Source of the DNA: Thermoleophilia bacterium
GTDB taxonomy: Bacteria > Actinomycetota > Thermoleophilia > Gaiellales > Gaiellaceae
NCBI GenBank assembly: GCA_025929895.1
Contig: JAICPI010000006.1
Span: forward strand, 1 to 64,000
DNA: 64,000 nucleotides
Reading direction: 5' to 3'
The position numbers and the translations under genes are program-made. A model generated the notes under the pieces. The model made no database searches and had not been told where the DNA came from. It saw nothing but the letters and a program-made list of their open reading frames with translations. Positions 1-64,000 of the stretch are shown here, piece by piece. Position 1 is the first letter of the stretch. Each line of letters starts with the position of its first letter.

Positions 1-221
1 CGTTCCGGCTCGGCAGCAGCGTCTGGGGCGTGCAGTTCCACCCCGAGGTGACGCGCGAGCAGATCCAGTCGTGGCTCGAGACCGACGGCTTCAACGAGGG
101 CGTCGACGTCGAGCGCGTCGCGGCGGAGTCGGACGAGTTGATCGAGGAGTGGAACCGGATCGGCGCCGCGCTCTGCGGAGCGTTCCTCGAGGAAGCCGCC
201 GCGGTCCCTAGCGCTCGATGA
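1..221 (+). CDS. Class I glutamine amidotransferase, C-terminal end (partial)
   Basis: Only the last 72 or so codons are present; the gene begins before the window and the reading frame is entered at base 3. The motif GVQFHPEV near the start is the conserved His and Glu of the Cys-His-Glu triad of class I glutamine amidotransferases, which release ammonia from glutamine. The tail after it is helical and acidic and ends PSAR. The synthetase partner or substrate cannot be read from this fragment; stand-alone GMP-synthase-like amidotransferases have this type of ending. Its last codons overlap the end of the convergent minus-strand gene (stop at 208) by 14 bases. Confidence 0.8.
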   Translation, partial: FRLGSSVWGVQFHPEVTREQIQSWLETDGFNEGVDVERVAAESDELIEEWNRIGAALCGAFLEEAAAVPSAR

Positions 222-975
222 CGATCGCGCCCGGCTCGTCGGCCGCGCCGGCGTAGCCGTGCTCCGCGCCCTCGATCCCCATCGCGCGGGCCAGCGCGGC
301 GATCGTCTCCGCCGGCGGCGGGAGCTCGTCCGGTGACACTCCGTGGACGGCGGCCTCCCGCACGGCGCGTCGGTTCGCGCCGGTGAGCCGTTCGACGAGC
401 GTCGGGTTCGCGGCCAGGGCGACCACCTCGCCCGAGGGCAGCGGCCCGTAGTACTCCTGCACCGACAGGTACTCGTCGAGCATCCGGCCGCGGTCGAAGA
501 CGAGGTAGCGCGCGACCGCTCCCTCCTCGATCCCGAAGCCGACGACCACGACGCCGAGGCTGTCGGAGAGCTCGCGCGCGATGCGCCGGAGCGCGGAGGG
601 ATCGCGGTCGGCGAGCTCGTCGTAGACGCTCGTCCAGCCGCTCCGCGGCGGAACGATCACCGATCCCTGCGAGCGCCCGGCGAGCTGCGGGACGAAGCGC
701 CGGACGCCGCGCTCGACCGCCGGCAGGTCGTCGGTCTGCACGTGCAGCGACCCAGCCGACGGCCCGCGGGGCCGACGCTCGAGGTCGCGCGCGAGCACGT
801 CGAGGTCGACCTCGAGCGTGCGCGAGACGACGACGAAGCCCATCCGCGCGGCCGTGGACAGCGCCTGCTCGTCGCTCTCGGCGAGACGCAGCTTCAGGCG
901 CGACGCTCCGCGCTCCCGCAGCTCCTGCAGCGCCTCGGGCGTCAGGTCCTCGATCCGCTCGACCTCGAACTCCAT
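208..975 (-). CDS. Uncharacterised protein with a possible GNAT-like N-terminal segment
   Basis: A 255-residue soluble protein with no signal peptide or membrane segment. I do not recognise the full-length family. Residues about 20-55, ending AARMGFVVVSRTLEVDL, resemble the last strand-helix-strand of GNAT acetyltransferases, where a 'GF' precedes the final strand, but the acetyl-CoA loop is absent, so this is only a hint. The ATG at 973-975 is chosen because it overlaps the TGA of the upstream glycosylase gene by one base, a typical translational-coupling junction. The longer open frame upstream is antisense shadow of the glycosylase. The 3' end overlaps the convergent amidotransferase gene by 14 bases. 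Confidence 0.7.
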   Translation of the reverse strand: MEFEVERIEDLTPEALQELRERGASRLKLRLAESDEQALSTAARMGFVVVSRTLEVDLDVLARDLERRPRGPSAGSLHVQTDDLPAVERGVRRFVPQLAGRSQGSVIVPPRSGWTSVYDELADRDPSALRRIARELSDSLGVVVVGFGIEEGAVARYLVFDRGRMLDEYLSVQEYYGPLPSGEVVALAANPTLVERLTGANRRAVREAAVHGVSPDELPPPAETIAALARAMGIEGAEHGYAGAADEPGAIVIER

Positions 976-1802
976 CAGGCGACCGTATACAGGCTCGCGA
1001 GCAGGTAGTGCGCGCTCAGGTTCTCGAACGGCGCGAAGCGCGCGCCGAAAGCGCGCGTCTCCGGGATCGTCGGGCGGATGCCTTCGAGGTAGTGCTCGGC
1101 GAGCGCCCGCCAGAGACCGAGATCGCCTGCGGGCCACGCCCGCGGCCGGCCCAGGTGCCGCGCGAGGAACCAGTCGGCGGTCCACTCCCCGAGCCCGCGA
1201 ATCGCGACGAGGCGCGCCTTCACCTCGTCGTCGGGCAGTGTCGCGAGCTCGACCCAGTCGATCCCCGCACGCGCGAGGCCGACGACGTACTCCGCCTTGC
1301 GGCGCGAGAAGCCGAGCGCCGCGAGCTCGTCCTCGCTCGCGCGCGCGATTCGCTCCTCGGTCGGGAACGCCCACGCGTGCTCGGCGCGTTCGCCGAAGCG
1401 CTCGATCAGGCGGTTGCGGACCGCGAACGCGGACTGGAGCGAGACCTGCTGGGCGGTGATCGACGTGACGAGCGTCTCGAACGGCGTCGGGTTCAGGGGC
1501 GGCCGCAGGCCCCGCAGCCGGTGGACGAGCCGCGCGAGCGGAGGGTCGGTCTCCGCGAACGCGGAGAACGCGCCGAGGTCGAAAGGCCCGCCGAGGTAGT
1601 GCAGGACGACGGGCTCGATCTCCGCGTCGAGCGGCGAGACGTCGACGCCGCCCGGAGCCGTCTCGATGCGAACCTCCCGGCCGCCGATCGCACGATGCAG
1701 CCCGCCCTCGTGCCAGAGGTTCGCGAGATCCGGCCCGAACGCGCGATAGCGCTCGGTCGAGACCGCGAAGTCGTACGGCTCCGGAAGCAGGAGCAGGGCC
1801 AC
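975..1802 (-). CDS. DNA-3-methyladenine glycosylase II-like protein (AlkA family)
   Basis: A 275-residue HhH-GPD superfamily base-excision glycosylase that would remove alkylated purines from DNA. The N-terminal part (1-95) is the mixed alpha/beta domain seen in AlkA; the helix-hairpin-helix is at about 200-212 (IRGLGEWTADWFL), followed by the GPD loop with the probable catalytic aspartate D227 (WPAGDLGL). Residues around 109-125 (ETLVTSITAQQVS) match the conserved substrate-pocket helix. The start is a GTG with no obvious Shine-Dalgarno sequence. It is directly upstream of and coupled to the 255-residue protein, so the two are probably co-transcribed. A hairpin at 1812-1840 separates it from the alpha-glucan operon. 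Confidence 0.88.
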   Translation of the reverse strand: MALLLLPEPYDFAVSTERYRAFGPDLANLWHEGGLHRAIGGREVRIETAPGGVDVSPLDAEIEPVVLHYLGGPFDLGAFSAFAETDPPLARLVHRLRGLRPPLNPTPFETLVTSITAQQVSLQSAFAVRNRLIERFGERAEHAWAFPTEERIARASEDELAALGFSRRKAEYVVGLARAGIDWVELATLPDDEVKARLVAIRGLGEWTADWFLARHLGRPRAWPAGDLGLWRALAEHYLEGIRPTIPETRAFGARFAPFENLSAHYLLASLYTVA

Positions 1803-1811
1803 GGCGCGACA

Positions 1812-1840
1812 GTAGCGGCGGCCCGTCGGACCGCCGCTAC
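1812..1840 (-). terminator. Hairpin terminator candidate at the end of the alpha-glucan operon
   Basis: A perfect 10-bp inverted repeat (GTAGCGGCGG at 1812-1821, CCGCCGCTAC at 1831-1840) with a 9-base loop lies ten bases past the pullulanase stop codon and before the start of the glycosylase gene. It has no U-tract, as is common for GC-rich actinobacterial terminators. It would end the seven-gene operon transcript. Confidence 0.6.
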
Positions 1841-1849
1841 CGCGTCGCC

Positions 1850-4800
1850 TCAGTCACCGCACGGCGAGACGTTCCGCCAGTTGAGCACCGCGTTCTCGAT
1901 CGTCTGCGTCCCGTCCGCGCCGCCCGCGACCTGGGCCGCGCGATTCGAGAGCTCGTCGCACGCGGCGCCCTTCTCGACGTAGAACCAGTCGCCGAGCGTG
2001 TACTTGTACTCGAGCGACGTCCCCTCGGTGAACGAGAGGGTCACGCGCCACTTCCCGTCGTCGCCCTTCGCGAGGGTGACCGGGTGCGGCGGGTTGCAGA
2101 AGTTGCAGAGTTGCGGCTGGTTCCCCGCGATCGAGAGCGTCGCGTCCGCCGGCGTCGTCGACGGCGGCGTCACGACGAACGTGACCTCGATCTCGCGGTT
2201 CAGCGGGACCGCGCTCGATTCGTTGCTCGGCGCGGACGCGTTGGCCGAGTCGTCGACGGCGCGGACGACGTAGAAGTACCGCGTCCCGGTCACGAGGCCG
2301 ACGTCGGCGTACGCCGTCGTGTCCTCGGACGTCGCGTCGACGAGCTCGTACGGACCGCCCGCGACCGTGCCGCGGTAGACGTCGTAGCGGAAGAGATCCG
2401 ACGCGTCGACCGGTTCCCAGTCGAGCGTGACGGTCGTCGGCCCGGCGCCGCTCGCGACGAGCCCGGCCGGAGCCGCGGGAGGCGTCGTGTCCGCGGGCGG
2501 CCGCACGGTCATCGTCCCCGGCGCGCCTGTGCCGGGGCCGGTGAGCGACCCGTACGTCCAGCTCCCGCCCCCGTCGGTGCTGAAGCGCGTGAAGTACGAG
2601 TACGTGCCGGGGACGGTCGGCTGGAGCGCGCCCTGGTACTCGTCGTTGTTGCCGGCGTCCACGTTGAACGTCATCGCGACCCAGGTCGTCCAACCTGCGG
2701 GGTTGCTCCCCTGCGCGCCGTAGCCGAGCTCGGCCCGGAGACCGGGCGTCGGGCCGGGCCGGCTGGTCACGTTCTCGATCCAGAGCTGGCCGTAGACCGT
2801 GTCGGTCGTCTGCGACGCCGAGACCGTGTAGTCGAGCGTCGGCGGCCACTGGAGGTTCGCCCAGCCGATCGCGTGGCTCGGGACGACGCGCGCCTCGTTG
2901 GAGCCCGCGCCCTCGTTCCCGGCCGCGTCGAGCGCGCGCACGACGTAGTGGTAGGGCTGGCCACTCCGCAGCGCGGCGTCGGCGTCCTCGTACGTCGTGC
3001 CGGTCGTCGTGCCGATCCGCTCGTAGCCGCCGCGAGTGACCGGGCTGCGGTAGACGGCGTAGCTCGAGGCGCCCTCGGTGGCCGCCCAGGAGAGCTGGAC
3101 GGTCAGGCCCGCCGCGTTCGCGGCGAGCCCCTCGGGCGGGGCCGGCGGCGTCAGATCCGTGCCGGGATCGACGACGAGCGCCCTGCCCTCGAGCGGACCG
3201 AGCGCCACCGCGAGCTCACCGCCCGCGACGGCCGCGTCGCCGAGCCGTGCGCCGTCCGGGAGATACCCGGCGACGGGGATCCGCAGCGTCCGCTCCTGCT
3301 CGCTCGAGTTCAGCGCGACGACCACCGCGTCGTTGCCCAGCTTGCGCCCGTACGCGACCGTGCCCGCCGAATCGTCGGCGAGGAGGAACCGCAGCCCTCC
3401 GCCGCGGAGGGACGGGTGCTCCGCGCGGAGCTGCGTTAGCCCGCGGTAGTGCGCGAGCAGCTCGTTGTCGGGGCTCGACCACGGATACGTCCGGCGGTCG
3501 TCGGGGTCGTCGTCGCCCGTCAGCCCGACCTCGTCGCCGTAGTAGATCGTCGGAGCGCCGGGCTGCGTCAGCTGGACGAGCGCGGCGAGGCGCTGGCGCC
3601 GCTTCCCCTCGGCGAGGTTCGCCGCGTCGTGCTCGCGGGCGGCGGGGCTCTCCGCGCCGGGCGTCAGCGTCCAGAGCAGCCGCTCGGTGTCGTGCGAGTC
3701 GAGCAGGTTCATCAGCGAGAAGTAGGTGCGGTCGGGATAGTCCTCGCGCACCGACTCGAGCCGATTGCGAAACGCCGACGCCGAGATCGGCGAGCCGCTG
3801 CCCGGGAAGCCCTTCGCGTCGAAGGCCTGCGGCGCGAGCAGGCCGATCGTCGCGTCGCGCAGCCGGTAGTTCATCGCGGTGTCGGCCGTGTCGCCGTGGA
3901 TGTACGGCAGCACGTCGAACTTCTTCCACAGCTCGCCGATGATCACGGTCTCCGGCTCGACCTCGTAGACGCGGCCGCGGAACTCGCGCCAGAAGTCGTG
4001 GCTCTTCTCCTGCATCACGTCGAGCCGCCAGCCCTCGGCGCCCTCGCGCAGCCAGTGCCGGGCGACGGCGTCGTCCGCGCCGTGGACGTACTCGCGCACG
4101 GCCGCGTTCTCCGAGAGCTGCGGCAGCGAGTCGAAGCCGGCCCACGAGGTGTAGAAGCTGTCGCCGCTGCGCGTGAACGGTGCGCACGCCGCCGGCTCCG
4201 CGGCTCTCGGCGGGCGGAAGTGATACCACGACCTCGTCGCCGCCTCGGTGCTCTCGCACGCGCCTGTCGCGGCGAAGTTGCGGTAGCGGTCGAAGAGCGG
4301 GCTGTCGGACGACGTGTGGTTGAAGACGCCGTCGAGGATCACCTTGATCCCGAGCTCGTCCGCGTCCTCGACCAGCTTGTCCCAGTCGTTCTGCGTCCCG
4401 AGGTACGGGTCGATCCGGCGGAAGTCGCGTGTGTCGTAGCGGTGGTTCGACGAGGCCGCGAAGATCGGGTTGAAGAAGAGCACGGTCACGCCGAGCGAGC
4501 GCAGGTACGGCAGGCGCTCGCGGACGCCGTCGAGGTCGCCGCCGAAGTAGTCGCGGCCGAACGGCCCCTCGCGGCCCTCGCCCGCCTGCCAGCGCTTCTC
4601 GCAGTCGACGCCGCTGTAGTTGCGGCAGTGGCCCTCGGGCAGCGTGCCCCACGGGAGCTGGAGAATGCGGTCGCGGGCGCGCTCGTCCGGCGTGCCGTTC
4701 GGGAACGCGTAGCGCGCGTCGTTGCTCCAGCGCGGGGCGTTGGGGTTCCCGCGGCCGGGGTCGTTCGCGGGCGTGCCGTTGCGGAAGCGGTCGGGGAAGA

Positions 4801-5953
4801 TCTGGTAGACGACCCCGTCCTTCATCCAGTCGACCGGCTCGTCGAACGCGGGGTCGTGGATCGTGACGACCCAGCCCCAGTCGGGCGAGCTGTCGGTCGC
4901 GCGACCCCAGCCGCCGTCGCGCACGTCGCTGTCGTCCTCGTAGTAGACGGTGCGTGCGCCGTCGCGGACGATGAACCGGTAGAAGAGGGTGCCGGTCCGC
5001 GAGCCGTCCACGGTCGCCTGCCAGTAGTCGCAGCCGAACTCGAGGCCGCAGGGGACGTCCGCCGCGACGCGCTGCATCGGCAGGAGACGCTCGCCGTCCT
5101 GCCAGGTGCGGAGCGTGACGCCGGTGACGTCGTCGTGGTAGGTCCGGAAGCGCACGAGCACGTCGGTTCCGCGCGGGACGGCGCCGCCCGGCACGCGATA
5201 GAGCGTGTCGCGGCTGTCGTGCGCGAGCCCGTCGAACCAGACGTCGCCGTCCTGCGACGGCGCGCTCGACACCGAGGAGACCGTCAGGATGTGCGACGTC
5301 GCGTCGTAGCGGAACGTCGTCTCGGCCGAGGCGGCGACCGTGAACGCGACGTTCGCGCCGTTTCGTTCACCGCCGGCGCCGTAGTTCTCGTCCCAGCTCT
5401 CGCCGATCGCGACCTTCGCCTCGTACGAACCCGCCGGGATCGCGGCGGTCGTGAACGAGTAGACGCGGTCGCCGTCGACGTCCTGGAGCCACGAGCGCAG
5501 GCAGGTCGGGTCCCAGTCGCCCGCGCACCCGAGCTCCGACTGGAAGCTGCCGGGCACGGTCGCGATCACGGCGTTGCGACTCGACGTGACCCAGTGCGAC
5601 TCGTGGTCGTAGTAGAACTTGACCGTCGCCGCCTCGCTCAGCGTCAGGCCGAGGTTCGCGCCGTTCCGCTCGCCGTTCGCGCCGTAGTTCTCGTCCCAAC
5701 CGTCGTTCAGCGGCGCCTTGTACTCCCACGTCCCCGCGGGAACGGCGAACGCGCCGTGCCAGACCGTGTCCTCCGCGTCGTAGGCGAGGTGCGTGGCGGC
5801 GCACTCGGGCTGCCAGTCGCCGGAGCAGCCGAGCTCGCTCTGGAGCGAGCCTGCGATCGTGACGGACGCCGGAGCCGGGGTGTGCGCGGCACCCGCCGTC
5901 TGCACGACGACGAGCAGGAGGACGAGGAGCGGAACGACGCGACGAGCGGTCAT
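1850..5953 (-). CDS. Secreted multidomain pullulanase/alpha-amylase-type GH13 enzyme
   Basis: A 1367-residue exported glycoside hydrolase. Signal peptide about 1-23, then two pullulanase-type X25 repeats (about 32-122 and 132-225, each containing LQ/FQSELGC, GDW and ...WDENYG), an N-terminal CBM34-like beta domain (about 235-365), the GH13 barrel (about 375-860) and its C-terminal beta domain. GH13 regions are intact: DGVFNHT at 541-547, nucleophile D645 in GWRLD, acid/base E674 in IIGEL, and D755 in LLDSHD. Two fibronectin type III domains follow (about 936-1025 and 1157-1250) around a module at 1030-1150, and a starch-binding CBM20-like end at 1255-1367. The ATG at 5951-5953 follows AAAGGA. 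It is the last gene of the operon, 11 bases after the amylase gene. Exact specificity (pullulanase or amylopullulanase) is inferred from the X25 repeats. Confidence 0.9.
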   Translation of the reverse strand: MTARRVVPLLVLLLVVVQTAGAAHTPAPASVTIAGSLQSELGCSGDWQPECAATHLAYDAEDTVWHGAFAVPAGTWEYKAPLNDGWDENYGANGERNGANLGLTLSEAATVKFYYDHESHWVTSSRNAVIATVPGSFQSELGCAGDWDPTCLRSWLQDVDGDRVYSFTTAAIPAGSYEAKVAIGESWDENYGAGGERNGANVAFTVAASAETTFRYDATSHILTVSSVSSAPSQDGDVWFDGLAHDSRDTLYRVPGGAVPRGTDVLVRFRTYHDDVTGVTLRTWQDGERLLPMQRVAADVPCGLEFGCDYWQATVDGSRTGTLFYRFIVRDGARTVYYEDDSDVRDGGWGRATDSSPDWGWVVTIHDPAFDEPVDWMKDGVVYQIFPDRFRNGTPANDPGRGNPNAPRWSNDARYAFPNGTPDERARDRILQLPWGTLPEGHCRNYSGVDCEKRWQAGEGREGPFGRDYFGGDLDGVRERLPYLRSLGVTVLFFNPIFAASSNHRYDTRDFRRIDPYLGTQNDWDKLVEDADELGIKVILDGVFNHTSSDSPLFDRYRNFAATGACESTEAATRSWYHFRPPRAAEPAACAPFTRSGDSFYTSWAGFDSLPQLSENAAVREYVHGADDAVARHWLREGAEGWRLDVMQEKSHDFWREFRGRVYEVEPETVIIGELWKKFDVLPYIHGDTADTAMNYRLRDATIGLLAPQAFDAKGFPGSGSPISASAFRNRLESVREDYPDRTYFSLMNLLDSHDTERLLWTLTPGAESPAAREHDAANLAEGKRRQRLAALVQLTQPGAPTIYYGDEVGLTGDDDPDDRRTYPWSSPDNELLAHYRGLTQLRAEHPSLRGGGLRFLLADDSAGTVAYGRKLGNDAVVVALNSSEQERTLRIPVAGYLPDGARLGDAAVAGGELAVALGPLEGRALVVDPGTDLTPPAPPEGLAANAAGLTVQLSWAATEGASSYAVYRSPVTRGGYERIGTTTGTTYEDADAALRSGQPYHYVVRALDAAGNEGAGSNEARVVPSHAIGWANLQWPPTLDYTVSASQTTDTVYGQLWIENVTSRPGPTPGLRAELGYGAQGSNPAGWTTWVAMTFNVDAGNNDEYQGALQPTVPGTYSYFTRFSTDGGGSWTYGSLTGPGTGAPGTMTVRPPADTTPPAAPAGLVASGAGPTTVTLDWEPVDASDLFRYDVYRGTVAGGPYELVDATSEDTTAYADVGLVTGTRYFYVVRAVDDSANASAPSNESSAVPLNREIEVTFVVTPPSTTPADATLSIAGNQPQLCNFCNPPHPVTLAKGDDGKWRVTLSFTEGTSLEYKYTLGDWFYVEKGAACDELSNRAAQVAGGADGTQTIENAVLNWRNVSPCGD

Positions 5954-5964
5954 CGGGAGTCCTT

Positions 5965-7984
5965 TCAGCGGCGTGGGACGAACGTGCGGACGGTGGAGAC
6001 GGCGGTGCGGCCGCCGAGGGAGCGGGCGATCGCGACGACGTGGATGCGCTCCCCGCGCCGGAACCTCGCCGGCTCGAGAAAGGTGCGGTAGGGCGGCGAG
6101 TCGTCGGCGGCGATCCGCGCCCAGCGCGAGGCACCGGCGCGCCGAACCGCGAAGGCGACGCTGACCGGAGCGCTGCCCGCGCTCGCGGAAGCGCGGACGA
6201 GGTCGCTGAGCGAGTCTCGCGCGATCGTCAGGCGCGGCCTCGCGGGACGCGCGGCGGGGATCGCGCGCGCCGCCTCGAGCCACGTGCTCGAGAACGGGGG
6301 AAGGGTCAGGGTGAGCGCGCCCGTGCGGGTGCTCGACGCGGGTGTCGCCGCGCCGTGCAGCCGCGTCCAGGCCGACCGCGGCGTCACCGTCGCCACGGTC
6401 ACACGCGCGGCCGAGCCGCCGGCGTTGACGAGCGCGAGGTACTCGCGGCGGCGCGCGGCGTCGATCCGGCTGACGACGAGGACGCTCCGCGTCGCGCGGC
6501 GCACGATCGTCGCGCCAATCGAGAGCGCAGGGTGGGCGGCGCGCAGCGCGCCGAGCGCTCGCAGCCGCTCGGCGATCGGGTGCCCGGCGACGTCGAACGA
6601 CGACCCCGTGCCGATCGGGCCGCCGCCGACGCGCTCCTCGTTCCGCCACTCCGCCACCTGGGTGGGGAAGAGATCCTGGCGCGCCTCCTTGTCGCCGCCT
6701 CGCCCGAGAATGCCGAACTCGTCGCCGTAGTAGACGACGGGGGCACCGCGGAGGAGATAGAGCAGGTCGTACGCGACCAGCGTCTTCTGGAGCAGCGAGC
6801 CGCCGGCGCCGAGCGTGGCCTCGCGCACCTTGCGGGCCGCGCGGCCGATGTCGTGGTTGCCGAGGAACGTCGGCGGCACGTGCCGAACGCCGGTCGGCGA
6901 GACGAAGTAGTCGTCGTCGTGGAGGCGGGTCGTGATCCCGGCCGCGCCCGCGCTTCCGCCGGCGAAGCGGGCGAGCGCGTCCTGGAGCGGGAAGTCGAGC
7001 ACGTTCGGGAGACTGCGGTCGCGGACGTAGCTCGACAGCTCGATCGCGTTCGTGACGAACGCCTCGCCGAAGAGCTGGAAGTCGGGCACGCCGGCCTCGC
7101 GCGCGGCGGCGTGGATCTTCGGGACCCACTCGGCGAAGAACCCCGGCTCGACGTGCCTCGCGGTGTCGACCCGGAATCCGTCGATCCGGTAACGGCGCAC
7201 CCAGCCCGCGAACACCTCTGCGAGCCCGGCGCGGACGTCCGCCTGCTCGGTCGCGAGGTCGTCGAGCCCTGCGAAGTCGCCGAGCTCGACGCACTCGGCC
7301 GGGCAGTTGCCGTCGAGGTTGCCGCGGTTGTGGTAGTTCGACGTGTCGTTCAGCCACGCCGGCGACTTCGCGCCGCGCTCGGCCGGCGGCACGAACGGCG
7401 TCTTGGGCGGGCCGTACTCGTAGCTCGGCAGCTGGATCACGTCGGCCGTGTGGTTGACGACGACGTCGAGGATCACCTTCAGCTCGAGCCGGTGCGCGCA
7501 GTCGACGAACGCGGCGAACTCGGCCTCGGTGCCGAGGTGCGGGTCGATCTCGTCGAGCCCGAGAGCCCAGTAGCCGTGGTAGCCGGCGCTGTCGCCCTGC
7601 ACGGACTTCTGCCGGTACGGCGGCGTCACCCAGATCGACGTGAAGCCGAGGTCCTTGATCCGCGCGAGCCCGCGCGGGCCGGTGCAGTCGCCCGTCAGGC
7701 CCGCGAAGTCGCCGCCGTGGTAGTAGCCGACGTCGGCCGGGTCGTAGCCGGTCACGTCCCTCGGGCCGGTGAGGCCGCCGCGGTCGTTCGAGGGATCGCC
7801 GTTCGCGTAGCGGTCCGGCATCACGAAGTAGATCCGCTGCGAGGCCAGCGGCGGTCGTTCTACGGGGCGGGCGAGCTCGCGCAGGACAGCGCCGCGCGGC
7901 GGGGCGGGATTCGCAAGTGACAGACTGTCACTTGGGCTCGCCGGGCCCGCGACCGCAACCGCCGCGACGAGCGCGACGATGGCG

Positions 7985-8001
<17 letters not shown>
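5965..8001 (-). CDS. Secreted GH13 alpha-amylase
   Basis: A 678-residue exported alpha-amylase-family enzyme. The N-terminus (about 1-22) is a signal peptide. The GH13 barrel spans about 50-470 with region I DVVVNHT at 179-185, nucleophile D279 in DGFRVD, acid/base E313 in LFGEAF and D384 in FLGNHD. A C-terminal beta domain and then an Ig-like module rich in Ala/Arg (about 580-678) follow. The start is a GTG that overlaps the end of the MalK-like gene by 17 bases; no other start keeps the signal peptide. Its role in the operon would be to make short maltodextrins outside the cell for the ABC importer. Confidence 0.88.
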
Positions 8002-9166
<1,165 letters not shown>

Positions 9167-9184
9167 TACGCACCTCCAGCTCGA

Positions 9185-10993
9185 TCAATCGATTCTCCAG
9201 ACGTGAAACGCAGGCCCGTCGCCCGGGAGCTCGGCGACGCCGCCGTTGACGCGCACCTGCGCACCGCCGTACACGGGCTCGAGCTCGCGGGCGTCGAGCG
9301 CCACGCGTACGGGCTCGTGGGGCGCGCGCGCCGCGAGGCAGAGGAGCCGCTCGCGCGCGGACTCGCGCAGGTACGCGACCGCGTCGTCGCCGACGTGCGC
9401 GTACCGGATTCCGCCGCGGGCCAGCGCGTCGCTCGAGCGGCGGAGTGCGACGAGGCGGACGTACTCCTCGAGCAGCGAAGCGCCCCAGGGCATCGGGCGA
9501 CGCGCGTCCTCGCCCCACGCGCCCTCGACCCCGAGCTCGTCGCCCGCGAAGACCATCGGGACGCCGGGTGAGGTCATCTGGAGCCCTACGCCGACGAGCG
9601 CACGCTCGCGCGACCCTGCGACGCTCTTGAAGCGGGCCGTGTCGTGGCTGTCGAGCAGCGTCCACGAGTGGAGCGCGGCCTGCCACGGGATGCCCGCGCG
9701 GAACGTCCGCATCGCCGCCACCATCGACGTCCCGGAGCCGCGCGGCACGCCGACGGGAACGCCCCAGAAGCTGCGCTCGAGCTCGCCCGGCAGCTCGTCG
9801 CCCCGCAGCCAGCTCCAGACCGGGCGGAGGAAGCCCGCGTAGTTCATCGCGCCGTGCCAGCCGGTCCCGTCGAGGTCGCGGCGGAAGTCGAACCCGTGCT
9901 CGGCGACGAGCAGCTCGTCGTCGGCGAGCGCGGCCCGGACGAGCTGCGCGACCTCGCGCGTGAGCTCGATCCCCCGGAAGCGGCCGGTCATGTTCGCGAC
10001 GTCGATGCGCCAGCCGCCGAGGCCGGCGTCGAGCCACTTCCGCGTCACGGCCGCCATGCGGTCGCGGAGCTCGGCGGAGCGCCAGTCGAGCTTCGGCAGG
10101 CTCGAGATGCCGAGCCACGACTCGTACCCGGCAGGGAGCGCGTCGTCGAAGTAGAAGAACCCGCGCTCCGCCGAGCTCGCGTCGCGCTGGGCCGCCAGGA
10201 ACCACTCGTGGCGGCTGCCCGTGTGGTTCGTCGTCAGGTCGCCGAGCACGCGAACGCCACGGGCGCGCACGGCCGCGAGCAGCGACCGGAGCGCCTCGTC
10301 GCCGCCGAGGAGGGGGTCGACGCGGTCGAAGCTCGTCGCGTCGTAGCGGTGGGTGCTCCCCGCAGGGAAGATCGGAGTCAGGTAGATCGTGTTCGCGCCG
10401 AGGAGCTCGACGTGGTCGAGGCGCTGCTCGATCCCGCGGAGGTCGCCGCCGAACCACTCGCGCGGCGTGTCGGGCCCGCGTCCGGTCGGCGCCTCGTCCC
10501 ACTCGCGGGGCACGGCCCAACCGGGCAGTTCGTGGCTCAGAGCCGCAAAGTCGTCGGAGCGCGCGAACCGGTCGGGGAAGATCTCGTACACGACCGACGA
10601 GAGGTGCCACGCCGGGCCGTCGCCGAGGGCGAGCACGAAGTCGTCGCCGTCCGGCGGCTCGTACGCGCGCACGCCGCAGCCGTTCAGCCAGCTCCAGCCG
10701 CCGTCCGCGCCGACGATCAGCCAGCGGTACGGGACGCTCGGGTTCGCGACGGGGAACCGCGCGCGCCACCACGTCTCGGTCCCGGTCTCGCGATCGACCT
10801 GCGCGCGCGCCCAGCGCGGCTCGCCGTCGCGGACGTAGCGCAGCACGACGTCGTCGGCGAAGCCTCGCGGCACCCGGACGCGCACGACCGCGTCGCCGCC
10901 GAGCTCCTCGGGGCGCTCGAGCACGTACTGGTCCGAGCCGTCGTGGTGCGGGCCGGCGAGCAGCGTGCTCGGGCGGACGCCGGTCGTGCTCAT
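9185..10993 (-). CDS. Cytoplasmic GH13 hydrolase (neopullulanase/cyclomaltodextrinase/alpha-glucosidase type)
   Basis: A 602-residue GH13 enzyme without signal peptide, expected to act on imported maltodextrins. An N-terminal beta domain (about 20-120) resembles the CBM34 or AMY-N domain of neopullulanases. The barrel starts at VVYEIFPDRF (about 134-143); region I is GDLTTNHTG, nucleophile D331 in GGWRID, acid/base E365 in LLVAEH and D451 in LLDSHD. The ATG at 10991-10993 overlaps the TGA of the MalG-like gene by four bases, so translation is coupled to the permease. The choice among neopullulanase, cyclomaltodextrinase and maltogenic amylase cannot be settled by motif reading. Confidence 0.87.
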   Translation of the reverse strand: MSTTGVRPSTLLAGPHHDGSDQYVLERPEELGGDAVVRVRVPRGFADDVVLRYVRDGEPRWARAQVDRETGTETWWRARFPVANPSVPYRWLIVGADGGWSWLNGCGVRAYEPPDGDDFVLALGDGPAWHLSSVVYEIFPDRFARSDDFAALSHELPGWAVPREWDEAPTGRGPDTPREWFGGDLRGIEQRLDHVELLGANTIYLTPIFPAGSTHRYDATSFDRVDPLLGGDEALRSLLAAVRARGVRVLGDLTTNHTGSRHEWFLAAQRDASSAERGFFYFDDALPAGYESWLGISSLPKLDWRSAELRDRMAAVTRKWLDAGLGGWRIDVANMTGRFRGIELTREVAQLVRAALADDELLVAEHGFDFRRDLDGTGWHGAMNYAGFLRPVWSWLRGDELPGELERSFWGVPVGVPRGSGTSMVAAMRTFRAGIPWQAALHSWTLLDSHDTARFKSVAGSRERALVGVGLQMTSPGVPMVFAGDELGVEGAWGEDARRPMPWGASLLEEYVRLVALRRSSDALARGGIRYAHVGDDAVAYLRESARERLLCLAARAPHEPVRVALDARELEPVYGGAQVRVNGGVAELPGDGPAFHVWRID

Positions 10994-11943
10994 CCCTTGA
11001 CCGCGCCGCCGGTGAGGCCGGAGACGATGAACTTCTGGAGGAAGAGGAACAGGATCACCACGGGCGGCGCCGCCAGCAGCACGCCGGCCGAGAACGTGCC
11101 CCAGTTCTCCGAGTACTTCTGGTCGATGAATCCCCAGAGGCCGCGCGCGAGCGTGAACTTGTCCTGCTCTTGGAGCAGGACGCTCGCGATCACGAACTCG
11201 TTGACCACCCCGATGAACGAGAAGAGCCCGATCACGGCGAGCACCGGCGCGGCGAGCGGGAGGATCACGCCCCAGAAGACCTGCGCAGGCGTGGCGCCGT
11301 CGACGCGCGCCGACTCGTCGAGCTCCGCCGGGATCGTGTCGAAGAACCCCTTCATCAGCCAGACGTTCACGCCCATCACGCCGCCGAGGTAGACGAGGAT
11401 CAGCCCCGTCAGGGTGTTCAGCCCGATGAACCCGAAGACGGCCCCGGTGTGCAGGACGATCAGGTAGATCGCGACCACGAGGAGGAGCTGCGGGAACATC
11501 TGGATCAGGAGCAGCGCGAGCAGGCCCAGCCGGCGCCCCTTGAAGCGGAAGCGGCTGAAGGCGTACGCGGCGAGCGCTCCCAGCAGCACCGTCAGCACCG
11601 CAGTGCAGGCGGCGATGATCATCGTGTTCGCGTACCAGCGCAGGTACGGGACCTCGGTCGGCGGATCGCCGGGCCTGCCCGGGACCTCGCCCTCGACGAG
11701 GTAGCGGAAGTTGTCGAGCGTAACGCGCTCGGGAACGAGCGTGGCGGAACCGAGCGTCTGGTTCGCGTTGAACGCGGCCGACGTCACGTACGCGATCGGG
11801 AAGAGCGCCCACAGGATCACGAGGATCGCGAGAACGTGGCGCCACCACGTGCCGCCGAGGACGCGCGGGCGCCGGCGTGCGCGACGCGTTCGCGTGCCGA
11901 GTCCGACGGCAGCCGAGGTCTCGAGGTGCTCGGCGGTGCTCAC
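10990..11943 (-). CDS. Maltose-type ABC transporter permease (MalG-like)
   Basis: A 317-residue inner-membrane permease of the CUT1 family. An Arg-rich cytoplasmic N-terminus (to about 35) precedes six predicted membrane segments; the first is VLAILVILWALFPIAYV. The EAA coupling loop reads ESARVDGATPAQVFWGVILP and contacts the ATPase. Residues about 60-100 form an external loop before the second helix. The start overlaps the MalF-like stop by four bases and the gene's own end overlaps the next hydrolase start by four bases, so three genes are translationally chained. Confidence 0.92.
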   Translation of the reverse strand: MSTAEHLETSAAVGLGTRTRRARRRPRVLGGTWWRHVLAILVILWALFPIAYVTSAAFNANQTLGSATLVPERVTLDNFRYLVEGEVPGRPGDPPTEVPYLRWYANTMIIAACTAVLTVLLGALAAYAFSRFRFKGRRLGLLALLLIQMFPQLLLVVAIYLIVLHTGAVFGFIGLNTLTGLILVYLGGVMGVNVWLMKGFFDTIPAELDESARVDGATPAQVFWGVILPLAAPVLAVIGLFSFIGVVNEFVIASVLLQEQDKFTLARGLWGFIDQKYSENWGTFSAGVLLAAPPVVILFLFLQKFIVSGLTGGAVKG

Positions 11944-13553
11944 CGAATGTTCTCGAGCGCGTTCGTGCGCCAGAACGCGAGCGACGAGATCGTGGCGACG
12001 ATGAAGAAGATGATCAGCGCCACGCCGCTGGCGAGACCGTAGTCCTGCCCCTTGCCCGACGCGAACGCGAGCTTGTACGTGTAGGAGATCAGGATGTCGG
12101 TGTCACCCGCGGTCGTCTGGTCGCTCGACGCGGGCCCGCCGCCCGTGAGGAAGTAGATGTTCCCGAAGTTGTTGAAGTTGAAGGCGAACGACGCGATCAT
12201 CAGCGGCGCGACGACGATCAGGAGCAGCGGCAACGTGACCCTGCGGAAGACCTGCCAGGGCCCGCCGCCGTCGACCCGCGCCGCCTCCGTCAGCTCCGCA
12301 GGGATCGACTGGAGCGCGCCGAGCGAGATCAGGAAGAAGTAGGGGAACGTCAGCCACACGCTGACGAGGATCACGGAGACCTTCGCCCAGTTCGAGTCGA
12401 ACAGCCACGGGACGTCGAGGCCGGTGACGCGGTTGACGACGCCGAAGTCGTCGTTCAGGAGCCCCTGCCAGACGAGCAGCGAGAGGAAGCCCGGGATCGC
12501 GTAGGGCAGGACGAGCAGCGTCCGGTACGAGCGCTGGAGGCGCATCCCCGGCTTGTCGAGCGCGATCGCGAGCAGCAGCCCGAGGACGAAGGACAGGAGG
12601 ACGGCGAGGAACGCGAACGCAAACGTCCAGACGAACACGCGCAGGAACGGGTCGCGGACGAGCGGACTCTTCGCGATTCGCGAGAAGTTGCTGAAGCCGA
12701 TCGACGTCTTCCAGCCCGGCTCGAGCTCCTCGCCCGACGCCGCGGCGAACGAGCCTCGGTCGTTGTCCGTGAAGACCACGCCGTCGGAGATCCGGACGAA
12801 CCGGTCCCGCGCCGCGTCGTAGCGGAGGGTCGGCGCGAGCTCCGACGCGACACCGAGACCCTCGGGACGGATGGCCGCCGCCCCGTCCGTCGGCACGGTG
12901 TACGCCGTCAGCTCCCGGTCGATCGCGACCAGTCCCGGCCCGGTCACGAGCGTGTAGCCCTCCGCGCCGGCGACGCCGAGCTCGTCCACCTGCACCTTGT
13001 CGCGCTCGATCGGCGTCAGCGCCTCGCGCGTGCCGACGAAGGTGTCGCCGGTCGCCTCGTCGACCAGCAGGAGGACCAGGTTGCCGTCGGCATCCCGCGC
13101 CGGCGCCATCAGGTACGACTTCGCGTTCTCGAGCGGCGCGAGCGAGTTGAGCTGGATCCCCTCGACCGCCTCGTTCTTCGCGAGGATGTGGCCCGTCGAG
13201 TAGTTCGTGAACGCGACGTTGACCGTGTAGAAGATCGGGATCACCTGGAACGCGAGCATCAGCAGCGTCCCGGGCAGCAGGAACTTGAGGGGAAGCGCAC
13301 GGCGCACGAGGTACGCCGCGTCGAGCGCGAGCGTCGTGACCGCGAGAACCGCGAAGGCCGGCCACTTGCCCGCGTCGGCGAGCACGATCGCCGCCCACAC
13401 GGCGATCCCGTTCACGAGCGCGAGCAGGAGGATCTTCAGCGCCAGCCCGAGCGGGCCGGAGAAGACGGCGACCGCGCGCGAGGGGAGCGAGAGTGCGGTC
13501 TGCGCGAGCGTGTCTCGCGCAGGAGCCTCGGCTCGGACTGCGGTCGTGCTCAA
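11940..13553 (-). CDS. Maltose-type ABC transporter permease (MalF-like) with large external domain
   Basis: A 537-residue membrane protein. Several hydrophobic segments lie in the first 120 residues, then a long hydrophilic insertion (about 125-290) between membrane helices that corresponds in place to the periplasmic P2 loop of enterobacterial MalF, then six further membrane segments. The EAA loop is EAARVDGGGPWQVFRRVTLP. The length is close to that of MalF with P2 and well above the usual 290-300 residues of CUT1 permeases. The ATG is at 13551-13553. The gene follows the binding-protein gene after a 69-base spacer holding a strong hairpin. Confidence 0.92.
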   Translation of the reverse strand: MSTTAVRAEAPARDTLAQTALSLPSRAVAVFSGPLGLALKILLLALVNGIAVWAAIVLADAGKWPAFAVLAVTTLALDAAYLVRRALPLKFLLPGTLLMLAFQVIPIFYTVNVAFTNYSTGHILAKNEAVEGIQLNSLAPLENAKSYLMAPARDADGNLVLLLVDEATGDTFVGTREALTPIERDKVQVDELGVAGAEGYTLVTGPGLVAIDRELTAYTVPTDGAAAIRPEGLGVASELAPTLRYDAARDRFVRISDGVVFTDNDRGSFAAASGEELEPGWKTSIGFSNFSRIAKSPLVRDPFLRVFVWTFAFAFLAVLLSFVLGLLLAIALDKPGMRLQRSYRTLLVLPYAIPGFLSLLVWQGLLNDDFGVVNRVTGLDVPWLFDSNWAKVSVILVSVWLTFPYFFLISLGALQSIPAELTEAARVDGGGPWQVFRRVTLPLLLIVVAPLMIASFAFNFNNFGNIYFLTGGGPASSDQTTAGDTDILISYTYKLAFASGKGQDYGLASGVALIIFFIVATISSLAFWRTNALENIR

Positions 13554-13576
13554 TGGCGCTCCTCTTCGAGGTGCGA

Positions 13577-13606
13577 CGAGGGCGCCCGGCGGACCGGGCG
13601 CCCTCG
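13577..13606 (-). promoter_or_regulatory. Strong malE-malF intergenic hairpin
   Basis: A perfect 13-bp stem (13577-13589 with 13594-13606) and CGGA tetraloop lie between the binding-protein stop codon and the MalF start. No U-tract follows, and the downstream permease genes have no visible promoter of their own. It is best read as an mRNA-stabilising or partial-attenuation element that keeps binding-protein message in excess, as REP sequences do between malE and malF in E. coli; that function is inferred. Confidence 0.6.
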
Positions 13607-13622
13607 CAGCCGATCGACGGAA

Positions 13623-14867
13623 CTAGCCGATCTTCGTCCTGATGTTGCGAGCCGCCGTCTGGAACGTCGGCCGCGCGTTCGTGGCCGTGCCGTTCGTCGA
13701 CTTCAGCCACGCACCGCCGAGCTCCTCCCAGACGCTCGACATCTGCGGGATGTTCGGCATGGGAACGCCGCCCTGGCCCGCGCGGCCGAACTGCGCCAGC
13801 ACGGTGTCGCGGACCTGCTTGCCTGCGGTGAGGTTCGCGGGGAAGCGCCCGTTCGCCGCGGCGAGAGCCCGCTGCGACGACGCGGTCATGATGTAGCTCG
13901 CGACGAGGTCCTTCGCGAGCGTCCCGACGCCGTGCGTGTTCGCGTACCGGGTGACCATGAACCCCTGGACGCCGAGGAACGGCACCGAGCGGAACTTGAT
14001 CTTCGGCAGCTGCACGATCCGGAAGCGGAGACCGCTCTGCTTGAGCGTGTCCGCCTCCCACGGGCCGGTGATCCAGAACGCGGCCTGACCCTTGAGGAAC
14101 GCGTTCTTAGCCGTGTCGTAGTTCACCTTCGAGTTGATCAGCCCGAGCCGATCCCAGCGGTCGATCATCGACGCGTTCTTCAGGAACGTCGTGTTCGCGA
14201 CGCCGATGTTCCGCGGGTTCAGGTTGCCGGCCCGGTTCTTGCCGAACACGAACCCGCCGAGACCCGAGAAGAACGGGTACATGTGGTACGCGTCGCCGGC
14301 CGGTGCCTGGGGAACGGCGATCGCGAGGTTGTCGGGGTTGCGGTTCTTGAACGCCAACGCAGCCCGCTCGAGTGCAGCCCACGTCTTCGGAACAGCGGCG
14401 AGGCGCGTGTTCACGACGAGGCCGACGTTCTCGAGCGCGACAGGCGCCCCGTACAGCCGCTTCACCGTGCTCCCGTACGAGAACGCGTCGAGCGCGTACT
14501 TCGGGAACTGCTTCCGCGTCGCCGCGCTGGGCGAGAGCGGGAGCACCAGACCGTCAGCCGCGAGCTGGCCGGTCCAGTCGTGCGCGCCGATGATGACGTC
14601 GGGTGCCGTCGCCGGCTGCACGGTCTTGAGCTGGTCGCGGATGTCCCCGAAGCCCTTCTCGACGACCTCCACGGTCACTCCACGCCTGGCACCCCAGGCC
14701 TTGGCGATGCGGTCGATGTCCGCCCGCCGGTCCTTGTCCGTCCAGATGCGAAGCGTGCCGCCTGGCGCGGCACCGCTGCTGACCGCAGCCGACGCGGGCA
14801 GCGCCGCTGCGATCATCGCCAGCATCGCGACGACGATCAACGCGCCGAACGCGGTTCTCCTACTCAT
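13623..14867 (-). CDS. Maltodextrin ABC transporter substrate-binding protein (MalE-like)
   Basis: A 414-residue exported sugar-binding protein. The signal peptide is about 1-28 (hydrophobic core FGALIVVAMLAMIAAAL, cleavage near ASA); there is no lipobox cysteine at the expected place. The mature start GTLRIWTDKD is the MalE-type first strand, and FWITGPWE near the middle is the CUT1 binding-protein hallmark. The ATG at 14865-14867 is chosen over an upstream in-frame start because GGAGGAGG sits seven bases before it. This is the first gene of the operon, downstream of a promoter and a LacI-type operator. Confidence 0.93.
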   Translation of the reverse strand: MSRRTAFGALIVVAMLAMIAAALPASAAVSSGAAPGGTLRIWTDKDRRADIDRIAKAWGARRGVTVEVVEKGFGDIRDQLKTVQPATAPDVIIGAHDWTGQLAADGLVLPLSPSAATRKQFPKYALDAFSYGSTVKRLYGAPVALENVGLVVNTRLAAVPKTWAALERAALAFKNRNPDNLAIAVPQAPAGDAYHMYPFFSGLGGFVFGKNRAGNLNPRNIGVANTTFLKNASMIDRWDRLGLINSKVNYDTAKNAFLKGQAAFWITGPWEADTLKQSGLRFRIVQLPKIKFRSVPFLGVQGFMVTRYANTHGVGTLAKDLVASYIMTASSQRALAAANGRFPANLTAGKQVRDTVLAQFGRAGQGGVPMPNIPQMSSVWEELGGAWLKSTNGTATNARPTFQTAARNIRTKIG

Positions 14868-14910
14868 GAAAAGCCTCCTCCATCGGTCGAAATCCGACTG
14901 CTGCGCTCCG

Positions 14911-14926
14911 TGGAACAATGTTTCAA
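14911..14926 (-). promoter_or_regulatory. LacI-family operator in the malE leader
   Basis: On the minus strand this reads TTGAAACATTGTTCCA, an imperfect palindrome with one mismatch between half-sites TGAAACA and TGGAACA. It begins roughly 14 bases after the inferred start point of the operon promoter, so a bound repressor would block elongation or open complex formation. The half-site matches that of the palindrome upstream of the divergent regulator gene (15056-15071), which links both to the same protein. Confidence 0.65.
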
Positions 14927-14946
14927 GCCGCTGAGACAGCAGGGCG

Positions 14947-14976
14947 ACAGTACGACAGTCCGGCTGGGCGAGTCAA
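14947..14976 (-). promoter_or_regulatory. Sigma-70-type promoter of the alpha-glucan operon
   Basis: On the minus strand, TTGACT (14976-14971) and TACTGT (14952-14947) are separated by 18 bases. The -35 matches five of six consensus bases. Transcription would start near 14940, about 73 bases before the malE start codon, with the palindromic operator between. Confidence 0.5.
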
Positions 14977-15014
14977 GGTCTCCGAGACCTAACTTTTCCG
15001 GCCCGGTAGGCCCA

Positions 15015-15044
15015 TTTACAGGACGGTCTCCAGGGTCTTAGAAT
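15015..15044 (+). promoter_or_regulatory. Promoter of the LacI-family regulator
   Basis: TTTACA (15015-15020) and TAGAAT (15039-15044) are spaced 18 bases apart; the predicted start point is about 15051, five bases before the perfect palindrome at 15056-15071. The arrangement mirrors that of the divergent operon promoter. Confidence 0.5.
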
Positions 15045-15055
15045 CGCCGCGGCCC

Positions 15056-15071
15056 ATGAAACGCGTTTCAT
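15056..15071 (+). promoter_or_regulatory. Perfect palindromic operator of the LacI-family regulator
   Basis: ATGAAACGCGTTTCAT is a perfect 16-base palindrome with the central CG typical of LacI/GalR-family operators. It lies ten bases before the GTG start of the regulator gene and just downstream of its promoter, which predicts negative autoregulation. Confidence 0.75.
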
Positions 15072-15080
15072 CGGAGCAGC

Positions 15081-16079
15081 GTGGCCTCGCTGCGTGACGT
15101 CGCGCAGCGGGCCGGTGTCAGCCTCGCAACGGCGTCCCGGGTGACGACCGGAACCGACGGCGTCCGGCCCGAGACGCGCGCCCGAGTGGAGGAGGCGATG
15201 CGGGACCTGCTGTACGTCCCGCCGGGCCGCAAGCCCGAGACCGGGGCGATCGGGCTGCTCGTGCCCGAGCTGACCAACCCGATCTTCCCGTGCCTCGCGC
15301 AGGCGATGGAGGCGCGGGCGACGGAGGCGGGGCTCGCCACGATCCTCTGCAACACGACGGCCGCCGCCTACCGCGAGGCCGACTACGTGCACATGCTGCT
15401 CGACCGGCGCGTCGACGGGATGATCTTCATCTCCTGCGAGATGACCCACCTCGCCGGCGACCACGACCACTACGGCAAGCTCGTCGACGAGGGCGCGCGG
15501 CTCGTGTTCGTGAACGGCGCCATCGACGGCCTCGACGTCCCGAGCGTCTCGGTCGACGAGCGGCACGCGGGCGTCCTCTCGACGCGGCACCTGATCTCGC
15601 TCGGGCACGAGCGGATCGGCTTCGTCGCCGGCCCCGCCGACTACCTGCCGACCCGCGAGAAGGCTGCCGGGCGCGAGGAGGCGCTCCGCCAGGCCGGTCT
15701 CGAGCCCGACGGGCTCGTCGCCCACGGTGACTTCACGCTCGAGGGTGGGCGCCGCGCCGCGCGGAAGCTCCTGCAGCGCGACGACCGGCCGACCGGCCTG
15801 ATCTGCTCGAGCGACGTGATCGCGATCGGAGTCGTCCAGGAGGCGCGCGAGCTCGGCCTGCGCGTTCCCGAGGACGTCTCGGTCGTGGGCTTCGACGGGA
15901 TCGAAGCGGCGTCGTGGGTCTACCCGCCGCTCACGACCGTCGAGCAGCCGATCGACCAGATCGCGTCGACCGCGGTCGAGCTGCTCCAGACCGTGATCGC
16001 CGAGCCGAGGCGCTCCCTGCCGCGCGTGCTCTTCCAGCCCCGGCTCAGGCAAGGCGGGAGCACCGCCCCCGTCCGCTGA
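15081..16079 (+). CDS. LacI/GalR-family transcriptional regulator of the alpha-glucan operon
   Basis: A 332-residue regulator. The N-terminal lambda-repressor-like HTH covers about 3-25 (LRDVAQRAGVSLATASRVTT), the hinge follows, and the periplasmic-binding-protein-like effector domain runs from about 55 (AIGLLVPELTNPIF) to the end, with HERIGFVAG, FDGIEAASWVYPPLTTV typical of the family. The GTG start places the HTH at residue 3, the usual position. It is transcribed away from the sugar operon across a 213-base spacer with matching operators. The effector is probably a maltooligosaccharide, judged only from context. Confidence 0.92.
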   Translation: MASLRDVAQRAGVSLATASRVTTGTDGVRPETRARVEEAMRDLLYVPPGRKPETGAIGLLVPELTNPIFPCLAQAMEARATEAGLATILCNTTAAAYREADYVHMLLDRRVDGMIFISCEMTHLAGDHDHYGKLVDEGARLVFVNGAIDGLDVPSVSVDERHAGVLSTRHLISLGHERIGFVAGPADYLPTREKAAGREEALRQAGLEPDGLVAHGDFTLEGGRRAARKLLQRDDRPTGLICSSDVIAIGVVQEARELGLRVPEDVSVVGFDGIEAASWVYPPLTTVEQPIDQIASTAVELLQTVIAEPRRSLPRVLFQPRLRQGGSTAPVR

Positions 16080-16087
16080 CGACGTCC

Positions 16088-16116
16088 ATACCGACCGGTA
16101 TTATACCGAGCGGTAT
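16088..16116 (+). promoter_or_regulatory. Tandem palindromic operator overlapping a start codon
   Basis: Two near-identical 14-base palindromes, ATACCGACCGGTAT (16088-16101) and ATACCGAGCGGTAT (16103-16116), are separated by one base. The ATACCG-NN-CGGTAT form resembles TetR-family operators. The second copy contains the AT of the ATG start codon of the downstream ATPase gene. A weak promoter (CTGACG at 16076-16081, TATTAT at 16099-16104, spacing 17) would place the -10 box across the junction of the two sites and give an almost leaderless transcript. Confidence 0.7.
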
Positions 16117-17290
16117 GCGAAAGTCGGATCCAACCAACCCCTTCCGCTACGGCGCGCTCGCGTTCGACGAGACCTTCACCGATCGCGAGGGGGAGCTGAA
16201 GGAGCTGAAGGCCGACATCCGCAACGGCCAGGACGTCGTGATCTTCGCCCCCCGCCGCTACGGGAAGTCGTCGCTCGTCCTGAAGGCGACCCGGGACCTC
16301 GTGCGGGCCGGTGTCCTCGTCGCGCAGGTCGACCTGATGACGACTCCGACGAAGGAGAAGCTCGCCGAGAAGCTGGCGACGGAGATCCACCGGCGCATCG
16401 CGTCGCGGCTGTACCGGGCGCGCGAGGCGGCGCTCTCGGTCTTCCGCGGGCTGCGGATCACGCCGACGATCACGATCGACCCCAACGACGCGTCGGTCTC
16501 GTTCGGGTTCGAGCCGGGACGCGCGCCCGCGGACGTCGACGCGACGGTCGAGCGGCTGCTCGCGCTGCCCGGCGAGCTCGGCGCGGAGCGCGGCCGCATC
16601 GTCGCGCTCGTGCTCGACGAGTTCCAGGAGGTCGTGGAGATCGATCCCGACCTGCCGAAGCTGATGCGCGCCGTGTTCCAGGCGCAGCCCCAGGTGGCGC
16701 ACGTCTACCTCGGCTCGAAGCGCCACCTGATGCGCACGATCTTCAACGACGAGAACGAGCCCTTCTGGCGGAGCGCGAAGCAGTTCGAGCTCGGCGTGAT
16801 CGCGCCGGAGCTCTTCGCGCCCTTCATCGCGGAGCGGTTCCAGGCGACGGGAAAGCGCATCGACGAGGCGGCCGTCGCCGCGGTGCTCGAGCAGACCGTC
16901 GGCCACCCGTACGCGACGCAGGAGCTCTGCTACTTCACCTGGGAGGTGACGCCGCGCAACCAGACGGCCACGCCGCTGCACGTCGACGAGGGTCTCGCCG
17001 GCGTCCTGCGTTCCGAGCACGCACACTTCTCGCTGGTCTGGGAGGACGCCTCGGCGGCGCAGCGCCTCGTCCTCGCCGCGCTCGCAGCCGAGCCGGGCCG
17101 CCCCTACACCGAGGAGTACAGCCGCCGCCACCGCCTCCCCCCGGCAACGAACGTCCAGAAGGCGCTGACGGGCCTCGTCCGGCGCGAGCTCGTCGCGAAG
17201 ACGGGCGGCGGCGCCTACGAGATCGTGGAGCCGTTCCTCGGCGAGTGGGTCATCCGGACGGTCGATCCAGCGCGCGACGAAGCGCGTTGA
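16115..17290 (+). CDS. AAA/STAND-type ATPase with C-terminal winged helix (archaeal ATPase family)
   Basis: A 391-residue P-loop ATPase of the kind first described as archaeal ATPases (PF01637-like). Walker A is APRRYGKS at 45-52, with the RRYGKSSL signature of that family, and Walker B is LVLDEF at 165-170. The last 50 residues (PPATNVQKALTGLVRRELV) form a winged-helix-like end. No membrane segment is visible. No effector domain is fused, and no partner gene follows in the same direction. The ATG at 16115 is 35 bases after the LacI-family stop and sits inside the tandem operator. The 3' end overlaps the convergent HAD phosphatase gene by 41 bases. The cellular role is unknown. Confidence 0.82.
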   Translation: MRKSDPTNPFRYGALAFDETFTDREGELKELKADIRNGQDVVIFAPRRYGKSSLVLKATRDLVRAGVLVAQVDLMTTPTKEKLAEKLATEIHRRIASRLYRAREAALSVFRGLRITPTITIDPNDASVSFGFEPGRAPADVDATVERLLALPGELGAERGRIVALVLDEFQEVVEIDPDLPKLMRAVFQAQPQVAHVYLGSKRHLMRTIFNDENEPFWRSAKQFELGVIAPELFAPFIAERFQATGKRIDEAAVAAVLEQTVGHPYATQELCYFTWEVTPRNQTATPLHVDEGLAGVLRSEHAHFSLVWEDASAAQRLVLAALAAEPGRPYTEEYSRRHRLPPATNVQKALTGLVRRELVAKTGGGAYEIVEPFLGEWVIRTVDPARDEAR

Positions 17291-17867
17291 AGTCGGTGAA
17301 CGGCTCGTATGCGACGCCCTCCGCCTCGAGGTAGCGCGCGAGCCCGTCGCGCGCGAAGACGCGGTCGGCCGCGAGCGCGGCGCAGCGGTCCGAGTAGCCG
17401 TCGCCGACGTAGAGGATTCGGCCGTTGCGCGGAAGCCCGCCGCGCTTGCAGGCCTCGCCGCACTCCGGGCACTGGGCGTCGTCGCGCCAGACGGCGCGCC
17501 AGCCGTCCGGGCGCACGTCGAGCCCGTTCGCGTGCACCTCGAGCTCGACGCCCTCGCGCTCGAGCACCGGCTCGATCAGCTCGAGGAAGCCGCTCGACAG
17601 GATCACCGGCCGGTGCTCCCGAGCGAACTCGCGGAAGCCGGCCCGAACGGTGACGTGCTCGCGCACCCACGTGACGGCGTCCGCGAGCGGCAGCGTCAAG
17701 GTTCCCATCTCGACGGCGATCACCTCGTGCAGGGAGAGCCCCCGCCCGAGGGCGCCCTCGGTCTCGCGATAGATGCCACGATCGCCGAACTCCTCGATGA
17801 TCAGGTGGAGCCCGTCGACCTCCGTGACGGTCCCGTCCCAGTCGAGGACGACTGCGTGCTCAGAAAT
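17250..17867 (-). CDS. HAD-family phosphatase, MtnX-like (non-canonical start)
   Basis: A roughly 205-residue phosphatase of HAD subfamily IB. Motif I is LDWDGTVTEVDG (nucleophile aspartate at 17841-17843), motif II is ILSSGF and motif III/IV is YVGDGYSDRCAA; a Cys-rich insert CPECGEACKR matches the one in MtnX-like phosphatases, which act on enolase-phosphate intermediates in methionine salvage. The coding frame carrying motif I has no ATG, GTG, TTG or CTG between an upstream in-frame stop and the motif; the first GTG (17723) would delete the catalytic aspartate. The only plausible start is ATT at 17865-17867, which overlaps the homogentisate dioxygenase stop. Substrate is not certain. Confidence 0.8.
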   Translation of the reverse strand: MSEHAVVLDWDGTVTEVDGLHLIIEEFGDRGIYRETEGALGRGLSLHEVIAVEMGTLTLPLADAVTWVREHVTVRAGFREFAREHRPVILSSGFLELIEPVLEREGVELEVHANGLDVRPDGWRAVWRDDAQCPECGEACKRGGLPRNGRILYVGDGYSDRCAALAADRVFARDGLARYLEAEGVAYEPFTDFNALRRALDRPSG

Positions 17868-19068
17868 GGGACGTGACGCCGGCGGGGTTCTCGTCGGGGG
17901 ACGCCGGCTGCTGGGCGGCCTCGTACCACGAGTACGCGTACTTGCCGTCGTCGAGCTCCTTCGCGAGCTTCGTCAGCTTGAGCGGATGGAACGTGTCGCA
18001 CATGACTGCGAGCTCGTGCGTCTCCGTCGTCCCGATCGACTTCTCCGCGAGCCCCGGCTGCGGCCCGTGCGGGAGCCCCGAGGGGTGCAGCGTGATCGAC
18101 CCGACCTCGATCCCCTTGCGCGACGAGAAGTTCCCGTCGACGTAGTAGATCATCTCCTCGCTCTGGAGATTCGAGTGGTGGTACGGGATCGGGATCGCCA
18201 TCGGGTCGAAGTCGAGCTTGCGCGGGCAGAACGAGCAGATGACGAAGTTCGGGCCCTGGAAGGTCTGGTGCGACGGGGGCGGCATGTGGATGCGCCCGGT
18301 GATCGGCTCGAAGTCGCGGATGTTGAACGTCCACGGGTAGAGGTACCCGTCCCAGCCGACGACGTCGAAGGGGTGGTAGTCGACGACGTAGTCCTGGTAG
18401 CCGTCGCGCACGCGGACCTTGACCAGGAACTCGCCCTGCTCGCGGATCGTCCGGAGCTCGGTCGGCGGGTGGATGTCGCGGTGGTAGTACGGCGCGTGCT
18501 CCATCAGCTGCCCGTAGTGGTTGCGGTAGCGCTTCGGGATCTCGATCAGCCCAGGCGTCTCGAAGAGGAGGTGGCGCTCGGGCAGCGAGTCGGGCACGAA
18601 GCGGTAGGTCGTGCCGCGCGGGATCACGACGTAGTCCCCCTGCGTGTACGCCAGGTCGCCGAACGTCGTCTCGAGCGTGCCGCCGCCCTCGTGCACGAAG
18701 TAGACCTCGTCGCCCTCGCCGTTCCGGAAGAAGAAGTCCATCGCCTCGGTCGGCCGGACGAGCGAGATCTCGACATCGTTGTTCCACATCAAGAGCCTGC
18801 GACCGGTGATCGGGTCGCCCGCCGGCTCGACGTCCCACGTGGTGAAGTGACGGTGCGCGTGCGCGTCGGGGATCCACTCTTCGCGTTCGATGGGCTCGAA
18901 GTCGCCGAGCTTCATCACGCGGCAGGGGGAGGTCAGGTGGTAGAGGATCGACTCGTTCCCCGAGAAGCCCTCGAGGCCCATCACCTCCTCGGTCAGGAGC
19001 GTCCCGTTGTCGCGGAACTGCACGTGGCGCTTGCGCGGGACGTCGCCGAGTCGCTGGTAGAACGGCAC
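17860..19068 (-). CDS. hmgA: Homogentisate 1,2-dioxygenase
   Basis: A 402-residue cupin-type Fe(II) dioxygenase that opens the ring of homogentisate to maleylacetoacetate in tyrosine and phenylalanine breakdown. The conserved C-terminal active-site block is clear: HHSNLQSEEMIYYVDGNF, then GSITLHPSGLPHGP with Fe-binding His and Glu residues. The length is close to the 400-440 of the family. Start GTG at 19066-19068 gives MPFYQRLGDVP. It lies within 9 kb of a 4-hydroxyphenylpyruvate dioxygenase and a fumarylacetoacetase-family gene on the same strand, supporting the pathway, and overlaps the HAD phosphatase gene. Confidence 0.9.
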   Translation of the reverse strand: MPFYQRLGDVPRKRHVQFRDNGTLLTEEVMGLEGFSGNESILYHLTSPCRVMKLGDFEPIEREEWIPDAHAHRHFTTWDVEPAGDPITGRRLLMWNNDVEISLVRPTEAMDFFFRNGEGDEVYFVHEGGGTLETTFGDLAYTQGDYVVIPRGTTYRFVPDSLPERHLLFETPGLIEIPKRYRNHYGQLMEHAPYYHRDIHPPTELRTIREQGEFLVKVRVRDGYQDYVVDYHPFDVVGWDGYLYPWTFNIRDFEPITGRIHMPPPSHQTFQGPNFVICSFCPRKLDFDPMAIPIPYHHSNLQSEEMIYYVDGNFSSRKGIEVGSITLHPSGLPHGPQPGLAEKSIGTTETHELAVMCDTFHPLKLTKLAKELDDGKYAYSWYEAAQQPASPDENPAGVTSHF

Positions 19069-19107
19069 GCGCGCAGGATACCCCCCGCTCTGCGACCGAA
19101 CGCGGAC

Positions 19108-19140
19108 GGATCAGGGGCGGCCCGAGGCCGCCCCTGATCC
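19108..19140 (-). terminator. Perfect 15-bp hairpin terminator
   Basis: GGATCAGGGGCGGCC (19108-19122) pairs perfectly with 19126-19140 across a three-base CGA loop. It is 24 bases past the stop of the Thr-rich secreted protein gene and before the homogentisate dioxygenase start, so it would end transcription of the former. There is no U-tract. Confidence 0.7.
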
Positions 19141-19164
19141 GAGCCAACGTGCGCGGGCGAGGGT

Positions 19165-19896
19165 CTAGCCCTTGCCCTTCCCCTTGCCGCCGTTGCCGCC
19201 GCCGCCGGCGTTGCCCTGGCCGCCCGATGTCTGCTTGCTCGCCTTCGGCTTCTTCGCCTTGGCGGGCTTCGCGGCCTTCGGCCTGGCCGTCGCGCGGTGC
19301 GACGCCTTCGGGCGCTTCGGCTTGGTCGTCTTCGCCTTGCGGATCGGCCGCTTCGGCTGGACGGACTGCGTCGCAGCCGTCGTCGCCGCCGCGGTCGTGG
19401 TCCCCGTGGTGGCGGTGGTGCCGGTCGTGGTCGTGGTCTCGTCCTCGCACTCGCCCTCGTCGTCGCCGTGGGCCATGTGTGCGGGCAGCGCGTTCTCGCT
19501 GACCTCGATCTCGACGCCTGGGTTCTTCTTCGACCCCGTCTGGTGACAGAGCCGCACCTTGCCCTCGCGGACGCCTTCCTGGCCTTCGTCGTCGGAAGTG
19601 GTCGTCCCGGTCGTCGTCGTACCGGTCGTCGTCGTGCCGGTCGTGCCGGTCGTGGTCGTGCCGGTGGTCGTCGTGCCTGTCGTGCCTGTGGTGGTTCCGC
19701 CGGTTGTCGTCGTGCCGGTCGTCCCGGTCGTTGTCGCACCGGTCGTACCGGTCGTGGTCGTCCCCCCGGTCGTCGTCGCGGTCGAGGTGGTCTCCTCTGC
19801 GGCGGCGAGGATCGGCAGCTTCGGGACGTTGCTCGCGGCGAGCGCGCCACCGGCGAAGAGCGCGGCGAGCCCGAGCGCTACCAGGATCCGTGTCAT
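19165..19896 (-). CDS. Secreted Thr-rich protein with an LCHxTGS...PAHxAHGD motif
   Basis: A 243-residue exported low-complexity protein. The signal peptide is about 1-21. Residues about 35-100 are a degenerate TTTTGTTTG repeat, then an acidic linker, then a compact motif VRLCHQTGSKKNP with following ALPAHMAHGD and a Cys shortly after. That short Cys-His module recurs in many exported bacterial proteins of unknown function. A second Thr stretch leads to a C-terminal Lys/Pro/Ala-rich tail (KPKRPKASHRATARPKAAK) ending in Gly/Lys. This composition suggests a cell-surface or envelope-attached spacer with a small globular head, possibly O-glycosylated and anchored to acidic wall polymers by the tail; these roles are inferred. 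The start is an ATG at 19894-19896. Confidence 0.75.
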   Translation of the reverse strand: MTRILVALGLAALFAGGALAASNVPKLPILAAAEETTSTATTTGGTTTTGTTGATTTGTTGTTTTGGTTTGTTGTTTTGTTTTGTTGTTTTGTTTTGTTTSDDEGQEGVREGKVRLCHQTGSKKNPGVEIEVSENALPAHMAHGDDEGECEDETTTTTGTTATTGTTTAAATTAATQSVQPKRPIRKAKTTKPKRPKASHRATARPKAAKPAKAKKPKASKQTSGGQGNAGGGGNGGKGKGKG

Positions 19897-19952
19897 GACC
19901 AGGTAGATGCCGGCGGGCCGCCGACCTTGCGCGATTCCCTCGAACGAGGGCC

Positions 19953-20765
19953 CTATTTCACGGTATTACGCAGGATTCCGAGCCCCTCGACCTCGAGCTC
20001 GACGACGTCTCCGGGCCGCAGCCAGCGCCCGTCGCCGTGCTCCAGGATGCAGCCGGTCCCGACCGTGCCGGAGCCGAGCACGTCGCCGGCGCAGAGCCGC
20101 GTGTTCAGGCGCGCCTGCTCGAGGAGCCGCTCCCAGGGCCAGTGGAGATCGCGCAGGTTCCCGCGGGAGCGCTCCTCGCCGTTCACGCGCGCGACCATCT
20201 CGGCCTCCGAGCCGTCGAACTCGTCGGGCGTGACGACGATCGGGCCGAGGCTCGTCGCGAAGTCCTTGCCCTTGGCCGGCCCGAGCCCGACCTTCATCTC
20301 CTGGCGCTGGAGGTCGCGCGCGGACCAGTCGTTCATGATCGTGAAGCCGCCGATCCGCTCGTCGGCGCCGACGATCGCGGCGACCTCGAGCTCATAGTCG
20401 AGCTCCTGCGTCCCTTCGGGGGACGGGACGTCGGCCTCCGGGCCGAAGATCGCGAACGGGTTCGAGAAGTAGAAGACCGGCTGCTCGTACCACTCCGGCG
20501 GCACGTCGAGCCCTCGGTGCGCGTACGCGTTGCGAACGTGCGCCTCGAACGCGTAGAAGTCGCGGACCGAGGGCGGGTGGGCCACGGGGGGCAAGAGCTC
20601 GATCTCGTCCAGTGCGTACTCGGCGTGCTCGCGCGCCGTGCCGCCGCCGGTGAAGAACGACTGGAGGGTCTGCGCGGCGAGCTGGATCACGCGGTCGCCC
20701 TCGATGCGCCCGGGCCAGCCCCTGGTGAGATGGCGGCCCTGCGGCGAGAACATGCAGAGCTTCAT
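19953..20765 (-). CDS. Fumarylacetoacetate hydrolase family protein
   Basis: A 270-residue metal-dependent hydrolase. The family's metal site is present: LDYELEVA (Glu-x-Glu), then NDWSARDLQRQE and KGKDFATSLGP. It ends RPGDVVELEVEGLGILRNTV, the usual family C-terminus. In tyrosine breakdown fumarylacetoacetase splits fumarylacetoacetate to fumarate and acetoacetate; given the homogentisate and hydroxyphenylpyruvate dioxygenase genes nearby on the same strand, this is the likely role, though the short (about 270-residue) form of the family also acts on other acylpyruvates. The ATG start at 20763-20765 has weak ribosome-binding context. Confidence 0.85.
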   Translation of the reverse strand: MKLCMFSPQGRHLTRGWPGRIEGDRVIQLAAQTLQSFFTGGGTAREHAEYALDEIELLPPVAHPPSVRDFYAFEAHVRNAYAHRGLDVPPEWYEQPVFYFSNPFAIFGPEADVPSPEGTQELDYELEVAAIVGADERIGGFTIMNDWSARDLQRQEMKVGLGPAKGKDFATSLGPIVVTPDEFDGSEAEMVARVNGEERSRGNLRDLHWPWERLLEQARLNTRLCAGDVLGSGTVGTGCILEHGDGRWLRPGDVVELEVEGLGILRNTVK

Positions 20766-20811
20766 CGGCCCATTCTCCAGCGCGGAAAGTGCGCAGCACG
20801 TTCTGCGGTTG

Positions 20812-22143
20812 TCATGGTTCGGTGTGGACGATGATCTCGCCGAGGTCGGGTTGCTCGCGCCGGATGCGCTCCTCGACGCGGCTCGCCTGCGCGTGGGCGT
20901 CCGCGAGCGCGGTCGTGCCCTCGACCGCGAGCGTGAGGTGGGCGACGACGCCCTCGGGGCTCGTCAGGAAGCGCAGCTCGCGCGGCGCGCGGCCGGTCTC
21001 GCGCTCGACGATCCGGACGATCGCGGCACGGTCGCGCTCGATCTCCGCCGCGGCCGCCGCCTCGGTCAGCGGCTCGAGGTGCGTCTGCACCGACGCCGCC
21101 TCGGGCACGGCGTGCTGGATCGACCGCTCGACGCGCTCCGCGAGCTCGTGCGCGTCGTCGAGCTGGAGGTCGCCCGGGAGCTTGAGGTGCAGCGAGATGC
21201 GCAGCTCACTGCCCACGTGGAGGACGGTCACGTTGTGCACCTCTCGCACGCCCCTGACGGCGAGCGCGGCGGCGTGCGCGCGGTCGCGTACCTCCCGCTC
21301 CGCCCCCGGCTCGACGTGCACGACGACGTCGCTCTTCGGCAGCGCCTCCTTGACCGCGTCCTCGACCGCGTCCGCGGCGGCGTGCCCCTGGCCGACCGCC
21401 GCCCCCGCGGGGACGCCGATCACGACGTCGGCGAACTGGCGGCCGCCCGATTGCCGCATCCGCAGCCTGCGCAGCTCCACCTCGGGAACGCCGCTGATCG
21501 CATCGCGCGCCGCCGCCTCCGCCTCGTCGGGGACGCGGTCCATCAGCACGTCGACGTTCCCCCGGATCAGCCGAGCGGCGGCGAGGACGACGAGGAGCGC
21601 GACGAAGAGCGCGGCGGCCGCATCGGCCTCGGGATAGCCGGCGCGCGCGAGCACGAGCCCGGCCAGCACCGCGGTCGTCCCGGCGAGGTCGCTCGCGAAG
21701 TGCAGAGCGTTCGACGCGAACGCGGCGCTCTCGTAGCGGCGCGCCGCACGGAAGGAGATCGCCATCCGGCTCGCGTCCACGGCGATCACGAGCCCGAGAA
21801 CGGCGAAGACCCACCAGTCGATCTCGAGCTCCGGGTGATCGCCGAAACGTCGGATCGCCGCGAACGCGACGAGGAGGCTGAGCAGCGCGAGGATGGCGGC
21901 CTCGGCGAGCGCGGCGAGGTTCTCCGCCTTTCCGTGCCCGTACGCGTGGCTGCGGTCGGCCGGGCGCACGGCGACCCCGACGGCGAAGAGCGTGAGGAGG
22001 GCGGCGACGAGGTCGGTTCCCGAGTGCAGCGCCTCCGAGAGGAGCCCGAGGCTGTCGGTCGCGAGCCCGGTGCCGAGCTTGATCGCGACCAGCGCGCCCG
22101 CCGCGAGCACCGAGACTAGAGCCGTTCGCCGTTGCGGGGTCAT
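20812..22143 (-). CDS. Cation diffusion facilitator (CDF) family efflux protein with extended C-terminal domain
   Basis: A 443-residue membrane protein. Six membrane segments lie in about 1-200, with the metal-site motifs SEALHSGTDL in helix 2 and ALHFASDLAG in helix 5; HAYGHGKAEN in the first cytoplasmic loop is typical. The usual cytoplasmic ferredoxin-like domain (about 205-285) is followed by a second stretch of about 150 residues with repeated amphipathic helices, making it longer than the usual 300. It would export Zn2+, Mn2+ or Fe2+ by proton exchange. The ATG start is nine bases from the start of the divergent cyclase/ATPase gene, leaving almost no room for separate promoters. Confidence 0.88.
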   Translation of the reverse strand: MTPQRRTALVSVLAAGALVAIKLGTGLATDSLGLLSEALHSGTDLVAALLTLFAVGVAVRPADRSHAYGHGKAENLAALAEAAILALLSLLVAFAAIRRFGDHPELEIDWWVFAVLGLVIAVDASRMAISFRAARRYESAAFASNALHFASDLAGTTAVLAGLVLARAGYPEADAAAALFVALLVVLAAARLIRGNVDVLMDRVPDEAEAAARDAISGVPEVELRRLRMRQSGGRQFADVVIGVPAGAAVGQGHAAADAVEDAVKEALPKSDVVVHVEPGAEREVRDRAHAAALAVRGVREVHNVTVLHVGSELRISLHLKLPGDLQLDDAHELAERVERSIQHAVPEAASVQTHLEPLTEAAAAAEIERDRAAIVRIVERETGRAPRELRFLTSPEGVVAHLTLAVEGTTALADAHAQASRVEERIRREQPDLGEIIVHTEP

Positions 22144-22152
22144 ACTCGGAGC

Positions 22153-25100
22153 ATGAAGGTCTGCCCCACCTGCGCGCGCGAGAACCCGGACGATGCGCGC
22201 TTCTGCTCCGGCTGCGCGACGCCGCTCGACGCCCCGGCGGCGCGCGAGGAGCGCAAGGTCGTCACCGTATTGTTCTGCGACCTCGTCGGCTCGACGGCGC
22301 AGGCGGAGCGGCTCGACCCCGAGGACGTGCGCGCGCTGCTCTCTCGCTACCACGAGCGAGTCAAGACGGAGCTCGAGCGTTTCGGGGGCACGGTCGAGAA
22401 GTTCATCGGCGACGCGGTGATGGCGCTCTTCGGCGCGCCGGCCGCGCACGAGGACGACCCGGAGCGAGCGGTGCGCGCGGCCCTGGCGATCCGCGAGTGG
22501 GCCCAGGAGGAAGGGGAGCTCCAGGTCCGGATCGGGATCACGACAGGCGAGACGCTCGTCGCTCTGGCTGCCCAGCCGCAAGCGGGCGAGGGCATGGCCT
22601 CGGGGGATGTCGTGAACACGGCCGCGCGGCTCCAGAGCAACGCGCCCGAGAACGGCGTCCTTGTCGACGAGACGACCTACCGTGCGACGCGGAGGTCGAT
22701 CGAATACGACGACGGTCGTGCCGTCGAGGCCAAGGGGAAGAAGGATCCGGTTCAGGTGTGGCAAGCCCTGCAGGCGACGTCGAGGTTCGGCGTCGACGTA
22801 CGGCAAGAGGGCGGAACCGCACTCGTCGGGCGCGAGGCCGAGCTCGACCTGATCGTGCGGACGCTCGAGCGCGTCCGTCGCGAGCGCGAGCCGCAGCTCG
22901 TCACGCTCGTGGGGGTTCCCGGCATCGGCAAGAGCCGGCTCGTCTACGAGCTCTTTCGCCACGTCGACGCGGAGCCCGAGCTGACGACGTGGCGGCAGGG
23001 CCGGTCGCTGCCGTACGGCGAAGGCGTGAGCTTCTGGGCGCTCGGCGAGATGGTGAAGTCGCAGGCGGGGATCCTCGAGACGGACGACGCGGACGAGGCT
23101 GCGCGGAAGCTGGGCGCGTCGATCCAGGAGCTCGCCCTCGAGAACAGCGACTGGGTCGAGAGACACCTCCGGCCGCTCGTCGGCGTCGAGGGAGCCGCCA
23201 CCGACGACCAGAGCGAGTCGTTCGCGGCGTGGAGGGACTACATCGAGGCCCTCGCCGACCAGCGGCCGCTCGTGCTCGTGTTCGAGGACCTGCACTGGGC
23301 GGACGATGGCCTCCTCGACTTCGTGGACGAGCTGGTCGAGTGGACGAGCGACGTGCCGCTGCTCGTGGTGGGGACGGCGCGACCCGAGCTGCTGACGCGA
23401 CGATCGGGCTGGGGCGGCGGCAAGCCGAACGCGACGACGCAGTCCCTCGGCCCGCTGACCCGTGACGAGACGAGTCGGCTCGTGCACGCGTTGCTCGAGC
23501 GCGCCGTGCTTCCGGTCGAGACGCAGGCGACCCTGCTGGAGCGAGCGGACGGGAACCCGCTGTACGCGGAGGAGTTCGCGCGACTCGTCGCCGAGGGCCG
23601 CCAGCCGGACGAGCTGCCCGAGACGGTCCAAGGCCTGATCGCCGCCCGGCTCGACGCGTTGGCGCCGGACGAGAAGGCGCTGCTCCAGCACGCCTCCGTG
23701 CTCGGCAAGGTCTTCTGGGCCGGCGCCGTTGCTCACCTCGCCGACACCGAGCCCGCCGCGTTGGCACCGCTGCTCCACGAGCTCGTCCGCCGCGAGCTCA
23801 CGCGGCGGGAGCGGCGCGCCTCGATCGCCGGCGAGAGCGAGTTCGCGTTCCGCCACGCGCTGGTCCGCGACGTCGCCTACGCGCAGATCCCACGCGCATC
23901 ACGTGCAGAGATGCATCTTCGCGCCGCGGAGTGGATCGAGCTCCTCGGTCGTCCCGAGGACAAGGTCGAGCTGCTCGCGCACCACTACCTCGCCGCGCTC
24001 GAGCTCGCAGCAGCGTCCCATCAGGCGACCGACGGCTTCGTCGGCCGCGCACGGGACGCGCTTCGCGCCGCGGGCGAGCGGGCTGTCGCACTGCACGCGT
24101 ATCCGGCGGCTCAGAGCTACTACGCACGAGCGCTCGAGCTCTCGGGCGACGCCGACCCCGACTACGCCTACCTCCTGCTCGGGTCCGGGCGGTCGCATGC
24201 GGCCACCGGAGAGGGGGGCGAGGACCTCCTGCGCAAGGCGTCGGAACGGCTCGTGGCGCTCGGCGATCCCGGGGCCGCGGCAGAGGCCGAGGTCCGCCTG
24301 GGTCACATGGCCTGGTTGCGCGGCGACCCTGCAACCGCGAACGACCATGTCGACCGAGCGGCTGCCCTGATCGCAGAGCTCGCGCCGTCGGATTCGAAGG
24401 CCTATGTGCTGGCCCAGATCGCTCGGCGGCGCTTGCTGACGGGCGATCTCGACGAGGCGATCGAGATGGGCAGGCAGGCGCTCGCCCTCGCCGTCGAGCT
24501 CGGGCTGCCCGACACCCAGGCCGACGCGAGCGTCACGATCGGAGGCGCGCGCTGGAGCCTCGGCGATCCCGACGGCATCTCCGACATCAGGTCGGGCATC
24601 GCGATCGCGGAGGCGTCGGGGTCCCTCGCCGCCGTCCGCGGCTACAACAACCTCGCCTGGGTCCTGTCGCTGCAAGGCGATCGGAGCCGGCGCGAGGTCG
24701 CCGAGCACACGCTGGAGCTGGCGAAGCGGTTCGGACAGCACCGCATGGTCGCGTTCGGACGCCTGAATCTGCTCGACTTCCAGTACCAGGAAGGCGAGTG
24801 GGAGCAGTGCCTGGCCGTCGCCGAGGAGTTCATCGCCGAAGCCGAGGCGGGGACGCCTCATTACCAGGAGCCGACCTGCCTGACCTACCGGGCAGTGATC
24901 CGACTCGCGCGGGGGCAGGACGAGCGCGCGCTCGAGGACGCGAGGTCCGCACTCGAGCGTGCTCGGGTGATCGCCGACCCGCAGATGATCTACACACAGC
25001 TCGCGGTCACCGCGTACATCGAGGACGCCCTCGGCGATCGCGGCGCCGCCGAGCGCCTGATCGAGGAGCTCGAGCCGCGACGGCTCGCCTCGGATCTCGT

Positions 25101-25437
25101 GCTGAGCGTCGGCCTCCCCGTGCTCGACCTGATCGAGCTGTTCGGCGTCCCGAGCGACCTTGCTGCGCTCGGCAGGGGCCGCACGAGCACCCGGTTCCGC
25201 GAGGCTGGACTGGCCTTCTTCGAGGGTGACCTCCTCGGCGCGGCCGCGGTCTACGCCGAGATCGGCTTCCGCGTGGACGAGGCCGAGCTCCGGCTCCGGG
25301 CTGCCGAGCAGCTCCTGCACGCCGGTAGGCGCGCGGAGGCCGCGGAGCAGCTCGACCAGGCCGTCGCCTTCCACCGTTCGGTCGGCGCGACGCGCTACGT
25401 CCGCCGTGGCGAGGGGCTGCTCGCCGCCTCGGCCTGA
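22153..25437 (+). CDS. Class III adenylate/guanylate cyclase - STAND ATPase - TPR regulatory protein
   Basis: A 1094-residue multidomain protein. An N-terminal zinc ribbon (C4, C7, C18, C21) precedes a class III nucleotide cyclase domain (about 35-210) with metal aspartates D43 (FCDLVGST) and D87 (KFIGDAVMALFG) and GDVVNTAARLQ at 151-161. A STAND-type AAA module follows, with Walker A GVPGIGKS at 254-261 and a Walker-B-like LVLVFEDLHWAD. The remaining 550 residues are helical TPR-like repeats. The ATG at 22153 puts the zinc ribbon at the N-terminus as in homologues; an upstream TTG exists. Such proteins are abundant in soil actinobacteria; ligands and the true cyclase activity are unknown. 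Confidence 0.9.
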   Translation: MKVCPTCARENPDDARFCSGCATPLDAPAAREERKVVTVLFCDLVGSTAQAERLDPEDVRALLSRYHERVKTELERFGGTVEKFIGDAVMALFGAPAAHEDDPERAVRAALAIREWAQEEGELQVRIGITTGETLVALAAQPQAGEGMASGDVVNTAARLQSNAPENGVLVDETTYRATRRSIEYDDGRAVEAKGKKDPVQVWQALQATSRFGVDVRQEGGTALVGREAELDLIVRTLERVRREREPQLVTLVGVPGIGKSRLVYELFRHVDAEPELTTWRQGRSLPYGEGVSFWALGEMVKSQAGILETDDADEAARKLGASIQELALENSDWVERHLRPLVGVEGAATDDQSESFAAWRDYIEALADQRPLVLVFEDLHWADDGLLDFVDELVEWTSDVPLLVVGTARPELLTRRSGWGGGKPNATTQSLGPLTRDETSRLVHALLERAVLPVETQATLLERADGNPLYAEEFARLVAEGRQPDELPETVQGLIAARLDALAPDEKALLQHASVLGKVFWAGAVAHLADTEPAALAPLLHELVRRELTRRERRASIAGESEFAFRHALVRDVAYAQIPRASRAEMHLRAAEWIELLGRPEDKVELLAHHYLAALELAAASHQATDGFVGRARDALRAAGERAVALHAYPAAQSYYARALELSGDADPDYAYLLLGSGRSHAATGEGGEDLLRKASERLVALGDPGAAAEAEVRLGHMAWLRGDPATANDHVDRAAALIAELAPSDSKAYVLAQIARRRLLTGDLDEAIEMGRQALALAVELGLPDTQADASVTIGGARWSLGDPDGISDIRSGIAIAEASGSLAAVRGYNNLAWVLSLQGDRSRREVAEHTLELAKRFGQHRMVAFGRLNLLDFQYQEGEWEQCLAVAEEFIAEAEAGTPHYQEPTCLTYRAVIRLARGQDERALEDARSALERARVIADPQMIYTQLAVTAYIEDALGDRGAAERLIEELEPRRLASDLVLSVGLPVLDLIELFGVPSDLAALGRGRTSTRFREAGLAFFEGDLLGAAAVYAEIGFRVDEAELRLRAAEQLLHAGRRAEAAEQLDQAVAFHRSVGATRYVRRGEGLLAASA

Positions 25438-25469
25438 GCGTCCTCTGCCGGAGGCGCTGCTGGCGGCGC

Positions 25470-26222
25470 CTACAGCCGCTCGAGCGGCCAGATCACGACG
25501 TCTTGCCGCTCCGAGTAGTGAAGCAGCGGATCGCCCTCGACGGCGACCGGCGGCATCGTGTTCTCGCGGAGCTCGGCCTCGGCGGGTTGCAGCGGCCACG
25601 GGGCGTGGTGGATCTCCGCGCGCTCGAGCCGGCCGCGGTGCTCCGTGTAGAGGCAGTAGCGCTCGGTGAGGAAGTGGTCGAGCGTCCCTGGCTTCGCGTG
25701 CGCCGCCGCCCCGGTCGGCCGGTAGGACACGTCGAGCGTCGCGCCCGTCCGCTCGCTGCGGTACTCGATCGTCTCGCCGTGCCGCTCGTCACTGATGCGC
25801 CCGTGGTGGTACGGGAGGTGATACGCGCGCCGCGCTGCCTCCACCGCCCACGGACTGTCGGCGTCGAGGCTGAAGAACCAGATCCCCGGCTTGTCCTCGT
25901 ACGTGACGTAGGTGCGAACGTTCGTCTCCGGGAAGCTCGAGAGCACCGGCACCGGCGGCAGGCTGCGCAGCCGGAAGCCGCTGACGCGGAACGGCGTCAC
26001 GCCGAGCCAGGCGTCGCCGTCGTGCGTGTCGGGCGGAAGCTGCTCGGGCAGCAGCTCGCGCAGCGCGTCGGCGGGGACGCGCCAGTGCATGAAGAGGAGG
26101 TGGTCCCAGGTCTGCCCCTGGAGCCAGCTCCGCGCTGGGACGGGCCAGGGGCGGTGCGCGGTCTCGCGAAGGCTGCCTGCCTGACGCGCGGGCGCCTCGA
26201 CGAGGTCGAGGACGCTAGAGAT
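25470..26222 (-). CDS. DUF2071 (YqjF-like) protein (non-canonical start)
   Basis: About 250 residues of the DUF2071 family, function unknown. The family's N-terminal signature is present upstream of the first ATG: HRPWPVPARSWLQGQTW then DHLLFMHWRVP. The middle (GVTPFRVSGFRLRSLPPVP, ETNVRTYV) and the end (LTERYCLYTEH, PWPLQPAEAEL) are also typical. Starting at the ATG at 26088-26090 would cut off the conserved first 45 residues, yet no ATG, GTG or TTG occurs in frame between an upstream stop within the dioxygenase gene and that ATG. The best candidate is ATC at 26220-26222, overlapping the stop of the hydroxyphenylpyruvate dioxygenase gene, so translation is probably coupled. Confidence 0.8.
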   Translation of the reverse strand: MSSVLDLVEAPARQAGSLRETAHRPWPVPARSWLQGQTWDHLLFMHWRVPADALRELLPEQLPPDTHDGDAWLGVTPFRVSGFRLRSLPPVPVLSSFPETNVRTYVTYEDKPGIWFFSLDADSPWAVEAARRAYHLPYHHGRISDERHGETIEYRSERTGATLDVSYRPTGAAAHAKPGTLDHFLTERYCLYTEHRGRLERAEIHHAPWPLQPAEAELRENTMPPVAVEGDPLLHYSERQDVVIWPLERL

Positions 26223-27312
26223 TGCCGCGGAGCGCCTGCTCGCGCTCGATCGCCTCGAACAGCGCCTTGAAGTTGCCGTCGCCGAAGCCGCGCGCGCCGT
26301 GGCGCTCGATCACCTCGAAGAAGAGGGTCGGGCGGTCCTGCGCCGTCTTCGTGAAGATCTGGAGCAGGTAGCCGTCGTCGTCGCGGTCGGCGAGGATCCG
26401 CAGCCGGCGGAGGTCGTCCCAGCTCTCGTCGATCTCGCCGACGCGGTCGCCGACGTCTTCGTAGTACGCGTCGGGCGTGGCGAGGAAGAGGACGCCGCGC
26501 GCCTTGAGGGCGTCGACGGTGTCGACGATGTTGCTCGAGGCCATCGCCACGTGCTGCGAGCCGGGACCGTGGTTGAACTCGAGGTACTCCTCGATCTGGC
26601 TCTTGCGCTTGCCCTCGGCCGGCTCGTTGATCGGGAACTTGATCTTGCCCTCGCCGTCCGTCAGCACCTTCGACATCAGCGCCGAGTACTCGGTCGAGAT
26701 GTCCTCGTCGCTGAAGTGGATCATCTCGGTCATCCCGAAAACGCGCTCGTAGAACTCGACCCAGTGCTCCATCCGGCCGAGCTCGACGTTGCCGACGACG
26801 TGGTCGACGTGCAGCAGCCCCACGCCGGGATCGCTCCCGTTCGTGGACTCGTGCGCGACGTAGCCGGGGAGGTATGCGCCCTCGTACCCGGCCCGGTTCA
26901 CGAACGTGTGCACGACGTCGCCGTAGGTCGCGATCGACGCGAGCTCGACCTTGCCGAACTCGTCCTCGAGCCAGTGCGGCTCCGCGGTCCCGCGCGCGCC
27001 GCGCTGAACGGCTTCGCGGTAGGCGTTCGTGGCGTCGGGGACGCGCAGCGAGATGTCCTTGACGCCGTCCCCGTGCAGGCAGGCGAACTCGCAGATCGGC
27101 GAGTCGCGGCGCAGCCCGCTCGTGACGACGAGCCGGATCTCCCCCTGCTCGAGGACGTACGACGCGCGGTCTCGCACCCCCGTCTCGGGGCCGGCGTACG
27201 CGGCGCGCCGGAACCCGAACGCCTGCTCGTAGAAGTACGCGGCCTGCTTCGCGTTGCCGACCCAGAGCTCGAGGTGGTCCCAGCCCTCGAGCGGCATGAA
27301 GTCGCTGCTCAT
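26215..27312 (-). CDS. hppD: 4-hydroxyphenylpyruvate dioxygenase
   Basis: A 365-residue Fe(II) dioxygenase that converts 4-hydroxyphenylpyruvate to homogentisate. Two vicinal-oxygen-chelate halves are visible. The iron ligands are H171 (LLHVDHVVGNV), H254 (GPGSQHVAM) and E333 (LFFEVIERHG); the C-terminal helix GFGDGNFKALFEAIEREQ that closes the active site is intact. It supplies the substrate for the homogentisate dioxygenase encoded 7 kb away on the same strand. The ATG is at 27310-27312. A short open frame resembling the start of an EamA transporter ends only ten bases upstream. Confidence 0.93.
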   Translation of the reverse strand: MSSDFMPLEGWDHLELWVGNAKQAAYFYEQAFGFRRAAYAGPETGVRDRASYVLEQGEIRLVVTSGLRRDSPICEFACLHGDGVKDISLRVPDATNAYREAVQRGARGTAEPHWLEDEFGKVELASIATYGDVVHTFVNRAGYEGAYLPGYVAHESTNGSDPGVGLLHVDHVVGNVELGRMEHWVEFYERVFGMTEMIHFSDEDISTEYSALMSKVLTDGEGKIKFPINEPAEGKRKSQIEEYLEFNHGPGSQHVAMASSNIVDTVDALKARGVLFLATPDAYYEDVGDRVGEIDESWDDLRRLRILADRDDDGYLLQIFTKTAQDRPTLFFEVIERHGARGFGDGNFKALFEAIEREQALRGNL

Positions 27313-27322
27313 GAGGCGGATC

Positions 27323-27433
27323 TTACTCCGCGGCTGAACCGTGCTCGAGCACGTACTTCGTCAGCGTGAAGTTGAGGCTCCAGATCACGATCGTGACGAG
27401 GAGCCCCGCCTCGGCGGGTGAGAGGCGGCGCAA
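27323..27433 (-). pseudogene. Possible remnant of an EamA/DMT transporter N-terminus
   Basis: A short frame with a TTG start encodes 36 residues beginning MRRLSPAEAGLLVTIVIWSL and continuing NFTLTKYVLEHG before a TAA. The hydrophobic stretch with WSLNFTLTKYVL is what the first membrane helix of an EamA-family permease looks like, but the remaining nine helices are missing; the frame stops at SAAE and the dioxygenase gene starts ten bases later. It is either the stub of a deleted transporter gene or a membrane leader peptide. It cannot work as a transporter as it stands. Confidence 0.45.
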
Positions 27434-27465
27434 GCGCTGGACGCTAGCGATAGCGTTCGTGGTCG

Positions 27466-27735
27466 ATGGGACGGGCGAGCAGGGACGAGATCGACGCCCT
27501 CGTCGGGCCGGCGACGCCGCACTTCGCCTACCAGCTCCGGGCCCGGATCGAGGAGCTCGTGCGGGACCTCCCGCAGGACGACGACGTGCGCCGCTATGGC
27601 GAGGAGCAGATGGCGCGGCTCGACCGGCTCGGCCACGCATCCTCGAAGGCCGACGACTCGGAGCCGGAGCCACGCTCCCGGATCGGGTGGGACACGATCC
27701 CGAGCTCGGCACCCGAGTACGACCCGCTGCCCTGA
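27466..27735 (+). CDS. Small uncharacterised protein (89 aa)
   Basis: An 89-residue soluble protein, helical in the first 50 residues (HFAYQLRARIEELVRDLP, RRYGEEQMARLDRLG) with an acidic, Pro-rich tail ending PEYDPLP. The start ATG at 27466 has no strong ribosome-binding site. I do not recognise the family. Support for it being real comes from third-position G/C bias and the four-base overlap (CTGA) with the downstream reductase gene, which suggests an operon with translational coupling. Confidence 0.6.
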   Translation: MGRASRDEIDALVGPATPHFAYQLRARIEELVRDLPQDDDVRRYGEEQMARLDRLGHASSKADDSEPEPRSRIGWDTIPSSAPEYDPLP

Positions 27736-28460
27736 CCGGCTCGGTCTTCGTCACGGGCGGGACCCGCGGGATCGGCAGGGCGATCGCGTTGCGGTTCGCG
27801 CGGGACGGTGCGAAGCGCGTAGCGATCGGGTACTTGCGCAACGACCGCGCCGCGGAGGAGGCGGCGGAGGAGCTGCGCGCCGCCGGCGCCGAGCCCGTGC
27901 TCGTGCGCGGGAACGTCACGTCGGAGCGCGTCCTCTCGGAGGTCGAGGCGCTCGGCCCGCTCGATGCGCTCGTCCACAGCGCCGCGACCGGCGTCATCCG
28001 CCCCGCGCTCGAGACCGAGGCGAAGCACTGGGACTGGACGCTGAACGCGAACGCCCGGGCTTTGCTCGACCTCGCCCGAGTCTGCGTGCCGCAGATGCCG
28101 AGCGGCGCGTCGATCGTGGCGATCTCCTCGCTGGGCGCCGAGCGCGTGCTCGAGAACTACGTGCTCGTCGGGACGTCGAAGGCTGCGCTCGAGGCGCTCG
28201 TCCGCTACCTCGGCGTCGAGCTCGCCCCCCGCGGGATCCGCGTCAACGGCGTCTCCGGCGGCGTGGTCGAGACCGGCGCGCTCGACCACTTCCCGAACCG
28301 CGAGGAGATGCTCGAGCAGAGCCGCACGCGGACGCCCGCCGGCCGGATGGTCGAGCCCGACGACATCGCGAACGCCGTGGCGTTCCTCTGCTCACCGGAG
28401 GCCGCCATGATCTGCGGCCAGACGCTGATCGTCGACGGCGGCTTCTCCCTCCCGGCCTAG
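27732..28460 (+). CDS. Short-chain dehydrogenase/reductase (SDR), FabG-like
   Basis: About 242 residues with the classical SDR fold. The cofactor loop is TGGTRGIG near the N-terminus, followed by the NNAG-equivalent HSAATG; the catalytic Ser-Tyr-Lys triad is in AISSLGAERVLENYVLVGTS and following K; the family C-terminus AAMICGQTLIVDGGFSLP is intact. An Arg shortly after the first strand (IGYLRNDRAA) hints at NADP(H). The frame begins naturally at CTG 27732 (MTGSVFVTGG), overlapping the TGA of the upstream gene; a GTG at 27687 is the alternative and adds 15 residues unlike the family. The substrate is unknown. Confidence 0.88.
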   Translation: MTGSVFVTGGTRGIGRAIALRFARDGAKRVAIGYLRNDRAAEEAAEELRAAGAEPVLVRGNVTSERVLSEVEALGPLDALVHSAATGVIRPALETEAKHWDWTLNANARALLDLARVCVPQMPSGASIVAISSLGAERVLENYVLVGTSKAALEALVRYLGVELAPRGIRVNGVSGGVVETGALDHFPNREEMLEQSRTRTPAGRMVEPDDIANAVAFLCSPEAAMICGQTLIVDGGFSLPA

Positions 28461-28491
28461 AAGGATCCGAAAGGCGCGGTATCGTCGGCCT

Positions 28492-29118
28492 GTGGAGCCG
28501 ACGGACGAGAACCTGCGGGCGTTCGATCGAGCCCACGCGCCCGTCGAGCGCGGCGAGGCGGCGCTGCCCGCGCAGGTCCGCGAGTCGCTCGCCGACCTGA
28601 ACGGCAAGCGCGTGCTCCACCTCGGCTGCGGGTCGGGCTCCGCGACGGCGGAGTTCGTCGAGCTCGGCGCGAGCGTCACGGGCGTCGACCCCTCCGACGG
28701 TGCGCTCGAGACCGCGCGGACGCGCGGGCCGTCGGTGCTCTGGATCCACGCCGAGCTCGACTCGCTGCCCGCCGAGCTCCAGCGCGCGCGCTTCGACCTC
28801 GCCTACGCGGGGCTCGAGACGACCCAGACGGTGCGCGACCTCGACCTGTTCTCCGGCGGGGTCGGCTCAGCCCTCCGGCCGGGCGGCGACCTGCTGCTCT
28901 ACGACGAGCACCCCGCCGCGCTCTGCATCGACGGGCTGATGCACTGGCGGGAGGACTACTTTGCGCCGGGCTTCCGCCGCCTCGGACAGCTCGTCGGCGC
29001 GCTCGCGCGCCACAACCTCGTCGTGCGCGCGCTCGAGGAGTACCCGGCGGGCGCAGGGTCGTTCCACGACGCCCGCCTCCCCGAGACGTTCCTGCTGCAC
29101 GCGCGCAAGACGCGCTAG
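28492..29118 (+). CDS. Class I SAM-dependent methyltransferase
   Basis: A 208-residue protein with the Rossmann-type methyltransferase motif I VLHLGCGSGSATAEFVELG (about 40-58) and an acidic residue at the end of the second strand (VTGVDPSDGALE). Motif FDLAYAGLETTQTV takes the place of motif IV, and the C-terminal part holds MHWREDYFAPGF and a final beta hairpin LPETFLLHARKTR. The start is GTG. It is 31 bases after the reductase gene and probably in the same transcript. The methyl acceptor cannot be inferred. Confidence 0.85.
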   Translation: MEPTDENLRAFDRAHAPVERGEAALPAQVRESLADLNGKRVLHLGCGSGSATAEFVELGASVTGVDPSDGALETARTRGPSVLWIHAELDSLPAELQRARFDLAYAGLETTQTVRDLDLFSGGVGSALRPGGDLLLYDEHPAALCIDGLMHWREDYFAPGFRRLGQLVGALARHNLVVRALEEYPAGAGSFHDARLPETFLLHARKTR

Positions 29119-29128
29119 CGCTAGCGCG
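29111..29128. repeat. 18-bp perfect palindrome containing two convergent stop codons
   Basis: CGCGCTAGCGCTAGCGCG is its own reverse complement. The TAG stop of the methyltransferase gene (29116-29118) and that of proline dehydrogenase on the other strand (29121-29123) lie symmetrically in it, two bases apart. As RNA it could fold only as a short hairpin, so a terminator function is doubtful. Confidence 0.6.
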
Positions 29129-30026
29129 AGCCGTTCCGCCCGAGCATCCGGCCGACGGTGTCGGCCGCGACGTACCCCGCGATCCGCGGGTTCTCCTGGA
29201 GGCGGCGCAGCGAGTACTCGTACCAGCGCCGACCGAACGGCACGTAGATCCGGAGTCGCTCCCCCGCCCGCACGAGCTCGTCGCCGAGCGACTCGCGTAC
29301 GCCGAGGAGCATCTGGAACTCGTAGCGCTCCGTCGCGATCCGCCGACCCTCCGCGACGAGGAACTCGTCGTGGGTCGCGATCCCCACGAACGAGGCCGTC
29401 TCGCACAGCGCCTCCAGGCAGCGCACGAAGCTCCCCCGGATCTCGTCGAAGTCCGTGTGCGCGATCCTCCACCGCTCCACGTAGATCCCCTTGCAGATCC
29501 TGACGTTGGGCCGCAGGTCGGCCAGCGCGGCGATGTCGTCGAGCGTGCGCCTGAGCCGTGCCTGCAGCACGATGCCGACGTTGTCGAGCCCCGCGCCGCG
29601 AAGCTCGCGGTAGAGCCGGAGCGTGTCGTCGGTGGTCGACGAGTCCTCCATGTCGATGCGCACGAAGTTGTCGCGCTCGGCAGCCGCACGCACGAGCGTC
29701 TCGACGTTGCGGCGGCAGAGCTTGTAGCCGAGCTTGAGGCCGAACGCCGTCGGCTTGATCGACACGTTCGCGTCGAGCTCGTGCTCCTCGATCGCGCCGA
29801 GCGCGCGGTCGTACGCCTCGACGATCTCGCGAGCCTCGAACGGCCGCTCGACCTCCTCGCCCAGCACGTCGATCGTGGCCGACCTCCCGTCGGCGTTCAG
29901 CCACGTGACGGCGGCGACCGCGTCCTCCAGCTCCTCGCCGGCGATGTAGCGGTCCGCGATCCGGCGCACCACCTGCCGCGGCATTGCCGGGAGGAAGCGG
30001 ACGATGGTGCGGTCGAGGAGCGCCAA
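29121..30026 (-). CDS. putA: Proline dehydrogenase
   Basis: A 301-residue FAD-dependent proline dehydrogenase, the monofunctional form that oxidises proline to pyrroline-5-carboxylate at the membrane. The barrel signatures are NVSIKPTAFGLKLGYK near residue 90, FVRIDMEDSSTTDDTL, NVGIVLQARLRRTLDDIA, RICKGIYVE and EFQMLLGVR, ending with RIYVPFGRRWYEYSLRRL, the strongly conserved flavin and substrate pocket. The TTG at 30024-30026 is chosen because it gives the usual length; an ATG 15 codons downstream is possible. No pyrroline-5-carboxylate dehydrogenase gene is in the window, and the symbol here means the PRODH part only. Confidence 0.9.
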   Translation of the reverse strand: MALLDRTIVRFLPAMPRQVVRRIADRYIAGEELEDAVAAVTWLNADGRSATIDVLGEEVERPFEAREIVEAYDRALGAIEEHELDANVSIKPTAFGLKLGYKLCRRNVETLVRAAAERDNFVRIDMEDSSTTDDTLRLYRELRGAGLDNVGIVLQARLRRTLDDIAALADLRPNVRICKGIYVERWRIAHTDFDEIRGSFVRCLEALCETASFVGIATHDEFLVAEGRRIATERYEFQMLLGVRESLGDELVRAGERLRIYVPFGRRWYEYSLRRLQENPRIAGYVAADTVGRMLGRNGSR

Positions 30027-30046
30027 GACCGCGGGCAGTGTAGGGC

Positions 30047-31231
30047 CTAAGGCGTGCGCGGAGGCAGGAAGATGAAGCCGCCCGCGAGTGTCGCCGCTTC
30101 CTTGCGGCGCAGGGCGGCGCAGTCGACAGCGCGGCGCCGCACCTGGGCGACCACGGCCTTGAACGCGCCGTAGGCCGGCTTCCTCGTCCCGTCGGCCCAG
30201 AGCAGGCCGGACTGCCACCCGGCGAGACGGCGCTCGTCGGTCAGGAGGAAGTTGAACGTCGACGCGACGTGCGGCTGGCAGTACGCGAAGCGGACGGAGT
30301 CGACGAGCTGCTCGGCGTGGAGCGCGTCCGGGCCGACGGTGCGCGCGCGCTCGCGGCCGCTGTAGAGCGAGCGCTTCGCCGCCGAGACCGTCGTCTCGAA
30401 GCCGTTCTCGAGGTACCAGATCCGCGGCCCGCTGCCGATCGTCGGCTGATCGGTCCCGGCGAAGGCCTCTGCGTACGCGGCGACGAGCTTGTCGTAGTCG
30501 CCCTGGCCGATCGACCCGGTGTTCGGATGGCGCGCGAACGGGCTCTCGAGCGAGAAGTCGCCGTACGGGTGATGGCCGACGTTGTCGAAGAGCGGCCGCG
30601 GGCGGGCCATGGCGCGATACGCCTCGCCGAGCCCCCGCACGAACGCGCCGGGCGAGTGCCCGGAGTTGACGCTGGCGAGCGCGTTGTCGTTCCCGCGCGG
30701 CGACGTGTCGGTCATCAGGTTCACCTTCGGGCGCGCCGCCTTCAGCACGTCGTAGCAGCGCGCGAGGAGTGCGGCGTACTCGCGCGGCGCGACGCTCGCG
30801 CCGCCGGCGAACTGCGGCTGCCAGAAGTCGTTCGAGTTGACCTCGTTCCAGATCGTGACGTCGAGGATGGTCGGGTAACGGACGAGCGCGTCGCGCGCGT
30901 ACGAGCAGAACTGGGTGCGCTCGGCGTCGCTGCGGGGCGCCTCGCGTGCAGGCCCCGACACCGTCAACACGATCCGCATCGGGAAGGTCGCGGCGACGAC
31001 GCGGTTCATCGTGACGATGTCGGTTCGCGTGAGCTTCGACGTGCCCCGGCGCCACTCGAGCGGCACGCGCAGCGCGCCGATCCCGAGGTCGCGGAGCACG
31101 GCCGTCGTCGGCCGCGGGTGCGCCGTCCACTTCAGCTGGTCGTCGACGATCCCGACGACCAGGTCGGAGTCGGCCCGCGCCGAGGGCGCGAAGACGAGCG
31201 CGAGCAGGAGCAGGCCGAGGAGGCGGCGCAC
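30047..31231 (-). CDS. Secreted clan GH-A glycoside hydrolase
   Basis: A 394-residue exported protein with a signal peptide (about 1-20, ending ARA). It has the TIM-barrel pattern of clan GH-A retaining glycosidases: acid/base E130 in IWNEVNSNDFW after strand 4, and probable nucleophile E275 in IWYLENGFET after strand 7. It is closest in style to GH39 or GH5-like enzymes; the subfamily and sugar cannot be assigned by eye. The C-terminus is Arg-rich and lacks a carbohydrate-binding module. It lies 20 bases from the start of proline dehydrogenase and is on the same strand, but shares no obvious function with it. Confidence 0.8.
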   Translation of the reverse strand: MRRLLGLLLLALVFAPSARADSDLVVGIVDDQLKWTAHPRPTTAVLRDLGIGALRVPLEWRRGTSKLTRTDIVTMNRVVAATFPMRIVLTVSGPAREAPRSDAERTQFCSYARDALVRYPTILDVTIWNEVNSNDFWQPQFAGGASVAPREYAALLARCYDVLKAARPKVNLMTDTSPRGNDNALASVNSGHSPGAFVRGLGEAYRAMARPRPLFDNVGHHPYGDFSLESPFARHPNTGSIGQGDYDKLVAAYAEAFAGTDQPTIGSGPRIWYLENGFETTVSAAKRSLYSGRERARTVGPDALHAEQLVDSVRFAYCQPHVASTFNFLLTDERRLAGWQSGLLWADGTRKPAYGAFKAVVAQVRRRAVDCAALRRKEAATLAGGFIFLPPRTP

Positions 31232-31248
31232 CCTCTCTCTATCGGCAC

Positions 31249-31545
31249 CTAATGCTCGCGCATGAACCCCTGGCGGGCGGCGCTGACGAGCGCCACCGCC
31301 TCGGGGAAGAGCACCCGCATCGCCTCACGGAGCGCGCCCGCCTGCTCCTCGGGCGGCCCGGAGACATCCATCTGCGAGAGGGCCGCGCCGGTCAGCTCGA
31401 CGGCGGTGTTCAGGGTCAGCGTCGCGAACTGCTCGCGCTGGGCCTCCTGCACGGTCTCGGCCTGCTGCTCGGCGAACTCGCGCAGGCCGCGGAGGAGATC
31501 CTCAGGGTCGCCCCCGAACGGGAATCCGAAGCCGCCGCCTTCCAT
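31249..31545 (-). CDS. Small uncharacterised protein (98 aa)
   Basis: A 98-residue protein with a Gly/Phe-rich N-terminus (MEGGGFGFPFGGDPEDLLRG) followed by two or three amphipathic helices (LREFAEQQAETVQEAQREQF, REAMRVLFPEAVALVSAARQ). No membrane segment or catalytic motif is visible. It ends 17 bases past the glycosidase start and is separated by nine bases from the 183-residue protein gene, so it sits in a tight same-strand row. I do not recognise a family. Confidence 0.65.
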   Translation of the reverse strand: MEGGGFGFPFGGDPEDLLRGLREFAEQQAETVQEAQREQFATLTLNTAVELTGAALSQMDVSGPPEEQAGALREAMRVLFPEAVALVSAARQGFMREH

Positions 31546-31554
31546 GGGCTCACT

Positions 31555-32106
31555 CTAGCCAGCGAGCGGCCGCTTGTAGCGCGCCTCGACCTCGCGGGTC
31601 AGCTCCTCGACCGCGCCCATCGCGTGGCGCATCGCCTCGGCGAAGGGCGAGGAGCTCTCGCCGAGCGCGCGCTCGAGCCGCCGCGTCGCCGCGCCGACGG
31701 CGTCGAGGTGCGCGGCCGAGGCGACCCGCGGCGGCGAGCCGACCGCCGTCTCCAGCGCGAGCGCAGCCTCGTCGGCTTCCTCGACGCCTTCCGGGTTCTC
31801 GGTCAGGCGCAAGGTGAGGAGGCGCGCGCGCAGCTCCGAGAGGTCGCCGCCGCCGGCACTGTCGTCCGCGAGCTCGCACATCGCGGTCATCGATGCAGCC
31901 TCGCGAACGCGCGCACGATCGTCGACCGGCGCACCGTCGGCGTCGAGCAGCAGCCACGCGCGCTCGTCGTCGCGCTCGAAGGAGCAGAGGTAGACCCGCG
32001 CTTCGGGCTGCGGCTCGGCCGGGAGCACGCCCGTCAGGCGCTCGCCATCGGCCGCGAAGCCGTTCGCGATCCCGGCGATCCGCTCGAGCTCCTGCGCGAG
32101 GTCCAC
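31555..32106 (-). CDS. Uncharacterised protein (183 aa)
   Basis: A 183-residue soluble protein. The N-terminus VDLAQELERIAGIANGFA is followed by a beta-rich section (ARVYLCSFERDDERAWLLLD) and then a long helical part with RLTENPEGVEEADEAALALE and LERALGESSSPFAEAMRHA. It contains no recognised motif. The GTG at 32104-32106 is the first start at the natural frame opening; the long upstream extension is antisense to the coiled-coil gene. Start codons of this gene and the divergent coiled-coil gene are 35 bases apart, so they share a promoter region. Confidence 0.65.
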   Translation of the reverse strand: MDLAQELERIAGIANGFAADGERLTGVLPAEPQPEARVYLCSFERDDERAWLLLDADGAPVDDRARVREAASMTAMCELADDSAGGGDLSELRARLLTLRLTENPEGVEEADEAALALETAVGSPPRVASAAHLDAVGAATRRLERALGESSSPFAEAMRHAMGAVEELTREVEARYKRPLAG

Positions 32107-32141
32107 GGAGGCAAGGATAGAAGCGCCTACGATTGACACCC

Positions 32142-33467
32142 GTGGTCGCCGAAAGCTTCTCGCTCGGCTTCGCCGTCGCGGTCGTCGCCACCGCCGCGTG
32201 CTTCGCGACCGCGCTGGCGGGACGGCTCTCCGGGCGTGTCGCCCGCGTGCTCGCCGCGCTGATCGGCAGCGCGGCGGTCGCCGGATGGGTTGCGCTCGCG
32301 GCGAATCAGGAGCTCGCCACGGCAGTGGCCGCCGCGGGGTTGACCATCTGCGCGATCGCGGTCGTCGCCGCCTCGATGCTGTCGCGGCTGATCGAACGCA
32401 CGCGGAGGCTCGACACCGAGAGCGCACGGGTCGAGCAGCGGCTGCGCGCGCTGATCGAGCAGGAGGGGACGGAGCGCGCGGCCGAGCTCGAGCGAACGCT
32501 GGCGCGCGCGCGTGCGGAGTCCGCGTCGCGACTCGCAGAGGAGGAGCGTCGCATCGCCGAGGAACGGCGGCGCACCGCGGTCGCAACCGAGACGAAGGCG
32601 CGCGACGAGCTCGCAGCGGCGCTCACGCGAGCGCAGCAACAGGTCGAGCAGCGGTTCTCCGAGTGGCGCGATGACCTCGACCGCATCCAGGAGCGGCTCG
32701 CCGCGCAGATCGTCCAGGTCGGGGAACGCCAGCGCGAGCTGATCGCGGAGGTCGAGGCGCGCGTCAGCGCCGACGCGGAGCGCATCCTCACCGAGAGCGA
32801 GGAGCAGCGCGCTTCGCTCCAGCGTCTCCGCGAGGAGCTGGGCCGCTCGATCGAGGAGGTCGCGGAGGCCGCGAACGCCGAGCTCGAGTCGCAGGCCGGC
32901 GAGCGGCGGCGCGCCCTGCACGAGGTGGCCGACCGGCTGCGGCGACGCGAGGACGCGCTGCGCGAGCAGATCGAGCAGGAGGAGACGGAGGCGTCGCGGC
33001 GGATCACCGCCGGCTTCGGCGAGATCGAGCGGCGCCAGCTCGAGCAGCTCCAGCGCGTGATCGAGCGCGCGACGGCCGGCTATTCGGAGCTCGCGTCGCT
33101 GCAGTTCGCCGAGGCGATCGAGAACGCGCAGGAGGAGGCGGCGCAGCGACTCGCGCGCGAGCTCGAGCGCGCGGTCGCGTCGTTCGAGCGCGAGGCGACC
33201 GGGGTCCTCTCCGACCAGCTCGTCCAGATCTCCGATTCCGGCACGAAGCGGCTCGAGAAGCGGCTCGGTCAGATCGCGGCCGGGCTCGAGCGCCAGCGCG
33301 ACGACGCCGTCGCCGCCCTCGGCCGCCGGCTCGGCGAGGCCGAGGAGGAGCTCGGGCGCAGGCTGCAGTCCATCGTCGCGGACGTCGACGCCGAGCGGGC
33401 CGTGATCAACGCGCGGCTCCAGGAGCTGGCCCGGCGGATCGACGATGCGCACGTGCGCGCGCCCTGA
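32142..33467 (+). CDS. Membrane-anchored coiled-coil protein
   Basis: A 441-residue protein with an N-terminal pair of membrane segments (about 5-25 and 37-80: LGFAVAVVATAACFATALAG, then VLAALIGSAAVAGWVALAAN and an Ala-rich helix) and a continuous Glu/Arg/Ala/Gln-rich coiled coil from about 85 to the end. Heptad-like repeats such as RRIAEERRRTAVATETKARD are obvious. No catalytic motif is present. The arrangement, a short membrane anchor with a long cytoplasmic coil, resembles RmuC or DivIVA-like scaffolds in outline only; RmuC's nuclease core is absent. A TTG nine bases upstream of the GTG is an alternative start. Confidence 0.75.
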   Translation: MVAESFSLGFAVAVVATAACFATALAGRLSGRVARVLAALIGSAAVAGWVALAANQELATAVAAAGLTICAIAVVAASMLSRLIERTRRLDTESARVEQRLRALIEQEGTERAAELERTLARARAESASRLAEEERRIAEERRRTAVATETKARDELAAALTRAQQQVEQRFSEWRDDLDRIQERLAAQIVQVGERQRELIAEVEARVSADAERILTESEEQRASLQRLREELGRSIEEVAEAANAELESQAGERRRALHEVADRLRRREDALREQIEQEETEASRRITAGFGEIERRQLEQLQRVIERATAGYSELASLQFAEAIENAQEEAAQRLARELERAVASFEREATGVLSDQLVQISDSGTKRLEKRLGQIAAGLERQRDDAVAALGRRLGEAEEELGRRLQSIVADVDAERAVINARLQELARRIDDAHVRAP

Positions 33468-33522
33468 CGATCAAACAAACCCCGGCAGGGATCGTCTCAG
33501 CCACCACGAACCGATGCGAGCC

Positions 33523-33720
33523 ATGAGCGACACCGAGACCGTCGACCTCCCGAGCGAGCGCGCGAAGGTGGAGAGCTGGCGGCTGCACGTCCTGATCGAG
33601 GCCGGGTATCCGCTGCCGCTGGCCGAACGGGTCGCCGCGAGCGAGTGCGACCTCCACGTGGCCGTCGAGCTCGTGCGCTCGGGCTGCGAGCCGCAGGTCG
33701 CGACCGACATCCTGCTCTGA
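33523..33720 (+). CDS. Small conserved-looking protein (65 aa)
   Basis: A 65-residue protein (MSDTETVDLPSERAKVESWR...). The helical core RLHVLIEAGYPLPLAERVAA, with an acidic turn and ELVRSGCEPQVATDILL at the end, looks like a compact three-helix UBA-like or small winged domain. It ends in hydrophobic LL. An in-frame ATG three codons upstream is an alternative. It follows the coiled-coil gene after 55 bases in the same direction. The function is unknown. Confidence 0.65.
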   Translation: MSDTETVDLPSERAKVESWRLHVLIEAGYPLPLAERVAASECDLHVAVELVRSGCEPQVATDILL

Positions 33721-33731
33721 GGGCGGGTGGA

Positions 33732-33749
33732 CGCGGGCCGAGGCCCGCG
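33732..33749. terminator. Hairpin between convergent genes
   Basis: CGCGGGCC (33732-33739) pairs with GGCCCGCG (33742-33749); the effective loop is CGAG. Flanking GTGG and CCAC extend it imperfectly. It lies in the 44-base gap between two convergent genes and could end transcription from both sides. Confidence 0.55.
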
Positions 33750-33764
33750 CCCACCTCCGCACGG

Positions 33765-35300
33765 CTAGCGCCGAAGGATCTCGTACACCGCCCCCTGGTC
33801 CAGGGAGACGACGTAGAGATTCCCGTTCGGCCCGGTCTCGACGTCCGTGCCGATGCCGAAGTCCCGCCCGAAGAGCAGGCTCTCGCTCTCGGTGATCTCG
33901 AACTTCCCGAGATTGTCCGCGACGCGATCTTCGAGCCTCGGATCGTCGACGCCGATCTTGCGGCGGTTGCCGGTCAGGTTGAAGTGCCAGAGCTGCCCGC
34001 CCTCCAGCGTCGACCGTGCGGCGCCGACGAAGAGGTCGTTCTCGTACTGCGGCCCGAGCGCGCGACCGCGCAGGAAGCCGAGCCCCGCGGGCGCGACCTC
34101 GAACTTCCAGCTGAACTCCGGATCGCTGTAGCGCGCGCCCGGCAGCATGAACAGCCGCTCGAGCGCCGCGTTCGCCGAGTCGGCGATGTTCGTCGGCGGC
34201 CAGCGCAACTGCTGGAGGCCGAAGAACTGCGGGCTCGTCTCGATCTCCTTGAACTGCGCGATTCGGTCGACCGGCCCCATGACCTGGATCCAGCCGAGGT
34301 TGGCGCCCGGCTCGACCCGGTTGATCTCCGTGAACGAGTCGTCGCCGTTCTGCTCGTCCCACAGCGACCCGGAGACCGGGTCGAAGTCGAACCCGAACGC
34401 GTTCCGGATCCCGTACGCGAAGAGCTTCTGCACGTTCGCACCGACCTCGCCCCCGAGCGCGGCGCCTGCCGCGAAGAACGGGTTGTCGCTCGGCGTCGAG
34501 CCGTCGTCGTTCAAGCGGAGGAACGCGCCGGTGAGATGGGCGTCGTCGGGCATCGGCCCGCCGAACTGGTCGTCCGGCGTCAGCGGGCCCGGGCACGTCG
34601 TCGCGGTCGGACCGCACGGGAGGTTCTGCAGCTGCCCCCGGCGCCCGACGTCGCCGATCTGCACGTACAGCTTCCCGTCGGGCCCGAAGTCGATCACGCC
34701 GCCGTCGTGGTTCCCGCGCGGCGGCTGGGACTCGTCGTTCTGCCCGGGCGGCACGGCGCCTCCGTCGTTCTGGAAGGCACGCAGCTGGATCAGGTTGCTG
34801 TCGTACGTGAGCGTGACGCCGTTCCAACGGAATCGGTCGACCCGGTTTCCGAGCAACGGCACCTGGAGCGTGTCGTCCGAGTCCGCCCCGAACATCGCGG
34901 CCGGATCGTCGGAGCAGCGCTGCTCCTCCGGCCGGAACGGATCGTCGTCCTGGGGCAGCGTGCTCTTGCACGACCAGTACAGATAGACCCAAGGCACGGC
35001 CGGGAAGGCCGGGTGAAGCGCGATGCCGAGAAGCCCGCGCTCCGATGCGTTGTTCACCGCGAGATCGACTGCCGTTCCTGCGACCTCGCCGTTCACGACC
35101 CGCTGGACGCGCCCGGTCTGCTTCTCGAGCACGAGCATGTCGCTCGGGCCGAGGAACGCGACGCTGATCGGCGTCACCAGTCCGTCGGCGGCGGTGCGGA
35201 CCGCCAGGTCCGGATCGACGACCGTGGGTTCCGCGTGCGCCTGGGCGGCGAACGCGAGCACGCCGGCGATCGCCGCTACGAGCGAGACGAATCGTCTCAT
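33765..35300 (-). CDS. Secreted PQQ-dependent sugar dehydrogenase (soluble aldose dehydrogenase family)
   Basis: A 511-residue exported beta-propeller protein. The signal peptide is about 1-23 (ending AQAHA). The YliI/sGDH-type propeller motifs are present: ERGLLGIALHPAFP near the start, NHDGGVIDFGPDGKLYVQIG carrying the catalytic histidine, IRNAFGFDFDP, and NLYVVSLDQGAVYEILRR at the C-terminus. An Asp-rich insertion after WSCKSTLPQDDD with cysteines is unusual for the family. It would oxidise sugars to lactones in the cell wall space. GGGGG precedes the ATG at 35298-35300. Confidence 0.85.
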   Translation of the reverse strand: MRRFVSLVAAIAGVLAFAAQAHAEPTVVDPDLAVRTAADGLVTPISVAFLGPSDMLVLEKQTGRVQRVVNGEVAGTAVDLAVNNASERGLLGIALHPAFPAVPWVYLYWSCKSTLPQDDDPFRPEEQRCSDDPAAMFGADSDDTLQVPLLGNRVDRFRWNGVTLTYDSNLIQLRAFQNDGGAVPPGQNDESQPPRGNHDGGVIDFGPDGKLYVQIGDVGRRGQLQNLPCGPTATTCPGPLTPDDQFGGPMPDDAHLTGAFLRLNDDGSTPSDNPFFAAGAALGGEVGANVQKLFAYGIRNAFGFDFDPVSGSLWDEQNGDDSFTEINRVEPGANLGWIQVMGPVDRIAQFKEIETSPQFFGLQQLRWPPTNIADSANAALERLFMLPGARYSDPEFSWKFEVAPAGLGFLRGRALGPQYENDLFVGAARSTLEGGQLWHFNLTGNRRKIGVDDPRLEDRVADNLGKFEITESESLLFGRDFGIGTDVETGPNGNLYVVSLDQGAVYEILRR

Positions 35301-35379
35301 TGCGACCCCCCTGTTCGGTTTCACGGTCCTACGGCCGCCCGGCGCGGCCGGATTCGGGACGACGCGTAGCATCAGCGGC

Positions 35380-36528
35380 ATGAAGGTCGAAGCCCTGACG
35401 TACGGCGACCGCAAGGTGTACTCCGTCGGAGCGTTCAATCGCGGCGTGGCGGACTGGATCGCCCGCCTGCCGACGATCTGGATCGAGGGAGAGGTCACGG
35501 AGCTGCGCCGACACGCCGGCTGGGCGAACGTCTTCTTCACGCTGAAAGACCCCGCAGACGGTGCGTGCCTGCCCGTCTCGATCCCGCGCGGCCAGTTCGA
35601 CGCGCTCCGGCTCGACCTGCTCGACGGGGAGCGCGCGCACGTCTACGGCAGGCCGGAGCTGTTCGCCGCGAAGGGCGACTTCAAGCTGCGCGCGCTCACG
35701 ATCGAGCGCTTCGGCGAGGGCGACCACCTCGCGGCGCTCGAGCGGCTGAAGCGGAAGCTGGCGCAGGAGGGCCTCTTCGCGGCGGCGCGCAAGCGGCCGT
35801 TGCCGTTCCTCCCGAGGAAGATCGGGCTCGTCACCGGCAACGACGCGGCGGCGAAGCGCGACGTGATCACCGCCGTCACGACGCGGTTCCCCGCCGCGCA
35901 GCTCGTCGTCGCCGAGGCGTACGTGCAGGGGCCACGCGCGGCCGCCGCGATGGTCGCCGCGCTCAAAGACATCTGCGTCGAGCAGGTCGACGTCGTCATC
36001 CTCGCCCGCGGCGGCGGCAGCTTCGACGACCTCCTGCCGTTCAGCGACGAGCGGCTCGTCCGTGCGGTCGCCGCGTGTCCGGTTCCCGTCGTCAGCGCGG
36101 TCGGGCACGAGCAGGACACGCCGCTCTGCGATCTCGCCGCCGACGTCCGCGCGTCGACCCCGACCGCGGCCGGACGGCTCGTCGTGCCGGACCTCGGCGA
36201 GCTGTTCGTCCGGCTCGACGCCGCGCGCGCCGCGCTCGAGCGAGGAGCGCGGCGCGCACTGGAGCGTGAGCAGGCGCGCGTCGACGCGCTGCACGTCCGC
36301 CTCCGCGCAGCGCCGCTCCTGCTCGTGGAGCGCAAGCGTGCGGCGCTCGAGAACGCGACGGCACGGCTCCGGGTCCTGTCGCCGAGCTCGACCCTCGCGC
36401 GCGGATACGCGATCGTCCGCGCCGACGACGGCATCGTCCGGAGCTCCGCCGAGCTCTCACCGGGCGCCCACGTCGACGTCCAGCTCGCCGAGGGCGGCTT
36501 CGGCGCACGCGTCGAGGAGACGCGGTGA
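35380..36528 (+). CDS. xseA: Exodeoxyribonuclease VII large subunit
   Basis: A 382-residue large subunit of exonuclease VII, which degrades single-stranded DNA with the small subunit. The N-terminal OB fold (about 12-100) begins YSVGAFNRGVADWI with WIEGEVTELRRHAGWANVFF. The catalytic core shows KIGLVTGNDAAAKRDVITA, VVILARGGGSFDDLLPFSDE and AVGHEQDTPLCDLAADVRAS, all family hallmarks. The helical C-terminus is followed by the STLARGYAIV end. It is slightly shorter than the E. coli protein. It is coupled to xseB by a four-base overlap. Confidence 0.96.
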   Translation: MKVEALTYGDRKVYSVGAFNRGVADWIARLPTIWIEGEVTELRRHAGWANVFFTLKDPADGACLPVSIPRGQFDALRLDLLDGERAHVYGRPELFAAKGDFKLRALTIERFGEGDHLAALERLKRKLAQEGLFAAARKRPLPFLPRKIGLVTGNDAAAKRDVITAVTTRFPAAQLVVAEAYVQGPRAAAAMVAALKDICVEQVDVVILARGGGSFDDLLPFSDERLVRAVAACPVPVVSAVGHEQDTPLCDLAADVRASTPTAAGRLVVPDLGELFVRLDAARAALERGARRALEREQARVDALHVRLRAAPLLLVERKRAALENATARLRVLSPSSTLARGYAIVRADDGIVRSSAELSPGAHVDVQLAEGGFGARVEETR

Positions 36529-36734
36529 GCACGCCCGGCTTCGAGGAGGCGCAGAAGGAGCTGGAGCAGATCGTCGAGCGGCTCGAGCACGGGCGGGCCC
36601 CCCTCGACGAGGCGCTCGCGCTCTGGGAGCGCGGCGAGCAGCTCTATCGCGTCTGCCGCGAGCGGCTCGACTCCGCGCAGGGCCGGATCGAGGAGCTCGC
36701 GAAGCGCGTGGAAGACAGTCGGCCGGCACGGTAG
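36525..36734 (+). CDS. xseB: Exodeoxyribonuclease VII small subunit
   Basis: A 69-residue helical hairpin protein with the XseB pattern GFEEAQKELEQIVERLEHG and then LDEALALWERGEQLYRVC. It binds the large subunit's C-terminal helix. The GTG start overlaps the xseA stop by four bases (GTGA), giving coupled translation and a fixed subunit ratio. Confidence 0.93.
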   Translation: MSTPGFEEAQKELEQIVERLEHGRAPLDEALALWERGEQLYRVCRERLDSAQGRIEELAKRVEDSRPAR

Positions 36735-36743
36735 GATCGCGCG

Positions 36744-37145
36744 ATGGCCTCCGAGGCGATCGGGCTCCTCCAGCGCGTCCCGCTCTTTTCGGGGCTCGAC
36801 CCGCGCGAGCTGGAAACGATCGCGAGGACCGTGCACGAGCGCACGTTCAACGCCGGCGACGCCATCGCCAGCGAGGGCGAGGGCGGCGTCGGCTTCTTCG
36901 TCATCCGCGAGGGACAGGCGAAGGTCGAGGTGGGCGGCTCGGAGGTTCGGACCCTTGGCCCCGGAGACCACTTCGGCGAGATCGCCCTGATCACCGAGGG
37001 CCCGCGCACGGCCACGGTCACGGCGGCGTCCGAGCTCAAGTGCTACGGCCTGACGCCGTGGGAGTTCCGCCCGCTCGTGCAGACGAACGCGTCGATCGCC
37101 TGGAAGCTGCTCCAGGCGCTCGCCAAGCAGCTCGAGCGCCGCTAG
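36744..37145 (+). CDS. Single-domain cyclic-nucleotide-binding protein
   Basis: A 133-residue protein that is one CAP-type cyclic nucleotide-binding domain with no HTH. It begins LLQRVPLFSGLDPRELETIA and has GVGFFVIREGQAKVEVGG and FGEIALITEGPRTATVTA, the phosphate-binding cassette in which the Arg contacts the cyclic phosphate. The length leaves no room for an output domain, so it must act through a partner. It follows xseB by nine bases. A class III cyclase-like protein is encoded elsewhere in the window. Confidence 0.88.
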   Translation: MASEAIGLLQRVPLFSGLDPRELETIARTVHERTFNAGDAIASEGEGGVGFFVIREGQAKVEVGGSEVRTLGPGDHFGEIALITEGPRTATVTAASELKCYGLTPWEFRPLVQTNASIAWKLLQALAKQLERR

Positions 37146-37216
37146 GAGCCCTCCCGAAAGGGTGATGCGGCGCCCCCGGGCGCGGCCTACGCTCCGAGTT
37201 TCGAAAGGAGCGAGGC

Positions 37217-37552
37217 ATGGCTGAGAGCCAAAGCCATGCGGCGATGGAATCCAGGTTCTTGGTGCGCGAGAGCATGAAGCGCCACCCTGGTCTGGACCTG
37301 GGCGTCCGGCATACGTGCGAGACCTTCCTCGACGCGGCCGAGTTCGCGATCGAGTTCCTGGACGAGCACGACCCGCACCGCGAAGGGCGCGTGGGCGCGC
37401 TCGAGATCGTGCGGGAGTCGCCGGAGCCGAGCGAGACCGTCTGGCGCTACGAGCACGACGGCTCGCGAAGCGGACACCAGGACGGACGATCCATCTGGGG
37501 CTTCGACGCTAACGCGTGGAAGGGCCCCGCCCGAGCCGCGTACCCAGCTTGA
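37217..37552 (+). CDS. Small uncharacterised protein (111 aa)
   Basis: A 111-residue soluble protein starting MAESQSHAAMESRFLVRESM. It has a helical centre (TFLDAAEFAIEFLDEHDP) and a short basic-acidic beta section (RVGALEIVRESPEPSETVWR). No family is recognised. The ATG is supported by GGAG seven bases upstream (AAAGGAGCGAGGC). The 3' end overlaps the convergent glycerate kinase gene by 44 bases, so the last third is coding on both strands. Confidence 0.65.
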   Translation: MAESQSHAAMESRFLVRESMKRHPGLDLGVRHTCETFLDAAEFAIEFLDEHDPHREGRVGALEIVRESPEPSETVWRYEHDGSRSGHQDGRSIWGFDANAWKGPARAAYPA

Positions 37553-38426
37553 CCAGATCCGCATAGGCCCCAGCGGGGTCGCCCGAGAGCGGGAGCGCGA
37601 AGCCGGCGGTGACGCGCCCTCCGAAGACCACGCAGCGAACGCCTGCCCGCTCGCACACGTCCCGCACGACCGCCGGCGCCTTTCCCTCCCACGTCGTCTC
37701 GTCGACGGTGCCCTCCCCGGTGACGACGAGGTCGTACCCGCGCGGGTCGAACCCGATCAGCTCGAGGACGAGGGCCGCGCCGGGAACGAGCTGCGCCCCG
37801 AGCGACGCGAGCGCCGCGCCGAGGCCGCCGGCGGCTCCCGAGCCGGGGAGGTGGCCCGAGGGGTGCGACGCGAACCGACGCTCGAGCTCGGCGACGAGCG
37901 CGGCGTCGGCGCCCTTCTGAGGCCCGAACAGGCGCGGCGCGTCCGCGAGGAGCGTCCGCACGTCGCAGGCGACCCGCGTCGGCACGGGCAGCTCGTCGAG
38001 CACCTCGAGCAGGCCCACACCGGCGTCCATGTTGGCCGTGCCTCCGAGCGCCACGACCAGTGCTTGTGGCTCTGAGCCGCAAACCGCCCGGAGCAGCTCG
38101 CCCAGTCCGCGGGAGGAGGCCGCCCGCACGTCCAGCCGGTCCGGGACGAGCGGAATCGCCTGCGCAGCCTCGACGAGCGCCGTCCCGTCGGCGAGCTCGA
38201 GCCACTCGGCGACCCGCGGCTCCCCGAACGCGTCGGGCACACGCGCTTCGTGGCTCTGAGCCACAAGCGTCCGGGCCACGACCGCAAGGGTCCCCTCCCC
38301 GCCGTCCGCGACGGGCCGTTCGTCGCACTGCGCGCCCGCCGCGCGGAACCCCTCCGCGAGCGCCGCCGCCGCATCAGGCGCGGACAGGACCCCCTTCAGG
38401 CCGTCAGGCGCTGCGAGCGCGCGCAG
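37509..38426 (-). CDS. Glycerate 2-kinase, GckA/GlxK family (probable CTG start)
   Basis: A 305-residue glycerate kinase of the bacterial GlxK family. The N-terminus reads MRALAAPDGLKGVLSAPDAA with PVADGGEGTLAVV downstream, the conserved DGFKGTLSA and ADGGEGT motifs; GGTANMDAGVGLLEVL and LVVTGEGTVDETTWEGKAP complete the kinase core. The ORF that starts with a normal codon (GTG, 38279) would lose the first 49 residues including both N-terminal motifs. In frame between a TGA and the conserved start, the only start-like codon is CTG at 38424-38426, which overlaps the flippase-like gene by 23 bases. Converts D-glycerate to 2-phosphoglycerate (inferred). Confidence 0.88.
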   Translation of the reverse strand: MRALAAPDGLKGVLSAPDAAAALAEGFRAAGAQCDERPVADGGEGTLAVVARTLVAQSHEARVPDAFGEPRVAEWLELADGTALVEAAQAIPLVPDRLDVRAASSRGLGELLRAVCGSEPQALVVALGGTANMDAGVGLLEVLDELPVPTRVACDVRTLLADAPRLFGPQKGADAALVAELERRFASHPSGHLPGSGAAGGLGAALASLGAQLVPGAALVLELIGFDPRGYDLVVTGEGTVDETTWEGKAPAVVRDVCERAGVRCVVFGGRVTAGFALPLSGDPAGAYADLVKLGTRLGRGPSTR

Positions 38427-39435
38427 GCTCGTCCTCCGTCACCACGCGCAGCGACGCATCGGCCTGGTCGGGCATCCGCTTCAGCGTCGCGAACGACAGC
38501 CCCTCGCGCGCGAGGAAGATCAGCCCGACGCCGACGCCCACGGACATCTCGAGGATCTGGAGGCCGAGGCCGTACGCGAACCCGGTCGTGTACGCCACGC
38601 CGTAGGACACGAGCGGCAGGGCGACGGCCGCCTGAAGGAGGCCGATGTTCCCGGGCCAGAGCGGGAAGATCGTCGCGACGTTCATCAGCAGCAGCACGAG
38701 CCCCGCGGCCGGCAGGGGCGCGTCGATCTCGAACGCCCGCATCGCGATCCAGACGGCCAGGAGCTGGAGGAACCACCCGACGCACTGGAACGAGATCGCG
38801 ACCGCCGCGGCGAGCGGCGAGCGAAGGACGTCGAGGCCGAGCCGCGCCATCGCCAGGAGGCGTCGCAGGCGGCTGAGCTCGTCGACGACCGGCTTGCGCA
38901 GGTGCGAGGTCACGAGCGCGAACACGAGCAGGATCCCGCCGATCGCGGCGGCGATTCCGAGGCTCGTCAGCGCCCAGTGCGGGATCCGCGCCGTGAGCAG
39001 CACGTAGACGATGAGCAGCAGTGCCGGGACGACGTCGAAGAGCCGGTGCGTGAACACGGTGCCGAGGAGCGTCGCCGTGTAGCCGCGCCCACGGGGCAGG
39101 CGCCGCGTCAGCACCGCGACGCGCGCGAGCTCGCCCGTCCGCGCGGGCAGGATCGCGTTCGCGAGCAAGCCGACGCCGAACGCGGAGAAGACGGGCGCGA
39201 ACGGAGGCGCCCCGCCCGGCAGCGAGTGGTTCACGACCGTTCGCCACGCCTGCGCGCGCGACAGCGCGGAGAGCAGGTTGAGCCCGATGGCCGCGAGGAT
39301 CCACCACCACTCGACGACCCTGAACGCGTCCGCGACGAGCTCCCACTCCGGCCCGCGCCACCAGAGCATGAGGATCGCGAACAGCAGCAGCGCGCCGACG
39401 ATCAGCGCACGCACGAGGTTGCTGCGCGGAATCAC
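38404..39435 (-). CDS. Flippase-like membrane protein (lysylphosphatidylglycerol synthase TM region family)
   Basis: A 343-residue integral membrane protein with about eight hydrophobic segments, of the LPG_synthase_TM/AglD family (PF03706-like). Family signs are the Ala/Gly-rich helix GVGLLANAILPARTGELARV with its GELARVAVL motif, LLGTVFTHRLFD, and FPLWPGNIGLLQAAVALPLV near the C-terminus. Such proteins are thought to flip polyprenyl-linked or lipid substrates. The GTG start overlaps the glycosyltransferase stop by four bases, which suggests a joint role in making or moving a mannosylated lipid. Confidence 0.88.
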   Translation of the reverse strand: MIPRSNLVRALIVGALLLFAILMLWWRGPEWELVADAFRVVEWWWILAAIGLNLLSALSRAQAWRTVVNHSLPGGAPPFAPVFSAFGVGLLANAILPARTGELARVAVLTRRLPRGRGYTATLLGTVFTHRLFDVVPALLLIVYVLLTARIPHWALTSLGIAAAIGGILLVFALVTSHLRKPVVDELSRLRRLLAMARLGLDVLRSPLAAAVAISFQCVGWFLQLLAVWIAMRAFEIDAPLPAAGLVLLLMNVATIFPLWPGNIGLLQAAVALPLVSYGVAYTTGFAYGLGLQILEMSVGVGVGLIFLAREGLSFATLKRMPDQADASLRVVTEDEPARARSA

Positions 39436-40571
39436 ACGCGGACCTGCGCGGGCGCGCCCGTGGCGAGCTCGTAGATCCCGACCAGTCGGCGTGCGATCCG
39501 GTCCCAGCCGTACTCGGCCCGCGCGAGCTCGCGCGCCGTTGCGCCCATCGCCTGGCGGCGCGGCTCGTCCTCGAGCAGCGCGGCGAGCGCCTGCGCGAGC
39601 GCGGCCGGGTCCCCCGGCGGAACGGTCAGGCTCGTCTCGTGCGTCGTCACCTCGCGGTAGCCGGGGATGTCGGACGCGACGACCGGCAGCGCGCACGCGA
39701 ACGCGCGCGTGAGCACCATCCCGAAGCTCTCCCCGCCCAGCGACGGCGCAGCGAGCGCCTTCGCGGAGAGCAGCTCCGCGGTGAGCTCTTCCTGGCTGAG
39801 GAACCCGAGCACGTCGATGCCCTCGCCGGGAACGCCCAACCGCCGCTGGAGCAGTCCCACGGCGAGCGGGTCCGCTCCGATCAGCCGCAGGCGCGCGCCG
39901 GTGGCGCGGTGCACGTCGGGCCAAGCGCGCAGCAGCACTTGGAGACCCTTGCGTGGCTCGTGCCTCCCCACGAACGCGATCCGGTGCTCGCGGCCCCCCG
40001 GTTCGGCGTCCGGCGGCACGAGCACGCCGTTGGGGACGATCTCGTACGCGCCGGGAAGCCAACGCACGGCCGAGTCGCGCGCCTGCTCCGAGACCGCGAT
40101 GCGATGGTCGATCCGGTCGGCGAGAAACCCCCACCCCGGCAGCCCGAGCTTCATCCAGCCGAGATCGCCCGAGGCATGGAACGTCGCGACCATGGGGCAG
40201 CGCGCGAGCGCGAGCGCCGCGATGCAGATCGCAGGCGTCATCGGCTCGTGCAGATGCAGCACGTCGAAGCGCTCTCGCTCGAGGGCGCGCTTGATGCGCG
40301 GAACCGTGCGCGGGCTGAGCACGATGTTCGGTAGCGACCCGTTCGCGGGCACGATCACCGACCTGCCGACAGGGATGACGTCCTCGGGCGGCAGGCCGTG
40401 CCGGCCGAGCCGTGGGTGGAGCACGCGCGTGAAGCTCCCGGGCGGGTCGTTGCCCATGATCGTGCGCACGTCGTGACCGAGCGCACGGAGCGCTTCGGCC
40501 TGGAGCTCGGCGTGCTCGACCACCGCGCCCCAGAACGACCACGAGTACGGGACGACGATCCCGACCTTCAC
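39432..40571 (-). CDS. GT4-family glycosyltransferase (PimA-like)
   Basis: A 379-residue GT-B fold glycosyltransferase. The N-terminal domain starts KVGIVVPYSWSFWGAVVEHA and has HLHEPMTPAICIAALAL, as in phosphatidylinositol mannosyltransferase PimA. The C-terminal domain has IVPNGV, FVGRHEPRKGLQVLLRAW and ESFGMVLTRAFACALPVVAS with the nucleotide-sugar-binding glutamate. It resembles PimA closely in layout, though donor and acceptor are inferred. GTG is the start; the upstream in-frame extension is antisense to the deaminase gene. Confidence 0.88.
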   Translation of the reverse strand: MKVGIVVPYSWSFWGAVVEHAELQAEALRALGHDVRTIMGNDPPGSFTRVLHPRLGRHGLPPEDVIPVGRSVIVPANGSLPNIVLSPRTVPRIKRALERERFDVLHLHEPMTPAICIAALALARCPMVATFHASGDLGWMKLGLPGWGFLADRIDHRIAVSEQARDSAVRWLPGAYEIVPNGVLVPPDAEPGGREHRIAFVGRHEPRKGLQVLLRAWPDVHRATGARLRLIGADPLAVGLLQRRLGVPGEGIDVLGFLSQEELTAELLSAKALAAPSLGGESFGMVLTRAFACALPVVASDIPGYREVTTHETSLTVPPGDPAALAQALAALLEDEPRRQAMGATARELARAEYGWDRIARRLVGIYELATGAPAQVRV

Positions 40572-40614
40572 GCGGCCAGCATAGGGATTCGCCAAAGCGG
40601 CGTAGACTCGGGCC

Positions 40615-41631
40615 GTGTTCGACGAGGGTCTCGCCGAGCTCCACACCCATCTGGGCGGCTCGGTCGCGTCGGACATCCTCTGGAGCCTCGCGCACGAGCA
40701 GGGAATCGCGCTTCCCGTCAAGGACTACTGGGAGTTCGACCGGCTCGTCACCGTCAGCGAACCGCGCGGCGTCCCGAACCTCGACGCGCTCGACGCGATC
40801 TACCACTGGACCGAGTTGATCCAGTCGTCGCCGATCGCGGTCGAGCGCTCGGTGCACGCCGCCATCGGCGGCGCGTACCGCTCGCAGGGGATCACGACGC
40901 TCGAGCTGCGCTTCAACCCGATGAAGCGGAACCGCGGCGGCGAGCGCGACCTCGACCACATCATCCTCGCCGCGATCCGCGGGCTCGACCTCGCGTCGAT
41001 CGAGTACCCGCAGGTGCGCGCAGGGCTGATCCTGATGATGGACCGCACGTTCGACGCGCGCCTGAACGAGATCGTCGTCGAGAAGGCGATCAAGTGGGCA
41101 CCGCGCGGGATCGTCGGGATCGACATCGCCGGCCCGCGCCCCGGCGGCGGGCGCTACGACTACACGCAGGTGGCGCCAATGGTCGAGGCCGCGCGCGAGG
41201 CCGGCCTCGGCGTCACGATCCACGTCGGCGAGGAGGGCGGAGACATGGGCCGCGCGGAGATCGGCGAGGTGGTCGAGTCGCTCCGCCCCGACCGAATCGG
41301 CCACGGGATCCTGGCAGCCGGCGACCCCGAGCTGATGGCCGCTCTGCGCGAGCACGAGATCGTGCTCGAGATCTGCCCGACGTCGAACCTGCTCACGAAG
41401 GCGCTCGCCGACGAGGACGCCGTGCGCGAGACGTTCCGCGCGTTCGCCGACGCGGGCGTGGCGTTCACGATCGCCACGGACGGGCCGGAGATGATGCGGA
41501 CGCACCTGCGCGACGAGTTTGAGCTCCTGCTCCGGATCGGCGCGCTCGACGAGCGCGGCGCGCGCGAGGCGAACACCCGCGCGCACGAGTCGGCCTTCGC
41601 GCACGGCACGCCAGCCCGCGCTCGGGCGTAA
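40615..41631 (+). CDS. Adenosine deaminase family protein with altered TDG site
   Basis: A 338-residue TIM-barrel metallo-deaminase. Zinc ligands are LHTHLGGS (His-x-His) near residue 9, VGEEG with catalytic Glu after a His, and RIGHG; CPTSNLLT is present. The canonical TDDP of adenosine deaminase reads ATDGPEMM here, so the first Asp (zinc) is kept and the second (which contacts the base in ADA) is Gly. This suggests a different or relaxed purine substrate. Another Lys/Arg-rich stretch, PMKRNRGGERD, lies in the substrate gate. The GTG start is 43 bases from the divergent glycosyltransferase start. Confidence 0.85.
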   Translation: MFDEGLAELHTHLGGSVASDILWSLAHEQGIALPVKDYWEFDRLVTVSEPRGVPNLDALDAIYHWTELIQSSPIAVERSVHAAIGGAYRSQGITTLELRFNPMKRNRGGERDLDHIILAAIRGLDLASIEYPQVRAGLILMMDRTFDARLNEIVVEKAIKWAPRGIVGIDIAGPRPGGGRYDYTQVAPMVEAAREAGLGVTIHVGEEGGDMGRAEIGEVVESLRPDRIGHGILAAGDPELMAALREHEIVLEICPTSNLLTKALADEDAVRETFRAFADAGVAFTIATDGPEMMRTHLRDEFELLLRIGALDERGAREANTRAHESAFAHGTPARARA

Positions 41632-41692
41632 CCGCGCGAAATACGCCATTCGAACGATGCGACCGCACCATGTCGCTGGCAAGCTCGTCGGC

Positions 41693-41956
41693 ATGTCGCA
41701 AGTCCTGAGTGACCAGCCGATCTCGCTGACCGAGCGCCAGCGGCAGGTGGTCGGACTGATCGCGGCGGGTTGCTCGAACGAAGAGGTCGGCGCGCGGCTG
41801 GGGATCTCCCCTCGCACGGCCAAGGCGCACTGCGACGTGCTTCGCCAGAAGCTCGGCGTCCCGCGCCGCCGCCAGATCCCGGCCGCCTACCGCACCCTGA
41901 CGGGCGAAGACCCGCTCGCGCAAAGCCTCGACGCAGAACTCAGCGTCGGGGGCTGA
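41693..41956 (+). CDS. Small stand-alone LuxR-type HTH protein (87 aa)
   Basis: An 87-residue protein that is almost only a LuxR/GerE HTH: SLTERQRQVVGLIAAGCSNE, then ARLGISPRTAKAHCDVLRQK. The rest is a short tail ending AELSVGG. There is no receiver or ligand domain. The ATG at 41693 is not preceded by a good ribosome-binding site; an in-frame ATG at 41657 is an alternative. It lies upstream of the MalT-like regulator in the same direction but is separated by a hairpin. Regulated genes are unknown. Confidence 0.75.
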   Translation: MSQVLSDQPISLTERQRQVVGLIAAGCSNEEVGARLGISPRTAKAHCDVLRQKLGVPRRRQIPAAYRTLTGEDPLAQSLDAELSVGG

Positions 41957-41961
41957 CGGCA

Positions 41962-42006
41962 AAGGGCGTGCCCGCGGCCCCAACAGGCGTCGCGGGCACG
42001 GCCCTT
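41962..42006 (+). terminator. Hairpin terminator after the small LuxR gene
   Basis: AAGGGCGTGCCCGCG (41962-41976) pairs with 41991-42006 with one bulged G and a 14-base loop. It begins six bases past the stop codon at 41954-41956 and ends in CTT, not a U-run. It separates the small LuxR gene from the compositionally different MalT-like gene. Confidence 0.6.
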
Positions 42007-42015
42007 CGGAGACAA

Positions 42016-42044
42016 GTGACAGAGGATGCGAACGAGACTAGGGT
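42016..42044 (+). promoter_or_regulatory. Promoter candidate for the MalT-like regulator
   Basis: GTGACA (42016-42021) and TAGGGT (42039-42044) are spaced 17 bases apart, with an inferred start point near 42051 and a 24-base leader. The -10 match is moderate. Confidence 0.35.
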
Positions 42045-42074
42045 GCGTTCGACGGCTGATTGTCCGTGCGAGCT

Positions 42075-44609
42075 ATGCCCGAACGTAGTCGTGTCGAAGC
42101 GAGGTTGAACACCACTCGTCGAGTGATCCGCCGACCGCGCCTTCTTCGGCTCCTGGAAGGTAGTCCATCGCGGATCATCGTCTTGGTCGGCCCCGCGGGA
42201 TACGGCAAGACGACGTTGGCTCAGCAGTGGCTTGATGAGAAGGGCTGTCCAACAACGTGGTACCGCGCGACTCCAGCGGCGGGCGACGTCGCGGCCACCG
42301 CAACCGGAATTGCAACCGCCGCTGGGCAATGCGTGGCGGGCGCCGGCGACGCGATGAGGAGCCGGCTCCGTGTTAGTCAGGCGCCGGCAGATGAGGCCAC
42401 CGTTCTAGGTGAGCTTCTGGCTGCGGACCTTCAAGATTGGCCACTCGATGCCTGGCTCGTGATTGACGACTATCAGTTTGCGTCCGACGTCGCAGCTGCT
42501 GAAGAGTTCGTTGAGACGCTCCTGTTCAAAGCGCCGATCAATGCGCTGCTTGCCAGTAGAAAACGTCCATCGTGGGCGACGTCGCGACGGATCCTCTACG
42601 GCGAGATCTACGAGCTCGGGCGGAGCCTCTTGGCCATGGATTCTGACGAAGCCGACGCGCTGCTCAACGAAGGCGCAGGGCCTAGCTTGCCGGGACTGCT
42701 CGCACTGGCGGAGGGTTGGCCGGCGGTCATCGGATTGGCGGCCCTGACCCGAATTCATCATTTGCCCGAAAGCCAGGTACCCGAGCAGCTCTTTGACTTC
42801 TTCGCTCAGGAGCTCCACAGGGCGCTAACGCCCAAAGCGAAGCTCGCTCTCAATCGCATGGCGACGGTAGCAAGAGTGGACCGGGCTATCGGTCAGACTC
42901 TGCTCGGTCCTGACGCGCAAGCGATTCTATCGGAGTGTTGGGATGCCGGACTGCTAACGAGACGACCAGGCGACGTATATGAGGTTCATCCTCTTGTCCG
43001 AAGCTTCCTGGAGCGGACCGAGACACTTGCACTGGGAATTCCGAACGACTCGGTTGACGAACTCGTTGACCTTTACATAGAGCGTGGGGACTGGGACGAC
43101 GCTCTGGCACTCGGGCGCCATGCAGCTCAGTACAAGACGACAGAGAAGCTTGTCATGGCAGCTCTCGATCCTCTGATGAATGCAGGGCGGCTGCAGACCT
43201 TGGATGATCTCGTGAGCGACGTACGCCGCCGTCACAGCCCGGCACCCGTCCTCGACCTCGTCGAAGCAGAGGTTGCTTTCCGTCAAGCACGGTACGACCA
43301 GTCGGAGGCCCTCGCGTCTCGCGCGGCTCGGCTGGTGCCTGAGATCCATCCCTCGCGATCCCGGGCTCTCTTCCGTGCAGGCCATGCGGCGTTCTTCGCA
43401 GATCGAACGAGGCACGCGCTTGGGTACGCCGAGGCAAGTCGCGCTGCGGCCTCGAATCCAGCGGATCTGGCAAATGCGCTCTGGCTCGAGTTCGTCGGAA
43501 TGACTGAACTAGAGGTACCCGGATCGCAAGATGTTCTCGGACAGCTCGAGGGCGCTACGAATGATGATCCTCATGATGTGGTGCGGGCCGCGACCGGTCG
43601 TCTAATCATCGCCGACCGCTGGGGTGGCGTTGAAGGTGCCCTCGGTGCCGCAGAAGCCGCCTATTGGTTGATACCGCGGGTCCCAGATCCCATGATTCGC
43701 ACGTCGTTCTACAACATGTTCGGCCGAGTGCTCATCGCTTCGGGCAACTACTTACGGGCCCTTGAGGTCTCCAAAGAGGGGATCGCCGAGATTGAGAAAG
43801 CGCGGTTGGACTTTGCGCTTCCTCACATGCTGATGCCCACATCGAGCGCGCAACTCGGTCTTGGGCAAGTCCCCCTTGCATTGGAGACAGCCGATCGCGC
43901 CATCCGACTTGCCAAGGATCGACACGCCGCAGCGAATTGTGCCCTTCTGCGGGCTCGCGCCCTAATCGTCTCTCGACAGTTCGACGCGGCCAGAAGATGC
44001 CTCGAAGATCCGCTGGAAGCAACGCTAGACCCAGCAACACGCGGCGAGGTGTTCGCACACGACGCGCTAGCAGCCGCGTGCATGGGAGATGTCGATGATG
44101 CCCGAGCACGCATAAAGAAGGCGCGCGAAGCGAGTTCCACGGTTCACTCAACGATTGTCTCGCTGCTAGCTGCCACGATCGCATCTGACAACCGCGAGGA
44201 CAAAGCGCGGCTTATGGCGGAAACACTGGCGCTCGTGTCAGAGACGGAGCACGTTGACTACATCGTTCTTGCCGCACGGGCCAACAGCGATATCCGATTC
44301 ATGCTCGACGACCCAACTCTCGACGCGGATCCGCCAGTTGCACTTGCTCGGCGTCTCGCGCGTGAGCCGGTGGTGCGTGACCGGCCGGCCGAGCCTCGAA
44401 GCGATCTCACTCCTCGAGAGAGTGAGGTCCTTGACTGTGTAAGCCTCGGACTCTCTAATCGAGAGATTGCAAAGCGGCTCTTCATTAGTGAAGTGACTGT
44501 GAAGGTCCATGTTCGCCACATCCTGGCCAAACTCGGAGCAAAGTCTCGCACCGAGGCAGCGGTTCGACGTATGGAGGAGCGCGTCGAGGCTAGGCAGCCC
44601 GCGTCATAG
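42075..44609 (+). CDS. MalT-like (LAL) STAND ATPase with LuxR-type HTH
   Basis: An 844-residue LAL-type regulator. A P-loop GPAGYGKTT at 39-47 and [12 protein letters not shown] (Walker-B-like) lie in the N-terminal ATPase; helical TPR-like repeats fill the middle; the C-terminal LuxR HTH shows [20 protein letters not shown] and [18 protein letters not shown]. The gene uses many codons with A/T at the third position, unlike neighbours, so it is probably acquired. Its last 20 bases overlap the convergent HD-GYP gene. An upstream TTG at 42060 is an alternative start, but the ATG at 42075 is preferred. No sugar-uptake genes adjoin, so its regulon is unknown. Confidence 0.88.
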
Positions 44610-45954
44610 CGGCTACAGCTGCCACATCAAGGCCTTCAAGGGCAAAGTCGGGGCCACGGCCGGTTCTGTACTCCTCAGTCGCGCCGGCAAGGATCGCTTC
44701 GAAAGCTGCGACCACGCTCGTGTCGAACTGGGATTCGACCGCTTGGGCGAGCCTCAGTCGCGCCACCCGGCTGGGCATTGCGTCGCGGTAGGGGCGATCC
44801 GAGGTCATCGCGTTGTAGGCGTCAGCGACAGCGATGATTCGCGACAAGAGCGGGATCTGATCGCCATCAAGGCGGTCGGGGTAACCCTGACCGTCGACGC
44901 GCTCGTGATGATGGCGAACGATCGCGGCGATCTCGGCGTAGTCCTCGACGTTCGCAAGGATGCGCTCTCCGATTGGGCTGTGTTCCTCCATCAAGCGGCG
45001 CTCCTCGAGGGTCAACGGCCCAGCTTTCTCCAGCAGGCCGGGAGGCAGCCCCACCTTGCCGATATCGTGGACAAGGCCGGCGACGTGACATCGCTGCTGC
45101 TCATCGTCGGTCAGGTTCATCCGTCGTGCGATGTCTCGCGAATAGATTGCGACCGCCGCTGAGTGGCCAGCCGTATATCGATCTCGCGCGTCGAGTGTCG
45201 CTACGAGCGCGGTGGCGAACGAGAGGTTTGCGCGCTCCAAACGAAGGTTGGCCTCGCTTAGCCTCTCGGTTGCATCACGCTGGTCGTGGTACAGCACGAA
45301 CAGCTTTTGCGCAGCAAACGCCGGGATGAAGAAAAGGATCGCGCTCCATGGCGTGAGCTCAAGGGTTGCGTACGCGATGAGCCCGACAACAGCCGTATAG
45401 AGGGGGATACCCGCAGCCGCAACGGGTGCGGTTGTCTTGACCAGACCTCGGAACGACCCGGTTCCGCGCAACACGAGAACCGTTGAGGTAAGCACGACAT
45501 CTAGGGCGAAGTCTGCGAGTGCAGCAAGTGCCGTCGCGAGTGCGATCCCCGCTACGCCCTGGCCACCAATTTGAAAGCCGACCATTGCCGCGAGTCCGGC
45601 AACGGCGCCGATCAGTGTTCTCGTCGAAGTCCAGATCGCCCACCTCAGATGTGGCTTTCCAAAGTCCGACACGACCGTGCAAGCCCCGATGAGAGCAGAG
45701 GCGAGCGGGCCAAAGACAACCGCCACGAAGAGCAGGGGCAAGAACGCGACCGACATCTCGATCGAAGCCGTGAGGCGAACGCCTCGTTGCTCAGCAAGAA
45801 CAGCGAGCCCTGCAAAAGCCAAGAACAGCCATGGAGCACCGGGACCCTCAACGCCAAAGCCCCCAAGAGCGAGGGCACCGACGCTAGCCACCGCCACGAG
45901 CGCAATACCGCCTGCGTACAGGGGTAGCGCGTAGTGGCGAACCCAGTCGCCCAT
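44590..45954 (-). CDS. HD-GYP domain membrane protein (putative cyclic-di-GMP phosphodiesterase)
   Basis: A 454-residue protein with about eight hydrophobic N-terminal segments (to about 222), a short linker with a helical signalling segment ([19 protein letters not shown]), then an HD-GYP domain (about 248-430). The metal and catalytic residues are intact: HDIGK with H296 and D297, HHH at 348-350, GYP at 357-359 and [19 protein letters not shown]. Such domains hydrolyse c-di-GMP. The membrane part has no recognised ligand site. Codon use is atypical like that of the convergent regulator. The ATG at 45954 has no clear SD; longer in-frame starts exist (up to 46155). Confidence 0.87.
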
Positions 45955-46154
45955 GGAAGAAACTTGGTCTACCTCTTGAAAAACAGTCAATTCCCTGCCA
46001 ATATCGCGGTTGCCGTCAGTTCCCGAACATGGAGAAGACATGCGCTTTCGCGCGATTGCCTTCCTCAGCACCTTGCTGTCCGTGGCCTCCGTGGCCGGCC
46101 AGCTCAAGGGCTGGTAAAGCCGACGTAGCTTCCGTTTTCCACAGTCGGCGGGCA

Positions 46155-46189
46155 TCCCTCTGTTGAGGGATTTCCCCAGACTGGGGAAA
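46155..46189 (-). terminator. Two adjacent hairpins downstream of a LuxR gene
   Basis: TCCCTC-TGTT-GAGGGA (46155-46170) is followed directly by TTTCCCC-AGACT-GGGGAAA (46171-46189). They lie 58 bases past the stop of the 110-residue LuxR protein and about 200 bases before the HD-GYP start. The A/T-tailed second repeat and its flanking AAAA suit a terminator for the LuxR gene; an operator role for HD-GYP is also possible. The remaining gap 45955-46154 shows no other recognisable element. Confidence 0.4.
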
Positions 46190-46246
46190 ACGGGAGCCCT
46201 GCGGCCTCGCCGCTCGTAACGCGTGCCCTCTTCGCCTCGAGAGGGT

Positions 46247-46579
46247 CTAGGCGATGATGCCGCGGCGGAAGCCGACCGCGACCGCGTGGGCGCGTGAGCG
46301 TGCCTGGAGCTTCGCGAGGAGGTGGCGGACGTGGCTCTTGACCGTCTCCTCGCTGAGGAAGAGCCGCTGGCCGATCTCGCGGTTGACGAGGCCGTCCGAG
46401 ATCAGCTGGAGCACCTCGACCTCGCGCATCGTCGGCTCCTGCTCGAGCTCGCGGAGCGGGGCGTTGAACGGGATCACCTCGGCCGTCTCGCCGGTCTTCC
46501 GGCGCGACGCCAGCTCGTCGAAGCGACGAGTGTGGTCCGCGTAACGGTTCAGGATCTCCCTGCGCTCGGCAGCGTCCAT
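46247..46579 (-). CDS. Stand-alone LuxR-family HTH regulator (110 aa)
   Basis: A 110-residue protein with an acidic-basic helical N-terminus (AERREILNRYADHTRRFDEL) and a C-terminal NarL/LuxR HTH: TMREVEVLQLISDGLVNREI, then EETVKSHVRHLLAKLQARSR. It has no receiver domain. GGGGGG precedes the ATG. It is close to the end of a peptide-transport operon on the same strand but separated by 93 bases, and on the high-GC side of the composition break. Targets are unknown. Confidence 0.8.
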   Translation of the reverse strand: MDAAERREILNRYADHTRRFDELASRRKTGETAEVIPFNAPLRELEQEPTMREVEVLQLISDGLVNREIGQRLFLSEETVKSHVRHLLAKLQARSRAHAVAVGFRRGIIA

Positions 46580-46672
46580 CGCCCCCCTGGTATCGGCCGG
46601 GCCCTGGGGCCGCTTTAGCGCGGACTACCCCGTTCGAGGAGGTGGCCCGGAAAGCCGCTTCCGGAGCGGAAT

Positions 46673-48346
46673 TCAGCCCTCCTTGCAGGCCGAGGAGTAG
46701 AGGAACTGGTAGAGGACGTGGCTCACGTAGCAGCTCTCGAGATCCATGTCGCCGGCGAAGAAGTCCGTGAACTGCCGGTTCACGAGCGGCGCCAGCAGCG
46801 CGTTCTGGAGCACGAGCCTGTCGACCTCGGCCCACTCCTCGTTCGTCTCCGCGGTGAGAGGTTCCCGGGCGAGTTCCTCGAGCTTCTCGTCGAGCTCGGG
46901 CACCTCGGCATTCGAGAGGTTGGTGTTCCCCGTTGCGGTGATCCGGGAGCCGCCGACGAGCGGCTCGAACCAGCTCAGGGGATGGGGGTAGTCCTGGAGG
47001 AACGCGTTGGCGACGCCGGTCTGCGCGCGCGTCCGCTCGTCGCCGATCGTCGGGAGGTAGAGCGCGGGATCGACGATCTCGAGCTCCGCCTCGAACCCGA
47101 TCTCGTTCAGGACCTCGACGAGGTACTCCGCCGGCGCGCGGATCGTGTCGCGCGAGTTGCCCCAGACGGTCACGCTCGTCCCGGCGTACCCCGACTCCCG
47201 GACGAGCGCCCGCGCGCGCTCGACGTCGTGGTCGTAGAGGTCGATCTGCTCGTACTGCGGGTAGGTCGGCGGGAGGACGTTCTGCGTCGGGGTCGCGAGC
47301 CCGGCGTAGAGCCTCACGATCTCCTGGCGGTCGACGGCGTGGTTGACGGCCTGCCGGACCTCGAGCCGGTCGAACGGCGGCTCGCGGGTGTTCAGGAAGT
47401 AGTAGTAGACGTTCGCCGGCGTGTAGAGCCGGAGCCGGTCGGCGTGCTCGCGGCGCACCTCGGCGAGGCGGCCCCGCGGGATCTGGTGGAAGAGGTAGTC
47501 GTTGTCGCCGTCGACGACCGAGTCGAGGGCGGCGGAGGCGTCGTCGACGACGGTGAAGGTCAGCTTGTCCGGGTTGCCGTCCGGGATCCCCTCGATCCCC
47601 TCCCACTCCGGGTTGCGGACGAGCGAGACGAGCGCGCTCGGCGAGTAGCTCTCGACCATGTACGGCCCGGTCGCCGGGATGCCCTCCGTCGACTGGTCGG
47701 TGTCGTCGGTCCCGGCGGGCACGAACGACGCGAACATCGTGGCCAGCCGGTAGAGGAAGTCGCCCTGAGGCTCGACGAGCGTGATCTCGATCGAGCGCTC
47801 GCCGTCGTCGACGACGATGCCGCCGATGTCCCCGCGCCCCGTCTCGGCGAAGCGCTCAGCCCCCTCGATTCCGGTGAAGAAGCCGGCGCCGGGCGAGTCG
47901 ATCGCGAACAGGCGCTGGATCGAGGACTTGAAGTCCGAGGCGAGCACGGGGTTGCCGTTCGAGTAGCGGAGACCCTCGCGGAGCGTGAAGCGGTAGCGCC
48001 GCCGGTCGGCCGAGATCGCGGGGAGGGACTCGGCCAGCGCGGGGATCAGCGTCGCTCCGTCGGGCCCGTTCACGTGCCGGTAGCTCAGGAGCCCGAGGTG
48101 GACCGGGAACATGATCCCCCAGCCCTGCACCGTGTACGCGAGCCCGGGATCGAGGTAGTCGATGCCATTGTCCATCGCGACCCGCAGCTCCGGGAACGCG
48201 CGCTCGGGCGTCGCGCCGGTGGCCGTGACCGGCGCGCCGTCGCGCGCGGAGCCCTCGTCGCCGCCGTCGCGAAGCAACAGGATCAGCGCGACGCCGAGAA
48301 CCGCCGCCAGCGCGAGCGCGCCAGCTATCGCCTTCGATCTGTTCAA
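46673..48346 (-). CDS. Second peptide/nickel-type ABC substrate-binding protein (SBP family 5), membrane-anchored
   Basis: A 557-residue family-5 solute-binding protein. The N-terminus has an uncleaved-looking hydrophobic segment (AIAGALALAAVLGVALILLL) and no lipobox cysteine. The binding fold starts ELRVAMDNGIDYLDPGLAYT and includes YRFTLREGLRYSNGNPVLAS, VRQAVNHAVDRQEIVRLYAG and a C-terminal LPLVNRQF-like end. The start is assigned to TTG at 48346. It lies 32 bases after the second ATPase gene and closes the operon, so the transporter has two binding proteins with different membrane attachment. Confidence 0.85.
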   Translation of the reverse strand: MNRSKAIAGALALAAVLGVALILLLRDGGDEGSARDGAPVTATGATPERAFPELRVAMDNGIDYLDPGLAYTVQGWGIMFPVHLGLLSYRHVNGPDGATLIPALAESLPAISADRRRYRFTLREGLRYSNGNPVLASDFKSSIQRLFAIDSPGAGFFTGIEGAERFAETGRGDIGGIVVDDGERSIEITLVEPQGDFLYRLATMFASFVPAGTDDTDQSTEGIPATGPYMVESYSPSALVSLVRNPEWEGIEGIPDGNPDKLTFTVVDDASAALDSVVDGDNDYLFHQIPRGRLAEVRREHADRLRLYTPANVYYYFLNTREPPFDRLEVRQAVNHAVDRQEIVRLYAGLATPTQNVLPPTYPQYEQIDLYDHDVERARALVRESGYAGTSVTVWGNSRDTIRAPAEYLVEVLNEIGFEAELEIVDPALYLPTIGDERTRAQTGVANAFLQDYPHPLSWFEPLVGGSRITATGNTNLSNAEVPELDEKLEELAREPLTAETNEEWAEVDRLVLQNALLAPLVNRQFTDFFAGDMDLESCYVSHVLYQFLYSSACKEG

Positions 48347-48378
48347 ATCGAGTCCGTGCCCCCCTTCCCGCGGCGAGT

Positions 48379-49458
48379 CTAGACCGGCGGCGGGATCTCG
48401 ACGGTGACGGGCGGCGGTGCTCCGAGCTCGGCCTCGCGCTCGTGCGGCTGGATCTTGCCCGCGCGGATGTCCTCTGCCCAATGGCAGGCGACCGTGTGAC
48501 CGGGGAGCAGCTCGCGCAGCGGCGGCGTCTCGTCGCGGCACCGGGTCGGTTGGACGTAGGGGCAGCGCGTGTGGAAGCGGCACGCCTTCGGCGGGTTCGC
48601 CGGGCTCGGCAGGTCGCCGGCGAGCAGGATCGTCTCGCGCTGCCGCTCGACCGCCGGGTCCGGGATCGGGATCGCGGACAGCAGCGAGATCGTGTACGGG
48701 TGCAGCGGCGTCGTGTACAGGTCGTCAGCGGGCGAGACCTCGACGATCGAGCCGAGGTACATCACCGCGATCCGGTCCGAGATGTGGCGGACGACGGCGA
48801 GGTCGTGCGCGATGAAGAGATAGGTGAGCTCGAACTCGCGCTGGAGGCGCTCGAGCAGGTTGACGATCTGCGCCTGGATCGAGACGTCGAGGGCGGAGAC
48901 CGGCTCGTCCGCGACGATGAAGTCGGGGTTGAGCGCGAGCGAGCGGGCGAGCCCGATGCGCTGGCGCTGGCCGCCGGAGAACTCGTGCGGGTAGCGCGAG
49001 CCCGCATCGGAGGGCAGGCCGACGATCTCGAGCAGCTCGCGGACTCGTGGACCGACGGTGCGTCGCGAGGCGAGGCCGTGGACGCGCAGGGGCTCGCCGA
49101 CGATCCGCCCGACGCTGTGCCTCGGGTTGAGCGAGGCGAACGGGTCCTGGAAGATCATCTGCATCCGGCGGCGCAGCGGACGCAGCTCGCGCTCACGCAG
49201 GTGCGTGATGTCGCGGCCGTCGAAGACGATGCGGCCGTCCGTCGGCTCGTAGAGGCGGAGGATCGCGCGCCCGACCGTGGACTTGCCGCAGCCCGACTCG
49301 CCCACGAGCCCGAGCGTCTCCCCGCGCTCGATCGTCAGCGAGACGCCGTCGACCGCCTTGATGTCTCCGACGTGCCGGTCGAGAACGAGGCCGCTCTTGA
49401 TCGGGAAGTAGACCTTGAGCGCGTCGAGCTCGAGCAGAGGGCGGCCGTTCGTGCTCAT
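48379..49458 (-). CDS. Oligopeptide ABC transporter ATPase (DppF/OppF-like)
   Basis: A 359-residue ABC ATPase. Walker [10 protein letters not shown] follows ETLGLV; the signature is FSGGQRQR and Walker B is [12 protein letters not shown]. The OppF/DppF end [18 protein letters not shown], with four cysteines that bind iron-sulfur or metal in the family, is present. The ATG at 49456-49458 overlaps the DppD-like stop by four bases. The C-terminal tail beyond the Cys motif is longer and Pro-rich. Confidence 0.92.
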
Positions 49459-50465
49459 ACCGTCGCGACCGCGCGCGTGCGCTGCCACTCGTCCGCGGGC
49501 ACCGGGTTGAAGCACGCGACGAAGTGCCCGGGCTCGAGCTCGCGGAGCGGGGGCACCTCGCGCCGCGACTCCTCGACCTCGTACGAGCACCGCGGCTGGA
49601 ACGGGCACGCGCTCGGCGCGCTGAGCATGTCTCGCGGCTGACCCTCGATCGGCTTCAGGGGCTGGCGGCGCGCCGCGTCGAGGCGCGGCACGCTCTGGAG
49701 CAGGCCGAGCGTGTAGGGGTGCCGCGGCCGCGCGAACACCGCGTCGGCGCTGCCCGTCTCCATGAAGAGGCCGCCGTACATCACGTTCACGCGCTCGCAC
49801 ATGCCGGCGACGACGCCGAGGTCGTGCGTGATCATGATCAGCGCGGTGTCGCGCTCGGCGACGAGGTCTCGGAGCAGCGAGAGGATCTGCGCCTGGATCG
49901 TCACGTCGAGTGCCGTCGTCGGCTCGTCCGCGATCAGGAGCTTCGGCTCGCACGCGAGCGCCATCGCGATCATCGCGCGCTGGCGCATGCCGCCCGAGAA
50001 CTGGTGCGGGTAGTCCTTGAGCCTGAGATCGGGGCTCGGGATCCCGACCTGGTCGAGCAGCTCGACCGTGCGCGCGTCGGCCTCCTTGCGGTCGAGCCCA
50101 AAATGCGTCTCGAGCGGCTCCCGGATCTGACGGCCGATCGTCAGGACCGGGTTCATGCTCGTCATCGGATCTTGGAAGATCATCGCGATCTCACGACCGC
50201 GGATCGCCCGCAGCTCCGCGTCGTCGAGTTGCAGCAGATCGCGGTCGCCGAACAACGCGCGCCCGCCGGTGACGCGACCGTTCCGCGCGAGGATCCCGAG
50301 GAGCGCGAGCGAGGTCACGCTCTTGCCGCACCCGGACTCGCCGACGATCCCGAGCGTCTCGCCGGGGCTGATGTCGAACGAGATCCCGTTGACCGCGTGG
50401 ACCGTACCGCGTGCGGTCTGGAACCGGACCTCGAGGTCCTCGACCGCGAGCAGCGGCGCCGCCAT
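49455..50465 (-). CDS. Oligopeptide ABC transporter ATPase (DppD/OppD-like)
   Basis: A 336-residue partner ATPase. Walker [10 protein letters not shown], signature FSGGMRQR and Walker [13 protein letters not shown] are clear; the C-terminal Cys motif is [15 protein letters not shown]. Together with the DppF-like protein it forms the heterodimeric motor. The ATG overlaps the DppC-like stop by one base. Confidence 0.93.
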
Positions 50466-51367
50466 CAACCGCGCCCGCGCAGCTTCGGGTCGAGCGCCTC
50501 GCGCAGACCGTCGCCGATCAGGTTGAAGCCGAGCACGGACATGACGATCGCGGCGCCGGGGATGAGCGCGAGATACGGCGCCGTCTGGAGGTAGCGAGTC
50601 GTGTCGGTGAGCATCGTGCCCCACTCCGGCGTCGACGGGTCCTGGGGCCCGAGGCCGAGGAAGCCGAGCCCCGCGACATCGATGATCGCCGTCGCGAGCG
50701 CGAGCGTCCCCTGGACGATCACCGGCGAGATCGCGTTCGGGAGGATGTGCGAGGCGAGGATCGTCCGCCTCGGAACGCCGACGGCTCTCGCGGCGAGCAC
50801 GAAGTCGTTCTCGCGCTGCGCGAGGATCGAGCCGCGGAGCAGCCGCGCGAAGATGGGGATCTGCGTCGCCCCCACCGCGACCATGATCTGCGTCAGCCCC
50901 GGGCCCAGCATCGCGACGATCCCGATCGCGAGCAGGAGGCCGGGGATCGAGAGCATGACGTCCATCAGCCGCATGATCACGGTGTCGACGAACCCGCCGA
51001 TGTAGCCCGCGATCGAGCCGAGGACGAGGCCGACCGAGAGGCCGACGGCGACCGACACGATCCCGATCAGCAGCGAGAAGCGCGCGCCGAAGATGATCCT
51101 CGAGAGCTGGTCGCGCCCGAGCTGGTCCAGCCCGAACGGATGGTCGAGCGACGGGCCCGACGAGCCGAGCGCGCCCTCGAGGCCCTGCCGCCGCGGGTCG
51201 TACGGCGCGAGCACGGGCGCGAACACCGCCACGAGCACGAACGAGAGCACGAGCACGAAGCCGACGATCGCTCCGGGGTTCCGCTTGAGCCGGTGCCAGG
51301 CGTCGTGCCAGAGCCCGCTCGGGCGCTCGAGCGCGATCTCGCGGGCTTCGAGCTCGGCGACGCTCAC
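50465..51367 (-). CDS. Oligopeptide ABC transporter permease (DppC/OppC-like)
   Basis: A 300-residue permease with about six membrane segments, a DppC-type N-terminal cytoplasmic helix ([20 protein letters not shown]) and the [20 protein letters not shown] motif. The EAA region is [20 protein letters not shown] followed by HILPN. The GTG start overlaps the DppB-like stop by four bases. Confidence 0.92.
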
Positions 51368-52368
51368 GAATACCGGATCCTCGGGTTGATGATCGCGTAG
51401 GAGATGTCGACGAGCAGGTTCACGAGCACGAAGACGAGGGCGACGAAGAGGATCCCGCCCTGGAGCACGGGGAAGTTGCGCGTCTCGATCGCATCGACGA
51501 GCCAGGTGCCCATCCCGGGCCACGCGAACACCGTCTCCGTCAAGACCGCACCCGAGAGGAGCAGGCCGGCCTGGAGCCCGATGATCGTCGTGATCGGGAG
51601 CAGCGCGTTCCGCAGCACGTGCCGCACGTCGACCACCCTCGGCGCGAGCCCCTTTGCGCGCGCGGTGCGCACGTAGTCCTCGTTCTGCACGTCGAGCACC
51701 GCGGCGCGTGTGATCCTCGCGATCACCGCGAGCGGGATCGATCCGAGCGCGACCGCCGGCAGCACGAGGTGCTTCAGGGTGTCGACCAGCGCCTCGACGT
51801 TGCCCGCGATGATCGCGTCGAGGACGTAGAAACGCGTCGGGTGCGGGACGTCGATCAGGACGGAGATCCGACCGACCGTGGGTAACCAGCCCAGCTTCAC
51901 GGCGAAGAGGTACTTGAGCAGGATCGCGAGGAAGAAGATCGGGATCGAGATGCCGATCAGCGAGCCGACGAGGCTCAGGTGGTCGACGACCCCCCCGTAG
52001 CGTTTCGCCGCGACGAAGCCGAGCGGGATGCCGACGAGCACCGAGAAGAGCATCGCCGCCAGCGCGAGCTCGATCGTCGCCGGGAACCGTTCGCGGATCT
52101 CGTCCGTGACCGGGCGGCGTGACGTGATGCTCGTCCCGAAGTCGAGCTTGACCACGGTGCCGAGGTACGTGAAGTACTGCTCGTGCACGGGCTTGTCGAG
52201 CCCGTAGAGCTCCTCGATCTCGGCGATCGACTCGGCGGTCGCGCGCTCGCCGAGCAGCGCCTGCGCGGGCCCTCCCGGGAGCGCCCTGATCCAGAAGAAG
52301 ACCAGGAGCGAGAGCCCCAGGAGGATCGGGACGAGAAGGAGCAGCCGGCGGACGACGAAGCGCAGCAT
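51364..52368 (-). CDS. Oligopeptide ABC transporter permease (DppB/OppB-like)
   Basis: A 334-residue permease. It starts MLRFVVRRLLLLVPILLGLS, the typical DppB N-terminus, and has LDFGTSITSRRPVTDEIRER, the EAA region EDYVRTARAKGLAPRVVDVR and a final WPGMGTWLVDAIETRNFPVL. ATG start at 52366-52368. It follows the lipoprotein gene after 36 bases. Confidence 0.93.
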   Translation of the reverse strand: MLRFVVRRLLLLVPILLGLSLLVFFWIRALPGGPAQALLGERATAESIAEIEELYGLDKPVHEQYFTYLGTVVKLDFGTSITSRRPVTDEIRERFPATIELALAAMLFSVLVGIPLGFVAAKRYGGVVDHLSLVGSLIGISIPIFFLAILLKYLFAVKLGWLPTVGRISVLIDVPHPTRFYVLDAIIAGNVEALVDTLKHLVLPAVALGSIPLAVIARITRAAVLDVQNEDYVRTARAKGLAPRVVDVRHVLRNALLPITTIIGLQAGLLLSGAVLTETVFAWPGMGTWLVDAIETRNFPVLQGGILFVALVFVLVNLLVDISYAIINPRIRYS

Positions 52369-52404
52369 CTAGCGACGTCGTCCGCCGGCTGTCCTAGCCG
52401 TTGG

Positions 52405-54078
52405 CTAGCAGCCCTCCATCGAGACGATCGAGAACGGCTCGAGGGACACGGGGCTCGGCGTGTAGCCCTTGATGCAGGCGTTGAACGCGAGCGCCGGCTT
52501 CGTGTGGATGTACGGCACCGCCGGGAGGAAGTCCATGATCATCCGGTTGGCCTCCTCGTACGCGGCCACGCGTGCGTCCTGGTCGGTCTCGGCCTCGGCT
52601 TCGTCGAGCGCAGTGAAGAGCTCCTGGTTCTTGAAGCCGAACTGGCCCGTCTCGGTCTGGAAGAACACGCCGATGAAGTTGTCCGGATCGGCGTAGTCAC
52701 CCGTCCACCCGAGCAGGTGGAGATGACCGGCGTTGCCCTCCTGGGCGCGGCCGAGGTAGTCGGGGCTCCAGGGCGCGCTGCGCGCGGTGACCTGGAAGCC
52801 GGACTCGTTCAGGCTGGCGGCGAACGCCTCGAAGTTCCGCTTCGGGTCCGGCATGTACGGACGCGAGACGTCCGTCGGATACCAGAACTCGATCGGGCAC
52901 GGCGGTCCGCAGCCGGCCTCCGCGAGCAGCTCCTTCGAGCGCTCCGGATCGAACTCGTACTCCGTCACGTCGTCCGCGTAGCCGAACAGCTCGGGCGGCA
53001 TGAACTCCTTCGCCACCTCGCCGCGGCCTGCGTAGAACGAGTCGGCGACCTGCTGGCGGTTGAGCCCGTGCGCGACGGCCTGGCGTACGCGCAGGTCGTC
53101 CATCGGCTCCTTCGCCTGGTTGATCCCGACGTACGCGACGTTGAACGCCGGCCGGTCGAGCAGCTGGAGGTTCTCGTCGTTCGAGATCGTCTCCATGTCC
53201 TGGGGCTCGACGAGGTCGTAGCCGTGGATCTCGCCTGCCTGGAGCGCCTGGAGGCGGGCGGCGTTGTCGGAGATCGGACGGAAGATCAGCTCCTGGATCT
53301 TCGCCTTGTCGCCCCAGTAGTCGTCGTTCCGCTCGAGCACGAGGCGGTCGCCTCGCGTCCACGACTTGAACTTGAACGGGCCGGTGCCGGTGGGATGCTG
53401 CGTGCCGTACGTCCCCGTCGGCTGGAATCCGGTCTCCTCGTCGACCGTGCCCTCGTCGGCGCCGAACTCCTGGAGCGCCTTCGGGCTCGCGATCGTGAAG
53501 TTCGTCAGCGCGAGCGCTCCGAGGAACGACGCGGACGACTTCGTCAGGTTGATCGTGACCGTGCTCTCGTCGGTCGCCTCGCAGCTCTCGTAGAGGCTCG
53601 GCGTCTCGCCGTCGGCGAACCCGCCGAACACGGTCTGCCAGTAGTAGGTCGCGCTCTCGCTCTGGAACGGACCGGTGAAGTTGTACCAACGGTCGAAGTT
53701 GAAGCAGACGGCTTCGGCGTTGAACGGCTCGCCGTCGTGGAACGTGACGTCCTCACGCAGCTCGAACGTCCACGCAGTGCCGTCCTCGCTCGCCTCCCAG
53801 CTCGTTGCGAGCGCCGGCTCGATGTCGGTGCCGCCGAGCGACAGCGTCACGAGCCCTTCGAACATCTGGTCGATCGGTCGCAGCGACTCGCCGTCCGAGA
53901 CGAGTGCCCCGTCGAGGACGACGGGATCCGCTGCGCCGGCAAAGACGAGGGTGCCCGAGGCTTCGGCCTCGCCGCCACCTCCGTCGTCGTCGTCGTCGTC
54001 TCCGCCGCACGCCGGGACGACCATGACGAGCATGGCCGCAGCGAGCACGGCGAGGACGGTCAAGAACTTCCGGCCCAC
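52405..54078 (-). CDS. Oligopeptide ABC transporter substrate-binding lipoprotein (DppA/OppA-like)
   Basis: A 557-residue family-5 binding lipoprotein. Signal peptide with lipobox VVPAC (lipidated C24) is followed by an Asp/Gly/Glu-rich linker. The binding fold includes WTFELREDVTFHDGEPFNAE, GTGPFKFKSW and VRQAVAHGLNRQQVADSFYA. The GTG start is supported by AAAGGAG seven bases upstream, so the in-frame upstream ATG is rejected. It is the first gene of the dpp-like operon and captures peptides for import. Confidence 0.93.
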   Translation of the reverse strand: MGRKFLTVLAVLAAAMLVMVVPACGGDDDDDDGGGGEAEASGTLVFAGAADPVVLDGALVSDGESLRPIDQMFEGLVTLSLGGTDIEPALATSWEASEDGTAWTFELREDVTFHDGEPFNAEAVCFNFDRWYNFTGPFQSESATYYWQTVFGGFADGETPSLYESCEATDESTVTINLTKSSASFLGALALTNFTIASPKALQEFGADEGTVDEETGFQPTGTYGTQHPTGTGPFKFKSWTRGDRLVLERNDDYWGDKAKIQELIFRPISDNAARLQALQAGEIHGYDLVEPQDMETISNDENLQLLDRPAFNVAYVGINQAKEPMDDLRVRQAVAHGLNRQQVADSFYAGRGEVAKEFMPPELFGYADDVTEYEFDPERSKELLAEAGCGPPCPIEFWYPTDVSRPYMPDPKRNFEAFAASLNESGFQVTARSAPWSPDYLGRAQEGNAGHLHLLGWTGDYADPDNFIGVFFQTETGQFGFKNQELFTALDEAEAETDQDARVAAYEEANRMIMDFLPAVPYIHTKPALAFNACIKGYTPSPVSLEPFSIVSMEGC

Positions 54079-54184
54079 ATTCGCTCCTTTCGCGGTGAAG
54101 CTGCCGAGTATCGATAGCAGAGCGCGCCGGGGCAAGCGGGAACCGCCCGGCTAAACGGGAACGCAACGGAGCGGAGCGGGCGGC

Positions 54185-55330
54185 CTAGGCGGCCGAGGCG
54201 ACCGAGATCAGGTCCCGGAGCGCGCCGAGCCGGGCGAGGGCCTGGCCCTCGAGCTGCCGGACCCGCTCGCGGGTCAGGTCCAGCTCGTGGCCGATCGCCT
54301 CGAGCGTCCAGGGCTCGCCCTCGAACCCGAAGCGGAGCTCGAGGATCCGCCGCTCGCGCTCGGGCAGCGCGTCCAGCGCCTTCCTGACGCCCTGGCGGCG
54401 GAGCGACTCCTCGGCCTCCTCGAACGGATCGGGGGCCTCGCGGTCGGCGAAGAGGTCGCCGAGCTCGCCCTCGTCGTCCGCGCCGACCGTCTGGTTCAGC
54501 GAGACGGACGCGGACGCGGCGCCGAGCGCCTCGTCGACGTGCTGGATCGGGAGGCCGGTGGCCTCGGCGAGCTCCTCCTTCGTCGCCTCGCGGCCGAGCT
54601 CGACCTCGAGCCGGCGCGCGGCGCGCGAGAGCTTCTGCTGGCGCTCGACGACGTGGACGGGGACGCGGATCGTCCGCGCGTGGTTGGCGACGGCGCGCTG
54701 CACGGACTGGCGGATCCACCAGGTCGCGTAGGTCGAGAACTTGAACCCGCGGCGCCAGTCGAACTTCTCGACGGCGCGGTTCAGGCCCAGCGTTCCCTCC
54801 TGGATCAGGTCGAGGAACGGCACGCCGAGCCCGCGGTAGCCCTTGGCGATCGACACGACGAGCCGGAGGTTCGACTCGATCATGTGCCGCTTGGCGACCG
54901 GGTCGCCGCGCTCGATCCGCTTGGCGAGCGACACCTCGTCGGCCGCCGTCAGCAGCTTGTGCTTGCCGACGTCGGCCAGGAAGAGCTGGAGGCTGTCCGC
55001 GGAGCCCGAGAGCGGCTGGTGGTCCAGGTTCAGGCGCGGGCTCGTGGCCTTCTCGGCGTCCTTCTCCTCCTTCGCCTCGACGCGGATCTCGAACCCGATC
55101 TTCTCGAGCTCGTGCCGGAGCTGCTCGAGGTCGTCCTCGTTCAGCTCCTGCTCCTGCGCCATCGCGTCGAGGGAGGCGGCCTCGATGAAGCCGAGGTCCT
55201 CCGAGGCTTCGACGATCGCCTTGACCGGCTCCGATTCCAGCAATTCCTGCAGTTGATTCTGCGTCAAAGTGGCGATTTCTTCCTTTCGAGCGTGTCTGCG
55301 GACGTGCGTTGTCAACGGCCCTCTTCGCAC
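54185..55330 (-). CDS. RNA polymerase sigma factor, primary type (RpoD/SigA-like)
   Basis: About 381 residues of a sigma-70 group 1 or 2 factor. A region 1.1-like N-terminus ([20 protein letters not shown]) is followed by region 1.2 ([16 protein letters not shown]), region 2 ([20 protein letters not shown], then [20 protein letters not shown]), region 3 and region 4 ([20 protein letters not shown], then [19 protein letters not shown]). The long extra N-terminal segment of RpoD is missing. The ORF can start at GTG 55328-55330, but AAAGGA fits ATC at 55274-55276 best, with TTG at 55267 as another option, so the true N-terminus is unsettled. Confidence 0.9.
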
Positions 55331-55570
55331 TCTAGGAGGTCTCTCCTGTCCGTGCTAGGGGTGAAACGGATTTCGCAACCGAATTCCAACAATGCTGCTC
55401 TCAACGGAGGAAACGACGCCCGCCGCCGGCGCATTCCGGCGCGCGAAAGCCTGTCGATCTAGAGACTCCGATCGCGAGGAAAAGTTTTCTTGTGCTCCGC
55501 CGCCTTCGGCGCCGGCCACGTCGAGACTTTGGGGCTCCGCGACGGCATTTGGCTGAGCCGCGACGTTTCG
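55331..55570. other. Intergenic region between topA and the sigma-factor gene
   Basis: A 240-base gap. It holds AGGAG-AGAC-CTCCT (minus strand, about 55333-55346), an inverted repeat just before the sigma gene, and an A/T-rich GAAAAGTTTTC near 55479 past topA that could belong to a weak terminator. A GC-rich palindromic cluster around 55500-55520 (CGCCTTCGGCGCCGG) may act with it. No gene or confident promoter is seen. Confidence 0.4.
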
Positions 55571-58153
55571 CTATGCCCTGGTCCGGCGCCGGCCGCGCTG
55601 CGCCGGGCCCCGCGAGCGGCGGTCGGCCAGGAGCTCGATCGCACGCTCGAAGCTGAGCGACTCGACCTCGTCACCGGGGCGAAGGCTCGCGTTCGTCTCG
55701 CCGTCGGTGACGTACGGCCCGAACCGCCCGCTGCGCACGACGATCTTCTTCTCGCTCGCCGGGTCGACGCCCAGCTCGCGGAGCGGGCCGGCCGCCGCGC
55801 CCCTGCGCCGACGCTCCTTCGGCTTCGAGAGCAGCTCCAGCGCCTGCTCGAGCGTGACCGTGAAGAGCTGGTCCTCGCTCTCGAGCGAGCGGGTCTCGGT
55901 GCCCTTCTTGACGTACGGCCCGAAGCGGCCGTTCAGCGCCTCGACGTCCTCGCCGTCGGAGGGATCGGGGCCGAGCACGCGCGGGAGCGACATCAGCTTG
56001 ACGGCGTCGTCGAGCGTGAGCGTCTCGATCGACATCGACTTGAAGAGCGACGCCGTCTTCGGCTTGCCTTTCGCGTCCTCGGGGAGGACCTCCGTCACGT
56101 AGGGACCGAACCGCCCCGTGCGCGCGACGAGCGTACGGCCCGTCTCCGGATGCACGCCGAGCTCGCGGTCGCCCGACGGTGCGGCGAGCAGCTCCTTCGC
56201 CTTCTCGAGCGTCAGCTCGTCGGGGGCGAGGTCGGGCGGGACGCCGGCGCGTTCCTCGCCGCGCTCGACGTAGGGCCCGTAGCGGCCGACTCGGAGCACG
56301 ACGTCCTCGCCGATCGGGATCGTGTTCACGGCGCGCGCGTCGATCTCGCCGAGCGCCTCCACGAGCTCCTTGAGCCCGGCACCCTTGCCGTCGTCGCCGA
56401 AGTAGAACCGCCGCAGCCACTCGACCCGGCCCTCGTCCCCGGCCGCGATGCGGTCGAGGTCGTCCTCCATGCTCGCGGTGAAGTCGTAGTCGACGAGATG
56501 CCCGAAGTGCTTCTCGAGCAGCGTCACGACCGAGAACGCGAGGAAGGACGGCACGAGCGCGGTCCCGCGCTTGAACACGTAGCCGCGGTCGAGGATCGTG
56601 CCGATGATCGCGGCGTAGGTCGACGGGCGGCCGATGCCGCGCTCCTCGAGGGCGCGCACGAGCGTCGCCTCGGTGTAGCGCGGAGGCGCCGACGTCGAGT
56701 GGCCTTCGGCGGTGAGCTCCTTCGTCTCGACCTCGTCGCCCTCGTCCAGGTTCGGCAGCGGACGGCTGTCCTCGTCGTCGGCCGGGTCGTCCTTGCCCAC
56801 CTCGTAGGCGGCGAGGAAGCCAGGGAAGGTGATCACGGTGCCGGCGGCGCCGAGCTCGACGTCCTCGCCGTCGCTCGACGTGGCCGCCAGCCGCAGCGAG
56901 ACGGTCTGACCGCGCGCGTCTGCCATCTGCGAGGCGATCGTGCGCTTCCAGATCAGCTCGTACAGCGCGAGCTGGTCGCGGTCGAGCTCGCCGCGGAGCT
57001 CGTTCGGCGTGCGGAAGTGGTCCCCCGCGGGGCGGATCGCCTCGTGCGCCTCCTGCGCGTTCTTGACCTTGCGCTCGTAGCGCCTCGGCGAGCTCGGGAC
57101 GTAGTCCGCGCCGTAGAGCTCGGTGACCTGCTTGCGAGCCGCGGCGACCGCCGCCTGCGAGAGCGAGGTCGAGTCGGTGCGCATGTAGGTGATGTAGCCG
57201 TTCTCGTACAGACGCTGCGCGACGCGCATGGTCGTCTGCGACGAGTAGCGGAGCTTGCGGCTCGCCTCCTGCTGGAGCGTCGCGGTGCGGAACGGCGCGG
57301 CCGGGCGTCGCGTGTACGGCTTCTCGTCCTTGCTCCGGACGCTGAAGCGGGCGTTCCCGAGCCGCTCGCAGAGCGCGCGCGCCGCCTGCTCGTCGAGCTG
57401 GACGAGATCGGCGGTCTTGGGCAGGCCGTCCGGGCCGAAGTCGGAGCCGCGCGTGACGCGCTTGCCGTCGAGCGCGACGAGCCGCGCCCGGAAGGCGCCC
57501 GGGTCGAACAGCCCCTCGAGGTCCCAGTACGAGACCTCGACGAAGGCGATCCGCTCCCGCTCCCGCTCGACGATCAGCCGCGTCGCGACGGACTGCACGC
57601 GCCCGGCCGAGAGACCTTGCGTGACCTTCTTCCAGAGCACCGGCGAGACCTCGTAGCCGTAGAGGCGATCGAGGATCCGCCGCGTCTCCTGCGCGTCGAC
57701 GAGACGGTCGTCGATCTCGCGCGTCTCGCCGAGCGAGCGCTGGATCGCGTCCCGCGTGATCTCGTGGAAGACCATGCGGCGGACCGGGACCTTCGGCTTC
57801 AGGACCTCGAGCAGATGCCAGGCGATCGCCTCGCCCTCGCGGTCCTCGTCCGTCGCGAGCAGGAGCTCGTCGGCCTGCTTGAGCTGCTTCTTCAGGTCGT
57901 CGACCGTGCGCTTCTTGTCCTTGTCGACGAGGTACAGCGGCTCGAACTCGTCCTCGATCGCAACGCCCATCGTCCCGTACTTCGCGCGCTTCTCCTTCGG
58001 AATCTCGCTCGCCCGGTTCGGGAGGTCGCGGATGTGGCCGACGCTCGACGCGACGGTGTAGCCGGCACCGAGGTAGCCCGAGATCGTCCGCGCCTTCGCG
58101 GGCGACTCGACGATCACGAGGCGGTTGCCCACACCTTGTTCTTTGTCGGCCAT
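55571..58153 (-). CDS. topA: DNA topoisomerase I
   Basis: An 860-residue type IA topoisomerase that relaxes negative supercoils. The Toprim domain starts LVIVESPAKA with the acidic triad TDEDREGE at 101-108; the active-site Y323 is in YITYMRTDST. The C-terminal part lacks the zinc-finger cysteines of enterobacterial TopA and instead carries at least four TGRFGPYV-type repeats (GRYGPYV, GRFGPYVTE, GRFGPYVKK, GRFGPYVTD) and a final Lys/Arg-rich tail, the actinobacterial layout. ATG at 58151-58153 gives MADKEQGVGN; an upstream in-frame ATG is less likely. Confidence 0.95.
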   Translation of the reverse strand: MADKEQGVGNRLVIVESPAKARTISGYLGAGYTVASSVGHIRDLPNRASEIPKEKRAKYGTMGVAIEDEFEPLYLVDKDKKRTVDDLKKQLKQADELLLATDEDREGEAIAWHLLEVLKPKVPVRRMVFHEITRDAIQRSLGETREIDDRLVDAQETRRILDRLYGYEVSPVLWKKVTQGLSAGRVQSVATRLIVERERERIAFVEVSYWDLEGLFDPGAFRARLVALDGKRVTRGSDFGPDGLPKTADLVQLDEQAARALCERLGNARFSVRSKDEKPYTRRPAAPFRTATLQQEASRKLRYSSQTTMRVAQRLYENGYITYMRTDSTSLSQAAVAAARKQVTELYGADYVPSSPRRYERKVKNAQEAHEAIRPAGDHFRTPNELRGELDRDQLALYELIWKRTIASQMADARGQTVSLRLAATSSDGEDVELGAAGTVITFPGFLAAYEVGKDDPADDEDSRPLPNLDEGDEVETKELTAEGHSTSAPPRYTEATLVRALEERGIGRPSTYAAIIGTILDRGYVFKRGTALVPSFLAFSVVTLLEKHFGHLVDYDFTASMEDDLDRIAAGDEGRVEWLRRFYFGDDGKGAGLKELVEALGEIDARAVNTIPIGEDVVLRVGRYGPYVERGEERAGVPPDLAPDELTLEKAKELLAAPSGDRELGVHPETGRTLVARTGRFGPYVTEVLPEDAKGKPKTASLFKSMSIETLTLDDAVKLMSLPRVLGPDPSDGEDVEALNGRFGPYVKKGTETRSLESEDQLFTVTLEQALELLSKPKERRRRGAAAGPLRELGVDPASEKKIVVRSGRFGPYVTDGETNASLRPGDEVESLSFERAIELLADRRSRGPAQRGRRRTRA

Positions 58154-58184
58154 CCGGTCCACCTTAGCCTGGGTTGTCAAGGAA

Positions 58185-58342
58185 CTCGTTCCGGGACGGG
58201 GCCTCGGTGTCGGGGGTGCGATGGGTGGTGCGAGGCAAGGACGCAGGGAGCGCTCGTATCAGGAGATACGGGCGCGACTGAGGACGCAGCGTCGCGCCGC
58301 TCAGCGCGGCCCGACGACTCAGTGGCTCGTTCCCGGGACGGG
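58185..58342. repeat. Structured non-coding element flanked by direct repeats
   Basis: A 158-base non-coding stretch between divergent topA and acyltransferase genes. It is bounded by near-identical direct repeats CTCGTTCCGGGACGGG (58185-58200) and CTCGTTCCCGGGACGGG (58326-58342). Inside is a hairpin with an 11-bp stem (58250-58260 with 58265-58275; one G-U pair) and an AGGA tetraloop, followed by overlapping alternative hairpins: GCGCGAC...GTCGCGC and GCCGC...GCGGC. The pattern suits a structured RNA, attenuator or small repeat element; no function can be assigned. The two flanking gene starts have no other recognisable promoter. Confidence 0.5.
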
Positions 58343-58364
58343 TTCCTGGGCATGATTCGGCGCC

Positions 58365-58985
58365 GTGGCTCCGCGACCTTCGCCCTTCTACTACGCCATC
58401 GGAGCGGTGTCCCTTCCGATCATGCGTCTGCTCTATCGCCCCAAGGCCGTCGGCCTCGAGAACGTGCCGCGCGAGGGGGGGTTCGTCCTGGCCGCGAACC
58501 ACGTGTCGAACTTCGACCCGTGGGCGGTCGGCCTGCCGCTCTTTCCCTGGCGGTTCCTGCGCTTCATGGGCAAGTCGGAGCTCTTCTGGTTCCCGCTCGG
58601 GGCGATCATCCAGGCGGGCGGCGCCTTCAAGGTGCGGCGCGGGCAGGCGGACGCCGAGGCGATCGCGACCGCGGCGCGGCTCGCGCGCGAGGGACATGCT
58701 GTCGTGATGTTCCCGGAGGGGACGCGCCGCAAGAAGGGGCTCGTCAAGAAGTGGCAACCGCGCGCCCACACGGGCGCCGCGCGCATCGCGCTCGACGCCG
58801 GCGTGCCGTTGATCCCCGCGGCGATCAAGGGCACCGACGCGCTGCGGACGCTCGGGCCGCTCCGGGTCGCGTACGGCGCGCCCGTCCCGCTCGACGACCT
58901 GGGTGGACGTGAGCCGCGCGAGGCCGCGCAGGAGGCGACCGACCGGCTGATGGCCGAGATCGCCCGCCTCGAGGCCACGTTGTGA
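58365..58985 (+). CDS. 1-acyl-sn-glycerol-3-phosphate acyltransferase family protein (PlsC-like)
   Basis: A 206-residue acyltransferase. The catalytic motif NHVSNFD (H46, D51) and FPEGTRRKKG are intact; LIPAAIKGTDAL is the third PlsC block. A hydrophobic N-terminal segment (FYYAIGAVSLPIMRLLY) would dip into the membrane. It makes phosphatidic acid from lysophosphatidate (family role). The GTG start lies 22 bases past the end of the structured repeat element. It overlaps the downstream nuclease gene by four bases (GTGA). Confidence 0.9.
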   Translation: MAPRPSPFYYAIGAVSLPIMRLLYRPKAVGLENVPREGGFVLAANHVSNFDPWAVGLPLFPWRFLRFMGKSELFWFPLGAIIQAGGAFKVRRGQADAEAIATAARLAREGHAVVMFPEGTRRKKGLVKKWQPRAHTGAARIALDAGVPLIPAAIKGTDALRTLGPLRVAYGAPVPLDDLGGREPREAAQEATDRLMAEIARLEATL

Positions 58986-59827
58986 AGCCGGTGCTCGCCG
59001 TGGACGGCGACTCGCTCGCCCACCGCGCCTACCACGCGCTGCCGAAGTCGATCCGACGCGCGACGGACCGCGGGCCCGCGAACATGATCGTCGGCTTCAC
59101 GAACATGCTCGTACGCCTCTGGGAGATCGTCGAGCCACGCGCGGTGCTCGTGGGGTTCGACTCGCTGGACACGCCGACGTACCGGCACGAGGCGTTTCCC
59201 GCATACCAGTCGGGTCGCGAGTTCGACGACGAGCTCCTAGAGCAGCTCGACCTGCTGCCCGAGCTCGTCGACGCGCTCGGGTTCGCGCACGCGAAGGTGC
59301 CTGGCTACGAGGCCGACGACTTCCTCGGAGCGGTCGTCGCGCTCGTCGACGTCGAGAAGAAGCGTCCCGTCGTCGTCGCGACGTCCGATCGCGATCTCTT
59401 CCAGCTCGCGAGCGAGCGCACGACGATCCTCCAGCCCACGCGCGGCGTCAGCGAGCTGACGCGTGTCGGCCCCGCCGAGGTGCGCGAGCGCTACGGCGTC
59501 GAGCCGCGCCAGGTGCCCGACTTCATCGCGCTCCGCGGCGACCCCTCCGACCGGCTCCCCGGAGCGAAGGGCGTCGGCCCGAAGACGGCTGCGTCGTTGC
59601 TCGCGCAGTACGAGACGCTCGAGGCGGCGCTCGAGGCCGGACGCTTCGCGGCGCAGGCGGAGGAGTTGCGCCTCTACCGCCGAATCGCGACCGTGGACGC
59701 CTCTGCCCCCCTCCCTCCCCTCGAGGACCAGACGCCGACCTGGGCAGAGGCGTCCGCTCTGGTTGAGCGGTGGGGGCTGAAGAACCTCGGCGGGCGGTTG
59801 CTCGAGCGTGCTAGCGGCGCGGCCTGA
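58982..59827 (+). CDS. Stand-alone 5'-3' exonuclease (DNA polymerase I N-terminal domain family)
   Basis: A 281-residue structure-specific flap nuclease without the polymerase part. The metal-binding residues are present: LAVDGDSLAHR at the N-terminus, YEADDFLGAVVA, and ATSDRDLFQL; the H3TH motif DFIALRGDPSDRLPGAKGVG with PKTAASLLAQYETL follows. It would remove RNA primers or flaps. The GTG start overlaps the acyltransferase stop, and the 3' end overlaps the convergent secreted protein by 17 bases. A separate polA would be expected elsewhere. Confidence 0.9.
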   Translation: MKPVLAVDGDSLAHRAYHALPKSIRRATDRGPANMIVGFTNMLVRLWEIVEPRAVLVGFDSLDTPTYRHEAFPAYQSGREFDDELLEQLDLLPELVDALGFAHAKVPGYEADDFLGAVVALVDVEKKRPVVVATSDRDLFQLASERTTILQPTRGVSELTRVGPAEVRERYGVEPRQVPDFIALRGDPSDRLPGAKGVGPKTAASLLAQYETLEAALEAGRFAAQAEELRLYRRIATVDASAPLPPLEDQTPTWAEASALVERWGLKNLGGRLLERASGAA

Positions 59828-60839
59828 AGATCGCGACGTAGCGTTGCTCGATCTTCACCGTGCCGGAGCAGCTGCCCTCGCACGTCGTCTGCTCGTGCCG
59901 GTGAACGCCAGTGTCGAGCGTGAACCCGGCGCCCGTCAGCAGCTCGGCGACGGGCAGCCGGAAGCCGTTGCCGTCTCGGTCGAAATTGACACCGAGCGTC
60001 CCGACGTCGGGATCCAGCGAGATGCCTTCCCAGACGAACTCCGGATACACCCAGCTCGGCGGGGTCCAGCTGTTGCAGTCGCCGGCGATCGTGTCGTCGG
60101 GATTCCAGCCGTCGTGCGCCTGGCCGAGGACGTAGAAATTCGGGTTGCCGCGGTTCGCGGCGGCGACGGCGGCCCGGTAGGGAATCGTCACCGTCGTCGT
60201 TCCGTCGCAGTCGGCGTTCGGCGCGAAGAGCGCGTGCGGATGCCAGAAGTAGTCCCAGCTCTCGACGACGCGCGCCGTGGATGTCCGGTGGCCGGCCGGG
60301 TGATTGATTCCGATCATGTACGGGCCGCCGCGCACGACCCTGAAGCGGAAGTTGCGGAACGTCGACGTCCAGCTCAGCTCGCGCACCCACGTCTGCTCGC
60401 GCCGACCGTTACTGTCGACGAACCCGTCGTTCTTGATGTAGCCCTGGAGCGTGACGTCGTAGCGGTGGATGCGTGTTCCCGTGGACGGCCGTGCGCTGCT
60501 CGCTCCGCCGACGCAGCCGGCGCCGAGCGGCACGCCAGCGAAGACGACGCCGCAGCGGCGTCCGTCGACCGTGTACGGGTGCCGTCCGTCGCGCGCGAAC
60601 CGAATCGTGCGCGTCCGCCGGGGCGCGAGCGTGAAGGCAGCGAACGCGCCGCTCCGGCTCGCGATCCGGTGCGGACGCCGACCCCTGTTCCGCCACGTGA
60701 CGCTGCCGCCCGAGTCGACGGCGACGAGCTGCGGCGAGAGGGCGCTGTCGGAGACCGCGACCGTACCGGTCGGAGCCGCTGCCGCGACGCCGACCAGTGC
60801 GAGCGCCGCTGTCGCGACGGCGAGCCCTCGGAGCATCAT
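59811..60839 (-). CDS. Secreted protein with cupredoxin-like N-terminal domain
   Basis: A 342-residue exported protein. The signal peptide is about 1-22 (ending VAAAAP). Residues about 25-105 have the plastocyanin/cupredoxin layout (VAVDSGGSVTWRNRGRRPHR, then APRRTRTIRFARDGRHPYTV) with one His and a Cys, but the second ligand loop Cys-xx-His-xxx-Met is not seen in full, so copper binding is doubtful. The remaining 230 residues (YDVTLQGYIKNDGFVD onward, with HNxAGH-like NHPAGHRTS, HPHALF, QAHDGWNP and YRYVAI-type end) are unrecognised and rich in aromatic residues. Two adjacent ATGs (60836 and 60839) could start it. It is divergent from the deacetylase-like gene by 29 bases. Confidence 0.75.
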   Translation of the reverse strand: MMLRGLAVATAALALVGVAAAAPTGTVAVSDSALSPQLVAVDSGGSVTWRNRGRRPHRIASRSGAFAAFTLAPRRTRTIRFARDGRHPYTVDGRRCGVVFAGVPLGAGCVGGASSARPSTGTRIHRYDVTLQGYIKNDGFVDSNGRREQTWVRELSWTSTFRNFRFRVVRGGPYMIGINHPAGHRTSTARVVESWDYFWHPHALFAPNADCDGTTTVTIPYRAAVAAANRGNPNFYVLGQAHDGWNPDDTIAGDCNSWTPPSWVYPEFVWEGISLDPDVGTLGVNFDRDGNGFRLPVAELLTGAGFTLDTGVHRHEQTTCEGSCSGTVKIEQRYVAIFRPRR

Positions 60840-60868
60840 GCTCAACGCTACAACCCGGCGTCCGCGAA

Positions 60869-61720
60869 GTGAAGGCCACCAGCCACCCTGAGTTGGCGCG
60901 TCTCCACGACACCGGAGGTCATCCCGAGTCGCAGGCACGCCTGGCGCTGCTGCTCGAGCGGTTCGAGACCGAGACGGCAAAGCCCGCGACTCCCGCGGAC
61001 GTGCTGCGCGTTCATACGCTCCCGCACCTCGAGCGTCTCGCGGCGATCGACGGTCGCACGTACCTCGATCCGGACACACCCGTCGACGCAACGTCGTTCG
61101 AGGCGGCGCTGCTCGCCGCGGGCGCGGCGATCGCCGCAGTCGAGCACGAAGCGTTCGCGCTCGTGCGGCCCCCGGGCCACCACGCGCCGCCGGAGCGCGC
61201 GATGGGCTTCTGCCTGCTCAACACCGCCGCGATCGCGGCTCGCTGGGCGCAGGCCGAGCTCGGCGTCGCACGCATCGCCATCCTCGACTGGGACGTGCAC
61301 CACGGCAACGGGACGCAGGATGTCTTCTGGGACGACCCAACGGTGCTGTTCGTCTCGGTGCACCAGTGGCCGTTCTATCCCGGCACCGGCGGCCCCGACG
61401 AGCAGAGTGAGACGACGCTGAACGTCCCGCTCGAGGCCGGGTGCGGCGACGAGCAGTACGTGCTCGCCTTCGAGGAGATCGTCGAGCCGGCCGTCCGGAG
61501 CTTCGAGCCCGACCTGCTCATCGTCTCGGCCGGGTTCGACGCTCACGCCGACGACCCGCTGGCGTGGATGCTCGTGACCGACGACGGGTTCCGGGAGCTC
61601 TCGCGGCGCGCGAGCGGGCTCGCGCCGCGCGTCGCGGCGGTGCTCGAAGGGGGCTACAACCTCGCGACGCTCGGCGACCTCGTCGAGGCGGCGCTCGACG
61701 GGTTCGACCGCACGAGCTAG
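60869..61720 (+). CDS. Histone-deacetylase-family hydrolase (acetylpolyamine amidohydrolase-like)
   Basis: A 283-residue class II HDAC/acetoin-utilisation family zinc hydrolase. Motifs: LVRPPGHHA (catalytic His pair), ILDWDVHHGNGTQDVFW (zinc Asp and His), SAGFDAHADDPL (zinc Asp) and VLEGGYNL. The substrate could be acetylated polyamines or protein acetyl-lysine. The GTG start at 60869 gives VKATSHPEL, close to the usual N-terminal GHPE motif region (HDTGGHPESQ). The stop overlaps the convergent response-regulator gene by four bases. Confidence 0.9.
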   Translation: MKATSHPELARLHDTGGHPESQARLALLLERFETETAKPATPADVLRVHTLPHLERLAAIDGRTYLDPDTPVDATSFEAALLAAGAAIAAVEHEAFALVRPPGHHAPPERAMGFCLLNTAAIAARWAQAELGVARIAILDWDVHHGNGTQDVFWDDPTVLFVSVHQWPFYPGTGGPDEQSETTLNVPLEAGCGDEQYVLAFEEIVEPAVRSFEPDLLIVSAGFDAHADDPLAWMLVTDDGFRELSRRASGLAPRVAAVLEGGYNLATLGDLVEAALDGFDRTS

Positions 61721-62358
61721 CCGCGCGCGACGGCAAGCGCCTCGAGCGCCTCGCGGCGCGAGGAGACGTTCAGCTTGTGCAGCAGGCTCTTCACATGGGA
61801 GCGAACGGTGTGCTCGGAGATGAAGAGGCGGCGCGCGATGTCGTCGGTGCCGAGGTGCTCGTCCAGGAGAAGCAGGACCTCGACCTCGCGCGCGCTCAGC
61901 GTCGCGGCGATCTCGTCGGGAACGCCGCCGCGGTGTCCGCCCTCGCGGACCTGCTCGACCAGGCGCCGGGCGACCTCGCCGGAGAGCGCGGCCTCGCCGC
62001 GGGCTGCGCCGCGGAGGAACTCGACGATCCGGTCGGGCGGCTCGCTCTTGAGCAGGTAGCCCGCGGCGCCGGCGCGGATCGCCGCGAGGAGGTTCTCCTC
62101 GGTTCCCGAGGCGGTGAGGACCACGACCTCGCAGTCCGGCGCGGCCCCGCGCAGGCGCGGCAGCGCGCCGAGCCCGTCGAGGCCCGGCATCGAGAGGTCG
62201 AGCAGGACGAGATCGGGGCGGAGCGTCCCGGCCAGCGAGATCGCCTCCTCGCCGTCCGCGGCCTGGCCGACGACCTCGAAGCCGCTTCCGGCCAGGAGCG
62301 TGGCCAGGGCCTCCCGCGTCAGGGGGTGGTCGTCCACGATCAGAACGCGAGCGTCCAT
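61717..62358 (-). CDS. NarL/FixJ-type response regulator
   Basis: A 213-residue two-component regulator. The receiver domain (1-120) has acidic pocket DD at 9-10, phosphoacceptor D54 in VLLDLSMPG and K104 in YLLKSE. The LuxR HTH (about 148-210) has LSAREVEVLLLLDEHLGTDD and HTVRSHVKSLLHKL. It is divergent to the histidine kinase gene (start codons 43 bases apart), which is its probable partner. It overlaps the deacetylase-like gene by four bases. Confidence 0.93.
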   Translation of the reverse strand: MDARVLIVDDHPLTREALATLLAGSGFEVVGQAADGEEAISLAGTLRPDLVLLDLSMPGLDGLGALPRLRGAAPDCEVVVLTASGTEENLLAAIRAGAAGYLLKSEPPDRIVEFLRGAARGEAALSGEVARRLVEQVREGGHRGGVPDEIAATLSAREVEVLLLLDEHLGTDDIARRLFISEHTVRSHVKSLLHKLNVSSRREALEALAVARG

Positions 62359-62401
62359 CTCCAGGCTTATCGGCCGGACCCCACCTGCCGATTAGAGGGA
62401 G

Positions 62402-63787
62402 ATGCGGCGGGACCAACGTGCTGCCTACGACGCCTGGCTCTCCGGGGAGATCCTCCTCTTCGGGCTGCTGGGCGCCGCGCTGGGCCTGTTCATCGAGAAT
62501 CCGATCCTCCGGCACTCGTACGACGTCCCCGGGCTGGGGCTCGTCCTGGACACCGCGATCATGGTCGCGGGCGGGATCGTGGCCGTGCTCGCGGGGATCC
62601 GCTTCTCGGTCGAGGGCCGCAGGTTCGACCTCCTGCTCTCCGGCGGCTTCTTCGTGGCGGCCGCGTCGCTGCTCCTGTTCGAGATCGTGCCGGTCATCGA
62701 CGAGCCACTGCCCTCGCGGGTGGAGGCGTGGGCCGCGATCTACGGCGGGCTGGGCGCCGCTGCCCTGATCGCGATCGCGCCGTTCGTGCGCGGCACGTCG
62801 AGCTCGCGGCAGCGGACGCTCGGCAACGCCGTCTTCGTGCTGCTGCTCTCGCTCGCCGGGATCTGGCTCGTGCTGCGCTGGCTCGCGCCGGAGCTCCCCG
62901 GGCTGGTCGAGACGCCGACGGAGCCGGACGCGCCGGTGCTCCTGACGGGGCTGCTCGCTGTTCAGGCGCTGCTCAGCCTGCTCGCGCTGATCGGCTTCGG
63001 CCTGCGTTTCCGGAATCAGGGCTCCGACCTCGACCGCTGGCTCGCCTCGGCCGCGACGCTGAGCCTGTTCTCCGCGCTCTACCGGCTCTTCACGCCGCTG
63101 ATGCCGAGCACCGCCGTGTCCGTCGGCGACTTCCTGCGCGTGATCGCGTACGGCGTCCTCCTCGTGGGCGTCTGGCGGGCGATCAGCGCCGCCGAGTTCG
63201 GCCGCGCCGTCGCCGAGGAGCGCGCGCGCGTGGCCAGGGAGATCCACGACGGGCTCGCGCAGTACCTCTTCGCGCTCGCCACGCACGCCAGTCTCCTCGA
63301 GAGCGGCCGCATCACGCCCGAGGCCGTCTCGCACATCAAGACGCTCGCGGTCACCGCGCAGCAGGAGGCCCGCTTCGCGGTGCTGGCGCTCTCCTCGGCC
63401 GGCGGGTCGGCGCCGTTCGACTCGGCCCTCCGCAGGTACGTCGAGCTGCTGACGGCCGACGGCGCGCTCGAGGTCGACGTCGAGATCGACACGCGGGTGA
63501 TCCTCGCGCCCGACGAGCAGATCGAGGTCTTCCGGATCGTCCAGGAGGGGCTCGCGAACGTGCGCAAGCATGCGCAGGCCGAGCGTGCGGAAGTGCGGAT
63601 CGTCTCCCGGGACGGACAGCGGCTCGTCGCGGTCTCCGACGACGGGACGGGGTTCGAGGAGACCGGAAACGGTGCCGGGCACGGCCTGCGCAACATCCGG
63701 CAGCGTGCGGCGAGCATCGCCGGCGCAGCGACGATCAGCTCGCGGCCGGGCAGCGGAACCGTGGTCGAGGTCGCACTGCGCGCCTAA
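62402..63787 (+). CDS. NarX/DesK-type sensor histidine kinase
   Basis: A 461-residue HisKA_3-type kinase. At least seven hydrophobic segments in residues 15-260 form a sensor membrane part with no large external loop, so it probably senses membrane state or an intramembrane ligand. The H-box VAREIHDGLAQYLFALATHA has phospho-His H282; the N box is IVQEGLANVRKHAQ; the G boxes are VSDDGTGFEETGNGAGHGLR. The start is ATG 62402. With the divergent NarL-type regulator it makes a complete two-component pair. Confidence 0.92.
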   Translation: MRRDQRAAYDAWLSGEILLFGLLGAALGLFIENPILRHSYDVPGLGLVLDTAIMVAGGIVAVLAGIRFSVEGRRFDLLLSGGFFVAAASLLLFEIVPVIDEPLPSRVEAWAAIYGGLGAAALIAIAPFVRGTSSSRQRTLGNAVFVLLLSLAGIWLVLRWLAPELPGLVETPTEPDAPVLLTGLLAVQALLSLLALIGFGLRFRNQGSDLDRWLASAATLSLFSALYRLFTPLMPSTAVSVGDFLRVIAYGVLLVGVWRAISAAEFGRAVAEERARVAREIHDGLAQYLFALATHASLLESGRITPEAVSHIKTLAVTAQQEARFAVLALSSAGGSAPFDSALRRYVELLTADGALEVDVEIDTRVILAPDEQIEVFRIVQEGLANVRKHAQAERAEVRIVSRDGQRLVAVSDDGTGFEETGNGAGHGLRNIRQRAASIAGAATISSRPGSGTVVEVALRA

Positions 63788-63797
63788 CATCCTCGCG

Positions 63798-64000
63798 ATG
63801 GCGAGGAAGGCGATGATCATCGGCCTCGACTGCGCCGAGCCGTCCCTCGTGCTCGAGCGCTGGCGGGACTCCCTCCCCACGCTCTCCGCGTTGATGGAAC
63901 GCGGCGCGTACGGCCGCCTGACGTCCGTGATCCCGCCGATCACCGTGCCCGCCTGGTCCTGCATGATGGCGAGCCGCACGCCCGGCGACCTCGGCGTCTA
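63798..64000 (+). CDS. Alkaline-phosphatase-superfamily (type I phosphodiesterase/nucleotide pyrophosphatase) protein, N-terminal part
   Basis: The first 67 residues of a gene cut by the window end. It starts MARKAMIIGLDCAEPSLVLE, with the metal-binding Asp of the alkaline-phosphatase superfamily in IIGLDCAEP, and continues SVIPPITVPAWSCMMASRTP, where a Thr or Ser nucleophile is expected (PPITVPAW resembles the PTxTxPxxxSM motif of phosphodiesterases). GD(L/V)GVY closes the visible part. The gene starts ten bases after the kinase stop and may share its transcript. Substrate unknown. Confidence 0.8.
   Translation, partial: MARKAMIIGLDCAEPSLVLERWRDSLPTLSALMERGAYGRLTSVIPPITVPAWSCMMASRTPGDLGV

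What the first reader, a model, noticed from the sequence alone, without database searches (positions are those of the whole stretch)
58185..58342. Structured element with direct-repeat borders upstream of plsC-like gene
The element has near-perfect 16/17-base direct repeats at both ends and a strong 11-bp stem with AGGA loop plus competing GC hairpins. It occupies most of the space between divergent topA and the lipid-synthesis gene. It could be a repeated mobile element or an RNA regulator (AGGA in the loop looks like a hidden ribosome-binding site).
Basis: partly seen in the sequence, partly recalled or inferred. Interest (0 to 1): 0.52.

Follow-up and report, generated by a model that had tools for sequence, protein, structure and literature searches.

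The report
Thermoleophilia hairpin MITE with exchangeable ends
The structured stretch between topA and a plsC-like gene is one copy of a small transposase-less jumping element that folds into a single long hairpin; it is scattered through many genomes of one bacterial class and seems to keep its folded centre while its outer ends differ between copies.

Summary
Window 58180-58347 (168 bp) is one of 25 matches in its own genome. All copies fold as one long hairpin; 33 of 51 pairs show two-sided compensatory changes, and a 17+17-nt internal loop is nearly invariant. The element is an insertion: the topA/plsC spacer is empty in the same-genus genome, and no element is found beside topA in 8 further orthologues. 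Relatives carry 0-47 detected copies; a 4.6-Mb Thermoleophilia genome carries at least 150. In that genome the ends (CAGGCTGCTGA..) and 4-bp YTAR target duplications match 13 copies of a resident IS5-family insertion sequence, so I read the element as a MITE mobilised in trans. Unusual: the hairpin core is conserved while the outer ~12-20 bp come in several unrelated types, even within one genome, and G.T pairs exceed A.C pairs about 3:1, so one strand is the folded one. A plsC riboregulator or hidden ribosome-binding site is not supported: the copy lies upstream of both -10-like boxes, orientation to genes varies, the AGGA loop is not conserved. No transposase partner was found in the window's own genome. 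What the core does is unknown.

The parts
58180..58347 (+). whole hairpin element (MITE copy, end type II), 168 bp
   Evidence: empty-site alignment with the same-genus genome, BLAST flanks join at this interval; fold
58180..58200 (+). left outer arm / terminal inverted repeat AGGAACTCGTTCCGGGACGGG
   Evidence: pairs with the right arm; the variable, covarying part in other copies
58326..58347 (-). right outer arm / terminal inverted repeat
58235..58251 (+). 5' strand of the conserved internal loop, GCAAGGACGCAGGGAGC
   Evidence: near-invariant in 24 aligned own-genome copies and in relatives
58274..58290 (+). 3' strand of the conserved internal loop, GCGACTGAGGACGCAGC
58250..58275 (+). tip hairpin, 11-bp stem, AGGA loop; stem covaries, loop not conserved
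58161..58166 (-). conserved -10-like box of topA (TAAGGT on the - strand), outside the element
   Evidence: conserved in orthologues; promoter function inferred
58351..58356 (+). -10-like box CATGAT, 8 nt before the GTG of plsC (GATACT-type box at this place in relatives), outside the element
   Evidence: promoter function inferred
55571..58153 (-). topA (start chosen at MADKEQ)
58365..58985 (+). plsC-like acyltransferase gene, GTG start

Best explanation
A non-autonomous mobile element (MITE). A transposase supplied in trans recognises its terminal inverted repeats and inserts it at TA-centred targets, mostly YTAR, duplicating the target (shown by anatomy in one genome, G065, with its matching IS; inferred for the window's genome). 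Because YTAR contains TAA/TAG on one strand or the other and is rare in these GC-rich genomes, many insertions land exactly on stop codons; the window copy instead fell between the two divergent -10-like boxes of topA and plsC. The unit is a palindrome with a conserved folded centre. I think the folded + strand, most likely as RNA, is under selection, because pairs are kept by compensation and G.T pairs far outnumber A.C pairs. The outer 12-20 bp are exchangeable modules, so that one core lineage has used several different ends. What binds the internal loop is not known.
For: 25 matches in G000. Precise empty site of the window copy in G001, contiguous flanks, and no element in 8 further topA orthologues. 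Of 17 other G000 copies whose flanks were searched in G001, 6 had a spanned empty site, 1 was occupied, 10 were unresolved. G065: at least 150 copies; ends CAGGCTG[CT]TGA..; in the 26 of 30 examined copies that could be parsed, YTAR stands on both sides in 15 and the 4-mers are identical in 12 (shuffle mean 5.7; 1 of 2000 shuffles reached it); 13 IS copies with ends CAGGCTGCTGAAAAAG have YTAR on both sides in 13 and identical 4-mers in 11. The IS protein is an IS5-family transposase (NF033581, 242.6 bits; DUF772, DDE_Tnp_1). Covariation; orthologous copy G000/G001: of 65 pairs 9 changed, 5 by two-sided compensation, 2 one-sided and kept, 2 broken. G.T 725 vs A.C 211 in 148 copies (inner and outer arms summed); + strand more stable in 131 of 147 copies. 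L002 has type I ends but a core closer to type II (0.87 vs 0.82).
Against: No partner IS was found in the window's own genome: no DUF772 protein in G000, a homologue of the G065 transposase in only 2 of 101 relatives, and type I end matches in G000 lead to element copies, deleted derivatives or lone end-like matches, not to an IS. MAGs lose multicopy IS, so this is weak. The window copy has no clear target duplication (CAAG left, CTGG right) and its end type (II) shows no significant duplication as a group. Type I shows only a weak excess (5 identical 4-mers of 37, shuffle mean 3.1). Strand asymmetry is absent in family f2 with the short span used, weaker (9 of 11) with the full one. Copies are related, so sign tests overstate independence.
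Confidence: 0.85

Rival explanations
1. A cis-acting RNA regulator (riboswitch-like, or a hairpin hiding a ribosome-binding site) that controls the gene downstream, here plsC.
For: Strong covarying fold with a near-invariant internal loop and one folded strand.
Against: Gene context is mixed: of 152 copies -|- 61, +|- 29, +|+ 27, -|+ 16, rest incomplete or overlapping; codirectional copies are more often antisense (63) than sense (28) to the operon. Upstream of the -10-like box of plsC; absent from orthologous spacers. AGGA loop not conserved.
Confidence: 0.04
2. A REP/REPIN-type palindrome spread by a Y1 (RAYT) transposase, or another element moved as a folded single strand (IS200/IS605-like, attC-like).
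For: Long hairpin, one strand preferred, location next to stop codons, Y1_Tnp proteins in 39 of 61 relatives.
Against: 4 of 23 genomes with 10 or more copies have no Y1 match, and genomes with Y1 but no copy exist, e.g. G008, G037. 4-bp target duplications and a DDE IS with the same ends in G065. No leading/lagging bias evident in G065: 74 + and 76 - copies, skew sampled coarsely from 12 stretches.
Confidence: 0.05
3. The compensatory changes come from mutation, not selection: template switching within a palindrome corrects one arm by the other (this rivals the selected-fold part, not the MITE part).
For: The arms are long near-perfect inverted repeats, and deletion derivatives show that they recombine. 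It would also explain symmetrical end exchange.
Against: Such correction gives Watson-Crick pairs and no strand preference, yet G.T exceeds A.C about 3:1; the mismatched internal loop is not corrected. A mixture of both is possible.
Confidence: 0.3
4. A host-useful regulatory or protein-binding repeat (transcript processing, terminator) that is kept at many sites, mobility being incidental.
For: A fixed orthologous copy stays paired between two species; many copies abut stop codons.
Against: 7 of 18 copies tested are absent in the same-genus genome, 1 shared, 10 unresolved; YTAR targeting explains the stop codons; several relatives have no detected copy.
Confidence: 0.12

Closest known systems
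bacterial MITEs in general, e.g. Correia/NEMIS and ERIC (review PMC10969869, passages seen)
   Same: <500 bp, terminal inverted repeats, direct repeats from target duplication, intergenic, transcripts predicted to form stable hairpins, moved in trans by an IS, copies inserted into one another
   Different: here the centre is conserved and the ends vary; GC-rich (about 70%) and not AT-rich; one near-invariant internal loop; class-wide spread
bcr1-bcr18 repeats of the Bacillus cereus group (PMC3446304, passages seen; primary papers not read)
   Same: multicopy intergenic repeats, MITE-like (bcr1-bcr3), some with conserved secondary structure and found in UTRs and operons
   Different: one host group only; sequence not compared here; no end-type exchange known to me
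IS5-family insertion sequence of G065 (NF033581 transpos_IS5_4)
   Same: first ~11-13 bp of the ends and YTAR target duplications
   Different: 1429-1431 bp, codes for a transposase; interior unrelated to the hairpin
REP/REPIN elements with RAYT (Y1) transposases
   Same: extragenic palindromes near gene ends, high copy number
   Different: 168 bp rather than 20-40 bp (REP size from the abstract of PMC3733652 in the listing), DDE-type target duplication, no tight link to Y1 proteins

Membership tests
MITE | short, no conserved protein-coding capacity | tested here: met
   inserts of 158-178 bp against empty sites; the 76-aa ORF across it (58125-58355) starts outside the element, and copies differ by indels and substitutions
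MITE | terminal inverted repeats | tested here: met
MITE | dispersed multicopy with insertion polymorphism | tested here: met
MITE | target-site duplication | tested here: met
   met in G065 (12 of 26 identical 4-mers vs 5.7 by shuffling); some type I copies perfect CTAG (L031, L033). For the window copy itself: not seen
MITE | autonomous IS with the same ends and target | tested here: met
   met in G065 only; not found in the window's genome
MITE | movement in trans by that transposase | not testable with these tools
   needs an experiment
IS5-mobilised MITE (window copy) | ends match a resident IS5-type IS | tested here: not met
   no DUF772 match in G000; its end type is II, for which no IS was found
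REP/RAYT | presence follows a Y1 transposase | tested here: not met
   4 of 23 genomes with >=10 copies lack a Y1 match
cis-regulatory RNA / riboswitch | constant sense position in 5' UTRs of related genes | tested here: not met
any Rfam family | match above gathering score | tested here: not met
   0 in the window; only tRNAs above gathering in 5 loci
integron attC | conserved R boxes at the outer ends, variable centre | tested here: not met
   the reverse is seen: variable ends, conserved centre; attC features recalled

The most novel reading that the evidence does not exclude
The unit of inheritance is the folded core, not the transposon ends: a selfish structured nucleic acid (probably an RNA) that has persisted across a class of bacteria by repeatedly taking on the terminal repeats of different TA-targeting insertion sequences, its internal loop being the binding site of a host or transposition factor.
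Probability: 0.3. Interest if true: 0.8.

Novelty: new variant of a known kind. Interest (0 to 1): 0.52.

Why it matters
MITEs are usually defined by their ends, the interior being regarded as decayed filler. Here the interior is conserved across a class and beyond while the ends differ, which asks what a transposase-less element gains from a folded strand and how both ends can be exchanged at once. The family is large (at least 150 copies in one 4.6-Mb genome) and has no Rfam match, it abuts stop codons of many genes, and contigs end within or beside several copies. Five paper searches gave no paper that I recognised as describing it; the library lacks most subscription journals.

Tried and rejected
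Plain repeat finder on 57900-58600 found nothing because of the indel. Rfam: nothing. Plasmid and phage collections by blastn: no match; viral contigs by pattern: one contig (L225). Y1 transposase as the mover: not tightly linked. Leading/lagging-strand preference in G065: none evident. A 3-bp YTA duplication was my first reading of L043/L044; YTAR with 4 bp fits G065 better, and types II and III remain unsettled (2-3 bp). Orthologue alignment with MAFFT failed on the long gap; the BLAST coordinates were used instead. The context tables use a home-made gene finder whose starts are approximate. End typing is rough: 177 copies, 129 with the same type at both ends (I 37, II 23, III 36, IV 30, V 3), 40 'mixed' and 8 untyped; many of the mixed, and a few assigned family-f2 copies, are chance hits of short consensus strings. 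One search was a failed regex version of it. The tip-helix count printed used a wrong offset and is not used. In one search, 27 of 183 candidate hits were dropped for lacking one exact motif (some of them reverse-strand matches of the same hairpin), then 4 duplicates, leaving 152. In one search, 7 family-f2 copies were skipped because the end pattern was not found, leaving 11. Copy numbers are lower bounds (56, 150 and 8 candidates scored per genome).

Full report
What was checked. Folding shows that these are parts of a single 168-nt hairpin, 58180-58347, of -117.0 kcal/mol as + strand RNA and -78.4 as - strand. The direct repeats arise because the outer inverted repeat contains a near-palindrome.

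It is a repeat family. A search of the window's own genome (2.64 Mb, 115 contigs) gave 25 matches; a covariance model built from 24 of them (R1, 128 positions) gave the same number, one of them cut by a contig end. In a RNAalifold consensus 33 of 51 pairs have at least one two-sided change; against 500 shuffles the covariation score is 0.430 versus 0.179 and none reached it, and sliding partners by 1-3 columns gives at most 0.151. The exception is a stretch near the tip, GCAAGGACGCAGGGAGC opposite GCGACTGAGGACGCGGC, which hardly varies and forms an internal loop.

Distribution. R1 found copies in 38 of 61 relatives (this total counts the own genome), 1 to 47 per genome with copies, including other families of the order. 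In 396 genomes of the phylum 23 had a match: the own genome, 3 of the family, 8 of the class and 11 from two families outside the class. G065 (FR_37, one contig of 4.6 Mb) has at least 150 copies, some in tandem, spaced 163-167 bp.

It is an insertion. topA of the window has 9 strong orthologues. R1 finds the element beside topA only in the window's own locus. In the same-genus genome G001 the flanks are contiguous: TTGTCAAG|AGGGCA.. against TTGTCA[element]GGGCA... Flanks of 17 further copies were searched in G001: 6 gave a spanned empty site, 1 an occupied one, 10 no decision. The insertion lies between a conserved TAAGGT box before topA and a GATACT-type box 6-8 nt before plsC in several relatives; I infer divergent leaderless promoters, so the element is probably not in either mRNA.

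How it moves. In G065 most of 30 examined copies begin CAGGCTG and end CAGCCTG/C, flanked by YTAR. Of 26 parsable copies 15 have YTAR on both sides and 12 identical 4-mers; shuffling gives 5.7 on average and 1 of 2000 shuffles reached 12. The same genome has 13 near-identical IS copies of 1429-1431 bp with ends CAGGCTGCTGAAAAAG and YTAR on both sides in all 13, identical in 11. Their 389-aa protein is an IS5-family transposase. This is the textbook relation of a MITE to its IS. In the window's genome perfect CTAG duplications flank L031 and L033, but no partner IS was found. YTAR contains stop codons, which explains why copies abut stops: among the 24 G000 copies many neighbouring genes end within 1-3 nt of the element.

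Exchangeable ends. The outer 12-20 bp fall into several unrelated types: I GAGGGTTTGGCG, II GA[AG]CTCGTTTC (the window copy), III GTG.CCC.., IV CAGGCTG, and a different one in family f2 (GATGATTGATC). G000 holds types I, II and III. L002 has type I ends but a core more like type II copies (0.87 vs 0.82). The typing is rough (see Tried and rejected), and that ends were exchanged, rather than diverged, is an inference.

One strand is the folded one. Counting mismatch types on arms aligned with Watson-Crick scoring only, 148 copies have 725 G.T against 211 A.C; 116 copies have more G.T, 25 more A.C. By genome set the excess is present in G000, family and GTDB copies but not in the f2 set (53 vs 65); by gene context it is not significant in the 16 divergent copies. 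+ strand RNA is more stable in 131 of 147 copies. Between G000 and G001 the one shared copy has 9 changed pairs of 65: 5 compensated on both sides, 2 kept on one side, 2 broken. Selection on the folded strand is the simplest reading; template-switch correction of palindromes is a serious rival for the compensation but not for the strand asymmetry. Codirectional copies are antisense to their operon in 63 and sense in 28 (p = 3e-4, copies not independent), as if the + strand hairpin were disfavoured in mRNA.

Literature seen. Review of prokaryotic MITEs (PMC10969869, passages); bcr repeats in B. cereus (PMC3446304, passages); Gaiella occulta genome (PMC6741124, passages: no mention of such repeats); otherwise search listings only. 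The YTAR target of IS5 elements, template-switch correction and attC anatomy are recalled.

Verdict. A real, large and seemingly undescribed MITE family of Thermoleophilia; the kind is known, the conserved folded core with differing ends is the unusual part.

Noticed in passing
L312, L313 (G065:C1:1543600-1544250 and 1554900-1555500): Elements inserted into other elements, at both loci between GAGGC/CAGGC and GGACG of the older copy's conserved internal loop.
   Followed up: partly
L371, L372, L373, L374, L375, L377, L379, L380 (G000): Short derivatives, some 58-59 bp, that keep type I ends but have lost most of the interior, with different break points; palindrome deletion or mini-MITEs.
   Followed up: partly
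L384, L385, L388 (G003): A variant with about 50 bp (GAGTTCGC..GCGAACTC..GGGAACCCACCCACC) placed in the conserved core, in at least three places.
   Followed up: no
L309 (G065:C1:2135900-2136550): Two and a part tandem copies just upstream of what looks like rpsK, after a gene ending KKKAK, i.e. inside a ribosomal protein operon.
   Followed up: no
L225 (IMG/VR contig, 15.7 kb): One copy on a contig classed as viral.
   Followed up: no
G049 C140, C3, C97, C93, C132; G000 C45: Several contigs end within or a few bases from a copy, as if assemblies broke at the hairpin.
   Followed up: no
L326-L338 (G065): Thirteen near-identical copies of an IS5-family IS, 1429-1431 bp, YTAR target.
   Followed up: yes
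window 58150-58370: topA and plsC seem to have overlapping divergent leaderless promoters (TAAGGT and GATACT boxes) conserved in relatives; the insertion separates them.
   Followed up: partly
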